From NCBI RefSeq assembly GCF_029953265.1, contig NZ_JASBAO010000001.1, positions 620,001 through 684,000 on the forward strand: DNA of 64,000 bases. Direction: 5' to 3'. Under the pieces are notes generated by a model. That model did not search any database. It had not been told where the DNA came from and saw nothing but the letters and a program-made list of their open reading frames with translations. The stretch comes from Commensalibacter oyaizuii (GTDB lineage Bacteria; Pseudomonadota; Alphaproteobacteria; Acetobacterales; Acetobacteraceae). This document shows, piece after piece, positions 1-64,000 of the stretch (its first letter is position 1; the number at the start of each line of letters is the position of its first letter). Position numbers and translations under genes: made by a program.

Positions 1-482
1 AGGCCAATGACACTATTCAAATCTTGGTGTCTGATACGCGCATTCAAATTAAGTTTGGTGATATTACGCTTACATCAAAATTAATTGATGGAACTTTCCC
101 AGAATATGAACGGGTTATACCCAAAAACAACACCAAAGTTCTACGTGTTGGCAAACAAGATTTCGCCATGGCCGTGGCTCGTGTCGCTGCAATCAGTATG
201 GAAAGATCTCGTCCTGTAAAATTATCTTTGGACACTAATTCTTTAATCCTTTCTGCCAGCAGCGTTGATCAAGGAAATGCCAAAGAGGAATTAGATGAAA
301 CCCAAGTACAGTATGACTCTGATCCCTTGGAAATTGGCTTTCAGGCTCGCTATTTAAATGACATAACGGATCAAATTGATAACCAGGTTGAGTTTGTTTT
401 GTCAGATAACTCAGCCCCAACCATTGTGCGCGATGTCGATGATCCGTCAGCGTTATATGTTCTGATGCCTATGCGCGTGTAG
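1..482 (+). CDS. dnaN: DNA polymerase III sliding clamp beta subunit (5' partial)
   Basis: This is the C-terminal 159 residues of the beta clamp, the ring that tethers replicative DNA polymerase to DNA. The reading frame is open to the left edge (first whole codon at base 3), so the start lies outside the window. The visible part holds the end of domain II and all of domain III, with the family signature GTFPEYERVIP near the start and the conserved terminus YVLMPMRV, which carries the usual clamp C-end. It lies 32 bases before recF in the same direction, the common dnaA-dnaN-recF-gyrB order. Identification is secure. An internal TTG at base 24 is not a real start. Confidence 0.97.
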   Translation, partial: ANDTIQILVSDTRIQIKFGDITLTSKLIDGTFPEYERVIPKNNTKVLRVGKQDFAMAVARVAAISMERSRPVKLSLDTNSLILSASSVDQGNAKEELDETQVQYDSDPLEIGFQARYLNDITDQIDNQVEFVLSDNSAPTIVRDVDDPSALYVLMPMRV

Positions 483-514
483 ATGCTTAGTTTTAACGTT
501 CGACAATAATAGGG

Positions 515-1621
515 ATGACGTCATTACTCCGTCTTACCTTAACCAATTTTCGCAATTACGATCGATTTGTGTGGTCACCAACCGCTCAGAAAGTGGTTAT
601 TTGCGGACCAAACGGTAGTGGTAAAACCAATTTACTAGAATCCTTGTCCTTACTTGTACCAGGGCGAGGACTACGTAAAAGCCGTATCGAAGATATTGCT
701 AAAATTGGTCAACAACAAAAAGGATGGGGTATTATCGGGGAATTTGACCATCCTGTTATGGATACTATGGAAATCGCCACGGGCTGCCCCCCATATTCTT
801 TAAAACGCCAATTTCGGTTAAATAATACAATCTTGCGCAGTCAGCAAGAGCTATCACAATATTTGTCTGCCATATGGTTGACCCCACAGATGGATCGATT
901 ATTTTTAGAAGGGGCAGCAGGGCGCAGACGCTTTTTAGATCGGTTGATTATTAGTATTGAAACCTACCATACCAAAGAAATATTTGCTTATGAAAAATCT
1001 GTAAGTCAACGTAATAAATTACTTAGCAGCGCGACTTTTGATACAAACTGGTTAAATGCTATCGAAGAATCAATGGCACGACATGCCGTGGCTATAACAG
1101 CCACACGAATAAATTTCATTCGTCAATTAAATAAACTAACTGTCATTGACGATGCTTTTCCAGAAGCTCATTTAAAATTAGTATGTCCGATTGCTGATAG
1201 GTTGCACCATGATCCAGCCATCGTTGTAGAGGATTACCTGCGTCAACAATGGAAAAAGGATCGATTAGTTGACGCTGAAAATCAATCCACACAATTGGGT
1301 ATTCATCGAACCGACGTGATGTTTATCGAAAGAAAAACCAACATGCCTGCATATTTATCTAGTACAGGTCAACAAAAAGCCTTATTAATTGGGATTATCC
1401 TAAAATTAACCGAATTAATAAAAAAACAAAATGTTACCTTACCGCTGTTATTATTAGATGAACCATTGGTTCATTTAGACGAAAATCATCGCCATATATT
1501 GCTTTCCACTTTATTAAATTTAGATGGTTTTATTGTTTTGACTGGCACAGACAAAACTATTTTTAGCCCATGTTTAGGAAAAGCAGAATTTTTACAAATA
1601 AATCAAGGAAAAATCATGTGA
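515..1621 (+). CDS. recF: DNA replication/repair protein RecF
   Basis: RecF is an SMC-like ATPase that loads RecA at single-strand gaps together with RecO and RecR. The 368-residue length is normal. Walker A GPNGSGKT is at residues 31-38, the ABC signature STGQQKALL is near residue 286, and Walker B LLLLDEPLVHLDE is near residue 315. The N-terminal LTLTNFRNYDR is typical of the family. The ATG is preceded by AGGG with short spacing. It follows dnaN closely and precedes gyrB, so the genes are probably cotranscribed, although a weak hairpin (GAAAATC/GATTTTC, 1639-1658) follows recF. Confidence 0.97.
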   Translation: MTSLLRLTLTNFRNYDRFVWSPTAQKVVICGPNGSGKTNLLESLSLLVPGRGLRKSRIEDIAKIGQQQKGWGIIGEFDHPVMDTMEIATGCPPYSLKRQFRLNNTILRSQQELSQYLSAIWLTPQMDRLFLEGAAGRRRFLDRLIISIETYHTKEIFAYEKSVSQRNKLLSSATFDTNWLNAIEESMARHAVAITATRINFIRQLNKLTVIDDAFPEAHLKLVCPIADRLHHDPAIVVEDYLRQQWKKDRLVDAENQSTQLGIHRTDVMFIERKTNMPAYLSSTGQQKALLIGIILKLTELIKKQNVTLPLLLLDEPLVHLDENHRHILLSTLLNLDGFIVLTGTDKTIFSPCLGKAEFLQINQGKIM

Positions 1622-1701
1622 ATATTTCCTTTTTCATCGAAAATCTGCTATGATTTTCTCCAGTTTTTCTTAATTTATCTATAAATTTTACAGATACCTA
1701 A

Positions 1702-4188
<2,487 letters not shown>

Positions 4189-4204
4189 TATTTAACTGTT
4201 TACG

Positions 4205-4243
4205 AAAATAAAGATTTCAATTTTTAAAGAAATCTTTATTTTT
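4205..4243 (+). terminator. Intrinsic terminator after gyrB
   Basis: A perfect 14-bp stem (AAAATAAAGATTTC at 4205-4218 with its complement at 4229-4242) encloses a 10-base loop and ends in a T-rich run. It lies 16 bases after the gyrB stop. The stem is AT-rich, but its length and place support termination of the dnaN-recF-gyrB transcript. Confidence 0.75.
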
Positions 4244-4271
4244 GACAGGATTTTCTAGCAACTCCTATTCA
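4242..4271 (+). promoter_or_regulatory. Candidate sigma70-type promoter for nrdR-nusB-thiL
   Basis: A consensus -35 box TTGACA (4242-4247) lies 18 bases before a weak -10 TATTCA (4266-4271). Directly downstream is the dyad GCTTAAA-ttaag-TTTAAGC (4276-4294), which would overlap the start of transcription and could be an operator. The site sits between the gyrB terminator and nrdR, where a promoter is expected. The -10 match is only moderate. Confidence 0.4.
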
Positions 4272-4314
4272 TAGTGCTTAAATTAAGTTTAAGCTGTATA
4301 TAAAGGCTGAGTTC

Positions 4315-4773
4315 ATGTTTTGTCCTTTTTGTGGAAACGAAGACACCATGGTAAAAGATAGCCGCTCCACAGAAGATGGAACAGCTATTCGACGCAGACG
4401 GGTTTGTACCCAGTGTAATCAACGCTTTACGACATTGGAACGAATACAAACACGTGATATTATGGTTTTAAAACGTAACGGACAACGCGTTCCATTTGAT
4501 AAAGAAAAACTAATAAAATCCATCGATTTGGCAATGCGTAAACGCCCTATATCCGCAGAAGAAATTGATCAAATTGCCAATAAACTGGAAAAACAATTTG
4601 TTGATTCTGGTGAAAATATTATTTCATCAGAATCAATTGGCACAGCAACAATGGAGATGCTAAAAGACATTGATAAAGTTGCCTATGTTCGATTTGCCAG
4701 CGTATATTGTGATTTCCAAGTTATTAAAGATTTTGCAGAAATATTACAGACTATGGAACATCATGAAAAATAA
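4315..4773 (+). CDS. nrdR: Transcriptional repressor NrdR
   Basis: NrdR is a nucleotide-sensing repressor of ribonucleotide reductase genes. At 152 residues the length is standard. The N-terminal zinc ribbon uses CPFCG (residues 3-7) and CTQCN (about 31-35), with DSR and the arginine-rich IRRRRVC between them. An ATP-cone follows from about residue 49 (VLKRNGQRVPFDKEKL). It starts an nrdR-nusB-thiL run with short gaps (28 and 11 bases), a common arrangement in alphaproteobacteria. No clear tandem NrdR boxes were seen in its own upstream region. Confidence 0.96.
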   Translation: MFCPFCGNEDTMVKDSRSTEDGTAIRRRRVCTQCNQRFTTLERIQTRDIMVLKRNGQRVPFDKEKLIKSIDLAMRKRPISAEEIDQIANKLEKQFVDSGENIISSESIGTATMEMLKDIDKVAYVRFASVYCDFQVIKDFAEILQTMEHHEK

Positions 4774-4801
4774 TTATTTATACATACAAACTGAATTTTA
4801 A

Positions 4802-5320
4802 ATGAAGATGACAAATACTAAATTAACCGTAAAACGCCCCCGTACCTTAACACGTATTGCAACCATACAAGCTTTGTTTCAATGGGAGCAGGGCACAGAA
4901 AAAGCGGCAAATTTAATTATAGAACAGTTTTTGCTACATCGCCTTGATCCAAAATGTCACGAGGATATTTATAACGAAGGACATGCTTGTATACCAAATA
5001 TAGATTTGTTTAAAAATATCATTGAAAGTTATATCCATCAACACTCAAAAATTGACGCAATTATTATTAAAGCTTTACCCCAAGATTGGCCCATTCATCG
5101 TTTAGATCCCATCATCCGTGCAATTTTACGTGCTGCAGTTACCGAATTTTTAAATAATCAAAACGAACCTCCTACAAAAGTAATTATCAATGAGTATATT
5201 GATGTTGCCCACGCTTTTTGTGACGGCGATGAACCTGCTATGATTAATGGGATTTTGGATCATTTAGGTCGTCAATTACGTCATAATAATGATTTAGATT
5301 CTTTATCTTCCAATAGTTAA
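4802..5320 (+). CDS. nusB: Transcription antitermination factor NusB
   Basis: NusB binds boxA RNA with NusE/S10 and supports antitermination on rRNA operons. The 172-residue, largely helical protein opens with the family pattern RTLTRIATIQALFQWEQ and ends with the conserved DPIIRAILRAAVTEFL and KVIINEYIDVAHAFC segments, followed by MINGILDHLGR. It is slightly longer than the E. coli protein because of an insertion after residue 45. It is flanked by nrdR and thiL, which supports the call. An MKMTN start leaves two possible ATG codons two residues apart. Confidence 0.93.
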   Translation: MKMTNTKLTVKRPRTLTRIATIQALFQWEQGTEKAANLIIEQFLLHRLDPKCHEDIYNEGHACIPNIDLFKNIIESYIHQHSKIDAIIIKALPQDWPIHRLDPIIRAILRAAVTEFLNNQNEPPTKVIINEYIDVAHAFCDGDEPAMINGILDHLGRQLRHNNDLDSLSSNS

Positions 5321-5331
5321 TAGCTGTCTTT

Positions 5332-6291
5332 ATGCCAATACGATTAGCACCTGAATTTCAATATATTCATCAGTATTTTAAAAGACTAGCTGGAGCAGGG
5401 GCTTTAGATCTGGCTGATGATGCCGCATTATTATCTATCGATCCTAATTACGAATTAGTTATAACTGCTGACGCTATGATAGAAGGAGTTCATTTTTTTC
5501 CAAATGATCCGACTGACTTGATTGCAAGGAAGTTACTAAGATGCAATCTGTCAGATTTGGCTGGTATGGGGGCTGATCCAGTTGGATATTTGTTAACCGT
5601 GTCTTTACCTGCTACTTGTTTTAATGCATCATGGTTCGAAAAATTTACAGATGGGTTATTACAAGATCAAAGATTTTATAATTTTTCCCTATTGGGTGGA
5701 GATACCACCAAGAACCCATCGCATATGGTTTTTTCTGTAACGATGACGGGAAAAGTTATAAAAAACATGGCCTTACGCAGAAATAACGCCAAAGCAGGAG
5801 ACGGTATTTGGGTAACTGGAACGATCGGCGATAGTGCTTTAGGTTTGCTTGCATTACAAAATAAAATTGTAGACAAAAGCGGATTTTTGACACGACGTTA
5901 CCATTTACCACAGCCTAGACTTGGATTAAACCTAAATAATATTGCTTCTGCTGGTATGGATATCTCTGATGGATTTATACAGGATCTTGGACATTTAACT
6001 CGTGAAAGTCATGTTGGTGCTGTTATTTATACCCACAGAATTCCTTTATCTAACGCAGCGAAAGCATTAGGTCCATCATATTTGGAAACATGCTTAACGG
6101 GTGGTGATGATTACGAGTTACTCTTAACTATTTCACCAGAACGTGAACATGCTGCACTGATGAACAGTAAAAAAGCAAACATCACTTTGACTAAAATTGG
6201 TTATTGCACGGATCAAAATCAATCAATAGCTTTTTATGATGAGCAAAATAATCTTGTTAGCTTTAACAAAACAGGCTGGAGCCATATATAA
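5332..6291 (+). CDS. thiL: Thiamine-monophosphate kinase
   Basis: ThiL phosphorylates thiamine monophosphate to the active cofactor thiamine diphosphate using ATP. The 319-residue protein shows the PurM-like fold motifs: DDAALL at residues 29-34, ADAMIEGVHF near 45, SDLAGMGADP near 77, LLGGDTT near 119, MDISDGFIQDLGH near 205 and CLTGGDDYELLL near 255. It starts 11 bases after nusB. No TPP riboswitch was recognised around it. Confidence 0.96.
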   Translation: MPIRLAPEFQYIHQYFKRLAGAGALDLADDAALLSIDPNYELVITADAMIEGVHFFPNDPTDLIARKLLRCNLSDLAGMGADPVGYLLTVSLPATCFNASWFEKFTDGLLQDQRFYNFSLLGGDTTKNPSHMVFSVTMTGKVIKNMALRRNNAKAGDGIWVTGTIGDSALGLLALQNKIVDKSGFLTRRYHLPQPRLGLNLNNIASAGMDISDGFIQDLGHLTRESHVGAVIYTHRIPLSNAAKALGPSYLETCLTGGDDYELLLTISPEREHAALMNSKKANITLTKIGYCTDQNQSIAFYDEQNNLVSFNKTGWSHI

Positions 6292-6345
6292 TATTATAAT
6301 TGTAATTTCATAATTTTAGTTGGCATAATATATATTATACGTTTT

Positions 6346-6354
6346 TGTTATAAT
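6346..6354 (+). promoter_or_regulatory. Candidate extended -10 promoter for surE
   Basis: The sequence TGTTATAAT contains a perfect TATAAT -10 box (6349-6354) with an upstream TG one base away, an extended -10 element. No good -35 is seen 17 bases upstream; instead there is a 14-base AT palindrome (ATAATATATATTAT, from about 6326). It lies about 90 bases before surE, after the end of thiL. Confidence 0.4.
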
Positions 6355-6443
6355 GAACTAACCGCCTGCCTTTGATTACAGAAATTATAAAATTGTGTTA
6401 ATTTAATTTATTACGAAATTTAACTACGCTTGGAAAATATTGA

Positions 6444-7205
6444 ATGACTTATCTTTATGATCGTATTTTACTCACCAACGATGATGGTATTGATGCACCA
6501 GGTCTAAAAATTCTAGAAAATATCGCCAATAAAATTGCTAAAGAAGTTTGGATCGTTGCTCCCGAACGCGATCAAAGTGGAACCTCCCAATCCATTAGTA
6601 TTCACCACCCTCTTCGAGCCACAAAAAAACAAGAACGTCACTATGCAGTCAGCGGAACCCCAGCAGATTGTGTAGTTATGGGGGTAAAACAAATTATGTC
6701 CAACCCACCCAATCTGATATTATCGGGCGTTAATCGTGGTGGAAATCTTGGAATTGAAACAATTTTTTCTGGAACCGTTGGCGCTGCAATGACTGGATGT
6801 TTGCTTAATATTCCCTCAATTGCATTAAGTCAAAACTTTACGGATGGACAAGAAATCTGTTGGGAAACAGCTTATCATCATGGTCCAAAAATACTCGAAG
6901 ATCTATCTAAACGATCTTGGTATCAACCCCAAAGTTGCTTAAATATAAATTTCCCTGATTGCCCTTATGATGAAGTTAAATCCGTTGAATTTACCACCCA
7001 AGGGATTGGATATATTGAAGATGTTGGTGCCGTCAAGAAAACAGATACCCGCCAACAACCCTACTATTGGCTTAATTTTTCCCGCCCCATCAAACCCGAT
7101 AACAATGAAACTGAAACCCAGGCAATTAATAATAAATCAATTGCCATTACTCCCCTTACCTTTGACCGCACGCATCTATCGTTGTTACAAAAATTAAAAT
7201 CTTAA
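6444..7205 (+). CDS. surE: 5'/3'-nucleotidase SurE
   Basis: SurE is a metal-dependent survival phosphatase that removes phosphate from nucleoside 5'- and 3'-monophosphates. The 253-residue protein has the defining N-terminal motif ILLTNDDGIDAPG (DD metal ligands), then VAPERDQSGTSQSI, the substrate-loop VSGTPADCV, and the SGVNRGGNLG motif near residue 98 with SGTVGAAMTG after it. It appears to be transcribed alone from the promoter region upstream. A short GC-rich hairpin follows it. Confidence 0.96.
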   Translation: MTYLYDRILLTNDDGIDAPGLKILENIANKIAKEVWIVAPERDQSGTSQSISIHHPLRATKKQERHYAVSGTPADCVVMGVKQIMSNPPNLILSGVNRGGNLGIETIFSGTVGAAMTGCLLNIPSIALSQNFTDGQEICWETAYHHGPKILEDLSKRSWYQPQSCLNINFPDCPYDEVKSVEFTTQGIGYIEDVGAVKKTDTRQQPYYWLNFSRPIKPDNNETETQAINNKSIAITPLTFDRTHLSLLQKLKS

Positions 7206-7214
7206 ATTTGTCAT

Positions 7215-7237
7215 GGGGAATTATACAGTTCCCCTTT
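7215..7237 (+). terminator. Putative terminator after surE
   Basis: GGGGAA (7215-7220) pairs with TTCCCC (7229-7234) around an 8-base loop, followed by TTT and a T-rich stretch. It lies 10 bases after surE and before the convergent mlaD-like gene. The stem is only 6 bp, so support is moderate. Confidence 0.45.
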
Positions 7238-7255
7238 CAATTTATTACAACCATT

Positions 7256-7714
7256 TTACTTGGAAGAAAGATTACCACTATTGAATATGTAATTACTGAT
7301 CTGCTGCTCGACACTAGTATAAGGTATTGTATTGGTTATAAAATCATCTGGTTTAAAGTATTCCTTTGATTTCCCAGGTTTAATCATTACTGATCCATCA
7401 TCTGTCATGCTGGTCGAACCAATACTTAGCTGACTATCTTTTGGAAGAAGAATATCCTTATTAATTTCAATTTTAACATCGGCCATAAATGTTTGATTAT
7501 TTAATCGAATAGAGCGAATAATACCAATTGGTACGCCGGCCAAAATGACACTGCCCCCTGGTTCAATAGTGTTGGCAGATAAAAATTGGGCATGCAAAGG
7601 ATATCGTTCCCCTTTTACCCCAAATAACATTAATTTTGAGTATGAATAAAAACCAACAGCAACGGCTAGCACCAATGTACTTGCTACATAGGCACTGATT
7701 TTATTGCTTTTCAT
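7256..7714 (-). CDS. mlaD: MlaD-type MCE-domain protein
   Basis: This is an MCE-domain protein like MlaD, the periplasmic hexameric substrate-binding part of the Mla phospholipid transport system that keeps outer-membrane lipid asymmetry. At 152 residues it has one N-terminal membrane anchor (about residues 8-28), then the MCE core with FLSANTIEPGGSVILAGVPIG (about 43-63) and a typical KDSQLSIGSTSMTDDGSVMIKPG segment. It is a single-MCE-domain protein of MlaD length. Unusually, no mlaE, mlaF, mlaC or mlaB gene adjoins it; the other Mla parts must lie elsewhere. GGAGG lies in the leader as a good ribosome-binding site. Confidence 0.85.
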   Translation of the reverse strand: MKSNKISAYVASTLVLAVAVGFYSYSKLMLFGVKGERYPLHAQFLSANTIEPGGSVILAGVPIGIIRSIRLNNQTFMADVKIEINKDILLPKDSQLSIGSTSMTDDGSVMIKPGKSKEYFKPDDFITNTIPYTSVEQQISNYIFNSGNLSSK

Positions 7715-7886
7715 GTATTGCCTCCATCTTTATTCATCTTCAATACTATTTATCAAAATATACAAATTTATATTTATTGCGGAATAAATACATTATAGCC
7801 TATTCTTTAGCTACATTTAACCTTTTAAAATACTTATTAAAAATATACAAAGAAAATAGCAGAAAAATAAAAACGGGCCTTCAAAT

Positions 7887-8729
7887 ATGTCATTCCTTCA
7901 AGCAATTTTTATTGCCATTTTACAAGGTGCAACAGAACTTTTCCCTGTTAGCAGTCTTGGCCATGCTGTTATTATCCCTGCCCTGCTGGGATGGGTTATC
8001 AGCCCACAAGATCCGACTTTTTTACCTTTTATTGTCATGTTGCATTTTGGAACTGCCTTTGCACTGTTGATCTTTTTTTGGAAGGATTGGCACGCTTTGT
8101 TTCGCGGTGTTTTGGGTAAAGATGGTGCAGCTATTCAACAGCAAAGTATTTATATTGTATTACTATTGATCATAGCAACCTTACCCGCCATCTTAATAGG
8201 AGCAATTTTAGAAAGTTATATTCGTCAACTTTTTTCAACCCCAGAAATGGTTTCTATTTTTTTAATTTGTAACGGGTTTATGTTATTCTTTGCAGAGCGT
8301 TTAAAAAAGCGATCTCATCCAACAACAACCATGGCTATTGCAAATATGACCCCCAAAGATGCGCTCGTTATTGGATGTTTTCAGTGTCTGGCATTCTTCC
8401 CAGGGTTGTCTCGATCGGGGGCAACCATCGTAGGTGGAATTTTACGCAACTTATCACATGAAAATTCAGCTAGATTTTCATTTCTACTTGCACTTCCTAT
8501 CATTTTAGCAGCTTCTGTTCATCAATTATGGAAAATTCACAGCCATCATATCCCTATTGAGAATATTGGCACATTATCAATTGCTACAATCATTGGTGGA
8601 ATCACTGCATTACTCAGCACTGCTGTTTTAATGAAATTTTTCCGTGATCATGACAATTGGGCGTTAACCCCCTTTAGCTTTTATTGTATTGCTTTAGGAT
8701 CAATTAGTTTACTTGTTTTTTTATTTTAA
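7887..8729 (+). CDS. uppP: Undecaprenyl-diphosphatase UppP (BacA)
   Basis: UppP dephosphorylates undecaprenyl pyrophosphate so that the lipid carrier can be reused for peptidoglycan and other polymers; it can confer bacitracin tolerance. The 280-residue integral membrane protein has the first active-site motif QGATELFPVSSLGH (residues 11-24) and the second PGLSRSGATI (about 173-182), with about eight hydrophobic segments. The first motif reads TELFPVSSLGH rather than the more common TEFLPVSSTGH. The upstream region is AT-rich with no long feature. Confidence 0.95.
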   Translation: MSFLQAIFIAILQGATELFPVSSLGHAVIIPALLGWVISPQDPTFLPFIVMLHFGTAFALLIFFWKDWHALFRGVLGKDGAAIQQQSIYIVLLLIIATLPAILIGAILESYIRQLFSTPEMVSIFLICNGFMLFFAERLKKRSHPTTTMAIANMTPKDALVIGCFQCLAFFPGLSRSGATIVGGILRNLSHENSARFSFLLALPIILAASVHQLWKIHSHHIPIENIGTLSIATIIGGITALLSTAVLMKFFRDHDNWALTPFSFYCIALGSISLLVFLF

Positions 8730-8748
8730 ATTTTCACTTTGAAAACTA

Positions 8749-8773
8749 AGCTTCTAGTAAAATAGAAGCTCTT
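8749..8773 (+). terminator. Putative terminator after uppP
   Basis: An 8-bp perfect stem AGCTTCTA/TAGAAGCT (8749-8756 and 8763-8770) with a 6-base loop lies 20 bases after uppP and is followed by CTTT. The T tract is short, so efficiency is uncertain. Confidence 0.45.
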
Positions 8774-8838
8774 TAGCAACGCTGCAAATATATATATCAA
8801 ATCAACTATTTTTAAACTTACCTTGTTTCTATTTCGCT

Positions 8839-8878
8839 ATACACTCTTATGCATATTATTATAAAAAAGAGAGTGTAT
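8839..8878 (+). promoter_or_regulatory. Inverted repeat reaching into the start codon of the sugar symporter
   Basis: ATACACTCT (8839-8847) is perfectly complementary to AGAGTGTAT (8870-8878), with 22 bases between. The right arm contains the GAGAG ribosome-binding site and the first two bases of the ATG at 8877. If both arms are in the mRNA, they would hide the start site; if the promoter overlaps the left arm, the dyad may instead be an operator. Confidence 0.45.
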
Positions 8879-10274
8879 GATGACAAAAAATACGCCTGAA
8901 ACAACACAAAACACTTCCTATAACATTATGATGGTTGGCTTTCTTGCCTCACTGGCAGGATTGATGTTCGGTCTTGATATCGGTGTTATGTCGGGGGCAA
9001 ATGAATTTATTAAAAAAGAATTTGTAGCAACTGATCACGATATTGAAACAATAGTCAGTAGCATGATGTTCGGGGCCGCTCTGGGCGCGTTATCTTGTGG
9101 ATGGGCATCTGCAAAATTCGGACGAAATCGATGTCTGATTGTTAGTGCCTTAATTTTTATTGCATCTGCTGTTGGATGTGCATTATCCAGAGGTATCGTT
9201 GATTTAATCGCATGGCGCTTTATTTTAGGGGTTGCCATTGGTATTGCTAGTACAACTGCGCCTTTGTATATAGCTGAAATTGCGCCCGAAGAAAAACGTG
9301 GATCTATGATATCGACCTATCAATTGATGGTTACGATCGGAATTTTCTTGGCCTTTGTGTCGGATACAATTCTAGGGTATTACGGCGCATGGAGATGGAT
9401 GCTGGGTATAATTGCCTTCCCCGCTATTATGTTCTTAATTGGTCTGTTATCCTTACCAGATAGTCCTCGTTGGTTGGTTATGAACAATCGTAAAAGAGAG
9501 GCATACGACGTTTTGTTGGGATTACGTGCTGGTGATCAAAAGGTTGTCAGTAAGGAAATCAGTGATATTGAAGAGCAATTACAAAAACCAACAAAGGGAT
9601 TTGAGTTATTTAAAACAAACAGTAATTTCAGACGCTCGGTTGGTCTTGGTATTTTATTACAAGTTGTTCAACAATTTACGGGTATGAATGTCGTCATGTA
9701 TTACGCCCCTCGTATCTTTGCTGATATGGGATATCAAGGCAGCGCGCAATTATGGTTCACAGCCCTTGTCGGATTGGTTAATGTGGCTGCAACCTTTATT
9801 GCCATTGGTACTTGCGATAAGTATGGTCGTAAACCAACCCTGTATGCTGGTTTTTTTGTCATGGCATTAGGCCTGGGAATTATTAGCTTTTTAATGAGAA
9901 ATGGCCATATTGCTGATCCAACAACTCAGTATTTTTGTGTTGCTATGTTATTGATGTTTATTGTTGGTTTTGCCATGTCTGCAGGGCCATTGGTATGGAC
10001 TCTGTGTTCTGAAATACAACCTTTACAAGGGCGTGATTTTGGGATTGCAGCTTCAACGGTAACGAACTGGTTGGCCAATTTTGTCGTCGGCTATACATTC
10101 TTGACGTTGAATAATAATCTGGGTTCTTCGAAAACATTTTTACTTTATGCGCTTTTAAATGTTATCTTTATTGCAGTAACATTTATGTTCATTCCTGAAA
10201 CCTCAAAAGTCAGTTTGGAAAAAATCGAAGAAAATCTAATGGACGGCAAGCCCTTACGCAAGATCGGTCGCTAG
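8877..10274 (+). CDS. MFS sugar:H+ symporter (SP family, GalP/XylE type)
   Basis: A 465-residue, 12-helix transporter of the sugar porter branch of the MFS. Family marks are GLDIGVMSGA in helix 1, the loop 2-3 motif with KFGRNR, EEKRGSMIS, PDSPRWLV at the end of the first half, QQFTGMNVVMYYAPRIF in helix 7, the second-half KYGRKP, and PETSKVSLEKIEE near the C end. The closest well-known relatives are proton symporters for galactose, arabinose or xylose; substrate cannot be fixed from sequence. An SDR dehydrogenase lies downstream but is separated by a strong terminator. The leader holds a dyad covering the start site. Confidence 0.9.
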   Translation: MMTKNTPETTQNTSYNIMMVGFLASLAGLMFGLDIGVMSGANEFIKKEFVATDHDIETIVSSMMFGAALGALSCGWASAKFGRNRCLIVSALIFIASAVGCALSRGIVDLIAWRFILGVAIGIASTTAPLYIAEIAPEEKRGSMISTYQLMVTIGIFLAFVSDTILGYYGAWRWMLGIIAFPAIMFLIGLLSLPDSPRWLVMNNRKREAYDVLLGLRAGDQKVVSKEISDIEEQLQKPTKGFELFKTNSNFRRSVGLGILLQVVQQFTGMNVVMYYAPRIFADMGYQGSAQLWFTALVGLVNVAATFIAIGTCDKYGRKPTLYAGFFVMALGLGIISFLMRNGHIADPTTQYFCVAMLLMFIVGFAMSAGPLVWTLCSEIQPLQGRDFGIAASTVTNWLANFVVGYTFLTLNNNLGSSKTFLLYALLNVIFIAVTFMFIPETSKVSLEKIEENLMDGKPLRKIGR

Positions 10275-10327
10275 ATCTTACAAACAAATACAATACGTGC
10301 TTAAAAAATAATTACAAATAAACCTCA

Positions 10328-10372
10328 TAATTTACCAGATCGCCTTTATCGCTTCTGGTAAATTAATCTTTT
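10328..10372 (+). terminator. Intrinsic terminator after the sugar symporter
   Basis: A perfect 12-bp stem TAATTTACCAGA/TCTGGTAAATTA (10328-10339 and 10354-10365) with a 14-base loop is followed by ATCTTTTG. It lies between the sugar symporter and the SDR gene and probably separates their transcription units. Confidence 0.65.
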
Positions 10373-10395
10373 GTCTCTAAACAAGGATAAAGAAT

Positions 10396-11223
10396 ATGCA
10401 AGACTTTACTAATATGTTTAAAGATCAATATTTTATTATAACTGGTGGTAACGAAGGACTAGGCGCTGAAGTCTCAAATCTTTTAGCCTGTCGTGGTGCA
10501 AAAGGCATCATTATTTGTGGGGTATCAAAGGAAAAGGGTGAAAAGCAAGAGCAACTCTTGAGGGATAAAGGCTGTGATGCTTATTTTGTTCAAGCGGATT
10601 TTACCCGTTTTGAAAATTGTCAATTGGTTATTGACGCAGCGGAAAAACGATTTAACGCCATTCATGGTTTGGTAAATTGCGCTGGAATATCCAATCGAGG
10701 AACCATTATTGATACAACACCTGATTTATTTGATCAAATATTCAGCATCAATGTCAAAGCCCCTTTTTTCCTAATGCAATATACCATAAAGTTAATGCTG
10801 CAAAAAAAGATTGAAGGTTCAATTGTAAATATTTTGTCAATGAATGCCCACGGCGGTCAATCTGAACTTGCAGCATATTCTTCATCAAAAGGAGCATTGG
10901 CAACATTAACAAAAAATGTTGCTTTTAGTGCGATGCGCAACCGTATCCGTGTTAATGGCATAAATGTTGGTTGGATGGATACAGTAACCGAACGCAAAGT
11001 TCAAGAAAAGTATCATAACGTTTCAGAGCAAGAATTTGAAGAAGAAAGCAAAAAACAACCTTTTGGACGTTTAATCAAACCACAAGAAATTGCAAAGACC
11101 GTTTTATTTTTACTTTCAAAAGAGTCAGGACTTATGACAGGCAGTTTAATTGATTTCGAACAAGGAATTATTGGGTGCGGCGATAATGGTATGCCACAGC
11201 CTTTGAAACCTTTAGAGCTCTAG
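10396..11223 (+). CDS. SDR family NAD(P)-dependent oxidoreductase
   Basis: A classical short-chain dehydrogenase of 275 residues. The Rossmann motif TGGNEGLG is at about residues 16-23, NCAGIS (NAG-type motif) at about 94, the catalytic Ser in NILSMNAHGG, and the catalytic pair YSSSK at about 162-166. The C-terminal end (about 20 residues past the usual SDR core, with CGDNGMPQPLKPLEL) is longer than in many family members. A good ribosome-binding site AGGATAAAGA precedes the ATG. Substrate is unknown; its position after a sugar porter makes a sugar, polyol or aldonate plausible, but the two are separated by a terminator. Confidence 0.85.
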   Translation: MQDFTNMFKDQYFIITGGNEGLGAEVSNLLACRGAKGIIICGVSKEKGEKQEQLLRDKGCDAYFVQADFTRFENCQLVIDAAEKRFNAIHGLVNCAGISNRGTIIDTTPDLFDQIFSINVKAPFFLMQYTIKLMLQKKIEGSIVNILSMNAHGGQSELAAYSSSKGALATLTKNVAFSAMRNRIRVNGINVGWMDTVTERKVQEKYHNVSEQEFEEESKKQPFGRLIKPQEIAKTVLFLLSKESGLMTGSLIDFEQGIIGCGDNGMPQPLKPLEL

Positions 11224-11425
11224 GATAATGTTTTAATCTTGCTTAAATTACTTAAAAGAGTTGGTAAATTTTATCCGTACTAACTCTTTATATATGTTGT
11301 AATAATTATTTCTCTTTAAAAAATCTACTTTAATTGGGTTTGATCCACTTTTAAAAAAATAATAAAATTAAAAAACTATATCTTAATTACTATTGAAAAG
11401 CTTAAGCAAAGTTAAACTTTCTTTT

Positions 11426-11455
11426 ACAAAGTAAGCATCTACTTACTTTGTTTAT
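11426..11455. terminator. Hairpin between convergent genes
   Basis: ACAAAGTAAG/CTTACTTTGT (11426-11435 and 11442-11451), a perfect 10-bp stem with a 6-base loop, then TTTATTATAA on the plus strand. It lies between the SDR gene and the convergent permease, nearer the permease stop. It reads best as a plus-strand terminator, though it is 200 bases beyond the SDR stop. Confidence 0.45.
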
Positions 11456-11468
11456 TATAAACTGTCAT

Positions 11469-12752
11469 CTAAACAAAAAATCTATATATTGCTGCGGAAA
11501 CGGCAATACACCCCATAATAGTTACGAAAATATTACTGGGTTTCCCTTTATATTTCGCAAGTACAGGTACAGTGTGAATAGCGTACATCGGCATTAGAAA
11601 TAAAATTATAGCCAATACAGGCCCGCCAATGGATTCAATCATTCCCAAAACACTGGGATTATATGTTGCTACAATCCAAGCAGTTAGCAAAATAAAAATA
11701 GAACTGCCATTTTGTAACAATCTATTGGACTTAACACCAATACCTGCAAAATTTAATGTCTTGATTACGACACCATGTATCCCTTCCCTAGCGCCTAGAT
11801 AATGGCCCAAAAACGACTTGCAAATTGCAACAAAAGCAACAATAGGAGCAACCCATTTCAAAAAAGGTGTATTAAAATGATTAGCAAGATAAGATAAAAT
11901 TGAAACGTTTTCGACCTTAGCTTCTTGCAAGTTTGCTGGAGTTAAACATAATGCACAACTGAATACAAAAAACATCACAGTCACAACCATCATAATGTTA
12001 CTGTACTCAATGATTTTAGAGCATTTTTTTTCAGCAAATTGGCCATACTCTTTATGTTTTGCAACAGCCAGAGAGGAAATAATTGGCGAATGATTAAAAG
12101 AAAATACAGCAACAGGTATTGTTAACCATAATGTTAATATTAATCCTGTTCCCCCACTTGACGCTGCACCAGAAAAACTTACGTGATGGAATATTTCCCC
12201 TGTCCATTGAGGAATTAGAAATAACGCAATAATCATTAAAATAGCAACAAAAGGGTAAACCAATGTTGACATAACTTTAACAATAAGCTGTTCTCCAAAT
12301 TGTACAATCCCCATCAAAAATACAATTAATAATAATGCAATTATTGATCTGGGGAGTGGTTGTATATGTAATTGATATTGAAAAAAACTTTCAACTGTAT
12401 TGGTTAAAGAAACACTGTAAACCAATAAAATTGGATAAATTGCGAAAAAATACAATAAAGTTATAAAATATCCCACATGTTTGCCAAATTGTTGTTCAAC
12501 AACGACCGTAATATCAGCAGCATTTCCACAAAGAACAAAACGACACAAAGCTCTGTGCGCTAAAAAAGTCATAGGAAAAGCTAAAACAGCTAATACTAAC
12601 AAAGGGATTAATCCGCCAGCCCCAGCATTAATAGGTAAAAACAAAACCCCTGCACCAATTGCTGTCCCATATAAACTCAGCATCCAAATTGTGTCGGAAG
12701 ATCTCCATTTTGGCATTCGTTCAATGGGGTCGTTAATCTCTTTTTCCATCAT
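11469..12752 (-). CDS. sdaC: HAAAP-family serine/threonine transporter (SdaC-like)
   Basis: A 427-residue, 11-helix amino acid:cation symporter of the hydroxy/aromatic amino acid permease family. It matches the remembered pattern of E. coli SdaC closely: GTAIGAGVLFLPINAGAGGLIPLL near residue 31, HRALCRFVL, YFFAIYPILLVYSVSLTNT, VFSFNHSPIISSLAVAK near 220, LSYLANHFNT, KSFLGHYLGAREG and a C-terminal LPMYAIHTVPVLAKYKGK. Serine is the likeliest substrate, with threonine or an aromatic amino acid possible. The start is MMEKEIND. It stands alone, convergent with the SDR gene, with an AT-rich upstream gap of 177 bases that shows no other feature. Confidence 0.85.
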   Translation of the reverse strand: MMEKEINDPIERMPKWRSSDTIWMLSLYGTAIGAGVLFLPINAGAGGLIPLLVLAVLAFPMTFLAHRALCRFVLCGNAADITVVVEQQFGKHVGYFITLLYFFAIYPILLVYSVSLTNTVESFFQYQLHIQPLPRSIIALLLIVFLMGIVQFGEQLIVKVMSTLVYPFVAILMIIALFLIPQWTGEIFHHVSFSGAASSGGTGLILTLWLTIPVAVFSFNHSPIISSLAVAKHKEYGQFAEKKCSKIIEYSNIMMVVTVMFFVFSCALCLTPANLQEAKVENVSILSYLANHFNTPFLKWVAPIVAFVAICKSFLGHYLGAREGIHGVVIKTLNFAGIGVKSNRLLQNGSSIFILLTAWIVATYNPSVLGMIESIGGPVLAIILFLMPMYAIHTVPVLAKYKGKPSNIFVTIMGCIAVSAAIYRFFV

Positions 12753-12929
12753 AAAATATCACTTATAAAATAAAATTATTCATTATATTTAATTCACAAG
12801 CGTTAATATTATTTTAAAAAAAGATGTTTTTGAACATATTTTATTAAGAATTATAAAGTTTTTTTATCAAAATTATTTTTCATGCTTCTGAATTTTACAT
12901 TTCAAATCGTTTCGAAAACTTTATTTTAT

Positions 12930-13709
12930 CTATGCTGATAACATGACATAAGGTTTTAAGGTATCCGTAGGGTGAATAACCTGTAAATCAGCTTGATACC
13001 AACGCGTTAATATTTCTTTCGTTAACACATCTGATGGTGTCCCCTGCGCAACAATGGATCCTTCATTTAACAAATAAATCATATCAGACCATAACGATGC
13101 TAGGTTTAAATCATGCACCACCATACAAACATTCAGCAAATATTGCTGTGTCAGCTGTCGAAGCGTTCGTAAAATTTGTTGTTGATGATACAAATCAAGA
13201 GCTGATGTTGGCTCATCTAAAAATAACCAGCCCGACGGGCCATCCTTGTGCCATAATTGCGCCAATACCCGAGCTAACTGTACACGCTGCTGTTCCCCCC
13301 CTGATAGTTGCATATAATTCTTATGTAATAAGGACTGGCATTGCATTAATTCAATTACATGATCAATGGTCGTTTTATTTAATGGCTCTGACCATGGGGT
13401 TCGCCCTAACTTGATCACATCAATAACAGGAATGGCAAAACTAACCCCATTTAATTGTTTCATAACTGCGCGTTTTTTTGCTAGATCATCCCGTGACCAG
13501 GCCGTCAAAGCTTTGCCTTGTAATAAACATGAACCATGAGTTGGCAAATGGTACCCTGTCAACAACTTTAAAAGAGACGATTTTCCTGCCCCGTTTGGTC
13601 CAATTAAAGCAACAAATTGTCCCAAAGACAAAGATATAGAAACTTCAGACAAAATAGCCTGTTTATTCCTGTAAAATGATATATTTTGAGCAGTAAGATT
13701 ATTATCCAT
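12930..13709 (-). CDS. hmuV: Haem ABC transporter ATP-binding protein HmuV
   Basis: This ATPase subunit powers haem import across the inner membrane together with HmuU and the binding protein HmuT. The 259-residue protein has Walker A GPNGAGKSS (about residues 37-45), the signature LSGGEQQRVQLARVLA (about 135-150), Walker B GWLFLDEPTSALD, and the switch His in VVHDLNLAS. The loop between Walker A and the signature has the family-typical LTGYHLPTHG. It is the last gene of a minus-strand hmuSTUV run, 5 bases after hmuU. Confidence 0.93.
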   Translation of the reverse strand: MDNNLTAQNISFYRNKQAILSEVSISLSLGQFVALIGPNGAGKSSLLKLLTGYHLPTHGSCLLQGKALTAWSRDDLAKKRAVMKQLNGVSFAIPVIDVIKLGRTPWSEPLNKTTIDHVIELMQCQSLLHKNYMQLSGGEQQRVQLARVLAQLWHKDGPSGWLFLDEPTSALDLYHQQQILRTLRQLTQQYLLNVCMVVHDLNLASLWSDMIYLLNEGSIVAQGTPSDVLTKEILTRWYQADLQVIHPTDTLKPYVMLSA

Positions 13710-13714
13710 TTCGA

Positions 13715-14707
13715 TTATTCTTCGCGCTGCTGTTTAAAAATTAACCAAAAAAACCATGGACTTCCTAATAAACTTGTTAACAACCCAACGGGCATTTCAG
13801 CAGGTTGTACAACTGTTCTGGCAATAGTATCCGCAATTAACAATAAAATTGCACCGCTTAATGCTGAAATTGGCAAAAGCATCCGATGATCACTGCCTAA
13901 AATTAATCGAACAGCATTTGGAATAACTAAACCTACAAAACCAATGATACCACTAACTGATACAGCCGTGCCCACTAATAAAGCACTGAGTATTAACAAG
14001 GATCTTTGTGTTTTCTGTATGTCAACACCCAAATAATGAGCGTCTTCCTCGCCCAGCTGCAAAAGATTGAGCCTGGTTGCATAACATTGAATAATAATTG
14101 TCGTAACCGTAATTAATAAAGAGGCTATGATCACAATTGACCACTTCGTTTGTCCTAAGCTGCCCATACCCCATAAGGATAATTGCCGTAATTGCTGATC
14201 GTTACTGACCCATGATAAAATACCCACCAAAGCCCCACTTAAGGCGTTAATAGCAATACCTACCAACAATAAGCGCGATAAATGCCCCTTTGTAAGATAA
14301 CTTAATTTAAATATCAAAATAGTTACGAATAAACTGCCAACAAACGCTGCAATCACAGGAAGCCACAAAGATATAAAAGCTGGCAAAGCCATTGGAATTA
14401 CTAGTGCAACAGATACTGCAAGCCCAGCACCACTGCTAATTCCCAATAATCCAGGATCAGCAAGTGGGTTGCGAAATAATCCTTGCATCACAGCCCCGGA
14501 GACAGACAAGGCAATACCAATAACAATTGCCAATATTATTCTGGGTAAGCGAATATTGAACCAGATTTGCCATTCTATGTTCTGAGAATCAAAAGAAAAA
14601 AACGATGACCATGGTAAATGCACCGCCCCAATATTGGCCGAAGCTATTACTGATATTAATAATATCAGTAATAATCCAACCATATAACCGTGATAACGTC
14701 TATCCAT
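13715..14707 (-). CDS. hmuU: Haem ABC transporter permease HmuU
   Basis: A FecCD/BtuC-type inner-membrane permease of 330 residues with about ten hydrophobic segments. Family marks include NIRLPRIILAIVIGIALSVSG, FRNPLADPGLLGISSGAGLA, and FVGLVIPNAVRLILGSDHR. I place the start at the ATG encoding MDRRYHGYM because it overlaps the hmuT stop by 8 bases; a longer frame reaching 14767 would run 68 bases into hmuT with no benefit. It works with HmuV and HmuT. The final residues end just before hmuV. Confidence 0.92.
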   Translation of the reverse strand: MDRRYHGYMVGLLLILLISVIASANIGAVHLPWSSFFSFDSQNIEWQIWFNIRLPRIILAIVIGIALSVSGAVMQGLFRNPLADPGLLGISSGAGLAVSVALVIPMALPAFISLWLPVIAAFVGSLFVTILIFKLSYLTKGHLSRLLLVGIAINALSGALVGILSWVSNDQQLRQLSLWGMGSLGQTKWSIVIIASLLITVTTIIIQCYATRLNLLQLGEEDAHYLGVDIQKTQRSLLILSALLVGTAVSVSGIIGFVGLVIPNAVRLILGSDHRMLLPISALSGAILLLIADTIARTVVQPAEMPVGLLTSLLGSPWFFWLIFKQQREE

Positions 14708-15536
14708 GCTTAAAATTTTGTGCCTTGGAACGCAAATCTTGAATTGCTTGAGGTGTATGAATACCAAAACCTAACAAAGCCATCTGATCAATAATGATCA
14801 ATTGATGATTTTTTCCTGCTGGTGTTAAAGATAACCCAGGAAGTTTCCATAAATTTTCCTCACCACCTATGGTTTTAATTGCATCTTGATCTGTAATAAT
14901 AACATCAGGTGCAGCAGCAATCATTCCCTCTTGTGACATGGGTTGATAATTCATCACATTACCCATGGCATTCACCAGCCCTGCCGCATGGATGGCTTCG
15001 TCAGCTGCTGTTCCTTTGCCAGCTACTAAATTGCTCATCCCTGTATGGGCCATGATATAAATAACCCGTATAGGAAGCTTAGAACCAGATAACTGAGCAA
15101 TGTTCTGATTGGTTTTGTCTTGCAGGGCTTTCGCTTCTTTCTGACGATGTACAGCATTCCCAATCGTAGAAATTTTTTCATTTATAACAGACAAAGAATG
15201 TTTCCCAGATATAAAGACTACAGGAATACCAACCTTTTTAATCTGTTCAAGAACTGTCGAAGGTTGTGCCAAATTACTGCTGATCACCAACGTTGGTTTT
15301 AAGGATAAAATCCCTTCAGTACTTAAGTGACGCATGTATCCAATATTTTGAACTTGCTGTGCTGCATCAGGATGGGTACTAGTACTATCACGTCCAACCA
15401 ATTCATCTTGAGCACCCAAGGCATAAATAATTTCTGTTACATCTCCACCAATAGAAACAATGCGTTCTTTAGCGTTGGCTTGAAAAACCATCACCATCGA
15501 AAACATAAAACAAGTCAAAAACGTCCATATTCTCAT
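14700..15536 (-). CDS. hmuT: Periplasmic haem-binding protein HmuT
   Basis: The substrate-binding protein of the haem ABC importer (278 residues). It begins with a cleavable signal peptide (MRIWTFLTCFMFSMVMVFQANA, cut after ANA), then a class III periplasmic-binding fold: RIVSIGGDVTEIIYALGAQDELVGRDSTS, LSLKPTLVIS and APDVIITDQDAI. The Tyr in NIGYMRHLS lies where HmuT/ShuT proteins coordinate haem iron. No lipobox Cys, so it is soluble. The start overlaps the hmuS stop by 4 bases (ATGA), showing coupling. Confidence 0.92.
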   Translation of the reverse strand: MRIWTFLTCFMFSMVMVFQANAKERIVSIGGDVTEIIYALGAQDELVGRDSTSTHPDAAQQVQNIGYMRHLSTEGILSLKPTLVISSNLAQPSTVLEQIKKVGIPVVFISGKHSLSVINEKISTIGNAVHRQKEAKALQDKTNQNIAQLSGSKLPIRVIYIMAHTGMSNLVAGKGTAADEAIHAAGLVNAMGNVMNYQPMSQEGMIAAAPDVIITDQDAIKTIGGEENLWKLPGLSLTPAGKNHQLIIIDQMALLGFGIHTPQAIQDLRSKAQNFKHG

Positions 15537-16564
15537 GCGACTTGATCCTGAACCAGTAAGGATTCAATTTGATTGCGCCAACGTTGTTGTTCCAAATTAC
15601 CTTCTGTGCGCTGACCATATAATTGAGCGATTTGAGTACCGTCTTCAGCAAACAATTCAAGGCTGGTCACATACCCTTCTTTCGTTGGTTTACGAGTAAT
15701 CCAGGTTTCCGTAATTTTATTTTCCATTAAATGCATTGTAAAATCAGCATTAAATATATTTAACCATCCACCTTTGGGTATAAATTGTTCAACAACACCT
15801 GTAAAAATCTGTACGCATCCTCGATTACCTATGAAAATCATTATTTCATTTTGATCTTTTTGAATCATATCTAAGAGTCGGGATAGTGCTGTATTTTCAA
15901 CCTTACTTGCCAGTTTATTACTTACAGAAGCAAAAGCTTGTTGGCGAGTAATATTATGATTATTTAATAGTTTAAAAAATTGATGCACATCTGTCATTGC
16001 GCGCCATTCCTCTTCAACCTTTTCCGCATCGAATGCCGTGTTCAATAAAGTTTTGCCGACAGGGGTCACAGAAAAATTACTGATAGATTCAAGAGTGAAT
16101 TGTGCAATAATTTCATTCCATGCTGTTATATTTGTTTTTTCGATAGCATAGATTTTTAAAACTGAATCCCCATGTGTGTCGAAAATCTGGATTGATTGAC
16201 GTTCACCATGATGCGTATCTTCTTTTAAGAGAAAAGCACTGGCCCACTGGCGCATAAAAATACGTTGATCCAAAGCGCGTGGATTTAATATTAAACCTGT
16301 ATGATTGCTAAGCTTTACGTTATCATATCGTCCAACCTGCTCATGCACTGCATATTCATTACGAACGATGCTTTTGGTTTCCCCCACCGTATGCAATGCC
16401 TGTAATAAGGCTACAAAATCCTTTTTCATAGGTTTAGCATCATAACCAATACGAATATGTGCTAATTCAGCTTCACTGATCGCCATCATAGTGGCAAGAT
16501 CACGAGCATATCTCCGTGGATTTTCTGACTTTAATGCCAGATAGTGTTGATAGGTTGATTTCAT
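15533..16564 (-). CDS. hmuS: Haemin-degrading factor HmuS (HemS/ChuS family)
   Basis: A cytoplasmic haem-binding/degrading protein of 343 residues with the duplicated HemS fold. It accepts haem after import and, in studied relatives, releases iron by oxidative or other cleavage. Visible family marks include the N-terminal ARDLATMMAISEAEL, LMENKITETWITRKPT and SLELFAEDGTQIAQLYGQRTEG near the end. It is the first gene of hmuSTUV and is preceded by a Fur-box-like site. The TonB-dependent haem receptor gene that normally accompanies this set is absent here. Confidence 0.92.
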   Translation of the reverse strand: MKSTYQHYLALKSENPRRYARDLATMMAISEAELAHIRIGYDAKPMKKDFVALLQALHTVGETKSIVRNEYAVHEQVGRYDNVKLSNHTGLILNPRALDQRIFMRQWASAFLLKEDTHHGERQSIQIFDTHGDSVLKIYAIEKTNITAWNEIIAQFTLESISNFSVTPVGKTLLNTAFDAEKVEEEWRAMTDVHQFFKLLNNHNITRQQAFASVSNKLASKVENTALSRLLDMIQKDQNEIMIFIGNRGCVQIFTGVVEQFIPKGGWLNIFNADFTMHLMENKITETWITRKPTKEGYVTSLELFAEDGTQIAQLYGQRTEGNLEQQRWRNQIESLLVQDQVA

Positions 16565-16568
16565 TTAG

Positions 16569-16619
16569 ATGACCTAATAAAGACAAGTTGAAAATTCCAT
16601 ATGAATCTAATTAGGTCAT
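16569..16619 (-). promoter_or_regulatory. Inverted repeat across the hmuS leader and ribosome-binding site
   Basis: ATGACCTAAT (16569-16578) and ATTAGGTCAT (16610-16619) form a perfect 10-bp inverted repeat with 31 bases between. On the minus strand the arm next to hmuS contains the likely ribosome-binding AGGTC a few bases from the ATG at 16564; the outer arm overlaps the predicted -10 region. Arm centres are 41 bp apart, close to four helical turns. It may be a paired operator or, if transcription starts farther up, an RNA hairpin. Confidence 0.45.
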
Positions 16620-16647
16620 ATTAACCACAAATGAGAACGATTATCAA
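16619..16647 (-). promoter_or_regulatory. Candidate hmuS promoter overlapped by a Fur-box-like site
   Basis: On the minus strand TTGATA (16647-16642) and TTAATA (16624-16619) are spaced by 17 bases. The Fur-like sequence TGATAATCGTTCTCA (16646-16632) overlaps the -35 and spacer. Against the 7-1-7 Fur consensus TGATAATnATTATCA, one half matches 7 of 7 and the other 5 of 7. This fits iron repression of haem uptake; direct proof needs binding data. In some alphaproteobacteria Irr or RirA take this role, so the regulator is inferred. Confidence 0.6.
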
Positions 16648-16705
16648 TATTATATGAAATTAATTCTTAATTTCATATTTTATAATAGTGAATTGATAGA
16701 AAATT

Positions 16706-16736
16706 AAAATAAAAAAGCTGGATCGTTTGATCCAGC
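16706..16736 (-). terminator. Intrinsic terminator after cynS
   Basis: GCTGGATC/GATCCAGC (16717-16724 and 16729-16736) is a perfect 8-bp GC-rich stem with a 4-base loop. On the minus strand it is followed by TTTTTTATTTTAATTT. It lies 27 bases beyond the cynS stop and is the clearest intrinsic terminator in the window. Confidence 0.85.
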
Positions 16737-16762
16737 CCACAATATTTTAATAAAAATCAAAC

Positions 16763-17206
16763 CTAATATACTTTATAAGGTAAGAATTTACCACTCATCA
16801 CAATATTAACACGATCGCCATTTGGGTCATTTTCACGTTTTAAGTCCATTTTGAAATCAATGGCACTCATTATTCCGTCACCAAATTCTTCATGAATTAA
16901 CTCTTTGAAAGTTGTTCCATAAACACTTATTAATTCATAAAACCGATAAATAGTCGGGTCTGTTGGCACCGTGGTTGGTAAACTGCCTCTGTATGGGGTC
17001 ACCATTAACCACTTTTTTTCTTCTTCGCTTAGTTTAAAAATATCGGCAATAACGGATGCTTGTTCTTCATTCATTGTCATTTGTCCCAAACAGGCAGCGG
17101 TAACCCATTCTTTGCTACGCCCAACCTTTTGAGCAATATCCGCCCATTTCAAACCTTGATTGACTTTGGCTGCAATAATTTTTTCAGTAACTTCTAAACG
17201 ATTCAT
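16763..17206 (-). CDS. cynS: Cyanate hydratase (cyanase)
   Basis: Cyanase converts cyanate and bicarbonate to ammonia and carbon dioxide (via carbamate) as a decamer. The 147-residue protein has an N-terminal helical DNA-binding-like domain (KWADIAQKVGRSKEWVTAACLGQ) and the C-terminal catalytic domain with the three catalytic residues visible: Arg and Glu in YRFYELISVYG and Ser in GIMSAIDF. No cynT carbonic anhydrase, cynX or CynR regulator is near, so it is an orphan. It lies between hmuS and glmS on the minus strand, with its own leader hairpin and terminator, pointing to a single-gene unit. Confidence 0.95.
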   Translation of the reverse strand: MNRLEVTEKIIAAKVNQGLKWADIAQKVGRSKEWVTAACLGQMTMNEEQASVIADIFKLSEEEKKWLMVTPYRGSLPTTVPTDPTIYRFYELISVYGTTFKELIHEEFGDGIMSAIDFKMDLKRENDPNGDRVNIVMSGKFLPYKVY

Positions 17207-17210
17207 TACG

Positions 17211-17247
17211 ATATCCTTAATATTGTTTTTACTTATATTAAGGATAT
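17211..17247 (-). promoter_or_regulatory. Leader hairpin that buries the cynS ribosome-binding site
   Basis: ATATCCTTAATAT (17211-17223) and ATATTAAGGATAT (17235-17247) are a perfect 13-bp inverted repeat with an 11-base loop. On the minus strand the arm nearest cynS carries AAGGA, which is 7 bases before the ATG at 17206 and is the only good ribosome-binding site. Folding would therefore hide it. There is no T tract, so it is not a terminator for glmS. Confidence 0.7.
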
Positions 17248-17312
17248 AAAAATAAACACTATATGTATATAGGCATGATAGTTATTTATAGTTAGTCTAA
17301 AGTATTATCCCC

Positions 17313-19136
17313 TTATTCCACAGTAACTGATTTTGCCAGATTTCTTGGTTGATCAACATCAGTTCCTTTTAATAAGGCAGCTTCATAAGCCAACATTTGC
17401 ACAGGCACTGTATAAAGCGGTGGCGTAACAAAAGAGTGAACTGTAGGCAATACAACAATCTGTTCAGCGATTGATTTAACACGCTCAGCCCCTTTAGCAT
17501 CGGTAAAGACTAGTATACGCCCCCCTCTAGCCTTTGCCTCTTGTAAGTTTGATAATGTTTTTTCAAACAAAGGCCCCGAAGGCAATAACGAGATCACTGG
17601 CACGGTATTATCAATTAATGCAATTGGACCATGTTTCATTTCACCAGCAGCATAAGCATCGGCGTGAATATAAGAAATTTCCTTTAATTTCAAGGCTCCT
17701 TCCATCGCTACGGGAAACATAATACCACGCCCTAGATAGATAACACTTTGAACCTTAGAAATAATTTGAGCCATTGCTTGAATTTGTTCTTGCATTTGTA
17801 AGATCTCAGCAACCCGGCTGGGCAAATCTAATAATGCGGTTAAACACTCATCAGCCCGTTCAGAGGATATTGTCCTCCTCGCCTGTGCCATCACCAAAGT
17901 CAAACATGCCAGTACTGTTAACTGAGCAGTGAATGCTTTGGTAGAAGCAACAGCAATTTCAACCCCTGCATCCATCCCTAAAACCAAGTCACTTTCACGG
18001 GCCATGCTGCTGTGTTCGTTATTTAAAACAGAAATAATCTTCTGTTTTTCTTGCTTTAGTGCACGTAATGCTGCCAATGTGTCGGCTGTTTCCCCCGATT
18101 GGGAAACCAATAATCCCATCCCACCTGCTTCAAATGGTGGATTACGATAGCGCATCTCACTGGCCACATCTAAATCAATGGGTAAACGTGCATATTCTTC
18201 CAACCAATAGCGACCAATAACTCCAGCATAAAAGGCAGAGCCACACGCTGTAATAATTCCACGTTTTAGGGTTGCCATATCAAATGGCATTTCAGGTAAT
18301 TCAATCTTGTGCGTTACTGGATTAACAAACCGTCTTAATGTTTGGCCAATCACAACAGGATGTTCATGGAGCTCTTTTTCCATATAATGACGATAACCAT
18401 CTTTGCCAATAGCACCAGCCATTAACGCTGTCGTTTGAACCTGACATTCAACTGTATTTCCATCCATGTCAAAAAATTCAGCACCTTTTCTGGATAGAAC
18501 AGTCCAAACCCCATCAGGCATATAAGCAATTTTACGGGTCATTGGGGCCACGGCCAAACTATCAGATCCCAAATACATTTCATCTTCGCCATATCCGACA
18601 ACCAAAGGGGCACCATGTCTGGCACCGATCATAATATTATCATCGCCTGCAAAAATCATAGCAATTGCATATGCACCTTCTAAACGTTGTAATGCCGCAA
18701 AGGCAGCCTCCTTAGGGGCTTTACCTTGTTTAAGATAATAATCAACTAGCTGAACAATAACTTCACTATCTGTTTCACTATTAAAATCTTGTCCAAGATT
18801 AACAAGTTCCTGCCTTAAAGTTTCATAATTTTCAATGATCCCATTATGCACTACGGCCACTTGTTGGGTTGCATGAGGATGTGCATTATTTTCAGTAGGT
18901 GCGCCATGGGTTGCCCACCGTGTATGACCAATACCAACATGGCCTGATAACGGATGTTGTTCTAAAATACTTGCCAGATTATCCAACTTTCCAGCGGCCC
19001 TTCGGCGATCAATCACTGAATTTTCTAAGGTTGCTATTCCAGATGAATCATAACCGCGGTATTCCAAACGGCGTAATGCTGCAAGAATAACAGGTTCGGC
19101 TGGCTGGTTTCCTAAAACCGCAACAATTCCACACAT
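17313..19136 (-). CDS. glmS: Glutamine-fructose-6-phosphate aminotransferase (isomerizing)
   Basis: GlmS makes glucosamine 6-phosphate from fructose 6-phosphate and glutamine, the first step to UDP-GlcNAc. The 607-residue length is standard. The nucleophile Cys follows the initiator Met (MCGIVAVLG); the class II glutamine amidotransferase domain shows GHTRWATHGAPTENNAHPH and ETDSEVIVQL; two SIS domains follow with SQSGETADTLAAL and GRGIMFPVAMEGALKLKE; the end is the conserved LAKSVTVE. It lies 18 bases after glmU. No glmS ribozyme is expected or seen in this lineage. Confidence 0.98.
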   Translation of the reverse strand: MCGIVAVLGNQPAEPVILAALRRLEYRGYDSSGIATLENSVIDRRRAAGKLDNLASILEQHPLSGHVGIGHTRWATHGAPTENNAHPHATQQVAVVHNGIIENYETLRQELVNLGQDFNSETDSEVIVQLVDYYLKQGKAPKEAAFAALQRLEGAYAIAMIFAGDDNIMIGARHGAPLVVGYGEDEMYLGSDSLAVAPMTRKIAYMPDGVWTVLSRKGAEFFDMDGNTVECQVQTTALMAGAIGKDGYRHYMEKELHEHPVVIGQTLRRFVNPVTHKIELPEMPFDMATLKRGIITACGSAFYAGVIGRYWLEEYARLPIDLDVASEMRYRNPPFEAGGMGLLVSQSGETADTLAALRALKQEKQKIISVLNNEHSSMARESDLVLGMDAGVEIAVASTKAFTAQLTVLACLTLVMAQARRTISSERADECLTALLDLPSRVAEILQMQEQIQAMAQIISKVQSVIYLGRGIMFPVAMEGALKLKEISYIHADAYAAGEMKHGPIALIDNTVPVISLLPSGPLFEKTLSNLQEAKARGGRILVFTDAKGAERVKSIAEQIVVLPTVHSFVTPPLYTVPVQMLAYEAALLKGTDVDQPRNLAKSVTVE

Positions 19137-19154
19137 TGATTCAACTCCTTTAAA

Positions 19155-20480
19155 TTATTTCTTACGTCCAATTTGGGCGGCTTCTGGTTTATTTACTTGT
19201 CTGGCTCGACCAAAAGCCAATGCGTTGTCTGGTACATTCTCAGTAATTACGCTACCAGCTGCAATTAAACTTTTATTACCGATTTCTACAGGGGCCACTA
19301 AAATAGAATCTGAGCCAATAAAAGCCTCTTCACCAATAATAGTTTTGTGTTTATTTACTCCATCGTAATTACATGTAATTGTTCCCGCACCAATATTAGT
19401 TTTGCGACCTACAACACTATCCCCCAAATAGGTCAGATGGTTAACTTTGGCACCCTCTCCCAATGTCGTTGCTTTTAACTCTACAAAATTTCCAACATGG
19501 GCCTCGTTACCCACCACCGCGGCAGGTCGTATACGGGCATATGGTCCAATGGTTGCATTTTGATAAACAATACAGCCCTCTAAATGACTAAAAGAGCGAA
19601 TTTCTACACCAGAATATACTCTTACTTTTGGGCCAAAAACTACGTGAGGATATATTAAAATATCAGCATCCAATATTGTATCAGCAGATAAAAATACTGT
19701 CTCAGGGGCGATCATCGTTACCCCATTATCCATTGCTTGCTTTCTTAGACGTTGTTGAACAATATTTTCCGCAATTGCAAGTTCTGATTTTGAGTTAATA
19801 CCACTTAATTCCGCTTCTGAAGCCCGTAAAGCTTTGATATGTTTTCCTTCATCGACCGCTATGGAAACAGCATCTACTAAATAATATTCATTCTTGCTGT
19901 TATGATTATCAATCTGATGTAACCATTTTTTAAACATTAAGGCTGATGCACACATCACCCCAGCATTGCATAATTTTATCTGTTTTTCTGCTTCCGTTGC
20001 ATCAGCTGTCTCAACAATACGATGTACCCAGCCCCCTTTTTCTATAACACGACCATATGATTTGGGATCGATACAATCCATTGCCATTAAAACCATGTCA
20101 ACGTCGTCTTGTTGTTTACAATTTAATAAACGTTGTAATGTATCAGTCGTAATTAATGGGTTATCAGCGTATAAAAACGTTACTGTGCCATCCCCAAAAT
20201 AGGGTTCTGCCTGCATAGCTGCGTGTGCTGTCCCTAAGCGATCTTGTTGTACCACAACCTGATGGGGTGATGCTAGTTGTGCGAGTTCATCCATATCAGG
20301 ACCAACAACCACAACTACACGATCAAATACAGTTTCAACTGTGTCTAATAGATACCGTAACATCGGCTTGCCCGCCAAAGGATGCATCGCCTTTGGTTGT
20401 TTGGATTTCATACGGGTGCCCATTCCTGCAGCCAAGATAACAGCAACGGAATTTTGAAAAATGTTTGTGGATTTATTCAT
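19155..20480 (-). CDS. glmU: Bifunctional UDP-N-acetylglucosamine pyrophosphorylase / glucosamine-1-phosphate N-acetyltransferase
   Basis: GlmU acetylates glucosamine 1-phosphate and then adds UMP to give UDP-GlcNAc. The N-terminal nucleotidyltransferase shows LAAGMGTRMKSKQPKAMHPL and QQDRLGTAHAAM; the C-terminal left-handed beta helix shows hexapeptide repeats and the acetyltransferase region TCNYDGVNKHKT. I choose the ATG of MNKSTNIF (441 residues) because GGCGAG lies just before it; an upstream TTG would add six residues without a ribosome-binding site. It forms a two-gene operon with glmS. Confidence 0.96.
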   Translation of the reverse strand: MNKSTNIFQNSVAVILAAGMGTRMKSKQPKAMHPLAGKPMLRYLLDTVETVFDRVVVVVGPDMDELAQLASPHQVVVQQDRLGTAHAAMQAEPYFGDGTVTFLYADNPLITTDTLQRLLNCKQQDDVDMVLMAMDCIDPKSYGRVIEKGGWVHRIVETADATEAEKQIKLCNAGVMCASALMFKKWLHQIDNHNSKNEYYLVDAVSIAVDEGKHIKALRASEAELSGINSKSELAIAENIVQQRLRKQAMDNGVTMIAPETVFLSADTILDADILIYPHVVFGPKVRVYSGVEIRSFSHLEGCIVYQNATIGPYARIRPAAVVGNEAHVGNFVELKATTLGEGAKVNHLTYLGDSVVGRKTNIGAGTITCNYDGVNKHKTIIGEEAFIGSDSILVAPVEIGNKSLIAAGSVITENVPDNALAFGRARQVNKPEAAQIGRKK

Positions 20481-20557
20481 AACTCGCCATAATATCAATA
20501 AAGGTTTGGAAATTATATCCGTTATAATGAATTCTATTTTTTAAGAAAGCAAATATC

Positions 20558-21232
20558 ATGAACGCCCACTCCCGCCCTTTAATTGTATTTGATATGGATG
20601 GTACCTTAATCGATAGCCTACCAGACATAGCTGATAGTAGTCGTTATTTGTTACAATCTTATCAATTACCTTCAGTTAATGACCAAACTGTTCGCTCTAT
20701 GATTGGGGATGGTATCAAAATATTAGTAGAAAGGCTATTAAATCACGCAGGAAACACCACAATTGATTTACACGAAGCAACTCAACGGTTCATTACTTAT
20801 TACGTTGACCATTCTACCGATTACTCACACGCATTTGATGGTACAATAAAATGTCTGGAAGAATTTAAAAAACGTGATTGGCTTATTGCCCTATGTACAA
20901 ACAAAATTACCAGTGCTGCGGATCTCATTTTACAACAATTACAATTAGGCTATTATTTCGATATTATTGGCGGTGGGGATCGCTTTGCTGATAAAAAGCC
21001 AAATGCATGTCATTTAGAGGGAGTTATCAACCTTCTTCATGCTGATCCTGCACAAACGGTGATGGTTGGTGATCATATGAATGACATTTTAGTGGCTAAA
21101 CACGCCAAAATAGCAGGCAGCATCTATGCCGCATGGGGGTATGGATCAAGTGAAATTGGGAAACAAGCCACTTGTACCGCAAATTCAATTATTGAATTGC
21201 CAGACTTAGCTGAAAAAATCATAAAAAAATAA
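20558..21232 (+). CDS. gph: HAD-family phosphoglycolate phosphatase-like hydrolase
   Basis: A 224-residue HAD hydrolase of the Gph type, which removes phosphate from 2-phosphoglycolate formed in DNA repair or photorespiration-like reactions. Motif I is FDMDGTLIDS (residues 12-21, both Asp present), motif II the Thr in LCTNK, motif III the Lys near ADKKPNA, and motif IV GDHMND. A helical cap domain lies between motifs I and II. Other small phosphate esters are possible substrates. It is divergent from glmU and ends before a bidirectional terminator. Confidence 0.82.
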   Translation: MNAHSRPLIVFDMDGTLIDSLPDIADSSRYLLQSYQLPSVNDQTVRSMIGDGIKILVERLLNHAGNTTIDLHEATQRFITYYVDHSTDYSHAFDGTIKCLEEFKKRDWLIALCTNKITSAADLILQQLQLGYYFDIIGGGDRFADKKPNACHLEGVINLLHADPAQTVMVGDHMNDILVAKHAKIAGSIYAAWGYGSSEIGKQATCTANSIIELPDLAEKIIKK

Positions 21233-21242
21233 ATTAGAATTT

Positions 21243-21290
21243 AGGGAGTAAATACAACAAGAAATCCTTTGTATTTACTCCCTGAAATTT
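21243..21290. terminator. Bidirectional terminator between gph and the polyol permease gene
   Basis: A perfect 15-bp stem AGGGAGTAAATACAA/TTGTATTTACTCCCT (21243-21257 and 21269-21283) with an 11-base loop. GAAATTTTTC follows on the plus strand and AAATTCTAATTTATTTTTTT on the minus strand. It can end both gph and the convergent polyol operon. Confidence 0.82.
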
Positions 21291-21312
21291 TTCATCAATT
21301 AAAAACTATTTT

Positions 21313-22575
21313 TTAAACTTTTTTAATTTTCGGCTGATTCACTTCGATGAACAAGGTCAAAATCGCTGCAAATATATATAATCCGATATAAGACCAAATT
21401 GCCCCAGCAATACCAAATAAAGGTACCATTAATGTTGCAATTCCAGGTCCAACAAAATTGCTTAGCCCTGCCGATAAATTATAAATAGAAATTGCAGCCC
21501 CTTTGTGATTAGGCTCCAATGCAGCAAACACAGCAGTCATAGGAACAAAAGCCGCAACTGTAAAACCAAATAATACAGCTGGGATCATAGCCATCCAATA
21601 ATTATGACCAAAAGTTACAGGGATATAATAAAAAGCAAAACAAGCAACAGCCCCACCAATACACCCAAACCAACGGGCCTGACGCAACCATCCTATATGA
21701 TCACCTAAAATACCCCACATTACATTGGTAAAAATAGTTACAAACATAAATACAGTCCAAATATTTTGCCACTCTGTTTTGGTAAATCCTAATCCATGAT
21801 CATTTACGTTTGCTCCAACAAGTAACCAAGGCATAACAACTGCAAATCCAAAAATTGGGGTTGTATTAATAATCCGCACCAAAGCAGACATAAAAATATT
21901 TTTATTAGAAAATAAAATTGTTACAGCTCGCGATAGCTCCTCAGTTTTTTCTGCAAAAGATAGATTTGCTTTCGATCTATCTGTTTTAACATTTCTAAGG
22001 GCAATCAAAGCAATCAGACCACCAACAATGACCCATCCTAATGCCATCCATAAAGTATTATGCTCGCCGATAATAGGATTAATATAACCTGGAAGATATC
22101 CCCCCAAAACGCCAAATCCAATAGAATATGCAGCCCAGAACCATCCCATTGCCGTGGAAACTTTGCTTTCTGAGACATTTTGAATAATTAAAATTACAAA
22201 AGAATATAAAAATAATGGATAGCCAAAACCACGAATAGCATAACATATAACCATCAACGGATAATTATGTAATCCAATACCAAAAAACATAAAAAAGACA
22301 TGCATCACAGCCCATAATGCAAATCCAATAAACATTGCCTTTTGTGGTGTAATAACTTCTGCAACAACGCCTGAACACCAAGCTGAGATTGCAACAAATA
22401 AGCCATATAATGTAAATACAAAACCAGATTGTGCTTCTGAAAAACCCATATCTGTTATATATTTTGATAAAAATGCGGCCTCAAAGCCATCACCGGCCAT
22501 GAATATTGCAATAGCTATATACCCCCAAACAAGTGATGGTGGCATAAAACCAAATAAAAGTTTTTGTGATTTCAT
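21313..22575 (-). CDS. MFS polyol permease (RbtT/DalT-like)
   Basis: A 420-residue, 12-helix MFS transporter. It resembles the remembered sequence of Klebsiella ribitol transporter RbtT over its length: WGYIAIAIFMAGDGFEAAFLSKYI near the start, AFLSKYITDMGFSEAQ, SGVVAEVITPQKAMFIGF, GFGYPLFLYSFVI, MGWFWAAYSIGFGVLG, FGCIGGAVACFAFYYIP, and ALEPNHKGAAISIYNLSAGLSNF near the C end. Likely substrates are ribitol, arabitol or a hexitol. It is the last gene of the minus-strand polyol cluster, 80 bases after the dehydrogenase gene, with a long hairpin in that gap. Confidence 0.85.
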   Translation of the reverse strand: MKSQKLLFGFMPPSLVWGYIAIAIFMAGDGFEAAFLSKYITDMGFSEAQSGFVFTLYGLFVAISAWCSGVVAEVITPQKAMFIGFALWAVMHVFFMFFGIGLHNYPLMVICYAIRGFGYPLFLYSFVILIIQNVSESKVSTAMGWFWAAYSIGFGVLGGYLPGYINPIIGEHNTLWMALGWVIVGGLIALIALRNVKTDRSKANLSFAEKTEELSRAVTILFSNKNIFMSALVRIINTTPIFGFAVVMPWLLVGANVNDHGLGFTKTEWQNIWTVFMFVTIFTNVMWGILGDHIGWLRQARWFGCIGGAVACFAFYYIPVTFGHNYWMAMIPAVLFGFTVAAFVPMTAVFAALEPNHKGAAISIYNLSAGLSNFVGPGIATLMVPLFGIAGAIWSYIGLYIFAAILTLFIEVNQPKIKKV

Positions 22576-22591
22576 TAAAGATTACCTAATT

Positions 22592-22629
22592 TTTCGAATA
22601 GAAGATAAATTTTTATCCTCTATTCGAAA
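22592..22629 (-). promoter_or_regulatory. Intercistronic hairpin before the polyol permease
   Basis: An outer 11-bp stem TTTCGAATAGA/TCTATTCGAAA (22592-22602 and 22619-22629) continues after one mismatch into a 6-bp inner stem GATAAA/TTTATC. On the minus strand it ends 5 bases before the AGGT ribosome-binding site (22587-22584) of the permease and lacks a following T tract. It could set relative expression of the dehydrogenase and the permease by RNA processing or by opening the leader. Confidence 0.6.
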
Positions 22630-22655
22630 TGTTATTGGCTATAGATTTATAAGTC

Positions 22656-23384
22656 TTATAAATCCTGTGCTGATGGCATAATAACAATATCCCTGATTGT
22701 AACATTACGTGGACGTGTTAACATGAAAATGATTGCTTCGGCAATTTCAGAAGGTTCAATAATACTGCCCATTTCCTTGGCTTTCTTAAGATTTTCTTCT
22801 GGCCAATCGGCCAATAATGCCGTAATTACGGGCCCTGGGGATACAGAGCCAATACGAAGGCCATGCTTATTAATTTGGCGACGAACAGTCTGAACAAAAC
22901 AGGTCATTGCCCATTTTGATGCTGCGTAAACAGGTTCCCATTGCACAGGATAATGTCCTGCGACCGAACTGGTAACAATAATATCACCGTTACCTCTTTC
23001 AATCATATGCGGTAAAACAGCATGTACATTCTTCATAACTGTTGATACATTCAAATTAATTAACCGATCAATTGCATCTGGATCGGCGTCAATTAAATCA
23101 CCACCGATGTAGCATCCTGCATTTGCGTGAAAAATATCAATTTTACCTGTTTTTTCCAAAATATTAGGAACTAATTCTGAACAACTTTTCGTATCTAACA
23201 AATCTGTAACAAGAGGGATTACTTTATCATTATGTTGTTTTTTAATCTTTTCCATAGCTGCAAGATCACGATCCACCATAACGACTGTTGCACCACTAGC
23301 AACCAAAGCTTCGGTTGATGCACGTCCAATACCAGATGCTGCACCAGTGACCACAGCAACTTTGTTTTGTAAAGATTGAGACAT
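22656..23384 (-). CDS. Ribitol 2-dehydrogenase-like SDR (polyol dehydrogenase)
   Basis: A 242-residue classical SDR that aligns with the remembered Klebsiella ribitol 2-dehydrogenase along its length: VVTGAASGIGRAS (Rossmann motif, about residues 11-23), DIFHANAGCYIGGDLIDADPD (HANAG in place of NNAG), TSSVAGHYPVQWEPVYAASKWA with catalytic Ser, Tyr and Lys, SPGPVITALLADWPEE, and the C end RNVTIRDIVIMPSAQDL. Asp in MVDRD after beta-strand 2 indicates NAD preference. Enzymes of this type oxidise ribitol and related polyols such as allitol to 2-ketoses. Exact substrate is inferred from neighbours. Confidence 0.85.
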   Translation of the reverse strand: MSQSLQNKVAVVTGAASGIGRASTEALVASGATVVMVDRDLAAMEKIKKQHNDKVIPLVTDLLDTKSCSELVPNILEKTGKIDIFHANAGCYIGGDLIDADPDAIDRLINLNVSTVMKNVHAVLPHMIERGNGDIIVTSSVAGHYPVQWEPVYAASKWAMTCFVQTVRRQINKHGLRIGSVSPGPVITALLADWPEENLKKAKEMGSIIEPSEIAEAIIFMLTRPRNVTIRDIVIMPSAQDL

Positions 23385-23422
23385 AAATATTATCCTTTTA
23401 TAATAAATAATTTAAGAATATT

Positions 23423-24694
23423 TTAATTGAGATGGCATGCTTGGTTATAAGAACCTAGTACTTTTTGGACATACCAAATGATTACTTCTTCAGGGTCAAA
23501 ATTGTTTTGGGCAAAATGTTCTGCCCCTGGCAAATACTGCATTATTAAAGGAAGAGGTACTATCACCCCGTTCAGTATTGTCAGTAATTTTTCAACGCAA
23601 TTTCGTGCTACTGGATCAGTCCAGTAATAACGTATACGGTCTGAAAAAGAGTAATGACGTAATAAGTAACGCTCGTGATCGTTACCATGATAATGACTGT
23701 TCCAATAATCTGGTTTTTCTAACATTAATTGTTCTAGATTGTTAGACAGATTGCGATTGGGATAATTTTCAAACAATTCACTAGCAATCAGATCTAATGC
23801 AAACAGACACTCCCTAACTGCGAAAGTCAACTCAGGGCCAACTTTAAGAATAGCATAGCCATCTTGCACAAGCTGTGACAAAGAGCATGTTCCTTGATAA
23901 TCCGTTGAATGTGCCTCGAAAACAAGATTAGGATTATCATTTAGAAACGTTGACAATCGTTGTGCCTTGGCACTGTCATATTGGACAATATTCCAATTAC
24001 CAAATTCAACACCAGGTTGAACAACTATACCAAGCAAACGACTGATGACGTCCTCAAGACCTGCTTTATGCAAGGCATCTTGATGAACGCTATATGTCCT
24101 TTTAACTGCTTCTGGTCGAGTAGGTTCAAGAGACGTGATATCATGATCAGCACCGCCAGGCGGTGGAACCTCGGTACCAATAATATATAATGGCAAGGAT
24201 TGATCACTATCCTTTGCGATCTCTTCAGCCTTTTTAATTAAACGAACAGCACGCTGCGAAACCAATTCATCATCCAAAGCTATTGGTTCCCCTTTACACC
24301 CCATTGATGTGTCAATATGAAGTTTACGAAAACCAGCTTTGACATAAGCAGCAATCATTTTTTCTGCTTCACCCATCGCTTCATCGGCAGGAAGAATTTT
24401 CCATGGGTTTGGCCCCAGATGATCCCCTCCTAAAATAATAATGTCCTTTGGGCATCCTTCTTCCTTTGCCAAAGAGAAGACCAATTGGGCGAAGTCAATA
24501 GGTTGCATACCCGTATATCCACCCCGATGGTTAACTTGATTACAGGTTGCTTCAATTAATACGCTACTATTCGTATCACGACCAAGTCGTAAGGCAGCTC
24601 TCAAAACTAATGGATGAGCAGAACAAACAGAGGTAATCCCTCTGGATTGTCCCTTAACACGATAGTCTTTTAATCCTTCAAGCGTAACCTTCAT
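23423..24694 (-). CDS. GatZ/KbaZ-family protein, probable D-tagatose 6-phosphate 4-epimerase
   Basis: A 423-residue TIM-barrel protein of the family once named the non-catalytic subunit of tagatose-bisphosphate aldolase. Marks include GITSVCSAHPLVLRAAL, EATCNQVNHRGGYTGM, ILGGDHLGPNPW, KLHIDTSMGC, GTEVPPPGG and FEAHSTDYQ. The aldolase partner GatY/KbaY is not nearby. In Agrobacterium fabrum a family member beside a tagatose kinase and SDR dehydrogenases was shown to be a D-tagatose 6-phosphate 4-epimerase (EC 5.1.3.40), making fructose 6-phosphate; the same gene company here supports that role. It overlaps the kinase stop by one base (TAATG). Confidence 0.8.
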   Translation of the reverse strand: MKVTLEGLKDYRVKGQSRGITSVCSAHPLVLRAALRLGRDTNSSVLIEATCNQVNHRGGYTGMQPIDFAQLVFSLAKEEGCPKDIIILGGDHLGPNPWKILPADEAMGEAEKMIAAYVKAGFRKLHIDTSMGCKGEPIALDDELVSQRAVRLIKKAEEIAKDSDQSLPLYIIGTEVPPPGGADHDITSLEPTRPEAVKRTYSVHQDALHKAGLEDVISRLLGIVVQPGVEFGNWNIVQYDSAKAQRLSTFLNDNPNLVFEAHSTDYQGTCSLSQLVQDGYAILKVGPELTFAVRECLFALDLIASELFENYPNRNLSNNLEQLMLEKPDYWNSHYHGNDHERYLLRHYSFSDRIRYYWTDPVARNCVEKLLTILNGVIVPLPLIMQYLPGAEHFAQNNFDPEEVIIWYVQKVLGSYNQACHLN

Positions 24695-25680
24695 TATATT
24701 CTCCTTGGGGTATTTTTGATAAACATTTGCAATTCTTTTAAACTTGCCGTTCCTTCCATTGGCCCAAGGAACTGAACATTTCTAGCACCTGCAGCATTCG
24801 CCAGTAATAATGAATCTTCTAGAGGTAAATCTAATCTTCTACAGCCAACATAAGCACCGCCAAAACAATCACCCGCACCCGTTGGATCAATCTCTTTAAC
24901 CTCGAATGCTTCACATGACGTTATATTTCCATAATAATCATAAGATACTGCCCCCTTGTCACCTTGCTTCAGCACAACCTCTTTTACCCCTACTGAAAAT
25001 ACTTTCTTTATTGCTACCTGAATATCTGTTGTATCTGTAATGGTTAGTATTTCCTCACCAGAAGGAAGTAACAGATCCGTTTGGGTTAATAGGTAATTAA
25101 GACGATGCGTGAATGTTGCGTCTGATTTTAATTCCTTTCTGATATTGGGATCAAAAGAGACACTGCCCCCACGTTTTTTTATGGTATTTACTGCATATTC
25201 AACAATATCCCATGCCCCAGGCATTGCTAGTAACGTTCCCATAATATGAATATGCCCAGCCCTTGAGATCAACGCATCTGTGTTGTCATTTCTGGTAATT
25301 TTTCCCGCTGCAGAGGCAACGATATTAAAAACAAAATCACGCTCGCCATTTTCTTGATATCTGATAAAAGCACTGCCCGTTGGCAAGTATGGATCAATAG
25401 AAATGGCAGAAATATCAACACCATCTTTTTCCAATCTCTCGATATTCAATTGTCCAAAAGCATCTTGACCGATGGTTGCAATGATACCTGTATTTTTAGT
25501 TATTTTTGCACACTGATCGATAAAAATTGCAGGGGCGCCACTAGGGAAAGGTCCTTTAAACGTTAGCGGAGGGGCAAACCCTTCCCCAATTTCAGAAGCC
25601 ATGATTTCAACCAGTATTTCCCCTATTGTGATTGTTGGACCTAACTCGTTAGGGGCCAATGTAGAATTCGTGGGCATCAA
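24694..25680 (-). CDS. PfkB-family sugar kinase, tagatose kinase-like
   Basis: A 328-residue ribokinase-type kinase. N-terminal TIGEILVEIMA and GPFPSGAPAIFIDQCAKI resemble the remembered start of Agrobacterium tagatose kinase; GQDAFGQLNIERLEKDGVD, the substrate-binding PTGSAFIRYQENGERDFVFN, and the PfkB signature 2 DPTGAGDCFGGAYV (catalytic Asp in GAGD) are clear. The predicted reaction is phosphorylation of a ketohexose (tagatose, psicose or fructose) at C6. It lies 54 bases after the ROK regulator gene and couples to the GatZ-family gene. The start MMPTNSTL gives a short N-terminal extension before the fold. Confidence 0.85.
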   Translation of the reverse strand: MMPTNSTLAPNELGPTITIGEILVEIMASEIGEGFAPPLTFKGPFPSGAPAIFIDQCAKITKNTGIIATIGQDAFGQLNIERLEKDGVDISAISIDPYLPTGSAFIRYQENGERDFVFNIVASAAGKITRNDNTDALISRAGHIHIMGTLLAMPGAWDIVEYAVNTIKKRGGSVSFDPNIRKELKSDATFTHRLNYLLTQTDLLLPSGEEILTITDTTDIQVAIKKVFSVGVKEVVLKQGDKGAVSYDYYGNITSCEAFEVKEIDPTGAGDCFGGAYVGCRRLDLPLEDSLLLANAAGARNVQFLGPMEGTASLKELQMFIKNTPRRI

Positions 25681-25734
25681 ATTTACTCCAAATATAACGA
25701 ATTGAATGACGAGATCAGAAATAATTAATCAGAT

Positions 25735-26901
25735 TTAGGATAAAAAACGTTGATGTAAGATACATGCCGCCCCATAGGCTGAACCAGATTCTGGATTTTT
25801 ATTCAGAATAATTTCAGGGATTGGAAAAGGCATATCTTGATGTAATTCGATATAAAAATTAACGCGTGCGGAAACTAAGCTATACAACTCAGCCATAGCC
25901 CCACCTAGGATAATTTTATTAGGATCTACAATCCTGCACGCTTGAACCAAGGCTAAACCTAAATATTTAGCCCACTCGTCAGCTAGATTAACAGCAATAG
26001 GTTCACGATTATTAACACATTCAATAAACGAGCCAATTGTAACTTCTGAACAACCAGAAAGAACACGATATCGGGATAAAAGTTCTTCTAACCCTATAAT
26101 TGACTCAAGGCTTTTCTTTTCTTTTTCTTCATTTTGAATAATTAAATGTCCTATTTCACTAGCCAGACCATTGCCACCTCTAAATAACTTTCCATCGACG
26201 ACTAATCCACCACCAATACCACTTTCAAGAACTAAAAAAAGAATAACACCCTGTGTTATATTGGATTGATACAAAGCACCTATTGCAAAAGCATTCGCAT
26301 CATTTTCAACAGCTACAGGCAAATCCAAGGGCAACTTACTTTCTACAATTTTTAGAAAATCAATATTTTTCCATCGTAATAATGAAGCATTATAAATATA
26401 TCCCTTGTCATTCATTTGCCCGGGAACGGAAAAACCAATACCGTATAAATTATCCATCATGATGTTGTGACACATTGATAATGCCATTTTTATTGATTGA
26501 TCAATTGTCATTTCAACGTCTTGCATTTTACAATCAAGAGATTGATGTTTGATATCGACAACCGTTGCGGTCATATCAATTAAAATAATGGTTATGTATT
26601 CGACCCCTATTTCAATCCCAAGGAAATAAGCAGCTTCGGGTATAAGCTCTAACAAAATACCTGGACGACCACGTTGATAGGTCTCTGCAGTTTGATCACC
26701 ACTTCTAGTAATTTCCCTTACGAAGCCGTTATTGATCAGATCAACAATAATATGACCAGACGATGACCGATTAAGTCCCATTTTTCTGGCAATTTCTGCA
26801 CGACTTAATGCGCCAAATCGGTGCAAAGCTTGCAGTGCAATCAATTCGTTGCTGTGTCTTATGCGTCTAGAAGCATTAAACTGTAAACTAAGATCATCCA
26901 T
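25735..26901 (-). CDS. ROK-family transcriptional regulator
   Basis: A 388-residue NagC/XylR-type regulator. The N-terminal winged helix-turn-helix is ALSRAEIARKMGLNRSSSGHIIVDLINNGFV (about residues 31-62). The ROK sugar-binding domain follows, with an ATP-site-like GIEIGVEYITIILID, AVENDANAFAIGALY, ESGIGGGLVVDGKLFRGGNGLASEIGH and VDPNKIILGG. The usual ROK zinc motif CxCGxxGC is not present after GLASEIGHLII, which differs from many ROK proteins. It is the first gene of the polyol operon and probably represses it, with sugar or sugar phosphate as inducer. Confidence 0.88.
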   Translation of the reverse strand: MDDLSLQFNASRRIRHSNELIALQALHRFGALSRAEIARKMGLNRSSSGHIIVDLINNGFVREITRSGDQTAETYQRGRPGILLELIPEAAYFLGIEIGVEYITIILIDMTATVVDIKHQSLDCKMQDVEMTIDQSIKMALSMCHNIMMDNLYGIGFSVPGQMNDKGYIYNASLLRWKNIDFLKIVESKLPLDLPVAVENDANAFAIGALYQSNITQGVILFLVLESGIGGGLVVDGKLFRGGNGLASEIGHLIIQNEEKEKKSLESIIGLEELLSRYRVLSGCSEVTIGSFIECVNNREPIAVNLADEWAKYLGLALVQACRIVDPNKIILGGAMAELYSLVSARVNFYIELHQDMPFPIPEIILNKNPESGSAYGAACILHQRFLS

Positions 26902-27265
26902 TTATAAAACTTATGACTTTTTCATAATAACAATAACCGTAATATTATATAGTTTTAGACAACAAAATTATAACAAAAATAAAAATTTTATGATCTAATT
27001 TAAATATCTAAAACCTAATTTCATCATAATAAAGCTTATTTTGTATTTTAATGCAACAAAATTATTTGCGTCTATAATCACAAAAATTTTACTAAAAATT
27101 CCACCATAATTCATTTTTCATCTATATCATTATTTTTACTGTAAAATTATTTTTAGATATGCAAATAATTGAAGGTAATTTGTAAAATAATGTACAAAAA
27201 AATAATGATATTTGATCTTTTTGTGTCATATTAAGATTTAAACTTACTTTTTCTGGGAGTACACC
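26902..27265. promoter_or_regulatory. Divergent control region between the ROK gene and the epimerase gene
   Basis: A 364-base, very AT-rich gap without a gene. It contains AATTATTTGC (27060-27069) and its exact reverse complement GCAAATAATT (27161-27170) about 100 bases apart, the palindrome TTTTAC-T-GTAAAA (27134-27146), and a short hairpin TTATGA/TCATAA (26911-26927) in the ROK leader. These are candidate operators for the ROK protein. GGGAG lies 6 bases before the epimerase ATG. No confident -35/-10 pair was chosen because the AT content gives many weak matches. Confidence 0.45.
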
Positions 27266-28150
27266 ATGCAATTTGGAACTTTATATTCTTATTGGAATAA
27301 AGAATGGGATTGTAATACTGCAGATTATTTGAAACTTATTGAAAAAATTTCTTCAATTGGTTTTGATATTCTCGAAATTAACGCTGATCATGTTTATCAT
27401 ATGCCTGAAAGTGATCTTAAAAAATTAAATGATCTCCGTAACCAGCACGGATTGAAATTCACTTTAAATAGTGGCCCATCCAAAGAGTATGATATGGCAT
27501 CAGATAATAAAGTTATCCGCCAACAAGCCATTCAATATTACACCAAGATCCTAGAAAAAATGCCTTTATTAAAGGCAAATACACTTATCGGTGCAATTTA
27601 TTCTTATTGGCCATGTGATTTTACCAGTACGAATAAAGAACTCGCTTGGAAAAATAGTATAGCCTGCCTACGTCACTTAGGACAAATAGCAGAAGATTTG
27701 AATATCACAATAGCTCTTGAAGTACTAAATCGTAATGAAACCTATATCTTGACAAATTGTCAGGAGGCCGTTGATTACTGCAAACAAATCAATAGTAAAT
27801 CTGTAAAAATACTTTTAGATACGTATCATATGAACATCGAGGAAGATAGTATCCCAGATGCAATTCGATATGCTGGCGATTGGCTCGCACATCTACATGT
27901 TGGTGAAAATAACCGTAAATTGCCTGGCATGAATAACACTATTGATTGGCCAGCAGTCGCTGCAGCCTTGCACGATATTGGTTATGACAAAGGTGTTGTC
28001 ATGGAACCATTTATTTTAAACGGTGGATCTGTGGGAAATGCTATTCGAGTATGGCGAGATTTAAGTAATAATGCAACACCCCAGCAGATGGACAATTATA
28101 TTATCCAATCATTGAATTTCCTAAGGAAAACATTTGCAATAAAAAACTAA
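27266..28150 (+). CDS. D-psicose/D-tagatose 3-epimerase-family protein
   Basis: A 294-residue TIM-barrel epimerase. It closely follows the remembered Agrobacterium D-psicose 3-epimerase: YSYWNKEWDCN at the start, IGFDILEINADHVY, TLNSGPSKEYDMAS, YSYWPCDF near 112, IALEVLNRNETYILT (catalytic Glu), ILLDTYHMNIEEDSI (metal Asp and His), HLHVGENNRKLPG, and VVMEPFILNGGSVG (second catalytic Glu). It should interconvert D-psicose with D-fructose and D-tagatose with D-sorbose. It is divergent from the ROK-kinase-GatZ-SDR-permease operon across the shared control region. Confidence 0.88.
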   Translation: MQFGTLYSYWNKEWDCNTADYLKLIEKISSIGFDILEINADHVYHMPESDLKKLNDLRNQHGLKFTLNSGPSKEYDMASDNKVIRQQAIQYYTKILEKMPLLKANTLIGAIYSYWPCDFTSTNKELAWKNSIACLRHLGQIAEDLNITIALEVLNRNETYILTNCQEAVDYCKQINSKSVKILLDTYHMNIEEDSIPDAIRYAGDWLAHLHVGENNRKLPGMNNTIDWPAVAAALHDIGYDKGVVMEPFILNGGSVGNAIRVWRDLSNNATPQQMDNYIIQSLNFLRKTFAIKN

Positions 28151-28167
28151 TAACTAAAATATACTAA

Positions 28168-28204
28168 GTGGCTAAACAGAATTTCAATATTATTCCTTAG
28201 CCAC
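28168..28204. terminator. Putative terminator between convergent genes
   Basis: GTGGCTAA (28168-28175) and TTAGCCAC (28197-28204) form an 8-bp stem with a 21-base loop, between the epimerase gene and the convergent DUF3108 gene. The loop is long and no strong T tract follows on either strand, so this is tentative. Confidence 0.4.
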
Positions 28205-28211
28205 ACTATTC

Positions 28212-29036
28212 TTATTTATCTATAGGTATTTTTCTTAAAACTCCAGTAACCATACCCATTTTAGGATGCTGAAAATCAAATCTAACCGGTAAAATTCCAA
28301 CTTGATCAATATTTTTAAACCAAATACTGCCTGGTTGAGGTTGAGCCATCAAAGCACGATGACGAGAATGCTTTAGACCACCAATTTGTTGCGCCACTGC
28401 TTTGCAAAATAAAGCTTGACCTCTATAGGGACTGGTCCAAGTTGAAGGCATTTCCCTCTCTCCTACCGTTTCGCTGTGAAATGTGTAGACACGCAGTCCA
28501 TCAATCAAACGAAATTGATCATCGCACTTTCCTGTAGTACGAACACGATAAATCAATTCAGCCATTGCACTCATAATGTCTAAACTATGTTGCATTTGCG
28601 CATCAGTTAAAGGATCTCTTTCTGGGTCTCGTGCTGGTGTTAGTGTTTTAATAATAGGCAATTGCCCATGGTTAAAATCAATAACTATGTGAAAATCTTC
28701 TTTTTTCGATTTTCCATGAGAATTAAAAATAGTTGGGATTGCTTTTTCATTTTTAAATATACCAGACACAGTTGAATATGTATCCAAACTAAAAACAATG
28801 CTGGCAAGACCTGCAGAGATAAAATGTGCTTTTACACTATATTGATCAGGGGTTAGAGTATACGTGGCTTTTACCGTAATAACGTGCAACCCTTTGTTAT
28901 ATACATCGTAAACAAGTGAAACTGGCTTATGATCAGGAAATTGTTGCTGCTGCTTTTCTTGCGCTTGCACATTTGCACAATAAGTGGCAAAGATCCATAA
29001 AATACCTAAAGCTAAAGACGAAAAAAACTTGGTCAT
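28212..29036 (-). CDS. DUF3108-family exported protein
   Basis: A 274-residue protein with an N-terminal signal peptide (hydrophobic residues 6-24, probable cut after VQA-Q near residue 25). The body resembles DUF3108 envelope proteins: SLVYDVYNKGLHVITVKATYTLTPDQYSVKAHF near the start, an AMAELIYRVRTTGKCDDQFRLIDGLRVYTFH segment in the middle, and VRFDFQHPKMGMVTGVLRKI at the end. Two Cys residues (in GKCDD and LFCKAV) could form a periplasmic disulfide. Function is unknown. The leader holds an 11-bp inverted repeat ending next to the ribosome-binding site. Confidence 0.75.
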   Translation of the reverse strand: MTKFFSSLALGILWIFATYCANVQAQEKQQQQFPDHKPVSLVYDVYNKGLHVITVKATYTLTPDQYSVKAHFISAGLASIVFSLDTYSTVSGIFKNEKAIPTIFNSHGKSKKEDFHIVIDFNHGQLPIIKTLTPARDPERDPLTDAQMQHSLDIMSAMAELIYRVRTTGKCDDQFRLIDGLRVYTFHSETVGEREMPSTWTSPYRGQALFCKAVAQQIGGLKHSRHRALMAQPQPGSIWFKNIDQVGILPVRFDFQHPKMGMVTGVLRKIPIDK

Positions 29037-29045
29037 TTTGATCCT

Positions 29046-29116
29046 GGGATTCTTTTAACAACTATACTCTAATGAATTATAGATTAACGCATTGACTAAA
29101 TATTGAAAAGAATCCC
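29046..29116 (-). promoter_or_regulatory. Inverted repeat in the DUF3108 leader
   Basis: GGGATTCTTTT (29046-29056) and AAAAGAATCCC (29106-29116) are a perfect 11-bp inverted repeat with 49 bases between. On the minus strand the near arm directly abuts the AGGA ribosome-binding site (29045-29042), 5 bases before the ATG. It lies between hmp and the DUF3108 gene. The loop is too long and the tail too T-poor for a standard hmp terminator. Confidence 0.5.
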
Positions 29117-29172
29117 TTTTGACAATTTTGACCTTACAACTATGGATCAGGCCAATCTTTTTCTTTTACGAA

Positions 29173-30384
29173 TTATATGGTTAAACTTCCCGTTCCAAAC
29201 GCCTCGACATGAATATTACAAGGAGGAACCCCAAGATTCTTTAATATCTTGCCTTGTTCTTTCATAAATTCGACAGGACCGCATAGATAGTAATTTGCAT
29301 CTGGTACAAGTTTATCTTCAATCATTTTCAGATTCACCCTACCCACATGATCAAATTGCAGACCTGGTTGATCCTGAGTTGATGGATTTGAATAAAAAAC
29401 GATTTTTTTCATATTTTGATGTTTGGTTACAATTTCATTTAGATGCTGAAACATAGCATGGGTTTTTCTGTTACGGGTTCCATGAATAAACGCAACTGGA
29501 CGTTTATTATCTTGTTCAGCCAAATATGTTAGCATTGAAATCATTGGAGTAATACCAACACCTGCACTGATTAAATATACAGGCTTATCATTTTGATTAT
29601 CTAAACAAAACTCTCCAGCTGGAGGGGCAAGATCAATAATGTCCCCAACATCATAATGATGGTGTAAAATATTTGAAACTCTTCCTGCTGGTGTTTGTTC
29701 GGTTTGATCTTCACGTTTTACAGAAATACGATAAGTTTCTTTGCCCGGTGCATCAGATAACGTATATTGTCTGGGCTGCATCAAATCCCACTCTGGAACA
29801 TAAACCCTTACAGAAATATATTGACCTGGGTTAAATTGAGGTAGTTGCCCACCATCTACAGGTTGTAAATAAAATGAAGTAATTTGATCGGTTTCAGGAA
29901 CTTTTTTGACAATTTTAAACCCTCTCCATCCCGTCCACGATCCATGTTTTATATTTTCTGCATATAACTTTGTTTCCATGCCAATTAATAAATCTGCTAA
30001 TTGCTGATAGGCAGCACCCCAAGCATCGATCAATGCATCAGTGGCAGCGTCTCCTAATACTTCTTTAATTGAGGCTAGTAAGTGATTACCAACGATAGGA
30101 TAATGTTCGGCACGGATCCCAAGACTGACATGTTTATTGGCAATATGAACAAGCGCATTTTTTAAAATTTCAGGATTATCAATATGTTCCGCATAAGCTA
30201 AAACAGCGGTTGCCAGTGCGTGTTGTTGTTTTCCTGCTTCTTGATGACCTCTGTTGAATACCTGTTTTAATTCGGGATTAATGCTCAACATTCTTTTATA
30301 AAAATGAGAAGTTAAAGCAACGCCATGTTCCCTCAAAACTGGAACTGTAGATTTTACAATAGATTTTTGAGTATCAGTCAACAT
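29173..30384 (-). CDS. hmp: Flavohaemoprotein (nitric oxide dioxygenase)
   Basis: Hmp turns nitric oxide and oxygen into nitrate using NAD(P)H, protecting the cell from nitrosative stress. The 403-residue protein has an N-terminal globin (proximal His in HIANKHVSLGI near residue 85), an FAD domain with RQYTLSDAPG and RVSNILHHH, and an NAD domain with YLISAGVGITPMISML and YYLCGPVEFM. It stands alone with a strong NsrR-box-like palindrome upstream. Length and domain order are standard. Confidence 0.96.
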   Translation of the reverse strand: MLTDTQKSIVKSTVPVLREHGVALTSHFYKRMLSINPELKQVFNRGHQEAGKQQHALATAVLAYAEHIDNPEILKNALVHIANKHVSLGIRAEHYPIVGNHLLASIKEVLGDAATDALIDAWGAAYQQLADLLIGMETKLYAENIKHGSWTGWRGFKIVKKVPETDQITSFYLQPVDGGQLPQFNPGQYISVRVYVPEWDLMQPRQYTLSDAPGKETYRISVKREDQTEQTPAGRVSNILHHHYDVGDIIDLAPPAGEFCLDNQNDKPVYLISAGVGITPMISMLTYLAEQDNKRPVAFIHGTRNRKTHAMFQHLNEIVTKHQNMKKIVFYSNPSTQDQPGLQFDHVGRVNLKMIEDKLVPDANYYLCGPVEFMKEQGKILKNLGVPPCNIHVEAFGTGSLTI

Positions 30385-30415
30385 TGAAAAGAACCTTTAT
30401 CAATTTGCTTCTGGT

Positions 30416-30438
30416 AAAATGTATTAAAAATACATCTT
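30416..30438 (-). promoter_or_regulatory. NsrR-box-like operator upstream of hmp
   Basis: The plus-strand sequence AAAATGTATTA-A-AAATACATCTT matches the 11-1-11 NsrR consensus AAGATGCATTT-n-AAATGCATCTT at 18 of 22 defined positions and keeps the near-perfect core dyad ATGTATT/AATACAT. It lies 32-54 bases upstream of the hmp ATG, the expected place for a repressor site. The nsrR gene itself is not in the window. Confidence 0.72.
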
Positions 30439-30555
30439 TTACGACAGCGTAGTTGTTAAAAATAATGCGAAGCTTCAGAGTCTTTTAAAAGATATATATT
30501 TTATACATATTTTTTAGAAAAAATGCAAATGATATATTTATAATACTTCTTTTAT

Positions 30556-31485
30556 TTATAATAGATGCAAATATCTTTTTGCTTTGAATACGATTTCTTC
30601 CGTATCATCTAAAGGTTTGACCGCCCATTCTTCAAGGTGTCCATCAAATATTTTTATCCTATTCTGCTCTTGCATCGATTGAATAAAAGAGAGGATTCGT
30701 TTCGATTTACCAGGCAAAGGAAGAACCATTACGGGGACGGGTGTTGCTACAGCTTCAGATATCATTGAGACACTGTCTGTTGTTACTAATATAGTATCAG
30801 CACATGCCAACAACCCTAAGTAAGGATTGTCACCCTTTCCATCCCAAATATAGGCACCTAGCGGAACCAAACGATCTTGAAAAATTTTTATAACCTGTGG
30901 ATTAGTGCGTCGAGAAGGCGTCAGCGCAACTTGTATCTTCTCAACTTTTATCAATTCGGTAAGTTGATCAGCAATATGATGCGCTTCCTTCTCTCCTAAA
31001 ATAAATCTGCCGTTATTTCCCCCAATTAAAACAGTAACCAAATATTGTTCATCTGTTTTGAAATGACCTGACCACAAATTTTTATTTTTCAATAATAACT
31101 CTGAGGTTATATGATGCAAAGCTGTTCTCGATACCAAAACATTTTCACCGGTTAGGTTATCATGCGGATTAACAACAACTAAATCAAACTTGCATGCAGA
31201 AATGCGTGGGTTTTGGATATGAATTGACGGCCGCCCTTTCTTTCTTAACGCCGCATTAATGACCCCACCAACACTACCGACACTTATTAAAATTGAACTA
31301 TCTGCAACTTCAAAAGACTGAACAGAGCTTAATGGAAAAGGCCAATAAGGTGCTGATATCAAGCTCCATGGTAATTTAGGGGTTAGATGACATAACTCCG
31401 TTTGAAACCCTGCACGTTGAGCGAAGCCAATCGCCTGAGATTTCATTCCTGCAAAATTTTCAGTTAAAATTACAGCTCTCGACAT
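30556..31485 (-). CDS. ELM1-family (DUF1022) protein
   Basis: A 309-residue protein of the family called mitochondrial fission ELM1 after the plant member; bacterial members have a GT-B-like glycosyltransferase fold and often sit among envelope-sugar genes. Visible features are the N-terminal VILTENFAGMKSQAIGFAQ, IQNPRISACKFDLVVVNPHD, a Gly-rich VLIGGNNGRF near residue 155, ALTPSRRTNPQV, and VTTDSVSMISEAVATPVPV near 240, a typical NDP-sugar-binding C-domain pattern. It follows two glycosyltransferase genes (18-base gap), so a role in a surface glycan is likely. The biochemical activity is not known. Confidence 0.78.
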   Translation of the reverse strand: MSRAVILTENFAGMKSQAIGFAQRAGFQTELCHLTPKLPWSLISAPYWPFPLSSVQSFEVADSSILISVGSVGGVINAALRKKGRPSIHIQNPRISACKFDLVVVNPHDNLTGENVLVSRTALHHITSELLLKNKNLWSGHFKTDEQYLVTVLIGGNNGRFILGEKEAHHIADQLTELIKVEKIQVALTPSRRTNPQVIKIFQDRLVPLGAYIWDGKGDNPYLGLLACADTILVTTDSVSMISEAVATPVPVMVLPLPGKSKRILSFIQSMQEQNRIKIFDGHLEEWAVKPLDDTEEIVFKAKRYLHLL

Positions 31486-31503
31486 CTTACCCCTCGCTGC
31501 ACA

Positions 31504-32595
31504 TCATGCCAATTTTGACGTAACAGTATCCACAACATGCCGTGCTAATTTTTTCCATTCTTCTTCCGCATCATGCTTTTTCCTAGTCAAAGGAAAGGAC
31601 AGTTTTAAAATGGTTTCAAGGCCTTTAGCTATATCAATAATGGTCGGTTCACATAAAAAAACCAAATCTTCATGCTTAAACTGTTCAGCCAAACCACCAA
31701 CATTCGTAATCAAAATCGGCTTACCAAAAGCCAATGCTGTTGCAGCTATTCCACTTTGACTGGCCTCACGATAAGGAAGAATGACAACATCCGCCCATTC
31801 CATTAAATCAGCTATTTCATTTTCAGGCACCCATCGATTTTCTACAACAACGTTGGGATGTTCATTTAATCGATCCAAAACAACAGTTTGCGGGCCATAA
31901 CCAACAATACGCATTATATAAGGTTGATTACTAGAGATTTTTTTTAAAGACTCATCCAATAAATCTAGGCCTTTATAAAATAGTAAACGGCCGAAATTTA
32001 ATAAACGAACTTCTTTTCCCCTAGATTTCTCATAATTTTTTTGCGCTGAATATGAAAAAGCAGGATGCCAGCCAGCAATAACCTTATTTTGATTCACTAT
32101 ATTTTCAGATAATATTTTTTCATAAATATATTGCGAAAAAGTTACAACTAAACTTGACTGTTTAATTAGCTGATTTTGCAAAAAATGCTGACCTATGTAT
32201 CCGTCGCCAGGATGGGGATAAACATCGTGAATTATAACAACACAGGGAATTCGCAATAATTTTAAAGTAGCAACCATTAGTAAATCTAGTGGGCCAGGCA
32301 TCGTACAAATCGCTAAACTAATTTTTAGATTTTTTATCTTTTTGTATAAGTAAATCATCAACAAAGGAGATTGAACCACACGTTTTAGATATCCGCCAAT
32401 GGATTGGTATGTCTTGACTGGAATATCATTTTTAAATGATGAATTTTGAGCAATAATTTCTGCATGAGTTGATAAAGATAGATAGACATTTGAATTCACA
32501 ACAGAGCGCAAAGCATTTGAAAATTCAACAGCAATTTTTGGTCCAGCACCCCGACGCCCCCATTGCCAAACCAAAATATTGTCGGTTTTTTTCAT
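31504..32595 (-). CDS. GT-B glycosyltransferase (GT4-like)
   Basis: A 363-residue GT-B fold transferase. N-terminal WQWGRRGAGPKIAVEFSNAL is the acceptor domain; the donor domain shows LNFGRLLFYKGLDLLDESL (about 210), MRIVGYGP, and PYREASQSGIAATALAFGKPIL with the E(x7)E-like nucleotide-sugar site, then TNVGGLAEQF. Its product is inferred to be an envelope or exopolysaccharide glycan. It overlaps the upstream glycosyltransferase by 4 bases (ATGA), so the two are translationally coupled. Confidence 0.85.
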   Translation of the reverse strand: MKKTDNILVWQWGRRGAGPKIAVEFSNALRSVVNSNVYLSLSTHAEIIAQNSSFKNDIPVKTYQSIGGYLKRVVQSPLLMIYLYKKIKNLKISLAICTMPGPLDLLMVATLKLLRIPCVVIIHDVYPHPGDGYIGQHFLQNQLIKQSSLVVTFSQYIYEKILSENIVNQNKVIAGWHPAFSYSAQKNYEKSRGKEVRLLNFGRLLFYKGLDLLDESLKKISSNQPYIMRIVGYGPQTVVLDRLNEHPNVVVENRWVPENEIADLMEWADVVILPYREASQSGIAATALAFGKPILITNVGGLAEQFKHEDLVFLCEPTIIDIAKGLETILKLSFPLTRKKHDAEEEWKKLARHVVDTVTSKLA

Positions 32596-33764
32596 CCCTG
32601 ATCCGTTATCACGCCAATTGCGGATAACCCCTCTAATAAAGACTGTGAGTTAAATGTTTGTAATGTCTTTTGACATGCGGCTCTTCCTAAAGCAAGGCGA
32701 TAATAAGGGTTTTGAATTAATTTCTTAATTGCCTGTGCAGCCATATCACTATCTGGTTCCGCCCAATATGCTCCTTTTAGTTCATAAACTTGACGAGAAT
32801 CTTTTACAGGGACCAACTGGTAATCAACTGGCATACCACAAGTTTGGTCTATAAATTCAAAGGTCGCAGACCAATTTGTCACAATAACAGCTTTTCCAAC
32901 CAACATTGCTTCAGCGGGAACCAATCCAAAACCTTCACTTCGATGCAATGACATTACAATATCGGAATGATAAATCAAAGCTTGATTCTCTTGAGGGGAT
33001 AAAATATTTTTATTTATGATAATATTATCATAACCTTGAATGGCTTTTTTAATTAATTTTAAATCTTCTTGATATTCATCACCATAGGTTATTTTTAAGA
33101 TCAAACAAATATTTGGATCATTACCACATGCTTTTCTGAACGCCAAAATTGAAGCGATAGGATTTTTTCTAGCAAAACTGGAAGATAAACTAAAAGAAAC
33201 TAAAATGACTAATTTATCTTTAGGCAAACCCAATTGCGCGCGCGTAATATGCTCGACTGGATAATTAATTCGATCTGCAATTGGATGAGGAATAATTCTT
33301 ACAATTTTATGATATTTCGTCGCCAAAGGTTTCACCGCCTCGGCTACGAAAAGGGATGGTACCCAAATCTCATGAACATACCTAAACCCAGCCTCCCAAT
33401 CTTTAGGAAGCACTGACAATTCCCATGCCCAATATCCAATGATCTTACGTTTTTTTAATAAGGAACGCGGCAACGATAATAAAGCAAAAGGTATCTGGGG
33501 TGCATTGATATGTAAAATCAATGGTGCGTATCGATGGGTCGATAACACTCTATACGCTCTTTGATAATGACGTAATGACAAAGAATATGGTGAAATATCA
33601 AGCAAAGAGGAAGAAATATGATGTTTTTGTAAGGCTTGGAACATCACTCTTGCTCCTTCCCCCAGACCAGAAGCCCTAGACACTTCACCGCCAATAATTA
33701 CATGGGGGTCTATCAAAGGATTTGAAGAAAGTGAGGGCGCAAAAAAAGCCCCCACTCTAGCCAA
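32592..33764 (-). CDS. Glycosyltransferase family 4 protein
   Basis: A GT-B transferase of at least 390 residues. GGEVSRASGLGEGARVMFQAL (about 26-46) is the acceptor-domain Gly-rich loop; GYWAWELSVLPKDWEAGFRYVHEIWVPS and SLHRSEGFGLVPAEAMLVGKAVIVTNWSATFEFID are donor-domain motifs. The listed start is a TTG. The frame stays open upstream with plausible coding sense to a stop at 33839-33837, with no ATG; a CTG (33824) or ATT (33821) sits 7 or 10 bases after GGAG and only 27 bases after the glyA stop, so the true N terminus may be about 20 residues longer. Confidence 0.82.
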   Translation of the reverse strand: MARVGAFFAPSLSSNPLIDPHVIIGGEVSRASGLGEGARVMFQALQKHHISSSLLDISPYSLSLRHYQRAYRVLSTHRYAPLILHINAPQIPFALLSLPRSLLKKRKIIGYWAWELSVLPKDWEAGFRYVHEIWVPSLFVAEAVKPLATKYHKIVRIIPHPIADRINYPVEHITRAQLGLPKDKLVILVSFSLSSSFARKNPIASILAFRKACGNDPNICLILKITYGDEYQEDLKLIKKAIQGYDNIIINKNILSPQENQALIYHSDIVMSLHRSEGFGLVPAEAMLVGKAVIVTNWSATFEFIDQTCGMPVDYQLVPVKDSRQVYELKGAYWAEPDSDMAAQAIKKLIQNPYYRLALGRAACQKTLQTFNSQSLLEGLSAIGVITDQG

Positions 33765-33851
33765 TCCATAACGGCGAGTGTGTGGGGGCAGTAAACGCCA
33801 TAACTGATGTAATGGCTTAATCAGGAGAAATCTCCATTAAAACAGACTTGA

Positions 33852-35141
33852 TTATGCGTAAATGGGAAAGCGTTTACAAAGTGCAATAACTTTTTTATGT
33901 ACTTCCTGCTCTGTTTTACTATTATCCCCATCAGAAGCATTCGAAAGTGCTGTCAAGACTTCGTTGATTAGTAACCCAATTTCTCGAAATTCAACTTCCC
34001 CAAAACCACGAGAGGTGCCAGCAGGGCTTCCCAAGCGAATCCCTGAAGTGATTGCAGGTTTTTCTGGATCAAAAGGAATGGCGTTTTTATTAGCTGTGAT
34101 CCCTGCTCTTTCTAAGCTCTCTTCAGCTTGTTTTCCCGTTACTTTTTTAGGACGTAGATCGACCAATAATAAGTGACAATCTGTCCCTTCGGTAACAATA
34201 TCAAAACCACATTCAATCAAAGTTTCAGCCAAAACCTTAGCATTTTTAGCAACAGATTTTTGATATTCTTTAAATTCTGGACGCAAAGCCTCACCAAAAG
34301 CCACGGCTTTTGCAGCAATGACATGCATTAAAGGCCCGCCTTGCAAACCTGGGAACACAGCAGAATTTATCTTTTTAGCTAAATCAGCATTGTTGGTTAA
34401 AATGATCCCACCCCGTGGTCCCCGCAATGTCTTGTGGGTTGTGCTCGTTACAATATCAGCATATGGAACTGGATTAGGGAATAAACCTGCTGCAACTAAT
34501 CCTGCGAAATGGGCCATATCAACCATTAAATAAGCACCAACTTCATCAGCGATTTTTCGGAAACGTTCAAAATCAATAAACCGTGGATAAGCAGATCCTC
34601 CAGCAATAATTAATTTTGGTTTTTCGGCGCGAGCAACTGCCTCCATCTCGTCATAATCTAGATATCCATCTTGACGACGAATACCATAATGTAAAGCATG
34701 AAACCATTTCCCTGAAAAATTAGGGGCTGCACCATGGGTTAAATGCCCACCAGACGCCAAATTCATTCCCAAAACCTTATCACCAGGTTTAACAGTAGCC
34801 ATGAAAGCGGCTAAATTTGCGTTCGCGCCTGAATGAGGTTGAACATTAGCAAATTCAGCACCAAAAATTTTCTTTAAACGTTCAATAGCAAGAACTTCAA
34901 CCTTATCGACTTCGCTACATCCCCCATAATAACGACGTCCAGAATACCCTTCGGCATATTTATTGGTTAATACGCTCCCCTGTGCTTCTAAAACTGCCTT
35001 AGAGACAATATTTTCACTGGCAATTAATTCAATTCCATCTTGTTGACGAACAAGTTCGCTATGGATAGCTGCATTAACTTCAGGATCAGTACTTGATAAA
35101 TCAGAATGAAAAAACTGATCATAAATTTGTGTATCGGGCAT
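33852..35141 (-). CDS. glyA: Serine hydroxymethyltransferase
   Basis: GlyA interconverts serine and glycine with tetrahydrofolate, feeding one-carbon metabolism; it is a PLP enzyme of fold type I. Marks are [66 protein letters not shown], and the PLP-Lys motif [16 protein letters not shown] choose the ATG of [11 protein letters not shown] (429 residues), preceded by AGGA at 8 bases; an upstream start would add nine residues. Two glycosyltransferase genes and an ELM1-family gene follow closely and may be in the same transcript. Confidence 0.97.
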
Positions 35142-35326
35142 TAATAAATTCCTGCTATAACAAACCAAAGGGATTTTTATATATTTTACGTTCCTTATAA
35201 ATAAAATATATTAATTGTTTTTAAAATACTTAAAATTTAAAAAATTGATTTTCATATTGTATTTACTTATTTAAAAGCAGTTTTTGGTGGCTACTTTTCA
35301 ACACAAAATCACAAGGACGCGAATTT

Positions 35327-36823
35327 ATGGGAAAATTTACCTGTAATTCTTTATTCAGAAAGAAATCCATTGACATTGATGATACAAATAAAGAAGAACA
35401 ACTAGCTCGTGTTTTGGGCATGCCAACTTTGATTTTCTTTGGGGTTGGCGGAATTGTTGGAACAGGTTTATTTTCCATCACAGGTATCGCAGCATCCGTT
35501 CATGCTGGGCCAGCTGTCATTGTCTCATTTTTGATTGGGGCCATAGCCTGTGGCTTTATTGGCTTATGTTACAGCGAATTGGCAGGAATGATAACAGTTG
35601 CTGGCAGTTCATATAGTTACAGCTATATTGCGTTCGGTGAACTTATTGCCTGGATGGTTGGTTGGAATTTAGTATTAGAATACGCTGTGGGTGCTGGGGC
35701 CGTTGCCGTCAGTTGGTCAAAATACATGTTGTCACTATTAGAAGGATTCAACATTCATCTTGATCCTAGGTTTATAGCATCGCCCTTTGAAATGGTTAAA
35801 CTATCTGATGGATCTTACGTAAATGGCATTATTAACATCCCTTCAACATTTATTGTCATTATTTTATCATTATTATTGATGAAAGGTATGAAAGAATCAA
35901 TGACATTAAATAACGTGGTAGTTGTTATTAAAATTCTTGTCATACTCGTCTTGATTGCTTTTGGTATCCCATATATTAATCCCCATAACTTCGTTCCTTT
36001 TATTCCTGAAAATACAAGCGGTGAATTTGGGCATTTTGGCTTTTCAGGCATCATGCAAGCTGCGGGAATGATTATTTTTGCCTATATAGGTTTTGACAGC
36101 GTCTCATCTACTGCACAAGAAGTGAAAAACCCATCAAAAAATATTCCTCGGGCAATTTTAATCATTATCAGTATTTGTGCCATTATTTACGTTGCTTTTG
36201 CTTTTGTTATTGTTGGATTGGTTTATTATACTGATCTGGTTAATGACGCTGCGCCTGTCGCCACAGCGATTGACCATACGCCATTTAAATGGTTACAACC
36301 AATTGTTAAATTTAGTATTATTTTTGGCTATATTCCTATTATTTTCTTATTACTGATTGGCCAAACACGTATTTTCTTTTCTTTGGCTCAGGACGGCTTA
36401 ATTCCGAAATTTTTTGCAAAAACTCATAAAAAATATAAAACGCCTTGTTATTCACACATATTTTTTATGGTGATTATATGCATTTTATCCGCATTTTTCC
36501 CAATGGGTGTACTAGGGAATATGTGTTCAATTGGGGCATTATTTGCATTTACATTCGTTTGCATCAGTGTAATGATTTTACGTAAAACTTATAAGGATTA
36601 TCCAAGAACCTTTAAAATTCCTGGCAAGTTTATTATTCCAACCATTGGCACATTGACCAGTTTAATCTTGATGTATTCACTAAATGGACTAACATGGATT
36701 GTGATGTTGTCATGGGTTGGGGTCGGTTTAATGATTTACTATTTCTATGGATATTCTCACAGTAAACTTAATCGCAATATAATGAATAATAGTTCTGAAT
36801 TTTCAAAACAACTCAACAGTTAA
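35327..36823 (+). CDS. APC-family amino acid permease
   Basis: A 498-residue, 12-helix amino acid permease. The first helix carries FFGVGGIVGTGLFSITGIAA, matching the substrate-binding GIxGTGxF motif; CYSELAGMITVAGSSYSYSYIAFGELIAWMVGWNLVLEYAVGA covers helices 2-3; ARx-type FIGFDSVSSTAQEVKNPSKNIPRAIL is helix 6. The pattern fits the cationic amino acid/YfnA branch of the superfamily. AAGGA lies upstream of the ATG. hemB begins 12 bases after it, so they may be cotranscribed. Substrate is not fixed by sequence. Confidence 0.88.
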   Translation: MGKFTCNSLFRKKSIDIDDTNKEEQLARVLGMPTLIFFGVGGIVGTGLFSITGIAASVHAGPAVIVSFLIGAIACGFIGLCYSELAGMITVAGSSYSYSYIAFGELIAWMVGWNLVLEYAVGAGAVAVSWSKYMLSLLEGFNIHLDPRFIASPFEMVKLSDGSYVNGIINIPSTFIVIILSLLLMKGMKESMTLNNVVVVIKILVILVLIAFGIPYINPHNFVPFIPENTSGEFGHFGFSGIMQAAGMIIFAYIGFDSVSSTAQEVKNPSKNIPRAILIIISICAIIYVAFAFVIVGLVYYTDLVNDAAPVATAIDHTPFKWLQPIVKFSIIFGYIPIIFLLLIGQTRIFFSLAQDGLIPKFFAKTHKKYKTPCYSHIFFMVIICILSAFFPMGVLGNMCSIGALFAFTFVCISVMILRKTYKDYPRTFKIPGKFIIPTIGTLTSLILMYSLNGLTWIVMLSWVGVGLMIYYFYGYSHSKLNRNIMNNSSEFSKQLNS

Positions 36824-36835
36824 GGTAAATATTTC

Positions 36836-37825
36836 ATGATTGGTAACTTTCCCTCAACCCGTATGCGTCGCAATCGTATTAATCATACGACAAGAAGGTT
36901 ATTTTCCGAAAATAAATTAAGTGTTGATGATCTCATCTGGCCCATTTTTATCGTTGAAGGTAATAATATCGAAACCGAAGTTTCATCAATGCCTGGTACT
37001 AAACGGGTTTCAATTGATCGCTTAGGAGCATATGTAGAGCCAGCCGCCCGACTAGGGGTGCCTGCTGTTGCACTATTTCCTGTCACCGCCAAAGAAAAAA
37101 GAGATCCTACTGGCAGTGAATCCTATAACCCTGACAACTTGATTTGTCGTGCAGCTAGAGAACTAAAAAATCAATTTCCAGATCTTTTATTAATTGGTGA
37201 TGTTGCCCTTGACCCTTATACAAGCCATGGTCACGACGGTATTGTAAAAGACGGATATGTGATTAATGATGAAACGGTTGAAGTTTTAGTTAAACAATCC
37301 ATTAATCAAGCCCTAGCAGGTATTGATATTATCGCCCCATCGGACATGATGGATGGTCGTATTGGTACTATTCGGCAGGCATTAGATCAATATGGTTTCA
37401 TTAATACGCAATTAATGTCATATGCCGCCAAATACGCAAGTGTTTATTACGGCCCCTTCCGAGATGCATTAGAGTCTGGTGGGTTATTAAAGGGAGATAA
37501 AAAAACGTATCAAATGGATCCTGCTAATCGAGCAGAAGCCTTGTCAGAGGTAGAAATGGATATCAAAGAAGGAGCTGACTCTATCATCATTAAACCAGGC
37601 ATGCCATATCTTGATATTATTCGTTCAGTTCGGGATAAATTTGATATACCGATTGTCAGTTATCAAGTTTCTGGTGAATACGCGATGCTAATGGGGGCAA
37701 TTCAAAGTGGCTTTCTAAAACACGAGGAAACGATTCTTGAAACTTTACTATGTTTTAAGCGTGCAGGCGCAAACGCTATTATGACGTATTTTGCTATTGA
37801 AGCAGCAAAAATTTTGCAAAACTAA
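36836..37825 (+). CDS. hemB: Porphobilinogen synthase (delta-aminolevulinic acid dehydratase)
   Basis: HemB condenses two aminolevulinate molecules to porphobilinogen in haem synthesis. The 329-residue protein has the catalytic Lys regions APSDMMDGR (DMMDG) and SIIIKPGMPYLDI, and ALFPVTAKEKRDPTGSESYN. At the zinc-site region it reads DVALDPYTSHGHDG, with Asp and Ser in place of the Cys triad of zinc enzymes, so it belongs to the magnesium-using, zinc-independent type. It is 12 bases after a permease gene with no clear functional link. Confidence 0.96.
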   Translation: MIGNFPSTRMRRNRINHTTRRLFSENKLSVDDLIWPIFIVEGNNIETEVSSMPGTKRVSIDRLGAYVEPAARLGVPAVALFPVTAKEKRDPTGSESYNPDNLICRAARELKNQFPDLLLIGDVALDPYTSHGHDGIVKDGYVINDETVEVLVKQSINQALAGIDIIAPSDMMDGRIGTIRQALDQYGFINTQLMSYAAKYASVYYGPFRDALESGGLLKGDKKTYQMDPANRAEALSEVEMDIKEGADSIIIKPGMPYLDIIRSVRDKFDIPIVSYQVSGEYAMLMGAIQSGFLKHEETILETLLCFKRAGANAIMTYFAIEAAKILQN

Positions 37826-37918
37826 TGATGAAAGATATTAAAAGATGTCTATTGGTTGGGTATTCTTGACTCAAAAATAGGCATATTTAATATTTGTTTT
37901 TTATGAGAACTACTATAA

Positions 37919-37949
37919 GATATAAAAATAATACATTTATTTTTATATC
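37919..37949 (+). promoter_or_regulatory. Hairpin directly before the bpt start codon
   Basis: GATATAAAAATAA (37919-37931) and TTATTTTTATATC (37937-37949) form a perfect 13-bp stem with a 5-base loop, ending 3 bases before the bpt ATG at 37953. No Shine-Dalgarno sequence is visible, and the stem covers the ribosome landing zone. It might be a weak hemB terminator, but the stem is almost wholly A-U and lies 94 bases after hemB. Confidence 0.55.
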
Positions 37950-37952
37950 ATT

Positions 37953-38669
37953 ATGGTATTTCATTATTCTTTTAAAACACTAAAATTTTATACCACTCCA
38001 GGAAACCGTTGCCCATATCTATCAGGTCAAACAGAACAACGGATCATGACCTGTTTGACCGGTGAAAACGCCAATTACTTGCACAACCATCTGGCAAATA
38101 TGGGATTTAGACGATCACACAATATTGCCTATATTCATCGTTGTATATCTTGTAAAGCATGCGTCCCCATACGTTTACTGGTTAATGATTTCTCATTAAA
38201 TAAAACGCAAAAACGAATATTAAAATTAAATCAAGATATACAAATGTATTTAGTCCCTCTTCAAGCAACGATGGAACAATATATATTATTTCATGATTAT
38301 CTTAAGCAAAGACACGAACAAAGCAAAATGCGACAAATGAATTTTGTCGATTATCAACACATGATTGAACATAGTCCTGTTTTGACTTATTTGATCGAAT
38401 ATAGGCTATCTAACCGCTTGGTAGCCGTTAGTTTGATGGACGAATTAAATAATGGTTTTTCCGCTGTTTATACGTTCTATGATGCTTTATTAACCAAACG
38501 TTCGTTGGGAACATTTACAATCTTGTACCAAATAGAATTAACAAAAGACTGTAAATATCCATACTTATATCTAGGATATTGGATTAAAAATAGCCCTCAA
38601 ATGGCTTATAAAATCAGGTACCAACCCGCTGAATACTTCATTAATAGCTATTGGCAGACAACTTTATGA
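37953..38669 (+). CDS. bpt: Aspartate/glutamate leucyltransferase (Bpt)
   Basis: An N-end-rule transferase of 238 residues that adds leucine to proteins with N-terminal Asp or Glu, marking them for ClpS/ClpAP. Marks are CPYLSGQTEQRIMTCL near residue 21, the Cys motif CISCKACVPIRLLVNDF, YLKQRHEQSKMRQM, and YLGYWIKNSPQMAYKIRYQPAEYF near the end. The family is often labelled arginyltransferase. No aat gene is adjacent. A strong inverted repeat precedes the start codon, and the 3' end overlaps a convergent membrane-protein gene by 29 bases. Confidence 0.93.
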   Translation: MVFHYSFKTLKFYTTPGNRCPYLSGQTEQRIMTCLTGENANYLHNHLANMGFRRSHNIAYIHRCISCKACVPIRLLVNDFSLNKTQKRILKLNQDIQMYLVPLQATMEQYILFHDYLKQRHEQSKMRQMNFVDYQHMIEHSPVLTYLIEYRLSNRLVAVSLMDELNNGFSAVYTFYDALLTKRSLGTFTILYQIELTKDCKYPYLYLGYWIKNSPQMAYKIRYQPAEYFINSYWQTTL

Positions 38670-38973
38670 CACTGTATTTTTTTTTAAACAAAGCAAAAAA
38701 AGCGTAAGGAATTGAAAGAACTAATATTATTCCATCTACAAACAAATAAGGGAGAAAAACATAGTCTTTTCCATGCGTTCCGCCCCCAGTGACACGAGCA
38801 ACATTACTTATAAATAAGAAAAAACCAATAGTAGCAATTACGCTACCGAAAATAATCATACTGATTGCCAGTATGATCTTTCTTTTATGTTGGCTAAAAA
38901 ACAAACGTATAATCAAAGCAATAAGTAAAAATGGAAAAAATGCAAGAATTACTGTAGCTAATATTGATTCCAT
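38641..38973 (-). CDS. Small hypothetical membrane protein
   Basis: A 110-residue protein with three clear hydrophobic segments (about residues 3-25, 32-56 and 77-95) and a basic link HKRK between the first two; the second loop has VTGGGTHGKDY. I do not recognise the family. It overlaps the 3' end of bpt by 29 bases on the other strand. The reading frame, hydrophobic pattern and length make it likely real; a plus-strand frame of similar size over it appears to be its shadow. Confidence 0.55.
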   Translation of the reverse strand: MESILATVILAFFPFLLIALIIRLFFSQHKRKIILAISMIIFGSVIATIGFFLFISNVARVTGGGTHGKDYVFLPYLFVDGIILVLSIPYAFFALFKKKYSVIKLSANSY

Positions 38974-39054
38974 CAGATACCTTTTTACCTCGATAAAAAA
39001 TTAAGAATGATAATAAAGTAATTTTTTATCATTCTTATATTTACGTTATATTAA

Positions 39055-41259
39055 TTAACCTCTTAACCAATTAGGGGATTTCTTTCCGACGCCTGCTCGA
39101 TTTCCAACAAAATCTTGCAACTCTTCAAAACGACGTTTACGACTTTTATCAGAAATCATTAATCCTTCTTCGGATGCAAAGATGGTCATAAATTTTGGTT
39201 TTGCTTTTCCTAATTTTTGTAATATTACTCCAGCTCCTTTTTTAAGCTCTGGAATTTGTTCTACTGGAAAAATTAAAAACTTACCTAAAGTACTGGCAAT
39301 AGCAACATAATCCCCTTGAACAGGTAAACAATAGGCTGCTTTTTCATTATCTTTCAGATTTAATAATTGTTTACCAACTTTTCTATCAGTTGAAAGATTA
39401 TTCCCTTCTATAATAAAGCCTCGTCCACTGTCTGACGCCAACAAATATTTCGCTGTTTCATCCAATACAAATAACGCAAGCATCATCGCATCATTAGCCA
39501 AATCAATTAATAAGCGAATAGGTTGACCATCCCCTCGCCCCTTTGGTAGATCAGACGCCTTGATATTAAAACTCTTTCCGTCACTACCAAAAATACAAAG
39601 CCGATCGTTGCTTTGACATTCCAAAAACATGTGTAAATGATCGCCCTCTTTGAATTTTTGCGTCGTTAAATCCAAATTATGACCTTTTAACGCTTTGATC
39701 CATCCTTTGTTTGATAAAATAACAGTCAAAGGTTCACGTTCAACTTCTTCTAAAACCTCAACAACATCAACGGGCGCTGGTTCACCAGAGATTATGGTTC
39801 TACGTTTTCCCAATGGCCCAGATCCAAATAACTTATGACCCTCTTTTAATTGTTGAGTAATTTTTTTCCAACATAGAGATTCATTGTTTAACAAAGCCAT
39901 TAAATCGTTACGCTCAGATGATAGCTCATCAAACTCGTGACGAATAGCTTCTTCTTCTAAACGGCGCAAACTGCGCAAACGCATATTCAGAATAGATTCA
40001 GCCTGTAAATCCGTTAACTCAAACGTCTTAATTAATACGGGCTTGACCTCATCCTCTTCACGAATGATACGGATCACTTCGTCAAGATTAAGATAAACTG
40101 CCAATAAGCCTTGTAAAATTTCTAAACGGCGATCTAATACACCTAAACGATGTTGGCTGCGCCTGACTAAAACTTCGTAACGATGATCCAACCACGAACG
40201 TAATATTGCCTTAACCCCCATAACACCAGGGACGGCCTTGGCATCCAAAACATTCATATTATAAGCAAAACGTCCCTCTAATGCTGTGGCTCTAAACAAT
40301 GACTCCATTAATACTTCGGGTTCTATCGTTCTGTTTTTAGGCTCTAACACCAACCGAACTTCATCTGTACTTTCATCACGAATATCAGCTAATAAAGTTA
40401 GTTTCTTTTGATCCATCAAAGAAGCAATTTGCTCGATCAATTTTGATTTTTGAACCTGATAAGGAATTTCTGTAACAATAATCTGCCATGTTCCAAACCG
40501 ACCTTGCTCGACCTCCCACCTTGCACGTAACCGCAATGAACCACGGCCACTTTCATAGGTTTGTAAAATAGTGTCATGACTTTCTACAATCTCCCCTCCT
40601 GTGGGGAAGTCAGGCCCTTGAATAAATTGCAGCAATTCTTTAGTGGTAGCATTGGGATGTTTAATCAAATGCATAGCAGCCGCATATATCTCGCCTGCAT
40701 TATGGGGGGGGATATTAGTAGCCATTCCAACGGCGATCCCACTGGCACCATTGGCTAATAAATTTGGAAATGCCCCTGGTAAAACGATAGGTTCCTCTTC
40801 CTCACCATCATAAGTATCGCGAAAATCAACGGCATCTTCGTCTATTCCCTCCAATAACGCCTGGGCAATCATGGTCATACGGGATTCTGTGTATCGCATG
40901 GCCGCAGCATTATCGCCATCAATTGATCCGAAATTGCCCTGCCCTTCTACCAAAGGGTATCTTACTGCGAAATCTTGTGCCAAACGCACCAATGCTTCAT
41001 AAACTGCAGCATCTCCATGGGGGTGATATTTACCAATAACATCGCCAACAATGCGCGCACATTTCTTAAACCCTGACTTTGGATCTAGCTTTAACTGACG
41101 CATGGCAAAAACCAAACGACGATGAACGGGTTTTAATCCATCCCTAACATCAGGCAAAGATCGAGACATAATGGTTGACAACGCATAAGCCAAGTAACGC
41201 TCACTTAACGCTGTTGCCAATGGGGTTTCTTTAATTAAGCCTTCGGTTTCGATCGTCAT
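39055..41259 (-). CDS. parC: DNA topoisomerase IV subunit A
   Basis: ParC is the DNA-cutting subunit of topoisomerase IV, which unlinks daughter chromosomes. At 734 residues it is ParC- rather than GyrA-sized. The breakage-reunion domain opens with [27 protein letters not shown], the catalytic Tyr is in [11 protein letters not shown], and the tower/coiled-coil region and a beta-pinwheel C-domain follow; the pinwheel lacks the GyrA box typical of gyrase. In the quinolone region it reads [20 protein letters not shown], with Ala where E. coli ParC has Ser80. parE is not in the window. Confidence 0.95.
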
Positions 41260-41645
41260 TATCCAAGCTCTTGTTATTCAGTTACAAAAATATATTTTTA
41301 TAATAAGGGAGATTATTACACGTTTTTTTCAGTTAGATATGTATGTATTTATTACAAATTTTATGCTTTTAATAGTAAGGAATCATACAAATAATTAACA
41401 TTATATTTAACATGATTCAGATGAATAAAAAATGTAATAAACATTAACCTTGTAGTTCTTTAGGCAATATCTCTAAATCAATATTCACACATGTTACATC
41501 ACATTTGTATCCATGATAATCTGAAGGCAAAGTTCTTTCAGTTTAAAATCCAACTATGAATAAATTGGAATATTAGAGCTTAATTCATTACCGAGTGTTA
41601 CTTTAGATAATGCCATAGAAGATATGGTCAGCCCTTACGCAAGAT
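41260..41645. other. Gap with possible gene remnants
   Basis: A 386-base AT-rich gap between parC and the flippase gene. On the minus strand 41542-41444 reads TERTLPSDYHGYKCDVTCVN and on to a stop, in coding-like composition, but has no start codon; 41616-41554 reads MALSKVTLGNELSSNIPIYS before a TAG in a different frame. Together they look like the pieces of a decayed gene of 60 codons or more. I do not recognise the family. Nothing else was seen. Confidence 0.3.
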
Positions 41646-43076
41646 TTAAGATGCGATTAACAATTTTCTCTTTAGTGAATAATACAAATCGTGATGTGTT
41701 GCTAATAATAACGAAGTATATATTACAAAAATTAGGAAAACTTTAATAACAAAAGCTTCTAAGGATGAAATATTAAAACCTTCAAGATAAAATCCTATCA
41801 ATTTAACAAAGAAAAACATTAAAACAGAGCATAATACTGGTTTATATATACACAACATAAAGTCAAAAAAACGTCCACCCAACAACTTTACAGCCAACAT
41901 GGTATTTGGAAAAAACATAATAACGTTTGCCAGTAAATATAATTTAACCAGCACTTCGATATTATAAAACCCTCCAATAATAAATGAACCGACTTGTAAA
42001 ACAGAATTAAAAATTGAAATATACAACAATAAATCTGTTTTACCTCTGGACATAAAAACTGCACCCGTTGTACTTACTATTGCTTGCATGGCACCTACAA
42101 TTGATAACCAAACTAACAACCTTGGTAAAAGCAACCATTGGGGACCAAAAACCAAAAGTGTGAATTCATGACTTACCGCTGATAAACCTAACATAACTGG
42201 TGGAACAATCATGGCAATGGCTTTGATAGATTTAAAATAAACCTCAACAGCCTCATCAGACGATGTTTGTAATCGGCTTAAAATTGGATATAAAGATCGG
42301 GTTAATATTGACCTCATATTTTGAACAGGAAACAACATTACTTTGTATGCTAGGGAATATTCACCCAATATTGCTGCGGTGAAAAATCGACCTATAATCA
42401 TTTCGTCACTATTTCTTGAAAAATAATTAACAAAGTTAAATAAAACCAAATTTGAACTAAATTTAAAAATGGATTTAATTTTATCCAGATCAAATATAAA
42501 TGTTATTTTCCAGCCTGAAAAAAAGCAAAAAGCGATAGAAGTTAAAAGTGAAAAGGCCAGTGTTTGAAAAACAAGGCTATATACACCATAACCATGAACT
42601 GCAAAATATATACCCGTTCCCAATGCACTTATCGAAGATACTATTTCCGTAAGTGCCACCGTTTTGAATTGCGATTTCCTTTCTAAAATCGCCAAATGAA
42701 CGGACGTTATGCTGTTTAATATAAACGTAATGCTTATTAACTTGATAGTATAATTTAATAATTCCAGCTTAAAAAAGTGGGCAATATAATAAGATAGAAA
42801 ATAAAAAGTTATAGCCAAAGAAAAGCCCATTATCGTGTTTAATATGAACACCGAGCTTATCAATTTACTATCAATTTCTTCTTTTTGAATTATCGCCGCA
42901 GAAGATCCCATGTCTCTTAAGATATTTACGAAACTTACGACAATCATCGTCAGTGACATTACACCAATATCTTTTGGTGTTAGGTATCTTGCAAAAATGA
43001 CCAATCCCAATAACTGACAAGCTACTTTGATAATTTGGGAAAATGAGAGCCATTTTACGTTATGAAATAAGTTCAT
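41646..43076 (-). CDS. Polysaccharide flippase (Wzx/WzxC type, MOP superfamily)
   Basis: A 476-residue membrane protein with 12-14 hydrophobic segments, of the polysaccharide-export branch of the MOP superfamily. Visible features are NVKWLSFSQIIKVACQLLGLVIFARYLTPKDIGVMSL at the N end, DMGSSAAIIQKE, VYSLVFQTLAFSLLTSIAF, and FFTAAILGEYSLAYKVMLFPVQ, all as in WzxC-like flippases. It probably moves a lipid-linked oligosaccharide for O-antigen or exopolysaccharide. The adjacent glycosyltransferase lies 20 bases upstream on the same strand. No Wzy polymerase is in the window. Confidence 0.82.
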   Translation of the reverse strand: MNLFHNVKWLSFSQIIKVACQLLGLVIFARYLTPKDIGVMSLTMIVVSFVNILRDMGSSAAIIQKEEIDSKLISSVFILNTIMGFSLAITFYFLSYYIAHFFKLELLNYTIKLISITFILNSITSVHLAILERKSQFKTVALTEIVSSISALGTGIYFAVHGYGVYSLVFQTLAFSLLTSIAFCFFSGWKITFIFDLDKIKSIFKFSSNLVLFNFVNYFSRNSDEMIIGRFFTAAILGEYSLAYKVMLFPVQNMRSILTRSLYPILSRLQTSSDEAVEVYFKSIKAIAMIVPPVMLGLSAVSHEFTLLVFGPQWLLLPRLLVWLSIVGAMQAIVSTTGAVFMSRGKTDLLLYISIFNSVLQVGSFIIGGFYNIEVLVKLYLLANVIMFFPNTMLAVKLLGGRFFDFMLCIYKPVLCSVLMFFFVKLIGFYLEGFNISSLEAFVIKVFLIFVIYTSLLLATHHDLYYSLKRKLLIAS

Positions 43077-43096
43077 TGAAATCCAATAATTGAAAG

Positions 43097-43921
43097 TTAT
43101 TTATTTTTAAAATAAGATGATATTTTTTTAATTGATATATCATTGTTTGTTTTTTGCAAACCAAGGTAGGACAAAACCTTTTGCACCAATCCATTCATTA
43201 ATTTAGCAATTAAATTTGATCCTTTTATCTGATAAGTATTTAATAAATTAAGCGCATTATTTTTATGATCTATTTCATCAACGTAAGCCAAGGCTTTGGG
43301 ACATGCCCTTACCATTGTACCAGACAACTCCAATATTTTGCTTATCCATATATCATCTGTTTTGGGGGCAAGTAAAATATAATCATCATTATTTATCAAT
43401 GCTTGACTGATCATGCTTTTGGTTAAAACACAACCACCAACACCTGTAATTATATAATCACGACTAAATTTAATTGGTTTTTTACAAATTCTATACCGAC
43501 TATATGATTGCAAACGTCCAAAAATATTTCTTCTAATTATTCGAACTCTTGATGCTATGGCTAATTTAGATCCATTTTCATAAAAATCTTGTAATAATGT
43601 CTCTAACCACTTGTCGCCATAAATAACATCATCATCAACATAAAATAATATATCAGATTGATTTGCAGATCTTATGGCATTAATTATTTTTCTATATGGC
43701 CCTGTGTTTTCTACAAATTTAACTTCTATTATATTTAATATACTATTCAGCTCATCAATCCAACTCGGTATTGCTTTTATACCTTCGTCTGCTAAATATG
43801 CTTCTTGTGATATCCATAAGACAATTTTATCTGGTTTCTTGGTTTGATGAATCAACGACCATATTGTTGCGCTACAAAGGCCTAACCTTGAAGAAGTCGT
43901 TGTTAAATTTACTGAAATCAT
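43097..43921 (-). CDS. GT-A-like glycosyltransferase
   Basis: A 274-residue putative glycosyltransferase of GT2-like fold. LTTTSSRLGLCSATIWSLIHQTKKPDKIVLWIS at the start has the nucleotide-sugar-binding beginning of this fold, and LFYVDDDVIYGDKWLE near residue 97 has the DxD-type metal motif. A second Asp-rich patch is in LLAPKTDDIWISK. The C-terminal third has a basic, weakly helical pattern and could associate with the membrane. With the flippase downstream it suggests a small surface-glycan locus. Acceptor and donor are unknown. Confidence 0.72.
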   Translation of the reverse strand: MISVNLTTTSSRLGLCSATIWSLIHQTKKPDKIVLWISQEAYLADEGIKAIPSWIDELNSILNIIEVKFVENTGPYRKIINAIRSANQSDILFYVDDDVIYGDKWLETLLQDFYENGSKLAIASRVRIIRRNIFGRLQSYSRYRICKKPIKFSRDYIITGVGGCVLTKSMISQALINNDDYILLAPKTDDIWISKILELSGTMVRACPKALAYVDEIDHKNNALNLLNTYQIKGSNLIAKLMNGLVQKVLSYLGLQKTNNDISIKKISSYFKNK

Positions 43922-44242
43922 AAATAATTTCTCTTATGTTTTTGAAAATTTTTTGAATTTTCATTTATATTCAATGCTATAATTAGCTAAAATCTAATTG
44001 ATCAAAAAAATTTATAAAGCAAAATTATCTTGAAAAAACATAGAAAACTTTACAAAAAATTGAAAGAATTATTCTCTAAGCAATACGACATATCTTATTG
44101 AAATGTTACAAATATCAATAATTTTATATCCGCGAAAGATATAGCTCTACTTCAATTAGAGATAGGGAATCTAATTGTATTTTTATTAGGAATTATTAGT
44201 TATGACTACAATATTTATTATTTAATCAAAATAAAATCATTA
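43922..44242. other. Gap before the glycosyltransferase, with a possible remnant
   Basis: A 321-base gap. TGAAAATT-ttttg-AATTTTCA (43943-43963) is an 8-bp hairpin in the leader of the glycosyltransferase gene. On the plus strand from 44030 the frame reads KKHRKLYKKLKELFSKQYD, then a TGA at 44099-44101, then about 50 more open codons (with SAKDIALLQLEIGNLIVFLL) to TAA at 44258-44260, running into the end of the convergent hydrolase gene. It looks like a decayed gene with one in-frame stop, but AT-rich sequence can yield such frames by chance. Confidence 0.3.
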
Positions 44243-45031
44243 TCAAATAAATACTTTTAAGCCATCATAAGCTGCTTCTACCGCGTCAGGCAAGTTATGA
44301 TATAACCATTTCCAATCCAAATCTTGCCCCATATGGGTCAGTATAGTTCGACGCGGACGAATAATTTCTCGCCATTCCATCACTTTATCCAGCCAAGCAT
44401 GTGCAGGATGAGGTCGACGTTGTAAGCATCCGACAATCCAAGTATCAACCCCTGTTAAAATATCTAATCCTTTCTGATCGATATCCATTACATCAGTACA
44501 ATATGCAACCTGATCAAAGCGTATTCCCAAAGTCTTGCCAAATCCATGATATTGTTCAAGGGTCTGAATATGCTCTCCCACGACCTCAATATCATCGCCA
44601 TATTGAAGAATATTAACCTTTAATGCAGGACGAAAAAAATGCGGTGCTGTTGTCCAGGGTTTAAAAGCATAAGAAAAGCGACTTTTGATTTCTTCGATGG
44701 TTTCAAGCGTACCATAAATAGGAATAGGTTTCCCAATCATTCGATTAATAGAACGTAATTCATCCAAGCCAGCAATATGATCAGCATGAGCATGAGTATA
44801 AATAACCGCATCAACTTTACTAATTTGTTCTCTTAGTAATTGCGTTCTGATATCGGGGCTAGTATCGATTAAAATACGCTGATGACTTTTCAATTCAATT
44901 AAGACAGAAGATCGAGTTCGATAATTTTTGGGTTCTAAAGGATCACATGCACCCCAAATCCCCTGTCCGTTCTCACCCCCCACCATTGGAACACCAGCAG
45001 AAGCACCACACCCAAGAAAAGTAACTTTCAT
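44243..45031 (-). CDS. MBL-fold metallohydrolase (PhnP-like)
   Basis: A metallo-beta-lactamase-fold hydrolase of 262 residues resembling PhnP cyclic phosphodiesterases. The sequence begins KVTFLGCGASAGVPMVGG; the metal motif is THAHADHIAGLDELR (HxHxDH), with later ligands in YCTDVMDID and LTHMGQDLDW. The start is placed at the ATG overlapping the tatD stop as ATGA; another ATG two codons upstream is also possible. It belongs to the metG-tatD run and could act on a cyclic nucleotide or phosphodiester; no phn genes are near. Confidence 0.85.
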   Translation of the reverse strand: MKVTFLGCGASAGVPMVGGENGQGIWGACDPLEPKNYRTRSSVLIELKSHQRILIDTSPDIRTQLLREQISKVDAVIYTHAHADHIAGLDELRSINRMIGKPIPIYGTLETIEEIKSRFSYAFKPWTTAPHFFRPALKVNILQYGDDIEVVGEHIQTLEQYHGFGKTLGIRFDQVAYCTDVMDIDQKGLDILTGVDTWIVGCLQRRPHPAHAWLDKVMEWREIIRPRRTILTHMGQDLDWKWLYHNLPDAVEAAYDGLKVFI

Positions 45032-45822
45032 GACCATTGGGCCTTTTTAAACAAACGATGGAAATTTTCAGTTGTTTGATCAATAAACGCTGCTTCATTC
45101 ATCCCAATTAATTCTGCCACATAGCGCGCCGTATGTGCAACATAAGCAGGTTCATTACGCTTTCCACGATAAGGAACAGGGGCCAAATAAGGTGCATCAG
45201 TTTCTACCAAAATCCGATCTCTTGGCAATTTAACTATTACATCGCGTAATTCTTTGGCATTTTTAAAGGTTGCAATTCCAGAAATGCTGATATATCCGCC
45301 TAAATCCAACGCAGCCTGTGCTAATTCCCAACTGGACGTGAAACAATGAATTAAAAATGGAAAACTGCCACCCTGCTGGGTTTCTTCTTGCAAAATTCTA
45401 GCAACATCATCATCTGCTTCACGGGCATGAATACAAACTGGCAACTGCACTTGTTGAGCAGCCTGAATATGCGTTCTGAAAAATTCTTGCTGTCGAATAA
45501 AAACGTGGGGTTCACCATAAAAATAATCCAAGCCCGTTTCGCCAATACCAATAATGCTGGGATCTTTGGTCAAGGCAACGATCTGATCGACAGGCATTGG
45601 AATCTCATCTTTAACATATTCAGGATGCGTCCCCACCGTGCACCATAATTTTAAATCAGATCTAGAGAAAGTCGCAATATGTTTTTGCTGATCTGCTTTG
45701 GATAATCGCGTGCCAATTGTTACAACCTCCCCCAACCCTGCATCTTTGGCATGATCCAATAATTGCAAAATTTCTTCGTCTGAAAAAAAGTCTAGATGAC
45801 AATGGGTATCAACTAAATACAT
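45028..45822 (-). CDS. tatD: TatD-family metal-dependent hydrolase
   Basis: A 264-residue TIM-barrel hydrolase; TatD family members act as metal-dependent 3'-5' exonucleases or deoxyribonucleases. Marks are VDTHCHLDFF (HxH metal ligands), GTHPEYV, IIGIGETGLDYFYG, QLPVCIHAREAD, IHCFTSSWE and VETDAPYLAPVPYRGKRNEP. It starts 5 bases after metG and overlaps the downstream hydrolase by 4 bases. The order metG-tatD-MBL hydrolase is common in alphaproteobacteria. Confidence 0.95.
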   Translation of the reverse strand: MYLVDTHCHLDFFSDEEILQLLDHAKDAGLGEVVTIGTRLSKADQQKHIATFSRSDLKLWCTVGTHPEYVKDEIPMPVDQIVALTKDPSIIGIGETGLDYFYGEPHVFIRQQEFFRTHIQAAQQVQLPVCIHAREADDDVARILQEETQQGGSFPFLIHCFTSSWELAQAALDLGGYISISGIATFKNAKELRDVIVKLPRDRILVETDAPYLAPVPYRGKRNEPAYVAHTARYVAELIGMNEAAFIDQTTENFHRLFKKAQWS

Positions 45823-45827
45823 AGAAC

Positions 45828-47363
45828 TTATTCAGCCTCTACAAAACGTGGAAAAATACCAGCAGGTTTGGGAAGATCACGGCCACTAGGGATAACATTC
45901 TCTAAATCAGCAAATTGGCGTTCTGTTTCTAATACCCCAAGTTGAGTTAGCAATTTGTCCATAGCCCCAGGCATAAAGGGTTGTAAACATGTTGCAACAA
46001 TACGGATTACGTCAACCAAAACTCTTAAAACAACAACCATTCGTTCAGGATCTGTCTTTTTCAACGTCCAAGGGGCTTGGTGATCAATATAAGCATTCGA
46101 AGCTCGGATAATCTTCCAAATTGTTTCCAAAGCCTCGTGCAGTGCCTGACGATCAATTTGTTCTCTTAATAAAATAGGCAATAACACAGCTTTGGATAAC
46201 AGTGCCTCGTCATCTGCATTACGTTTACCGATTTCTGGAACTTTACCATCACAATTACGCGTTACTTGTGTTAGCGTACGCTGTGCTAGGTTCCCTAAAT
46301 CATTGGCCAATTCGTTGTTCATACGATTAATCAAAGACTGCCTGCTGTAATCGCCATCCCCACCAAAGGGAACTTCACGTAATAAAAAGAAGCGAACAGG
46401 GTCCAATCCAAATTCTTCAACCAATTTTAAAGGTTCGATAACATTGCCAACGGATTTGCTCATTTTTTCACCCTCAACAGTCCACCACCCATGGGAGTAT
46501 ATACGTTTTGTTACATCGAGCCCCGCAGCCATTAAAAAAGCTGGCCAATATAGCGCATGAAAACGGGCAATTTCTTTACCAACAAGATGCAAATCAGCAG
46601 GCCAAAAACGCCATAGATCCGATTGTTCAACATCAGGATACCCCAATGCAGAAATATAATTCGTTAAGGCATCAAACCAAACATACATAACGTGATCATC
46701 GTCACCAGGAACGGGAATACCCCATTTAAAACTGGTGCGACTGATCGATAAATCTCGTAATCCTGATTTAATAAAGCTTAATAATTCGTTCCTACGGCTT
46801 TCTGGGCCGACAAATTGTGGATTTTGTTCATAAAATTCCAACAATTTATCTTGCCAAGCTGAAAGCTTGAAAAAGTAAGAGGGTTCTTTCAACCACTTTA
46901 CTTCGGCACCTGTAGGGGCAATTTTGCGTCCATCAGGAGTTGTTTCTAATTCATCCTCACCATAATAACATTCATCACGCAGCGAATACCACCCTTCATA
47001 CGCTCCAAGATAGATATAACCTGCATCAGCAATTTTTTTCCATAATGCCTGGCAACTTTTTTTATGACGATCTTCTGTTGTACGAATAAAATCATCATAA
47101 GTAATTTCTAAGCGATCAGCCATATTCTTAAACTGAGCAGAAACCATATCCACGAATTTTTGTGGTGTCTGTCCTTGGTTTTGTGCAGCCTGTTCGACTT
47201 TTTGTCCATGTTCATCTGTGCCTGTTAAAAAGAACACATCATACCCATCCAACCGTTTAAAGCGCGCCATGACATCCGCAGCAATAGAGGTATAAGCATG
47301 ACCAACATGAGGGGCCCCATTCACATAGTAAATTGGGGTAGTAATCATATAATGAGGTTTCAT
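45828..47363 (-). CDS. metG: Methionyl-tRNA synthetase
   Basis: MetRS charges tRNA-Met. At 511 residues it is the short type without a C-terminal tRNA-binding domain. Class I motifs are HVGHAYTS (HIGH-type, about residues 19-26) and GEKMSKSVGNVI (KMSKS, about 303). TGTDEHGQKVEQAA and DEALLSKA segments are typical. No Cys knot is seen in the connective region around RDECYYGEDEL, as in the type 2 group. It overlaps holB by 4 bases. Confidence 0.97.
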   Translation of the reverse strand: MKPHYMITTPIYYVNGAPHVGHAYTSIAADVMARFKRLDGYDVFFLTGTDEHGQKVEQAAQNQGQTPQKFVDMVSAQFKNMADRLEITYDDFIRTTEDRHKKSCQALWKKIADAGYIYLGAYEGWYSLRDECYYGEDELETTPDGRKIAPTGAEVKWLKEPSYFFKLSAWQDKLLEFYEQNPQFVGPESRRNELLSFIKSGLRDLSISRTSFKWGIPVPGDDDHVMYVWFDALTNYISALGYPDVEQSDLWRFWPADLHLVGKEIARFHALYWPAFLMAAGLDVTKRIYSHGWWTVEGEKMSKSVGNVIEPLKLVEEFGLDPVRFFLLREVPFGGDGDYSRQSLINRMNNELANDLGNLAQRTLTQVTRNCDGKVPEIGKRNADDEALLSKAVLLPILLREQIDRQALHEALETIWKIIRASNAYIDHQAPWTLKKTDPERMVVVLRVLVDVIRIVATCLQPFMPGAMDKLLTQLGVLETERQFADLENVIPSGRDLPKPAGIFPRFVEAE

Positions 47364-48322
47364 AGTTCACTTACAAGGTTAAATTCAGAAATTAGGGTCT
47401 GTTTTTTGTCTAAATTAAAGGATTCTGTATCTTTGTGCCACTTTAAAAGTTTTTGCCACAGATCGATCCACTGCGGAATGGTTCTGGACGGGTTACCAAA
47501 TTGGGTTTTGCCCTCTCTTACAGCATGACGAATGCGATCAGAAATAGCATCCGTTAGCAAATTTAGAAACAAAGAAAAACCATTTTCTTTTTGTAATATC
47601 ATCTCAACTTGTGCGTATATCTCTTTCCCTGTGATGGGATTGTTTAGCAATGTATCAATAATATCTTTTATATTTAAATAACCACTTTCTAATAATTGTA
47701 ATGCTTTACCCAATGATCCATCAGCCAAATCAATAGCTGTTTGTTGCTCGATAAACGGTAAATTTGGGGATAAAACTGATAATCCAGCAATCATTTCCTG
47801 ATCCGATAATCCGTGCAAAGGCATTTTTCGGCAACGACTTAAAATTGTTGGTAACAATCGATTGGGATGGGTTGTAATTAAAAACAATAATGCAGCTTGA
47901 GGCGGTTCTTCTAATAATTTTAATAAGCTATTTGCTGCATTTCGATTCATTTTATCGGCGTCTTCGATAACAACGACACGCCACCCCCCTTCTGCTGGGG
48001 TCAGACGTAAAAACTCGGCTACTGATCTAATATCTTCAATTAAAATTTCAGCACGCAAACGATTTTTCTTATCATCAAATCGCCGACCAATTACTAATAA
48101 ATCAGCATGGCTGCCTGCCTTAATCCGGCTGATTGCTTTATCATCTGTACCTAAAATCAAGCGAATTAAATGATAAACGAATGTTGCTTTACCTATGCCC
48201 TCTTCACCACTGATCAACCACGCATGATGCAACTTGTTTTGTGCAACCGCTTGTTTGAAATATGCGTATTCTTTTTGATGGCCCCATAAGTGATTATTTT
48301 CTCTGGGTAGCATTGGCTTCAT
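47360..48322 (-). CDS. holB: DNA polymerase III delta' subunit
   Basis: A clamp-loader subunit of 320 residues that works with delta and tau/gamma to load the beta clamp. The N-terminal AAA+ module shows SGEEGIGKATFVYHLIRL as a P-loop-like start, VVIEDADKMNRNAANSLLKLLEEPP and FLITTHPNRLLPTILSRCR (sensor/SRC motif). The first 14 residues (MKPMLPRENNHLWG) precede the module. It overlaps tmk by 4 bases and metG by 4 bases, a tight operon. Confidence 0.92.
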   Translation of the reverse strand: MKPMLPRENNHLWGHQKEYAYFKQAVAQNKLHHAWLISGEEGIGKATFVYHLIRLILGTDDKAISRIKAGSHADLLVIGRRFDDKKNRLRAEILIEDIRSVAEFLRLTPAEGGWRVVVIEDADKMNRNAANSLLKLLEEPPQAALLFLITTHPNRLLPTILSRCRKMPLHGLSDQEMIAGLSVLSPNLPFIEQQTAIDLADGSLGKALQLLESGYLNIKDIIDTLLNNPITGKEIYAQVEMILQKENGFSLFLNLLTDAISDRIRHAVREGKTQFGNPSRTIPQWIDLWQKLLKWHKDTESFNLDKKQTLISEFNLVSEL

Positions 48323-48948
48323 TCAGGTAATTTATTAACTATAATAGTACAGACATCTTGATGGATACTGTCTAAATCTTTGTTGGCGTCAACTAATATA
48401 CAACGATCTGGATTATCTTGCAAAATTTGTTGAAATCCATTTAAAACCCGATAATGAAATGCGTCATCCAAACGTTCATATCGATCAACTTTACCCTGAC
48501 GGGCTTTGCAACGTGCTAGCATAACGTCGTAAGGGGCTTCAAAAATTAAAGTAAGATCAGGTTTAACCCCTATCAGACCTGACAATTGTTGGATATAGGC
48601 AATCAGACTGTTGTCTCCTTGCCCCAGTCCATATCCTTGATATGCTAAGGTAGAGTCAATATAACGATCACAAATAACAATATATCCCTGATCTAGGGCT
48701 GGTTTGATAACATTATCAACATGATCACAACGAGCCGTAAAATGCGCCATAATTTCGGCACGCAATGAGAATTGATGCCCCCCAAACAATAACATTTCTC
48801 GAATAGCTTCAGCACCTTTGGTACCACCAGGCTCTCTGGTTAACAGAACCTTTTTATTTTGCTCTTTTAATGTATTGTATAAAAGTCTTGCTTGGGTTGA
48901 TTTACCAGCTCCTTCGCCCCCTTCGAAGGTAATCATGTATCCTGTCAT
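48319..48948 (-). CDS. tmk: Thymidylate kinase
   Basis: Tmk phosphorylates dTMP to dTDP. The 209-residue protein has P-loop EGGEGAGKSTQARLLY (about residues 9-24), TREPGGTKGAEAIRE, the DRY-type CDRYIDSTLAYQGYG motif and an arginine-containing lid near RCKARQGKVDRYE. A 13-bp intercistronic hairpin lies 34 bases upstream of its start. It heads the tmk-holB-metG-tatD-MBL run. Confidence 0.96.
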   Translation of the reverse strand: MTGYMITFEGGEGAGKSTQARLLYNTLKEQNKKVLLTREPGGTKGAEAIREMLLFGGHQFSLRAEIMAHFTARCDHVDNVIKPALDQGYIVICDRYIDSTLAYQGYGLGQGDNSLIAYIQQLSGLIGVKPDLTLIFEAPYDVMLARCKARQGKVDRYERLDDAFHYRVLNGFQQILQDNPDRCILVDANKDLDSIHQDVCTIIVNKLPE

Positions 48949-48981
48949 ATTATCATCATATCTTTCTTATAAATCTTTCTT

Positions 48982-49024
48982 ACAATTTCAAAGAATGATA
49001 TATAAATTCAATCTTTGAAATTGT
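48982..49024 (-). promoter_or_regulatory. Intercistronic hairpin between the carboxypeptidase gene and tmk
   Basis: ACAATTTCAAAGA (48982-48994) and TCTTTGAAATTGT (49012-49024) form a perfect 13-bp stem with a 17-base loop. On the minus strand it is followed by AAGAAAGATTTA, not a T tract. It lies 12 bases after the carboxypeptidase stop and could be a weak terminator, RNA-processing site or attenuator between cell-wall and replication genes. Confidence 0.5.
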
Positions 49025-49036
49025 TGAGGGTCAGCA

Positions 49037-50272
49037 TTATTTACCAAATCGATAACCGACATTCTTAAATGCACGCGAGATGAACCCTGATTTTGCAACA
49101 GATTCGCCAGCGATAATAGGCACTTGGATAGCATTACCCCCGTTTTGAATCGATAACGAAGCTTGTACAGTTTGTCCCTTAACAACAGGCGCAGGAATAG
49201 GGGCATTATAATCCAAGGTAACCTGTATTTTGTTTTGCCATCCCATTGGTAATGTCATTACAAGATCTGCGCCAGCTACCAAAGGCACAGTCGGTGCAAC
49301 CCCCATCCATACAGGTGCCGTTTCCACGACCTCTCCCTTATGGAACAATGTTACATTTTCGAACTGATTAAAAGCCCATTGTAATAACCGTTCACTTTCG
49401 TGGGCACGTACGTTCATAGAGCTCATCCCATTGGCCACCATAATGACACGACGGCCATTTCGCTCTGAACTGGCACATAGCCCATATCCCCCAGCAGAAG
49501 TATGCCCCGTTTTTAATCCGTCCGCCAGTCCTTTGTCGACTAATACGTTACGGTTACCCTGAGTAATCTTATTGAAAGTAAATTCTTTCTCAGAAAAAAA
49601 GTGATAATATTCTGGATAATCATGGATAAGATGATAGGCAACCAAAGCCACATCACGCGCAGACATTAAATGATTATCGTCAGGCCATCCCGTGCAATTC
49701 ACAAAATGGGAATTACGCAATCCCATTTTAGGGGCAAGCTCGTTCATCATATTCGCAAATTGCTGTTCTGATCCTGCAATCGCCTCGGCTAGAACAATAC
49801 ACGCATCATTTCCGGATTGGATAATAACACCCTGGATTAAATCCTGAACAGAAACCTGACCATTCAAAGGCACAAACATTTTTGAACCCTGCATACGCCA
49901 TGCTTTTTCACTGACAGGTAATAATTGATCCAACCTTAAACGACCACTGCGTAACATTCCAAAAACAATATAGCAGGTCATAATCTTGGTTAAAGAAGAT
50001 GGGTGCATTGGTTGGTCAGCCAATTTATCCAATAACACCGTTCCGGTATTATAATCCATGACAAAGGCATATTGAGCAGACGTATCAAAAGGTCCGATTG
50101 GCGTCATTGCTGGGGGGCCATTTGATACAGCTGTTTGCGCAGCAGTTTGAGATGCTGCTTGACGGTGTGCTTTACGGCGCACAGCATCAGCAGATGAGAA
50201 AGGTAATACAGCCAAAGAGACAGCAAGGCCACTGGCACCAGCTAATAATGATCTACGAGTATGCACGCCCAA
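49037..50272 (-). CDS. D-alanyl-D-alanine carboxypeptidase (PBP5/6 type)
   Basis: A penicillin-binding protein of 411 residues that trims the terminal D-Ala from peptidoglycan stems. The N end has a Tat-like export signal (HTRRSLLAGASGLAVSLAVLP). The three active-site motifs are SLTK in HPSSLTKIMTCY, SGN in IQSGNDACIVLAEAIAG and KTG in DGLKTGHTSAGGYG. A C-terminal beta domain (PBP5_C-like) follows. It lies 2 bases after rlpA and before tmk, the alphaproteobacterial order. Confidence 0.93.
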   Translation of the reverse strand: MGVHTRRSLLAGASGLAVSLAVLPFSSADAVRRKAHRQAASQTAAQTAVSNGPPAMTPIGPFDTSAQYAFVMDYNTGTVLLDKLADQPMHPSSLTKIMTCYIVFGMLRSGRLRLDQLLPVSEKAWRMQGSKMFVPLNGQVSVQDLIQGVIIQSGNDACIVLAEAIAGSEQQFANMMNELAPKMGLRNSHFVNCTGWPDDNHLMSARDVALVAYHLIHDYPEYYHFFSEKEFTFNKITQGNRNVLVDKGLADGLKTGHTSAGGYGLCASSERNGRRVIMVANGMSSMNVRAHESERLLQWAFNQFENVTLFHKGEVVETAPVWMGVAPTVPLVAGADLVMTLPMGWQNKIQVTLDYNAPIPAPVVKGQTVQASLSIQNGGNAIQVPIIAGESVAKSGFISRAFKNVGYRFGK

Positions 50273-50274
50273 TC

Positions 50275-51162
50275 CTATTCAACGATAATTTTGGCACCTT
50301 TAATGCCAGATTTTAACAAATAATCTAAATTCTGATCTGCCTGTTCCACAGTAGAATAAGGCCCAGAACGAACCCTAATCACACGTCTTCCACCAGTATA
50401 GGTATAAGCCAAATGCCCCCCCATTTTTGCAGCTAAGCGATCTGCATAAATCTTAGAGGTAAACGATCCACCATCAATCCATAACTGCCCCCCTGTCGCA
50501 ACACCTTGGGTATAGACAGCAGGGAATTCGGGTAAAGACATAGGTGTTTTTATACCATTATCTTTTGGTTGTTCAAGAGAATGATTTTGTATAGAAGATG
50601 ATCCATCTAAATTTTCAACCTTTATCGTGTCTAAGGGGGCCGTTTCAACCTGCATTTGCGTTTGTGGACCATTAGGCATTTCAAGAGCTATTTTTTGACT
50701 TTGAGCTTCGTCCTCGATAATTTCAACTTTTGCAGGGGATTGCACCGTAAATCCAAGCAATTCTGCAACTTTTGGTGTCACTTCCAATTCCCTAGGTGGG
50801 GCAGACGTCGTACGATCATTTAACCGAATAACGACTTCACGACCATTATCAAGATTACGCACCTTAACAATTGCAGGCAATTGTAACGTAGGGTGCGCAC
50901 CTGTCATTAATTGAGGATTATAAATTTCACCATCAGCAGTTATCTTGCCAACTTTTTCTTTTGAAACAACCGCAATACCAGTCCCTTTATAGGCAAAATT
51001 TTCCTCTGGATACATCCAGCGTTCACCCAACTGGTAAGGTTGTCCAATTATATAATGAATTTCAGCCTTGTGTTCAGGCTGATGGTTATCTTTTGAGCAA
51101 GAAGCTAAGACTAGTGCTACAATTAAGAAACCACATCTTTTTAAAATATTGTTATTCATCAA
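50275..51162 (-). CDS. rlpA: RlpA-type septal ring lytic transglycosylase lipoprotein with SPOR domain
   Basis: A 295-residue lipoprotein that may cut denuded glycan strands at the septum. The N-terminal signal ends in the lipobox VLASC (Cys near residue 22). The double-psi beta-barrel domain shows GTGIAVVSKEKVGKITADGEIYNPQLMTGAHPTLQLP and VRNLDNGREVVIRLNDR. The C-terminal SPOR domain (about 220-295) with DRLAAKMGGHLAYTYTGGRRVIRVRSGPYSTVEQA would bind denuded peptidoglycan. It lies between the lytic transglycosylase and carboxypeptidase genes. Confidence 0.9.
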   Translation of the reverse strand: MMNNNILKRCGFLIVALVLASCSKDNHQPEHKAEIHYIIGQPYQLGERWMYPEENFAYKGTGIAVVSKEKVGKITADGEIYNPQLMTGAHPTLQLPAIVKVRNLDNGREVVIRLNDRTTSAPPRELEVTPKVAELLGFTVQSPAKVEIIEDEAQSQKIALEMPNGPQTQMQVETAPLDTIKVENLDGSSSIQNHSLEQPKDNGIKTPMSLPEFPAVYTQGVATGGQLWIDGGSFTSKIYADRLAAKMGGHLAYTYTGGRRVIRVRSGPYSTVEQADQNLDYLLKSGIKGAKIIVE

Positions 51163-51240
51163 GATATGCAGCCATTCATAAATTAATATACAATAATTTT
51201 AGCTTTACGCCTCTATTTAAAAAAATACAATTGACTTTGT

Positions 51241-52236
51241 TTAAGCAACTGCATCCCCTAATAATCCGACACCCAAAGCATAATAGTCCGAAGGATTGTA
51301 ACGACGAATAACGTTAAAGTTATGATAAACCATAAATGCCCGTCCCCCAACACCATCAGGTCTGATGACTGCCCCAGAAACGGAACGATTAGAAAATTCA
51401 GTACCGTTTTTACGACGCACCCCTAATGCCTCCCATTGTCCAAGGGTTTTAACATTTTTACGACCGATCATACTTTGTGGTATATTCCCCTGAATAGTGA
51501 TTTCTTGTCCCCAAGGTTCAGAGGCCTTCCACCCGCACTTTGCCAAATAATTTGCTATTGAAGCCAAAACGTCAGGAACATTCGTCCAAATGTTTCTTTG
51601 ACCAGTTCCAGAGAAATCGACTGCATATCGTAAATAAGCGCTGGGCATAAATTGCGGTTGTCCCATCGCCCCTGCGTAACTTCCCAGCATTTGTTCTGGA
51701 GCTATATCTCTGTTATTAAGAATTTTTAGAGCGTTCATTAACTCTGATTTAAAAAATTTGGCTCGTCTACCTTCAAAGGCCAAAGTTGCCAATGAATCAA
51801 TAACGTTAAATTTACCAGTATGTTTTCCATAAGCCGATTCAAGCCCCCAGATCCCTAAAACTATTCTTGGATCGACCTGATATTGTTTCCAAATCTTGGA
51901 TAATGTTCCCTGTAAAGATCGATATGCGGCTTTACCCTGTTGAATCTTTGTAGGGGTAATTACTTTTTGAAAATATTGATCCCATGTCAATGTAAATTCT
52001 GGTTGTTTACGATCCAATTGAATGACTTTGGCATTAGGGGTAGAGAGACTAAGTAAAGCACGCTTCATAATAGAAGCATCCATACCTTGCTGAACTGCTT
52101 GTTGGTAAATTTGTTTTAAAAATCCTGAATATCCTGCAGAACTTTGAGCAACCGCTTGAGGCAGCAGGGAATCAGACAAAATCAAAGAGGTTGTAACCGC
52201 CCCTGCACCCATTAAAAACTGTCGACGCTCTAACAT
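51241..52236 (-). CDS. MltB-family lytic murein transglycosylase
   Basis: A 331-residue soluble-type lytic transglycosylase. The signal MLERRQFLMGAGAVTTSLILS carries the twin-arginine pattern RRxFLxG, predicting Tat export. The catalytic region includes ILGIWGLESAYGK (catalytic Glu near residue 130) and GSYAGAMGQPQFMPSAYLRYAVDF, both characteristic of MltB. No lipobox Cys. It heads the peptidoglycan cluster mltB-rlpA-dac. Confidence 0.92.
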   Translation of the reverse strand: MLERRQFLMGAGAVTTSLILSDSLLPQAVAQSSAGYSGFLKQIYQQAVQQGMDASIMKRALLSLSTPNAKVIQLDRKQPEFTLTWDQYFQKVITPTKIQQGKAAYRSLQGTLSKIWKQYQVDPRIVLGIWGLESAYGKHTGKFNVIDSLATLAFEGRRAKFFKSELMNALKILNNRDIAPEQMLGSYAGAMGQPQFMPSAYLRYAVDFSGTGQRNIWTNVPDVLASIANYLAKCGWKASEPWGQEITIQGNIPQSMIGRKNVKTLGQWEALGVRRKNGTEFSNRSVSGAVIRPDGVGGRAFMVYHNFNVIRRYNPSDYYALGVGLLGDAVA

Positions 52237-52369
52237 TCAAAATCCTTATCTGATAGTAACTTTATATAATAAATTACACCCTAACATTGATCATATAATC
52301 TTGCTATATCCAAACGGTTTTTTCTTACAACCCAGATATTTACCATTGCATATCATAAATGATATCGAG

Positions 52370-52981
52370 TTATATCGTAATCTTTAATTTTCCTATTTCC
52401 TTATTTTCCAAGAATAGTGTTATTTCATCACCACGATATAATTTCCCGACCCCCTTGGGAGTTCCTGTATAAATTAAATCATTTTTTTTCAAAGTAATAA
52501 AACGACTTAAATAAACGATGATCTGATCAATACTAAATATCATATCTTTGGTCGATCCGCGTTGACGTTCCTTGTTATTAATTGTCATATGAAACATTAT
52601 ATCTTTGGGCAAACTTGATTTTAAAACAAAGGGTGAGACGTAACAAGAATCCTTGAACCCTTTTGATAAAAACCAAGGCAGTTTCTTATCTTTTAATTTC
52701 GTTTGTAAATCCCTAGCAGTTAAATCTAATCCAACTGCAATTTCATCGTAATATGACGGTGCATCTTGTTGATCGATTTGAAAGCCATCTTTGTTAATTT
52801 TAACGACAATTTCCGTTTCAAAATGTATATCATCCGAAAAATTTGGCAATGTAGCCATCCCATCGGTGATCAAAGAAGAATTTGGTTTACTAAAAATAAT
52901 GGGTTCTGCCTCGACATTATTTCCTAATTCTTTTGCATGTTCTGTATAATTTCTGCCCACACAATAGATATTATTGATCAT
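52370..52981 (-). CDS. Fumarylacetoacetate hydrolase-family protein
   Basis: A 203-residue FAH-fold protein, the small acylpyruvase/YcgM type that hydrolyses or decarboxylates 2-oxo-dioic acids. Marks are YCVGRNYTEHAKELGN, EPIIFSKPNSSLI, HFETEIVVKI (metal-binding Glu pair), VGLDLTARDLQ, LPWFLSKGFKDSCYVSPF and YTGTPKGVGKL. In vivo substrate is unknown. It is divergent from the cytochrome b561 gene; the 105 bases between hold both promoters. Confidence 0.88.
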   Translation of the reverse strand: MINNIYCVGRNYTEHAKELGNNVEAEPIIFSKPNSSLITDGMATLPNFSDDIHFETEIVVKINKDGFQIDQQDAPSYYDEIAVGLDLTARDLQTKLKDKKLPWFLSKGFKDSCYVSPFVLKSSLPKDIMFHMTINNKERQRGSTKDMIFSIDQIIVYLSRFITLKKNDLIYTGTPKGVGKLYRGDEITLFLENKEIGKLKITI

Positions 52982-53086
52982 TTCTCTCTCCCTTTTGTTT
53001 ATTATGTTGGTGAATATTATTTGATTTTCTTAAGAAAGAAAATAATACATAATATTAATAATTTCTTGCATCTACAGGATATATTA

Positions 53087-53626
53087 ATGAACCACTCATA
53101 TACAAACACTGCCAAGATTTTACACTGGCTTATGGCGACTCTTTTTATTTTTGTGTGGTGCCTTGCATTTTACAGAGATCATTTTATTTTTTCACCTAAT
53201 CAATCATCTTTGAAATTAAATTTGATTATGTTGCATAAAAATATTGCAACAACCATTCTCTTTCTTTTCTTTATTCGTTTATTTTGGCGATATACACATC
53301 CAGCACCAAAATTACCAAAAACAATGCCAAATATTATGAAAATATTAGCACATATAATGCACGTATTTCTATACATCGTCTTGTTATTGATGCCACTGAC
53401 AGGCTGCTTATTAAGTTGGAGTGCTGGACGAACTGCCCCAGTATTGTATTTATTTGATATCCCCGCATTTATAAATAAAAATACACAACTCGCCTCAATT
53501 CTGAAACCTATTCATATTTATCTATCTTGGTTTGTTGGTTTAATGATTGTTGGACACATTTTGACCGCCCTAAAACATCATTTTATTGATAAAGATACTG
53601 TTATGAAATCTATGCTTTTTAAATAA
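53087..53626 (+). CDS. Cytochrome b561-family membrane protein
   Basis: A 179-residue di-haem cytochrome b with four hydrophobic helices (about 14-32, 50-68, 88-108, 148-168). Haem-ligand His residues are seen in AKILHWLMA, IMLHKNIATT, LAHIMHVFLYIVLLLMPLTG and VGHILTALKHH. I choose the ATG of MNHSYTNTAK because AGGA lies 8 bases upstream; an upstream start in the same frame would overlap the divergent FAH gene. It is of the CybB type that passes electrons to or from the quinone pool. Confidence 0.87.
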   Translation: MNHSYTNTAKILHWLMATLFIFVWCLAFYRDHFIFSPNQSSLKLNLIMLHKNIATTILFLFFIRLFWRYTHPAPKLPKTMPNIMKILAHIMHVFLYIVLLLMPLTGCLLSWSAGRTAPVLYLFDIPAFINKNTQLASILKPIHIYLSWFVGLMIVGHILTALKHHFIDKDTVMKSMLFK

Positions 53627-53637
53627 AATTATTTATT

Positions 53638-53692
53638 AAAGGTCTGAAATTAAAGCAACAGTATCAGACTTTAGACCTTCATTGTTGCTTTA
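53638..53692. terminator. Interleaved inverted repeats between convergent genes
   Basis: Three pairings compete: AAGGTCT/AGACCTT (53639-53645 with 53673-53679), GTCTGA/TCAGAC (53642-53647 with 53664-53669) and TAAAGCAACA/TGTTGCTTTA (53651-53660 with 53683-53692). They cross and cannot all form at once. The site lies between the cytochrome and DUF262/DUF1524 genes and could end both transcripts, but no strong T tract follows. Confidence 0.4.
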
Positions 53693-53710
53693 GAAATTGC
53701 AAAAAATTAC

Positions 53711-55411
53711 TCACTTTTGCTTCTTTTGATAACTCTCGAAAAAATATTGTAATTTCTCGATCATTTTCTGCTCACGTAAAATAATAGATTCTTCATTCCA
53801 ATCCATATTGTCTTGATAATTAGCTAAAAATTCTTTCGCCTCAATTACAATTGATTCTGCATACTTCTCTTTCTTTTTACCAAAATAATTATTACCACAT
53901 TGTATATTAAGTTTTTTCTCCAAAACAATTTTATTACCTAAGGCCTCTAAATATTTTTGCGCATTTTCATAAGACCATCCGTTATAATTCGTATTTTGCC
54001 ATTTTTTGGGGCAAATATGCTCAACTTCAATATTATCAGGCAAAAGCTCTTGCTTATCGGAATACATATAGGCATACAATAACAAGATGCCCTTTGTTAA
54101 CTTACCAGAAGAGTTATTCTTAAAATGAATTTTTTCTGGAACAAGCTGATTAAAACTTTTAAAATTATTATGGTAAATTTCCACACATGCTTTGTAAATA
54201 TCAGTTTTGATTGCAGAACTGGTTGGCGAAATTAAAAATTTCGCGTACAAAAAAGCTAAAAGCTCCTTTAAAAACAACGTAAATTTAGAGGAATTAAAAT
54301 CTTTCTTATTGGCTGCATAATAAACACTAACAATATATCTCCAAAATTCATTGGGATACAATTTCAAACATTGCAACCACTTTGCACCATCTATATCCAA
54401 AAAAATATTATCATTACTATTAAGTAGTATATCTTGCCAAAATTTCGCAAGATCAATTAATTTATCAACCAAGGAAAAGGATAATATCTTGTTATTATTT
54501 TTATCAACAGCAGTATAGAAACGTCTCAGACCAATTTCTTTGTCGGTAATTTTTCTTTTAGCACGTTCGATATGAGTATAATATCTAAAAATATCATTCA
54601 GTGAAAAACCACCTAGTTCTGTAATTTCTATTAGATCTTTCCATTTTTTTACAAAATTGCTCTTTTCATGATCAGTAATCAAAGTTTTATAAATCTCTGA
54701 CTTAAAAATATCTGCGTCGGATAAGGGCATCCCTCTATTATTTAAAGTCGAAAAAATTGTCAAAGCAGAATCAATATCTTCACACTCTATTGGTAATAAG
54801 ATACATCTATTTGGAATTCTTAAACATAAATATTCCCAATCAGTAGGGTTATCTTTTGCATATTCACGACATTGTTCTAAAAAGTACATATAGTTTTTGT
54901 AATAGATTGATCTTTCTACGACTTCGTTAACTGGTTCAAAAAAACCTTTTTGCAAAAGCAAATGTAAAATATCGGCATCGTCATCGGCAGCAACTAAAGA
55001 CCTTAACCTTATTCTTTCCTCAATAACTTCTCCAGTAAGATCGTTTAAATCCCAAATACAGGGTGCAATTTTGTTTTTAAGATTAACAACAATATTACTG
55101 CTACTCATGCTTTCTAAATGGCGATAAAAACTTCTTAACAGCAACAAAATTGAAGTTAACCTTTGTTGTCCGTCTATAATTTCTATACCATTATCCCTAT
55201 TCTTACAGGTAACAATTGTTCCAAGAAAGTATTGGTTCTTACTATCTTTCCCCTCATTTGAATGAAACTCAATAATATCATTCCATAGGGTTGAGCATCT
55301 TTCATAATCCTATTGATAAGGACGCTGATAATCAGGTACGATAAATTGCGTATCCTTCATTGTCCCTAATAATTCAGCAATTGTCCTTCGACTAACCTGC
55401 AATTCGGTCAT
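53711..55411 (-). pseudogene. DUF262/DUF1524 (GmrSD-like) gene with an in-frame amber codon
   Basis: The frame runs from the ATG at 55411 to the stop at 53711 (566 codons) with one defect: TAG at 55312-55310, codon 34, in VPDYQRPYQ-stop-DYERCSTLWND, where relatives have Trp. A TGG-to-TAG change explains it. The rest is intact: DGQQRLTSILLLL is the DUF262 nucleotide motif, FSTLNNRGMPLSDADIFK follows, and the C-terminal DUF1524 nuclease has VEHICPKKW. Relatives are modification-dependent restriction enzymes (GmrSD) or similar defence proteins. A later start at 55147 (TTG) would lack the key motif. It lies directly 3' of tRNA-Val. Confidence 0.85.
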
Positions 55412-55519
55412 GTGACACCTAAACGTTTAATAAAACTGATAACTGTCACAAAATACTAAATATATTGATAATAAAATCAATATGATTTTGTATATTTTTA
55501 TTTATTAGGAAATATAAGA

Positions 55520-55594
55520 TGGTGGGTGTAACAGGGATTGAACCTGTGCCCCCTACCATGTCAAGGTAGTGCTCTCCCGCTGAGCTATACACCC
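55520..55594 (-). tRNA. tRNA-Val (anticodon GAC)
   Basis: The minus strand folds as a standard tRNA: acceptor arms GGGTGTA/TACACCC, D arm region AGCTCAGCGGGAGAGC, anticodon stem CTACC/GGTAG with loop TTGACAT (anticodon GAC, Val), and T arm with GGTTCAATCC. The discriminator is A and CCA is encoded, ending at 55520. The next gene downstream on the same strand is the broken DUF262/DUF1524 gene. Confidence 0.95.
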
Positions 55595-55709
55595 ATCTTA
55601 GTTGATAATTGTTAATAGCGAGGTTCTTTTAAAAGTGCAAGTAGTCAAATTAAAAAAAATACAATATTTATTAAATTAACCGAAATTATTTATGATTATT
55701 AGGTCAGGA

Positions 55710-56588
55710 ATGTCACTGTTTAATTTATCCCTTTCTCTACCACCTGCACCTTTTATTTTGCACCAGCCCAATATTTCCAATTCTTATCCTATTTTAGTCA
55801 GCTCTCCACACTCTGGGGCCCATTATACCCAAGATTTACTGTCACTATGTCGATTACCATTATCGGAATTACGCAAAAGTGAAGATTGTTACGTTCATCA
55901 ATTATTCAATCAAACAACAAAAGCTGGAGGCTCATTGTTACGAACTGACTTGCCTAGGATTTTTTGTGATTTGAATCGTGAAGCTTGGGAATTAGACCCA
56001 GATATGTATAAAGACCCCTTACCATCATGGTGCAATTCGCAAACTGCACAAGTAAAAAGAGGATTGGGTACTATTCATAAAATCGGCAGCAATCGTAAGG
56101 CCATCTATAAATATTATTTATCTTTTAAAAAAATTCAACAAAGAATACAAACATACTGGTTCCCATATCATCAGAAAATTCAAGATTTTATTTATTATTC
56201 TACTCAATCTCATCAAGGATGCATTATATTGGATGTTCATTCCATGCCTTCCCCCAATAAATATACCCCGTATTATGCCGATATTGTGTTAGGCGATGGT
56301 TTTTCCCAAACCTGTTCGCCTTTACTGATCAATAACAGCCAGCAATTTTTTGAAAATCAAGGACTAAAAACCTTAAAAAATATGCCTTATGCAGGTGGAT
56401 ATATTACCCGCCACTATGGTAATCCACGAAAAAATATTCATACAATGCAAATCGAAATTAACAAAAGTCTTTATATGAATGAAGAGACGCTTGAAACTCA
56501 CTCTGGGTTTTCACCATTAATCACTATAATAAATCGATATTTACAATGGCTTTCAACGCAAATACATACTATTTTAGGTCGATGTTAA
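55710..56588 (+). CDS. N-formylglutamate amidohydrolase-family protein
   Basis: A 292-residue metal-dependent hydrolase of the FGase family, which releases glutamate from N-formylglutamate in histidine breakdown. Visible are PILVSSPHSGAHY near residue 27 (metal-site His), RKSEDCYVHQLF, LLRTDLPRIFCDLNRE, ILDVHSMPS (second metal motif) and YAGGYITRHYG. I start at the second ATG (MSLFNLSL) because AGG lies 6 bases upstream; the first ATG at 55692 adds six residues. No hut genes are near, so the substrate may differ. Confidence 0.82.
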   Translation: MSLFNLSLSLPPAPFILHQPNISNSYPILVSSPHSGAHYTQDLLSLCRLPLSELRKSEDCYVHQLFNQTTKAGGSLLRTDLPRIFCDLNREAWELDPDMYKDPLPSWCNSQTAQVKRGLGTIHKIGSNRKAIYKYYLSFKKIQQRIQTYWFPYHQKIQDFIYYSTQSHQGCIILDVHSMPSPNKYTPYYADIVLGDGFSQTCSPLLINNSQQFFENQGLKTLKNMPYAGGYITRHYGNPRKNIHTMQIEINKSLYMNEETLETHSGFSPLITIINRYLQWLSTQIHTILGRC

Positions 56589-56592
56589 ACTA

Positions 56593-57015
56593 TTAATGCA
56601 ATCCCAGCTCAATGACTGGACACCGATCCATAACGACATCAATATCGTGATTAATAGCTTTTGTCGCAGCTTGCTCATGCACAATCCCCAACTGCATCCA
56701 CAAAATTCTTGGACGATTAGGTAAAGTTAAAACCTCATCTACAATATTTGGCACAGCCGTGGACTGACGAAAAATATCCACCATATCTATAGCAACGTTA
56801 ATATCAGATAATCTGGCCACTGTTTTTTGCTGTAAAATCAACTCGCCTACACAGCCAGGATTTACGGGAATGACTTTGAACCCATAATTAAGTAACTCAC
56901 CCATTACTTGATAGCTTGGACGATCAGGTTTTGCGGATGCACCTATCAAAGCAATGGTTTTTACCTGTGTCAAAGCACGAATGATATCGGCATTTTGAAT
57001 AAGAATCTGTGCCAT
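56593..57015 (-). CDS. CoA-binding domain protein (YccU-like)
   Basis: A 140-residue single-domain protein with the succinyl-CoA ligase-type Rossmann fold that binds CoA: TIALIGASAKPDRPSYQVMGELLNYGF near residue 19, VIPVNPG, IDMVDIFRQS and PRILWMQLGIVHEQAATKA. The role is not established; family members are widespread in proteobacteria. It is convergent with the N-formylglutamate amidohydrolase-like gene, with a 4-base gap. Confidence 0.85.
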   Translation of the reverse strand: MAQILIQNADIIRALTQVKTIALIGASAKPDRPSYQVMGELLNYGFKVIPVNPGCVGELILQQKTVARLSDINVAIDMVDIFRQSTAVPNIVDEVLTLPNRPRILWMQLGIVHEQAATKAINHDIDVVMDRCPVIELGLH

Positions 57016-57173
57016 GTATTTTTAACCCATCAGATATTGGCGAATACTACTAATGTAATAAAAAATCCTTCTATAGGACTACAACAAAATTAAAAAATTA
57101 ATTATAATCATACTTAACGAATAGTTTATATTCATAGTGATATTTTAACCTAGAATAATAGGATTTCCAATTT

Positions 57174-59015
57174 ATGAGCACAGAGACACATCAAGAAGAA
57201 CAGCATCAATTTAGTGCTGAAGTTGAACGCCTAATGGATTTGGTGGTACATGCACTTTATTCAGAAAGGGAAATATTTCTACGCGAATTAATTGCAAATT
57301 CCGCTGACGCTACAGACAGAAGACGGTTCGAAGCCCTAACCAACGAGGCTTGTGCCCTCCCTGCAACCCCTCAAATTCGTCTTACGATTGACAAAGAAGC
57401 ACGCTTGTTAACCATCAGTGATGATGGACTGGGAATGACCAAAGATGAAATGATCCAAAACCTTGGAACCATTGCACGCTCTGGAACCCGTGCTTTTGAA
57501 AAACAATTAAAAGATACAAAACCAGAAGATCGTCCCAACCTTATCGGTCAATTTGGGGTTGGATTTTATTCTGCATTTATGGTTTCAGACAAAGTAGAGG
57601 TCATTTCACGCCGTGCAGGAACTGACGAAGCATGGATTTGGACATCAGAAGGTAAGGGTCAATATAGCATGATCCAAACCACACGCGACACTGCTGGCAC
57701 AGATATTATTCTTCATATTAAAAGCGATGCTGATGAATATCTTGAAAGTATGCGACTAGAAAATATTATCCGCAAATGGGCAGATCACATCGCATGGCCA
57801 ATTGTTATTAAACAAGATGACAAAGAAACAAACGCCAATACAGGGACAGCCATTTGGCGCAAACCACGCAGTGAAATTACTGACGAACAAATGGAAGAAT
57901 TTTATCGTCACGTAACCCATTTATTTGATAAGCCTTTGGCAACGTTGTTATGGCATGCAGAAGGAGTTATTGAGTTTACAGCATTGCTCTTCCTGCCTGG
58001 TATGATTTCCCCATTCGAACCCGTCGATCAAGAAAGAAAGAGCAAGGTTCGCTTACATGTGCGCCGTATGTTTATCACCGATGAAGCAGAAATGCTGCCT
58101 GCATGGTTACGCTTTATCCAAGGGATCGTTGATACCGAAGATCTGCCCTTAAACGTATCACGTGAAATGTTGCAAAACACCCCCGTGTTGGCACGTATTC
58201 GCAAGGCATTAACCAATCGTGTCATTTCTGAATTACAAAAATTATCCGAAGACAAGGAAACATACGAAAAATTCTGGAATCTATTTGGCGCAATTTTCAA
58301 AGAAGGTCTTTGGGAAAATGGGGAACATACAGAAACCATTGCAAAATTATCCAGATTCTATTCTTCTACACAAGAAGGGTTCACAACCCTATCTGATTAC
58401 GTATCCCGTATGAAAGAAGATCAGAAAGCTATCTATTATCTAGCAGGGGACTCAAAAGAAATCTTAACATCTTCTCCTCAATTGGAAGGTTTTAAAGCCC
58501 AAGGAATAGAGGTATTATTATTCACTGATGCAGTAGATGCATTTTGGCCCGATCGTGTTGGTAAATTCAACGATAAACCTTTGCGCAGCATAACCCGAGC
58601 CAAGGAAGACCTTGAAAAGTTAATGGGGGAAACTCAACATACCAATAGTGAAGAGGAAGAAAATCTTTTAAAATCTTTACAAGAAATTTTAAAAGACAAA
58701 ATCGTCGAAGCACGTACTACCCAACGTTTGGTTGATAGCCCAGTGATCCTTGCTGCATCAGAAAACGGCCCAGACTTGCAAATGCAACGTTTAATGCGCC
58801 GTAATGATAAAAGCATGCCCTCTACTCCTCCTATCTTAGAGGTTAATATAAAACATCCTTGGATTAAGTCTTTAATCTCTAAGGTTAAAGCAGGCACCAA
58901 TATCGATGATGAAGCCGCTATTTTACTAGATCTTGCCCGCGTGCAAGATGGTGAAATGCCCCTTGATCCAACCCTTTTTGCCCGTCGTATTGCGACCGCA
59001 TTAACAAACGAATAG
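57174..59015 (+). CDS. htpG: Chaperone HtpG (Hsp90)
   Basis: Bacterial Hsp90, an ATP-driven dimeric chaperone. The 613-residue protein has the GHKL N-domain with [43 protein letters not shown] and [20 protein letters not shown], a middle domain with [12 protein letters not shown], and the C-terminal dimer domain. In the conserved NASDA motif it reads NSADAT, a mild change. pncA follows by 7 bases. No clear heat-shock sigma-32 promoter was recognised upstream. Confidence 0.97.
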
Positions 59016-59022
59016 AAGAATT

Positions 59023-59673
59023 ATGACGAAATTGCACATCAATCAACAAACCGATATTTTGGCTGTCATTGATGTGCAAAATGACTTTTTACCGGGTGGG
59101 CTTTTGGGCGTTGAAAATGGGGATCAAATTATTCCTGTGATTAACAATTTACTTTCCTCAAAATTTCATCGAGCTTTTGCAACACAAGATTGGCATCCAC
59201 AAGATCATATCTCTTTTAAGTGTAATCATCCCAATCACAGCAACAATAAAATTATTTTACCTTATGGCAAACAACGATTATGGCCCACCCATGCTGTTCA
59301 AAATACAAACGGGGCAGCCCTTGCCCCATCTTTGCATCAACAATATTTTCAATTGATTATCCGTAAGGGCATGCACAAAAATATCGATAGCTATTCTGCC
59401 TTCTATGAAAACGACAAAAAAACATCAACAGGACTTATGGGGTGGCTGCAGAATCTGGGAATAACACGCATTTTTCTTACGGGCCTTGCCGAGGACGTTT
59501 GCGTTGCCTATTCTGCCAAAGATGCTATTAAAGCAGGATTGAAAACTTTTATTATAAGTGATGCAACCAAACCTGTTGCATCAGAGTGTGAACAAACCCT
59601 AAACAACGACTTTCGAAGAGATTTGGTTTCTTTCGGGGCAACTTACCTTAACAGCCATCAATTACTATATTAA
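59023..59673 (+). CDS. pncA: Nicotinamidase (PncA family)
   Basis: A 216-residue amidase that turns nicotinamide into nicotinate for NAD salvage. The cysteine-hydrolase triad is visible: Asp in AVIDVQNDFLPGG (about residue 17), Lys in IIRKGMHKNIDSYSAF (about 115) and Cys in GLAEDVCVAYSAKDA (about 160). The metal-site DWHPQDHISF is present. It lies 7 bases after htpG, probably cotranscribed. nadC and nadB lie near the right end of the window. Confidence 0.94.
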   Translation: MTKLHINQQTDILAVIDVQNDFLPGGLLGVENGDQIIPVINNLLSSKFHRAFATQDWHPQDHISFKCNHPNHSNNKIILPYGKQRLWPTHAVQNTNGAALAPSLHQQYFQLIIRKGMHKNIDSYSAFYENDKKTSTGLMGWLQNLGITRIFLTGLAEDVCVAYSAKDAIKAGLKTFIISDATKPVASECEQTLNNDFRRDLVSFGATYLNSHQLLY

Positions 59674-59722
59674 TTTATTATACATTACTTAATACTAGCT
59701 GTTTATAAATAACTCTAATAAT

Positions 59723-60865
59723 CTAGCTCATATTTATTCTTTTACGTAAAACGAACGTCAAACATAGAACTACAAGCAATAATGTAGCTATCATTACAAA
59801 AGCAGACGGCAATGAACTGAGATGAGCAATAAATCCAACGATTGCTGGTCCAGCTAAAACACCAATATAACCAAGCGTTGTGACTGCAGGTACGGCAACC
59901 ATCTGAGGCATTGATTGCTGCCGTCCTATTTGGTTAAACATTACAGGGACAATATTGGCACACCCACCACCAATTAAAAAATATCCAATCAAAAGCACAG
60001 ATAACGCATGTCCAGTAATAACAAAATAAAATCCTACTAGAGCCATCATTGTCCCCAAAATTACAACATGAAAAGCCCCGAACCGATTAATGATAAAATC
60101 CCCCGTTAACCGTCCAATGGTCATTGCAACTGCAAATACAGTAAATCCTAATCCCCCCAATGCGTCATCAATCTTTTTGGCATCAACCAAATAAACAGCA
60201 CTCCAATCAAGAACAGTACCTTCAACCAAAAAAACAACAAAACATATAATACCTAATATCAGCACTGTTCCCTTTGGAATGGCAAATGCTGGACCTTCTA
60301 CTGGATTGGCATAAGGCAATAAATGTGAAAAACTGCTGATAAAGAGAAAGGTAATCAACATTAAAATTATAAAAGTGGAAGGAATAACATTTATTCCCAA
60401 AGCAAGCATTCCAGTCATTAAACCAGCACCAACTATTCCACCAACACTATACATCCCATGAAACCCTGACATCAATGCCTTGCCAGCTTTCTTTTCAACC
60501 AATATGGCCTGAATATTCATGGCACAATCCGTCATACCTACCCCCACCCCGAAAATAAGCAAAACCACCGCCAAAAGAATAACATGCGAAATAAAGGATA
60601 AAAAAGGTGCGGAAATTAACATAATAATAAATGAGGCGATAATCAGTCTTCTACATCCATAACGTGATGACAATGGTCCAGCCAAAGGCATCGCAATAAT
60701 AGCCCCGATACCCAATGATAATAATAAAAACCCTAATACAGCATCGTCAATACCAGTATTCACTTTTGCAAAAGGTACTATCACAGCCCAAGTTGCTGTT
60801 ATTAACCCTGTAATAAAAAACACAATACGGGTTGCTAACTGATCATTCATATAACGGTGTATCAT
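59723..60865 (-). CDS. MFS transporter (YbjJ-like)
   Basis: A 380-residue, 12-helix MFS protein. Features are the N-terminal ATRIVFFITGLITATWAVIVPFAKVNTGIDDAVLG, loop motif SSRYGCRRL, VGMTDCAMNIQAILVEKKAGKALMSGFHGMYSVGGIVGAG, WSAVYLVDAKKIDDALGG and GRLTGDFIINRFGAFHVV. This resembles the YbjJ/FucP-like group. Substrate unknown. A Met five codons in (MNDQL) is another possible start. It stands alone on the minus strand after pncA. Confidence 0.83.
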   Translation of the reverse strand: MIHRYMNDQLATRIVFFITGLITATWAVIVPFAKVNTGIDDAVLGFLLLSLGIGAIIAMPLAGPLSSRYGCRRLIIASFIIMLISAPFLSFISHVILLAVVLLIFGVGVGMTDCAMNIQAILVEKKAGKALMSGFHGMYSVGGIVGAGLMTGMLALGINVIPSTFIILMLITFLFISSFSHLLPYANPVEGPAFAIPKGTVLILGIICFVVFLVEGTVLDWSAVYLVDAKKIDDALGGLGFTVFAVAMTIGRLTGDFIINRFGAFHVVILGTMMALVGFYFVITGHALSVLLIGYFLIGGGCANIVPVMFNQIGRQQSMPQMVAVPAVTTLGYIGVLAGPAIVGFIAHLSSLPSAFVMIATLLLVVLCLTFVLRKRINMS

Positions 60866-61177
60866 TAAAATTGTCTTTTCATATTACGAATGTGCATTAT
60901 TCCTAATACATCATTAGATTTGCCACAACAATATTAACACTTGGCAACTTCACCTTTTATAGGTTCAAAAAAATCATAATATCAGCACGCTATTTCCTTA
61001 AACTACTCTTAACGTATTACTAAAAATAATGTCATGCCAATTGATGATTATGTCATAAAACTAGTAAAGATTTCATAATCTACAGTCCTGAATTGACTCA
61101 TTTCTTTACCAAAATATAACAAAAAAGACTAACTGTTACTAAAACTCCTATTTAGGAATAGAGTATGTGAATGATAA
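60866..61177. other. Noncoding stretch before the frameshifted gene
   Basis: About 310 bases without a convincing gene. A bulged repeat ACTcCTATT-tagg-AATAGAGT (about 61144-61164) is the only clear structure. It should hold the promoter of the MFS gene (minus strand) and of the broken gene to its right, but no confident -35/-10 pair was found. Confidence 0.4.
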
Positions 61178-61662
61178 CTTCCAGTTCATATTCTATTTCT
61201 TATCTCACACGCCCCCCCAGGTATTATACGGTTCACGAATAAAAAAACGATTATAGAAATAATTGAAATTGCAGGAAACGCAGCCTTTATACAGATTAAT
61301 ATTCTTCGATTTATAACTAGCAAAAAATGGTGGGGGTATGGTGATTATATCGAATGTAATTTTTATTACAGAAATGCTGACATTGTATTTACGTCCAGAA
61401 ATATAAGTCTTGGTTTTGATTTGTTAAAAGAGTTTCATAATAAGTTAAAAAGCTTATTAAAAAATGGAGATTGTGGTTGCTTTTGAGTCCTCGTGATGAT
61501 GATATTGCTTTGGATTTTACTACAAATAAAAATGGTTTAGGTTACGTCATTGATTTTAAATTTATCTATTATTATGGTAGAAACTTGACCTATGAAGGAG
61601 ATATGCTGGTGTCTGAAGAATCTTTGCAGAAATTTACTCAAGAAATAGAGTTTTTACTGTAA
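61178..61662 (+). pseudogene. Frameshifted small protein gene, possible immunity-type protein
   Basis: Two overlapping frames form one protein-like sequence. Frame A (61178-61486) reads TIIEIIEIAGNAAFIQINIL, then ITSKKWWGYGDYIECNFYYR, and stops at TGA 61484-61486. Frame B (to 61662) resumes as LSPRDDDIALDFTTNKNGLG and ends QKFTQEIEFLL. One added T in TTTT near 61481 would join them. The N end is also broken: no start in frame A, and runs CCCCCCC (61212-61218) and AAAAAAA (61241-61247) lie between ATG-bearing frames and frame A. The size and the ending (SEESLQKFTQEIEFLL) recall small immunity proteins; that family call is weak. Confidence 0.55.
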
Positions 61663-61769
61663 TGTCTCATTAATAATATTTAATACAATATTTGAACGTA
61701 ATGAAGACAGCTGATAATCATAAGAACGACTTTTTTATATAGTGCCCTTCATAAACGATTCATATTTTT

Positions 61770-61852
61770 GGGATCAAAGAGTAAGGCATTGAATGGCTTT
61801 ATATCAATATTTCATTCAATGATTTATCGACCAGCTTTGTTCTTCTGATCCC
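61770..61852. repeat. Nested inverted repeat
   Basis: Outer arms GGGATCA/TGATCCC (61770-61776 and 61846-61852) enclose a perfect 9-bp inner pair CATTGAATG/CATTCAATG (61787-61795 and 61813-61821). No frame across it codes convincingly. It could be a small RNA, a decayed insertion-sequence end or a miniature repeat; no transposase was recognised. Confidence 0.4.
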
Positions 61853-61900
61853 ACTAACAATGTCTTGATCAAACATAATCCAAGGTTATATAATAAACTT

Positions 61901-61924
61901 GCAAACACGCGTTACGAAGTTTGC
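61901..61924 (-). terminator. Putative terminator after nadC
   Basis: GCAAAC/GTTTGC (61901-61906 and 61919-61924) form a 6-bp stem with a 12-base loop, 19 bases beyond the nadC stop on the minus strand, followed by AAGTTTATTATATA. The stem is short, so support is modest. Confidence 0.4.
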
Positions 61925-61943
61925 GAATACATAATTCAATTTT

Positions 61944-62783
61944 TTATATAAAATCTAAACCAATATCTAAAATAGATGCACTATGGGTAATCCATCCCAC
62001 TGAAATCATATCAACCCCACTGGCTGCAATAGCTGGGGCAGTTTGAGGGGTAATCCTACCAGAGGCTTCAGTAATGGCTTGACCATTAACCATTGAAACA
62101 GCCTTGCGCAATGTATCAGGAGACATATTGTCCAACAACACAACATCAACCCCTACAGACAAAGCCTCTTGTAATTGTTCCAACGTATCGACTTCAATTT
62201 CGATTTTAACCATATGTCCAGCATAACTTTTAGCATCCATCAAGGCTTTGCTTACACTGCCCGCAATTGCAATATGATTATCTTTAATTAAAATACCATC
62301 ATAAAGTGCAAAACGATGATTTCTACCCCCACCGCATTTAACGGCATATTTTTCCATAACTCTCAACCCTGGGGTTGTTTTACGAGTGCATACGACTTGG
62401 GCTTTGGTTTCTTTGATTGACGTTACGATCTGATGGGTAACAGAGGCAATACCTGACAAATGGCTAATAAAATTTAATGCAGTGCGCTCGCCCGTTAATA
62501 AGGAACGTGAGGGCCCTTTAACCGTTGCAATTACCGTTCCTGGGAATAAGATATCCCCATCTTGTTTGTGCTTTTCAAATATAATAGAATTATCTACCAG
62601 TTCAAAAGACAAAGCTGCGACATCAATTCCGGCCAATACACCACTTTCTCGGGATATCATAGCAACAGTTGACTGATGTTCAACAGGAATAACAGCTTGA
62701 CTGGTAATGTCCCCTGCTAATCCTAAATCTTCTGTTAGTGCGTTACGAATGATAGGTTCAATTAACAAACGAGGAAGAGACAT
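61944..62783 (-). CDS. nadC: Quinolinate phosphoribosyltransferase (nicotinate-nucleotide pyrophosphorylase)
   Basis: NadC turns quinolinate and PRPP into nicotinate mononucleotide in de novo NAD synthesis. The protein is 279 residues from the chosen ATG (MSLPRLLIEPI), which AGAGG precedes; a longer frame would run into nadB. Marks are ALTEDLGLAGDITSQA, TGERTALNFISHLSGIAS, CTRKTTPGLRVMEKYAVKCGGGRNHR, LIKDNHIAIAG, IEIEVDTLEQL and LLDNMSPD. It lies 25 bases after nadB in the same direction. Confidence 0.96.
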   Translation of the reverse strand: MSLPRLLIEPIIRNALTEDLGLAGDITSQAVIPVEHQSTVAMISRESGVLAGIDVAALSFELVDNSIIFEKHKQDGDILFPGTVIATVKGPSRSLLTGERTALNFISHLSGIASVTHQIVTSIKETKAQVVCTRKTTPGLRVMEKYAVKCGGGRNHRFALYDGILIKDNHIAIAGSVSKALMDAKSYAGHMVKIEIEVDTLEQLQEALSVGVDVVLLDNMSPDTLRKAVSMVNGQAITEASGRITPQTAPAIAASGVDMISVGWITHSASILDIGLDFI

Positions 62784-62808
62784 GGTAAACCTCTTTTCTT
62801 CATAAAAA

Positions 62809-64000
62809 TTAAATAAATTGCTGGGCAATCGATAAACATTGTTGATAAGTTGCAAAGGAACGCTGGGATTTGGGCAAGGTTTCAGGATAATCTGTCCGAA
62901 AATGAGAACCAATTGATTCCTTGCGCAAAAAGGCACTGACCGAAATCATCAATGCAACTTGGGCTGGATAATGGTGATTTTTTGAACATTGAATGATCCT
63001 TAATAACTTTTGAACGGCTTTAATTAATCCGTCCTCATAACGAATAATTCCTAACAAGTTATTCATAACGCCTTGCACTGGTGATAAATCAAAAACAAAG
63101 GGGCTGATATTCTTTACCACTCTATCCTCTTTAATGTTTTTATCCCCCTGCGCCAATATAGAACGTGCAACGCGTATACCCATCACGGTTGCCTCTAACA
63201 AAGAATTACTAGCCAATCGGTTGGCACCATGTAATCCCGTCGCAGCGCACTCTCCCACCGCCCATAAACCTGTTACAGAAGTTTGCCCATCGCTATTTGT
63301 AGCCACACCCCCCATATGAAAATGTTCAACAGGTTTTACAGGGATTAAATCCTGTGCTGGGTTGATCCCTGCTTCTTTACATAAAGCATCAATTGAAGGA
63401 AAACGATCTTTAAAATGATCTCCTAAAGCTTTCGTTGCGTCTAGGTAGACACGCCCACCACGTTGGATTTCGCGGGTGATTGCACGTGCAATCACATCTC
63501 TGGGGGCTAATTCTTGCCCTTTATAATCTTTTAAAAAACGCTCTTGCTTTTCATTAAGCAATATAGCGCCTTCCCCCCTCACAGCTTCACTAATCAATGC
63601 TTCTGGAAATCGGGGGGTATCTAAAGCAGTGGGATGAAATTGAACAAACTCTAAATCGGCCAGCGTTGCTCCTGCATTTGCTGCCAACGCAATTCCTTGT
63701 CCAAAGTTACTTAACGGATTTGTACTATCCCCATATAATCCCCCAATACCTCCTGTTGCTAAAACAACGTGGGATGCTGAAATCTTAATCGGTTGGTCAC
63801 CATGCTGAACGCAAACCCCTGATACTTCGCCGTCAACCAATATAAGCTGCGTAACCAAAGAATCAGACATAACCGTAATGTGAGAAGCTTTTAATACAGC
63901 ATCACATAACGCATGAATGATCCCTTTTCCTGTAGCGTCGCCGTTTATGTGAAAAATACGACGATGACTATGTGCACCCTCTAACCCTAAAGTTGGATTA
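62809..64000 (-). CDS. nadB: L-aspartate oxidase (5' partial)
   Basis: NadB oxidises L-aspartate to iminoaspartate with FAD, the first step of de novo NAD synthesis. The frame stays open to the right edge of the window, with GLEGAHSHRRIFHINGDATGKG just inside, so the start lies outside. Further marks are VVLATGGIGGLYGDSTNPL, FVQFHPTAL, EAVRGEGAILLNE, the active-site ARG-containing LAPRDVIARAITRE and VEHFHMGGVATNSDGQTSV. The C-terminal helical domain ends 25 bases before nadC. nadA is not in view. Confidence 0.96.
   Translation of the reverse strand, partial: NPTLGLEGAHSHRRIFHINGDATGKGIIHALCDAVLKASHITVMSDSLVTQLILVDGEVSGVCVQHGDQPIKISASHVVLATGGIGGLYGDSTNPLSNFGQGIALAANAGATLADLEFVQFHPTALDTPRFPEALISEAVRGEGAILLNEKQERFLKDYKGQELAPRDVIARAITREIQRGGRVYLDATKALGDHFKDRFPSIDALCKEAGINPAQDLIPVKPVEHFHMGGVATNSDGQTSVTGLWAVGECAATGLHGANRLASNSLLEATVMGIRVARSILAQGDKNIKEDRVVKNISPFVFDLSPVQGVMNNLLGIIRYEDGLIKAVQKLLRIIQCSKNHHYPAQVALMISVSAFLRKESIGSHFRTDYPETLPKSQRSFATYQQCLSIAQQFI

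Follow-up and report, generated by a model that had tools for sequence, protein, structure and literature searches.

A six-gene block in Commensalibacter oyaizuii seems to be a variation on an established pathway for hexitol use, not a new one, in which a predicted D-tagatose kinase and a GatZ/KbaZ family protein very likely convert D-tagatose to D-tagatose 6-phosphate and then to fructose 6-phosphate. The window analyzed is a stretch of 64,000 nucleotides of one C. oyaizuii contig; in it, all six open reading frames are intact and adjacent (21313-28150), as the preliminary description had claimed, and family scores bear out the naming of the permease, the GatZ protein, the kinase, the epimerase and the ROK regulator. 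Five of the genes are on the minus strand and the epimerase gene diverges from the ROK gene. The block occupies 6,979 bp between PGP (which ends at 21232) and DUF3108 (28212 on the plus-strand scale), with no further open reading frame of at least 110 aa between these two genes, and the kinase gene overlaps the start of the GatZ gene by one base. No tandem repeats were found in a repeat scan, a tRNA was the sole match in an Rfam search, and a promoter scan was uninformative (36 sites versus 36.2 expected). Terminator-like sites numbered 13 versus 6.4 expected (sd 3.2), and all 13 lie inside listed genes.

Table 1. Features of the block, with window coordinates and the main basis of each assignment.
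Feature	Coordinates	Strand	Basis
MFS permease, RbtT/DalT/CsbX family, 420 aa, probable hexitol/ketose uptake	21313..22575	-	TIGR00897
Short-chain dehydrogenase (SDR), ribitol/sorbitol 2-dehydrogenase type, 242 aa	22656..23384	-	5jo9 likeness
GatZ/KbaZ family protein, probable D-tagatose 6-phosphate 4-epimerase, 423 aa	23423..24694	-	PF08013
PfkB-family D-tagatose kinase, 328 aa, TTG start	24694..25680	-	NF049991
ROK-family regulator, 388 aa, probable module repressor (predicted role)	25735..26901	-	PF00480
Divergent ROK/epimerase intergenic region, probable control region	26902..27265	.	14-mer at 27052 (weak)
Ketose 3-epimerase, D-psicose/D-tagatose 3-epimerase family, 294 aa	27266..28150	+	NF051856

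The kinase scored 521.5 bits against the tagatose kinase model NF049991 (cut-off 420), as the pathway calls for, and its closest solved relative is 3iq0, named 'putative Ribokinase II' (282.9 bits). The GatZ protein matched PF08013 with 553.6 bits and the agaZ_gatZ NCBIfam model with 570.2 bits, narrowly above the cut-off of 568.8. All seven residues that PMC11907403 assigns to the active site of E. coli GatZ are present, and these were kept in 114 of 114 aligned rows, the block's own GatZ being counted and eight of the 121 loci having yielded no row. The family assignments of both proteins support the earlier suggestion that tagatose would be phosphorylated and then epimerized at C4 to fructose 6-phosphate.

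For the SDR, none of the 25 NCBIfam models listed (of 225 that matched) scored above its cut-off. Its closest solved relative is 5jo9, 'Ribitol 2-dehydrogenase' (361 bits over 241 residues), the second is also named ribitol 2-dehydrogenase (259 bits), and the motifs TGAASGIG and YAASK are found at residues 13 and 153. Dehydrogenases of the L-iditol/galactitol type belong to the Agrobacterium-type tagatose kinase/4-epimerase pathway. The SDR falls outside this type, being 26-29% identical to such dehydrogenases from Acetobacteraceae loci. We take 5jo9 to be a Bradyrhizobium dehydrogenase with published product data, which would hence be the nearest solved relative of the SDR. In low-yield, unoptimized runs, this Bradyrhizobium enzyme gave measurable D-sorbose from L-glucitol, and ketose was not measurable with galactitol, allitol or D-altritol, while absorbance pointed to some activity on allitol, L-iditol and D-talitol/D-altritol (PMC12193009). 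Galactitol, allitol and D-altritol, which the preliminary description had put forward as substrates, are weakened as candidates by these data, though not decisively, given the absorbance with allitol and D-talitol/D-altritol. In an earlier report, the Bradyrhizobium enzyme is said to oxidize mainly D-glucitol. Such a preference is not seen in the table of PMC12193009.

The epimerase scored 357.4 bits against the D-psicose 3-epimerase model NF051856 (cut-off 300), and its closest solved relative is the D-tagatose 3-epimerase 8xix (273.8 bits). Enzymes of the D-tagatose/D-psicose 3-epimerase family serve to make rare sugars, and to our knowledge their natural role is mostly unclear. Residues E152, D185, H211 and E247 match the metal site of 2HK1 in order, with spacing within one residue, as judged from the sequence positions of the residues that PMC3869271 gives for 2HK1. 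This Glu-Asp-His-Glu site and the score together place the protein in the D-tagatose/D-psicose 3-epimerase family. Related loci were counted by tblastn, because antisense open reading frames in high-G+C DNA had spoiled the clustering of loci by open reading frame. Among the best 80 loci, 33 of the 39 that belong to one kinase clade carry a member of the 3-epimerase family, versus none of the 41 others, and an L-iditol-type SDR is present in 1 of the 39 versus 35 of the 41. The pairing with a 3-epimerase, which had been presented as a rarity, is therefore frequent in related loci. As a ribitol-type SDR at or above 50% is missing from 10 of the 33 loci with the epimerase, this gene is tied to the kinase clade more than to the SDR. 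The association is confined to that one clade, with three supported independent pairs (sign test p = 1), and the clade loci without the epimerase are L002, L034, L046, L047, L048 and L063. Two subfamilies fill the epimerase slot, 3vyl-like in the rhizobial locus L005 and 8xix-like in the C. oyaizuii block. The draft genome of C. communis has the permease, ROK, kinase, GatZ and SDR genes, and only a 26% epimerase-family match. The open-licence PMC literature, which was represented mostly by titles and the starts of abstracts, yielded no account of the epimerase-kinase pairing. That relatives might do without GatZ was considered and rejected: seven clade loci lack the gene, and in a search of six genomes (all but that of L047) each carries GatZ elsewhere, 43-50% identical.

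The permease, at 508.5 bits against TIGR00897 (cut-off 375), belongs to the RbtT/DalT/CsbX family of MFS proteins and is the only transporter in the block, which encodes no ABC importer with binding protein; 29 of the 33 epimerase-bearing clade loci have ABC importer hits. The permease probably imports a hexitol or ketose, and judging from family assignment, the polyol-type uptake and oxidation first suggested for the block is supported. It shares 89% identity with its C. communis and C. papalotli counterparts, which adjoin the same module, and the C. oyaizuii genome has five matches, the block copy included, another of which adjoins a D-arabinitol 4-dehydrogenase. A recent exchange of the permease, suggested by 89% identity versus 69-76% for the enzymes, was rejected, since DalT/DalD homologues are 83-86% identical between members of the genus. 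The ROK protein (Pfam PF00480, 131.4 bits) is the probable repressor of the module, and its homologues lie upstream of the kinase in 29 of the 39 kinase-clade loci among the best 80. Three relatives hold near matches to the 14-mer at 27052, with four summed mismatches, a result equalled in 7 of 200 Markov shuffles; the 14-mer is a weak candidate for an operator motif.

We propose that the RbtT-type permease would take up a hexitol or its ketose, that the SDR would oxidize the hexitol to a 2-ketohexose, and that the 3-epimerase would turn this into D-tagatose, most likely from D-sorbose; the kinase would then form D-tagatose 6-phosphate and the GatZ protein would epimerize it at C4 to fructose 6-phosphate, in a catabolic island under ROK control. 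We infer the epimerase step and all of the substrates, and whether the epimerase supplies the kinase, irrespective of the polyol, is close to an even call. Entry via D-sorbose is doubtful, the kinase-GatZ half being much safer. The reactions themselves are known, i.e., interconversion of D-tagatose and D-sorbose by such epimerases and conversion of L-glucitol to D-sorbose (PMC3869271). The same paper describes D-sorbose as rare in nature, and this rarity speaks against the D-sorbose reading. The epimerase is also named a D-psicose 3-epimerase, and such enzymes act on fructose/psicose, which speaks against its feeding the kinase. Since C. communis keeps the SDR without a matching epimerase, the product of the SDR may be used without this epimerase.

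The epimerase could instead serve a branch of its own, in which allitol would be oxidized to D-psicose, epimerized to D-fructose and passed to an ordinary fructokinase, with galactitol or D-altritol reaching the kinase and the GatZ protein through D-tagatose. The score above the D-psicose 3-epimerase cut-off fits two such branches, as do the use of a ribitol dehydrogenase with DTEase to make allitol from fructose (PMC3869271), the absorbance seen for the Bradyrhizobium enzyme with allitol and D-altritol, the kinase branch kept in C. communis without the epimerase, and a PfkB kinase in the genome whose best model is fructokinase, albeit far below the cut-off (141.4 of 450 bits). However, two branches give no reason for the epimerase to track the kinase clade, and with the Bradyrhizobium enzyme none of the three hexitols of this reading yielded measurable ketose (PMC12193009). 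The psicose-to-fructose branch of the preliminary description is weakened accordingly, because the epimerase gene goes with a kinase clade that this branch does not need, and we regard the two-branch arrangement as possible while leaning against it. A pentitol module, in which ribitol would pass through D-ribulose to D-xylulose and the kinase would phosphorylate a pentulose, is suggested by the names of the RbtT permease and ribitol dehydrogenase and by the match of the rhizobial epimerase to L-ribulose 3-epimerase; ketose 3-epimerases can act on pentuloses. It is improbable, given a kinase above the tagatose kinase cut-off, no FGGY pentulokinase among the Pfam matches of the block, and a GatZ protein left without a role.

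The NCBIfam name of the GatZ model, and the GatY gene of the Izhakiella relative, would suit a GatZ protein that is the non-catalytic partner of a tagatose-bisphosphate aldolase, sending tagatose 6-phosphate to triose phosphates. In the C. oyaizuii genome, however, the class II aldolase family PF01116 had no match (control found in 11 of 14 known genomes), so that the catalytic GatY/KbaY subunit of a GatYZ/KbaYZ aldolase pathway is missing, and no phosphofructokinase scored above the cut-off, with one 59-position match below it (control above the cut-off in 8 of 14). On both counts GatZ should be a 4-epimerase. According to PMC11907403, E. coli GatZ and KbaZ are epimerases that interconvert fructose 6-phosphate and tagatose 6-phosphate, and GatY/KbaY failed to replace them in restoring tagatose production. 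A role as aldolase helper, largely refuted by the missing class II (PF01116) partner, was rejected as highly improbable.

The D-altritol/galactitol pathway of Agrobacterium tumefaciens C58, reportedly worked out by Wichelecki in 2015, and the tagatose operon of Sinorhizobium meliloti, reportedly the subject of Kohlmeier in 2019, resemble the block in combining a tagatose kinase and a GatZ-family 4-epimerase to reach fructose 6-phosphate, fed by a hexitol dehydrogenase. The block differs in its ribitol-type SDR, its extra 3-epimerase, its ROK regulator and its predicted MFS permease in place of the ABC importer, a replacement noted earlier with which family assignment agrees. The rhizobial/rhodobacteral loci L005, L017 and L024 have the same enzyme set (kinase, GatZ, SDR and ROK 45-66% identical) but have ABC importer hits and epimerases only 29-30% identical to that of the block, that of L005 being closest to L-ribulose 3-epimerase (3vyl). 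In Izhakiella australiensis (L004), ROK, kinase, GatZ and SDR are 64-79% identical and the epimerase, of the same NCBIfam family, 71% identical; this locus differs in having a GatY aldolase gene in the divergent operon and an ABC importer of the ribose type. Another acetic acid bacterium, Novacetimonas hansenii SI1, has a cluster, similar by description and up on glycerol, of predicted tagatose kinase, tagatose 6-phosphate 4-epimerase, sorbitol dehydrogenase and metabolite transport protein; the accessible part of the source mentions no 3-epimerase, ROK or ABC protein (PMC12405394). A transport protein beside such genes, with no ABC importer named in that part, has thus been published already, which corrects in part the preliminary description's view of the pairing with an MFS permease and a 3-epimerase as undescribed.

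The block is probably a horizontally acquired island. PGP and DUF3108 are adjacent without it in four of nine Commensalibacter genomes (L196-L199; in L196, PGP was matched in two pieces). The search of related genomes proposed in the preliminary description found homologous clusters in other Commensalibacter, Izhakiella and many Rhizobiales and Rhodobacterales, a recurrence that makes the cluster more than chance. Trees of kinase, GatZ and ROK group the three Commensalibacter copies (support pairs 100/99, 97/95 and 100/99.5), and separate acquisitions by Commensalibacter species are accordingly unsupported; the best SDR tree splits the copies, yet their grouping stays allowed (p-AU 0.336).

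It is rather unlikely, but worth stating, that a catabolic route for L-glucitol and/or D-sorbose via D-tagatose to fructose 6-phosphate is encoded by the block and by its relatives in Rhizobiales and Rhodobacterales, most of which have an ABC importer; in the open-licence PMC literature, mostly seen as titles and opening lines of abstracts, no such pathway was found described. If this holds, free-ketose 3-epimerases would have a physiological role, served by two different subfamilies. Their frequent placement beside a tagatose kinase and GatZ in one kinase clade makes a physiological role directly testable. For insect-gut acetic acid bacteria, the block probably exemplifies a sugar-use module obtained by transfer, sitting beside a permease family that is present in several copies in the genus Commensalibacter.

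All six genes of the block are real and intact. The permease, the kinase and the 3-epimerase score above NCBIfam cut-offs as RbtT/DalT/CsbX, tagatose kinase and D-psicose 3-epimerase, respectively, GatZ exceeds its cut-off by 1.4 bits, and the ROK gene was assigned via a Pfam match. The closest solved structures to the SDR are entries named ribitol 2-dehydrogenase (5jo9, 361 bits; 9x6o and 9x6l, 259 bits), and we take 5jo9 to be the D-sorbitol dehydrogenase of Bradyrhizobium japonicum, an enzyme whose structure report PMC12193009 cites. The preliminary description, which saw in these genes a pathway from a polyol through rare ketoses to fructose 6-phosphate, was sound as an observation and right in part as a pathway.

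Related loci were compared in the best 80 of at least 546 confirmed loci, found with exact peptide patterns and biased to close relatives, which the kinase tree divides into 39 grouping with the window (the clade) and 41 apart. Among these best 80, with genes counted by tblastn at 1e-12 and contig ends possibly explaining some absences, the epimerase family was found in 33/39 clade loci versus 0/41 others, ROK in 29/39 versus 0/41, a ribitol-type SDR (at ≥50%) in 25/39 versus 6/41, an L-iditol-type SDR (at ≥45%) in 1/39 versus 35/41, and GatZ in 32/39 versus 41/41; ABC importer matches occurred in 29 of the 33 epimerase loci. Fisher tests on the same best 80 of at least 546 gave p = 2.4e-6 for the epimerase occurring with the ribitol-type SDR and p = 2.5e-11 for its avoiding the L-iditol type, but these values overstate the association, since a kinship-aware check of epimerase and SDR left three supported independent pairs (sign test p = 1). 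Within the clade, ribitol-type SDRs are usually accompanied by the 3-epimerase; outside it, all six lie in loci also carrying the L-iditol type. Six Rhizobium loci (L011, L012, L014, L021, L022 and L050) hold both SDR types, kinase and GatZ and no 3-epimerase. In the 22 Acetobacteraceae GatZ loci fetched, the kinase was present in 16 and an epimerase-family match in one (L127, ~8.5 kb off).

The same 22 loci had a sugar-porter MFS near the cluster in two cases (L133 and L134), a count from one query protein that different transporters could escape. The N. hansenii cluster is annotated with a 'putative metabolite transport protein' in an excerpt of PMC12405394. The window's genome has five RbtT-family matches, the block permease included; neighbours were examined for three of the other four, one adjoining a D-arabinitol 4-dehydrogenase (see table) and two adjoining dehydrogenases that pass no cut-off.

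Coordinates of features in and around the block and its counterparts (G000, the window's genome)
Location	Feature	Remarks
Window 26902-27265	AT-rich divergent region	14-mer with near matches in counterparts of three relatives; equalled in 7/200 shuffles
Window 28212-29036	DUF3108 protein	Right edge of block; matched in 9/9 genus genomes
G000:C1:1667041-1669906 (L152:7042-9907)	D-arabinitol 4-dehydrogenase adjoining RbtT/DalT permease	740 bits, cut-off 600; permease 67% identical to block permease
L156:8768-19653	Apparent inositol-type catabolic cluster (by eye)	Near another RbtT permease
L004:1033-6349 (Izhakiella)	Divergent operon	Ribose-type ABC importer and GatY-type tagatose-bisphosphate aldolase
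L002 7407-8045 (C. communis)	ParA-like gene	Named by eye

In the window, the block occupies the 6,979 bp between PGP and DUF3108, an interval with no additional ORF of ≥110 aa. PGP adjoins DUF3108 without the module in 4/9 genus genomes (L196-L199; in L196, PGP is two matched pieces), the other five being the window's own and four without PGP in the short fetched locus. The closest loci among the best 80 of at least 546 are C. communis and C. papalotli, then Izhakiella australiensis (Erwiniaceae). The C. papalotli module has different neighbours and its permease behind the epimerase. That of C. communis is on an 18-kb contig and, given the nearby ParA-like ATPase gene, may be plasmid-borne or part of a mobile element; no epimerase was found at this module, and just one 26% match genome-wide. 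Three other genus genomes (L147, L148 and L149) carry a permease homologue (74-75%) without the enzymes, followed by what appear by eye to be short SDR-gene remnants. A published genome comparison already points to differences in D-tagatose-using enzymes between three Commensalibacter species (PMC10149009).

The kinase tree, a quick tree with warnings for long branches and for the letter make-up of three Commensalibacter rows, joins the window, C. communis and C. papalotli (SH-aLRT 98), then Izhakiella (100), inside rhizobial and rhodobacteral sequences, with other Acetobacteraceae kinases apart. GatZ was matched in 23/150 genomes of the window's family (counting the window's genome and one very weak match) and 43/295 of Izhakiella's order (one very weak), where identity is 72% for the Izhakiella copy and 50% for the next one. 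The Izhakiella locus has an ABC importer and GatY where Commensalibacter carries the MFS. On the simplest reading of these sequences, transfer in either direction plus a transporter change would account for the block. A second GatZ in the I. australiensis genome contains a single internal stop.

E. coli GatZ and KbaZ convert fructose 6-phosphate to tagatose 6-phosphate, and seven active-site residues of GatZ were named from a model (excerpt of PMC11907403). All seven are present in the window GatZ and conserved throughout the alignment, in 114/114 rows counting the window; of the 121 loci offered, 8 yielded no row. Because these residues are present, no PF01116 class II aldolase was found in the window's genome, and phosphofructokinase gave a sub-threshold match and none above cut-off, tagatose 6-phosphate 4-epimerase would be the best-fitting role for this GatZ. 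Given the aldolase and phosphofructokinase results, fructose 6-phosphate probably exits by a route other than classical glycolysis.

D-tagatose from an L-iditol-type dehydrogenase could pass directly to the kinase; SmoS of S. meliloti is presumably of this type, with D-tagatose as its product. SmoS oxidises sorbitol and galactitol (excerpt of PMC10433430). In the one survey of ten hexitols, as given in part of PMC12193009, L-glucitol yielded D-sorbose (1.15%) with the Bradyrhizobium enzyme, L-altritol/L-talitol yielded L-tagatose (0.47%), and ketose formation was not seen with D-glucitol, galactitol, allitol or D-altritol. Its authors also describe some absorbance change for allitol, L-iditol and D-talitol/D-altritol, possibly from products below the detection limit. 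Such 3-epimerases interconvert D-tagatose and D-sorbose (excerpt of PMC3869271). Together, these reactions would make a linear route employing every block gene, in which the SDR would oxidise L-glucitol to D-sorbose and the 3-epimerase would convert this to D-tagatose, feeding the kinase. By analogy with these enzymes, entry via D-sorbose is conceivable, yet we consider it rather unlikely: the low yields of the Bradyrhizobium enzyme and the hint of reactivity, by absorbance, with two originally proposed polyols weigh against it, as do the C. communis copy without an epimerase and the rarity of D-sorbose.

The block represents the tagatose-kinase/GatZ pathway in a variant form, with a 3-epimerase as recurrent partner, and not a new kind of system. 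It makes an enzyme assay worthwhile, and the six Rhizobium loci with both SDR types might serve to test which product the kinase accepts.
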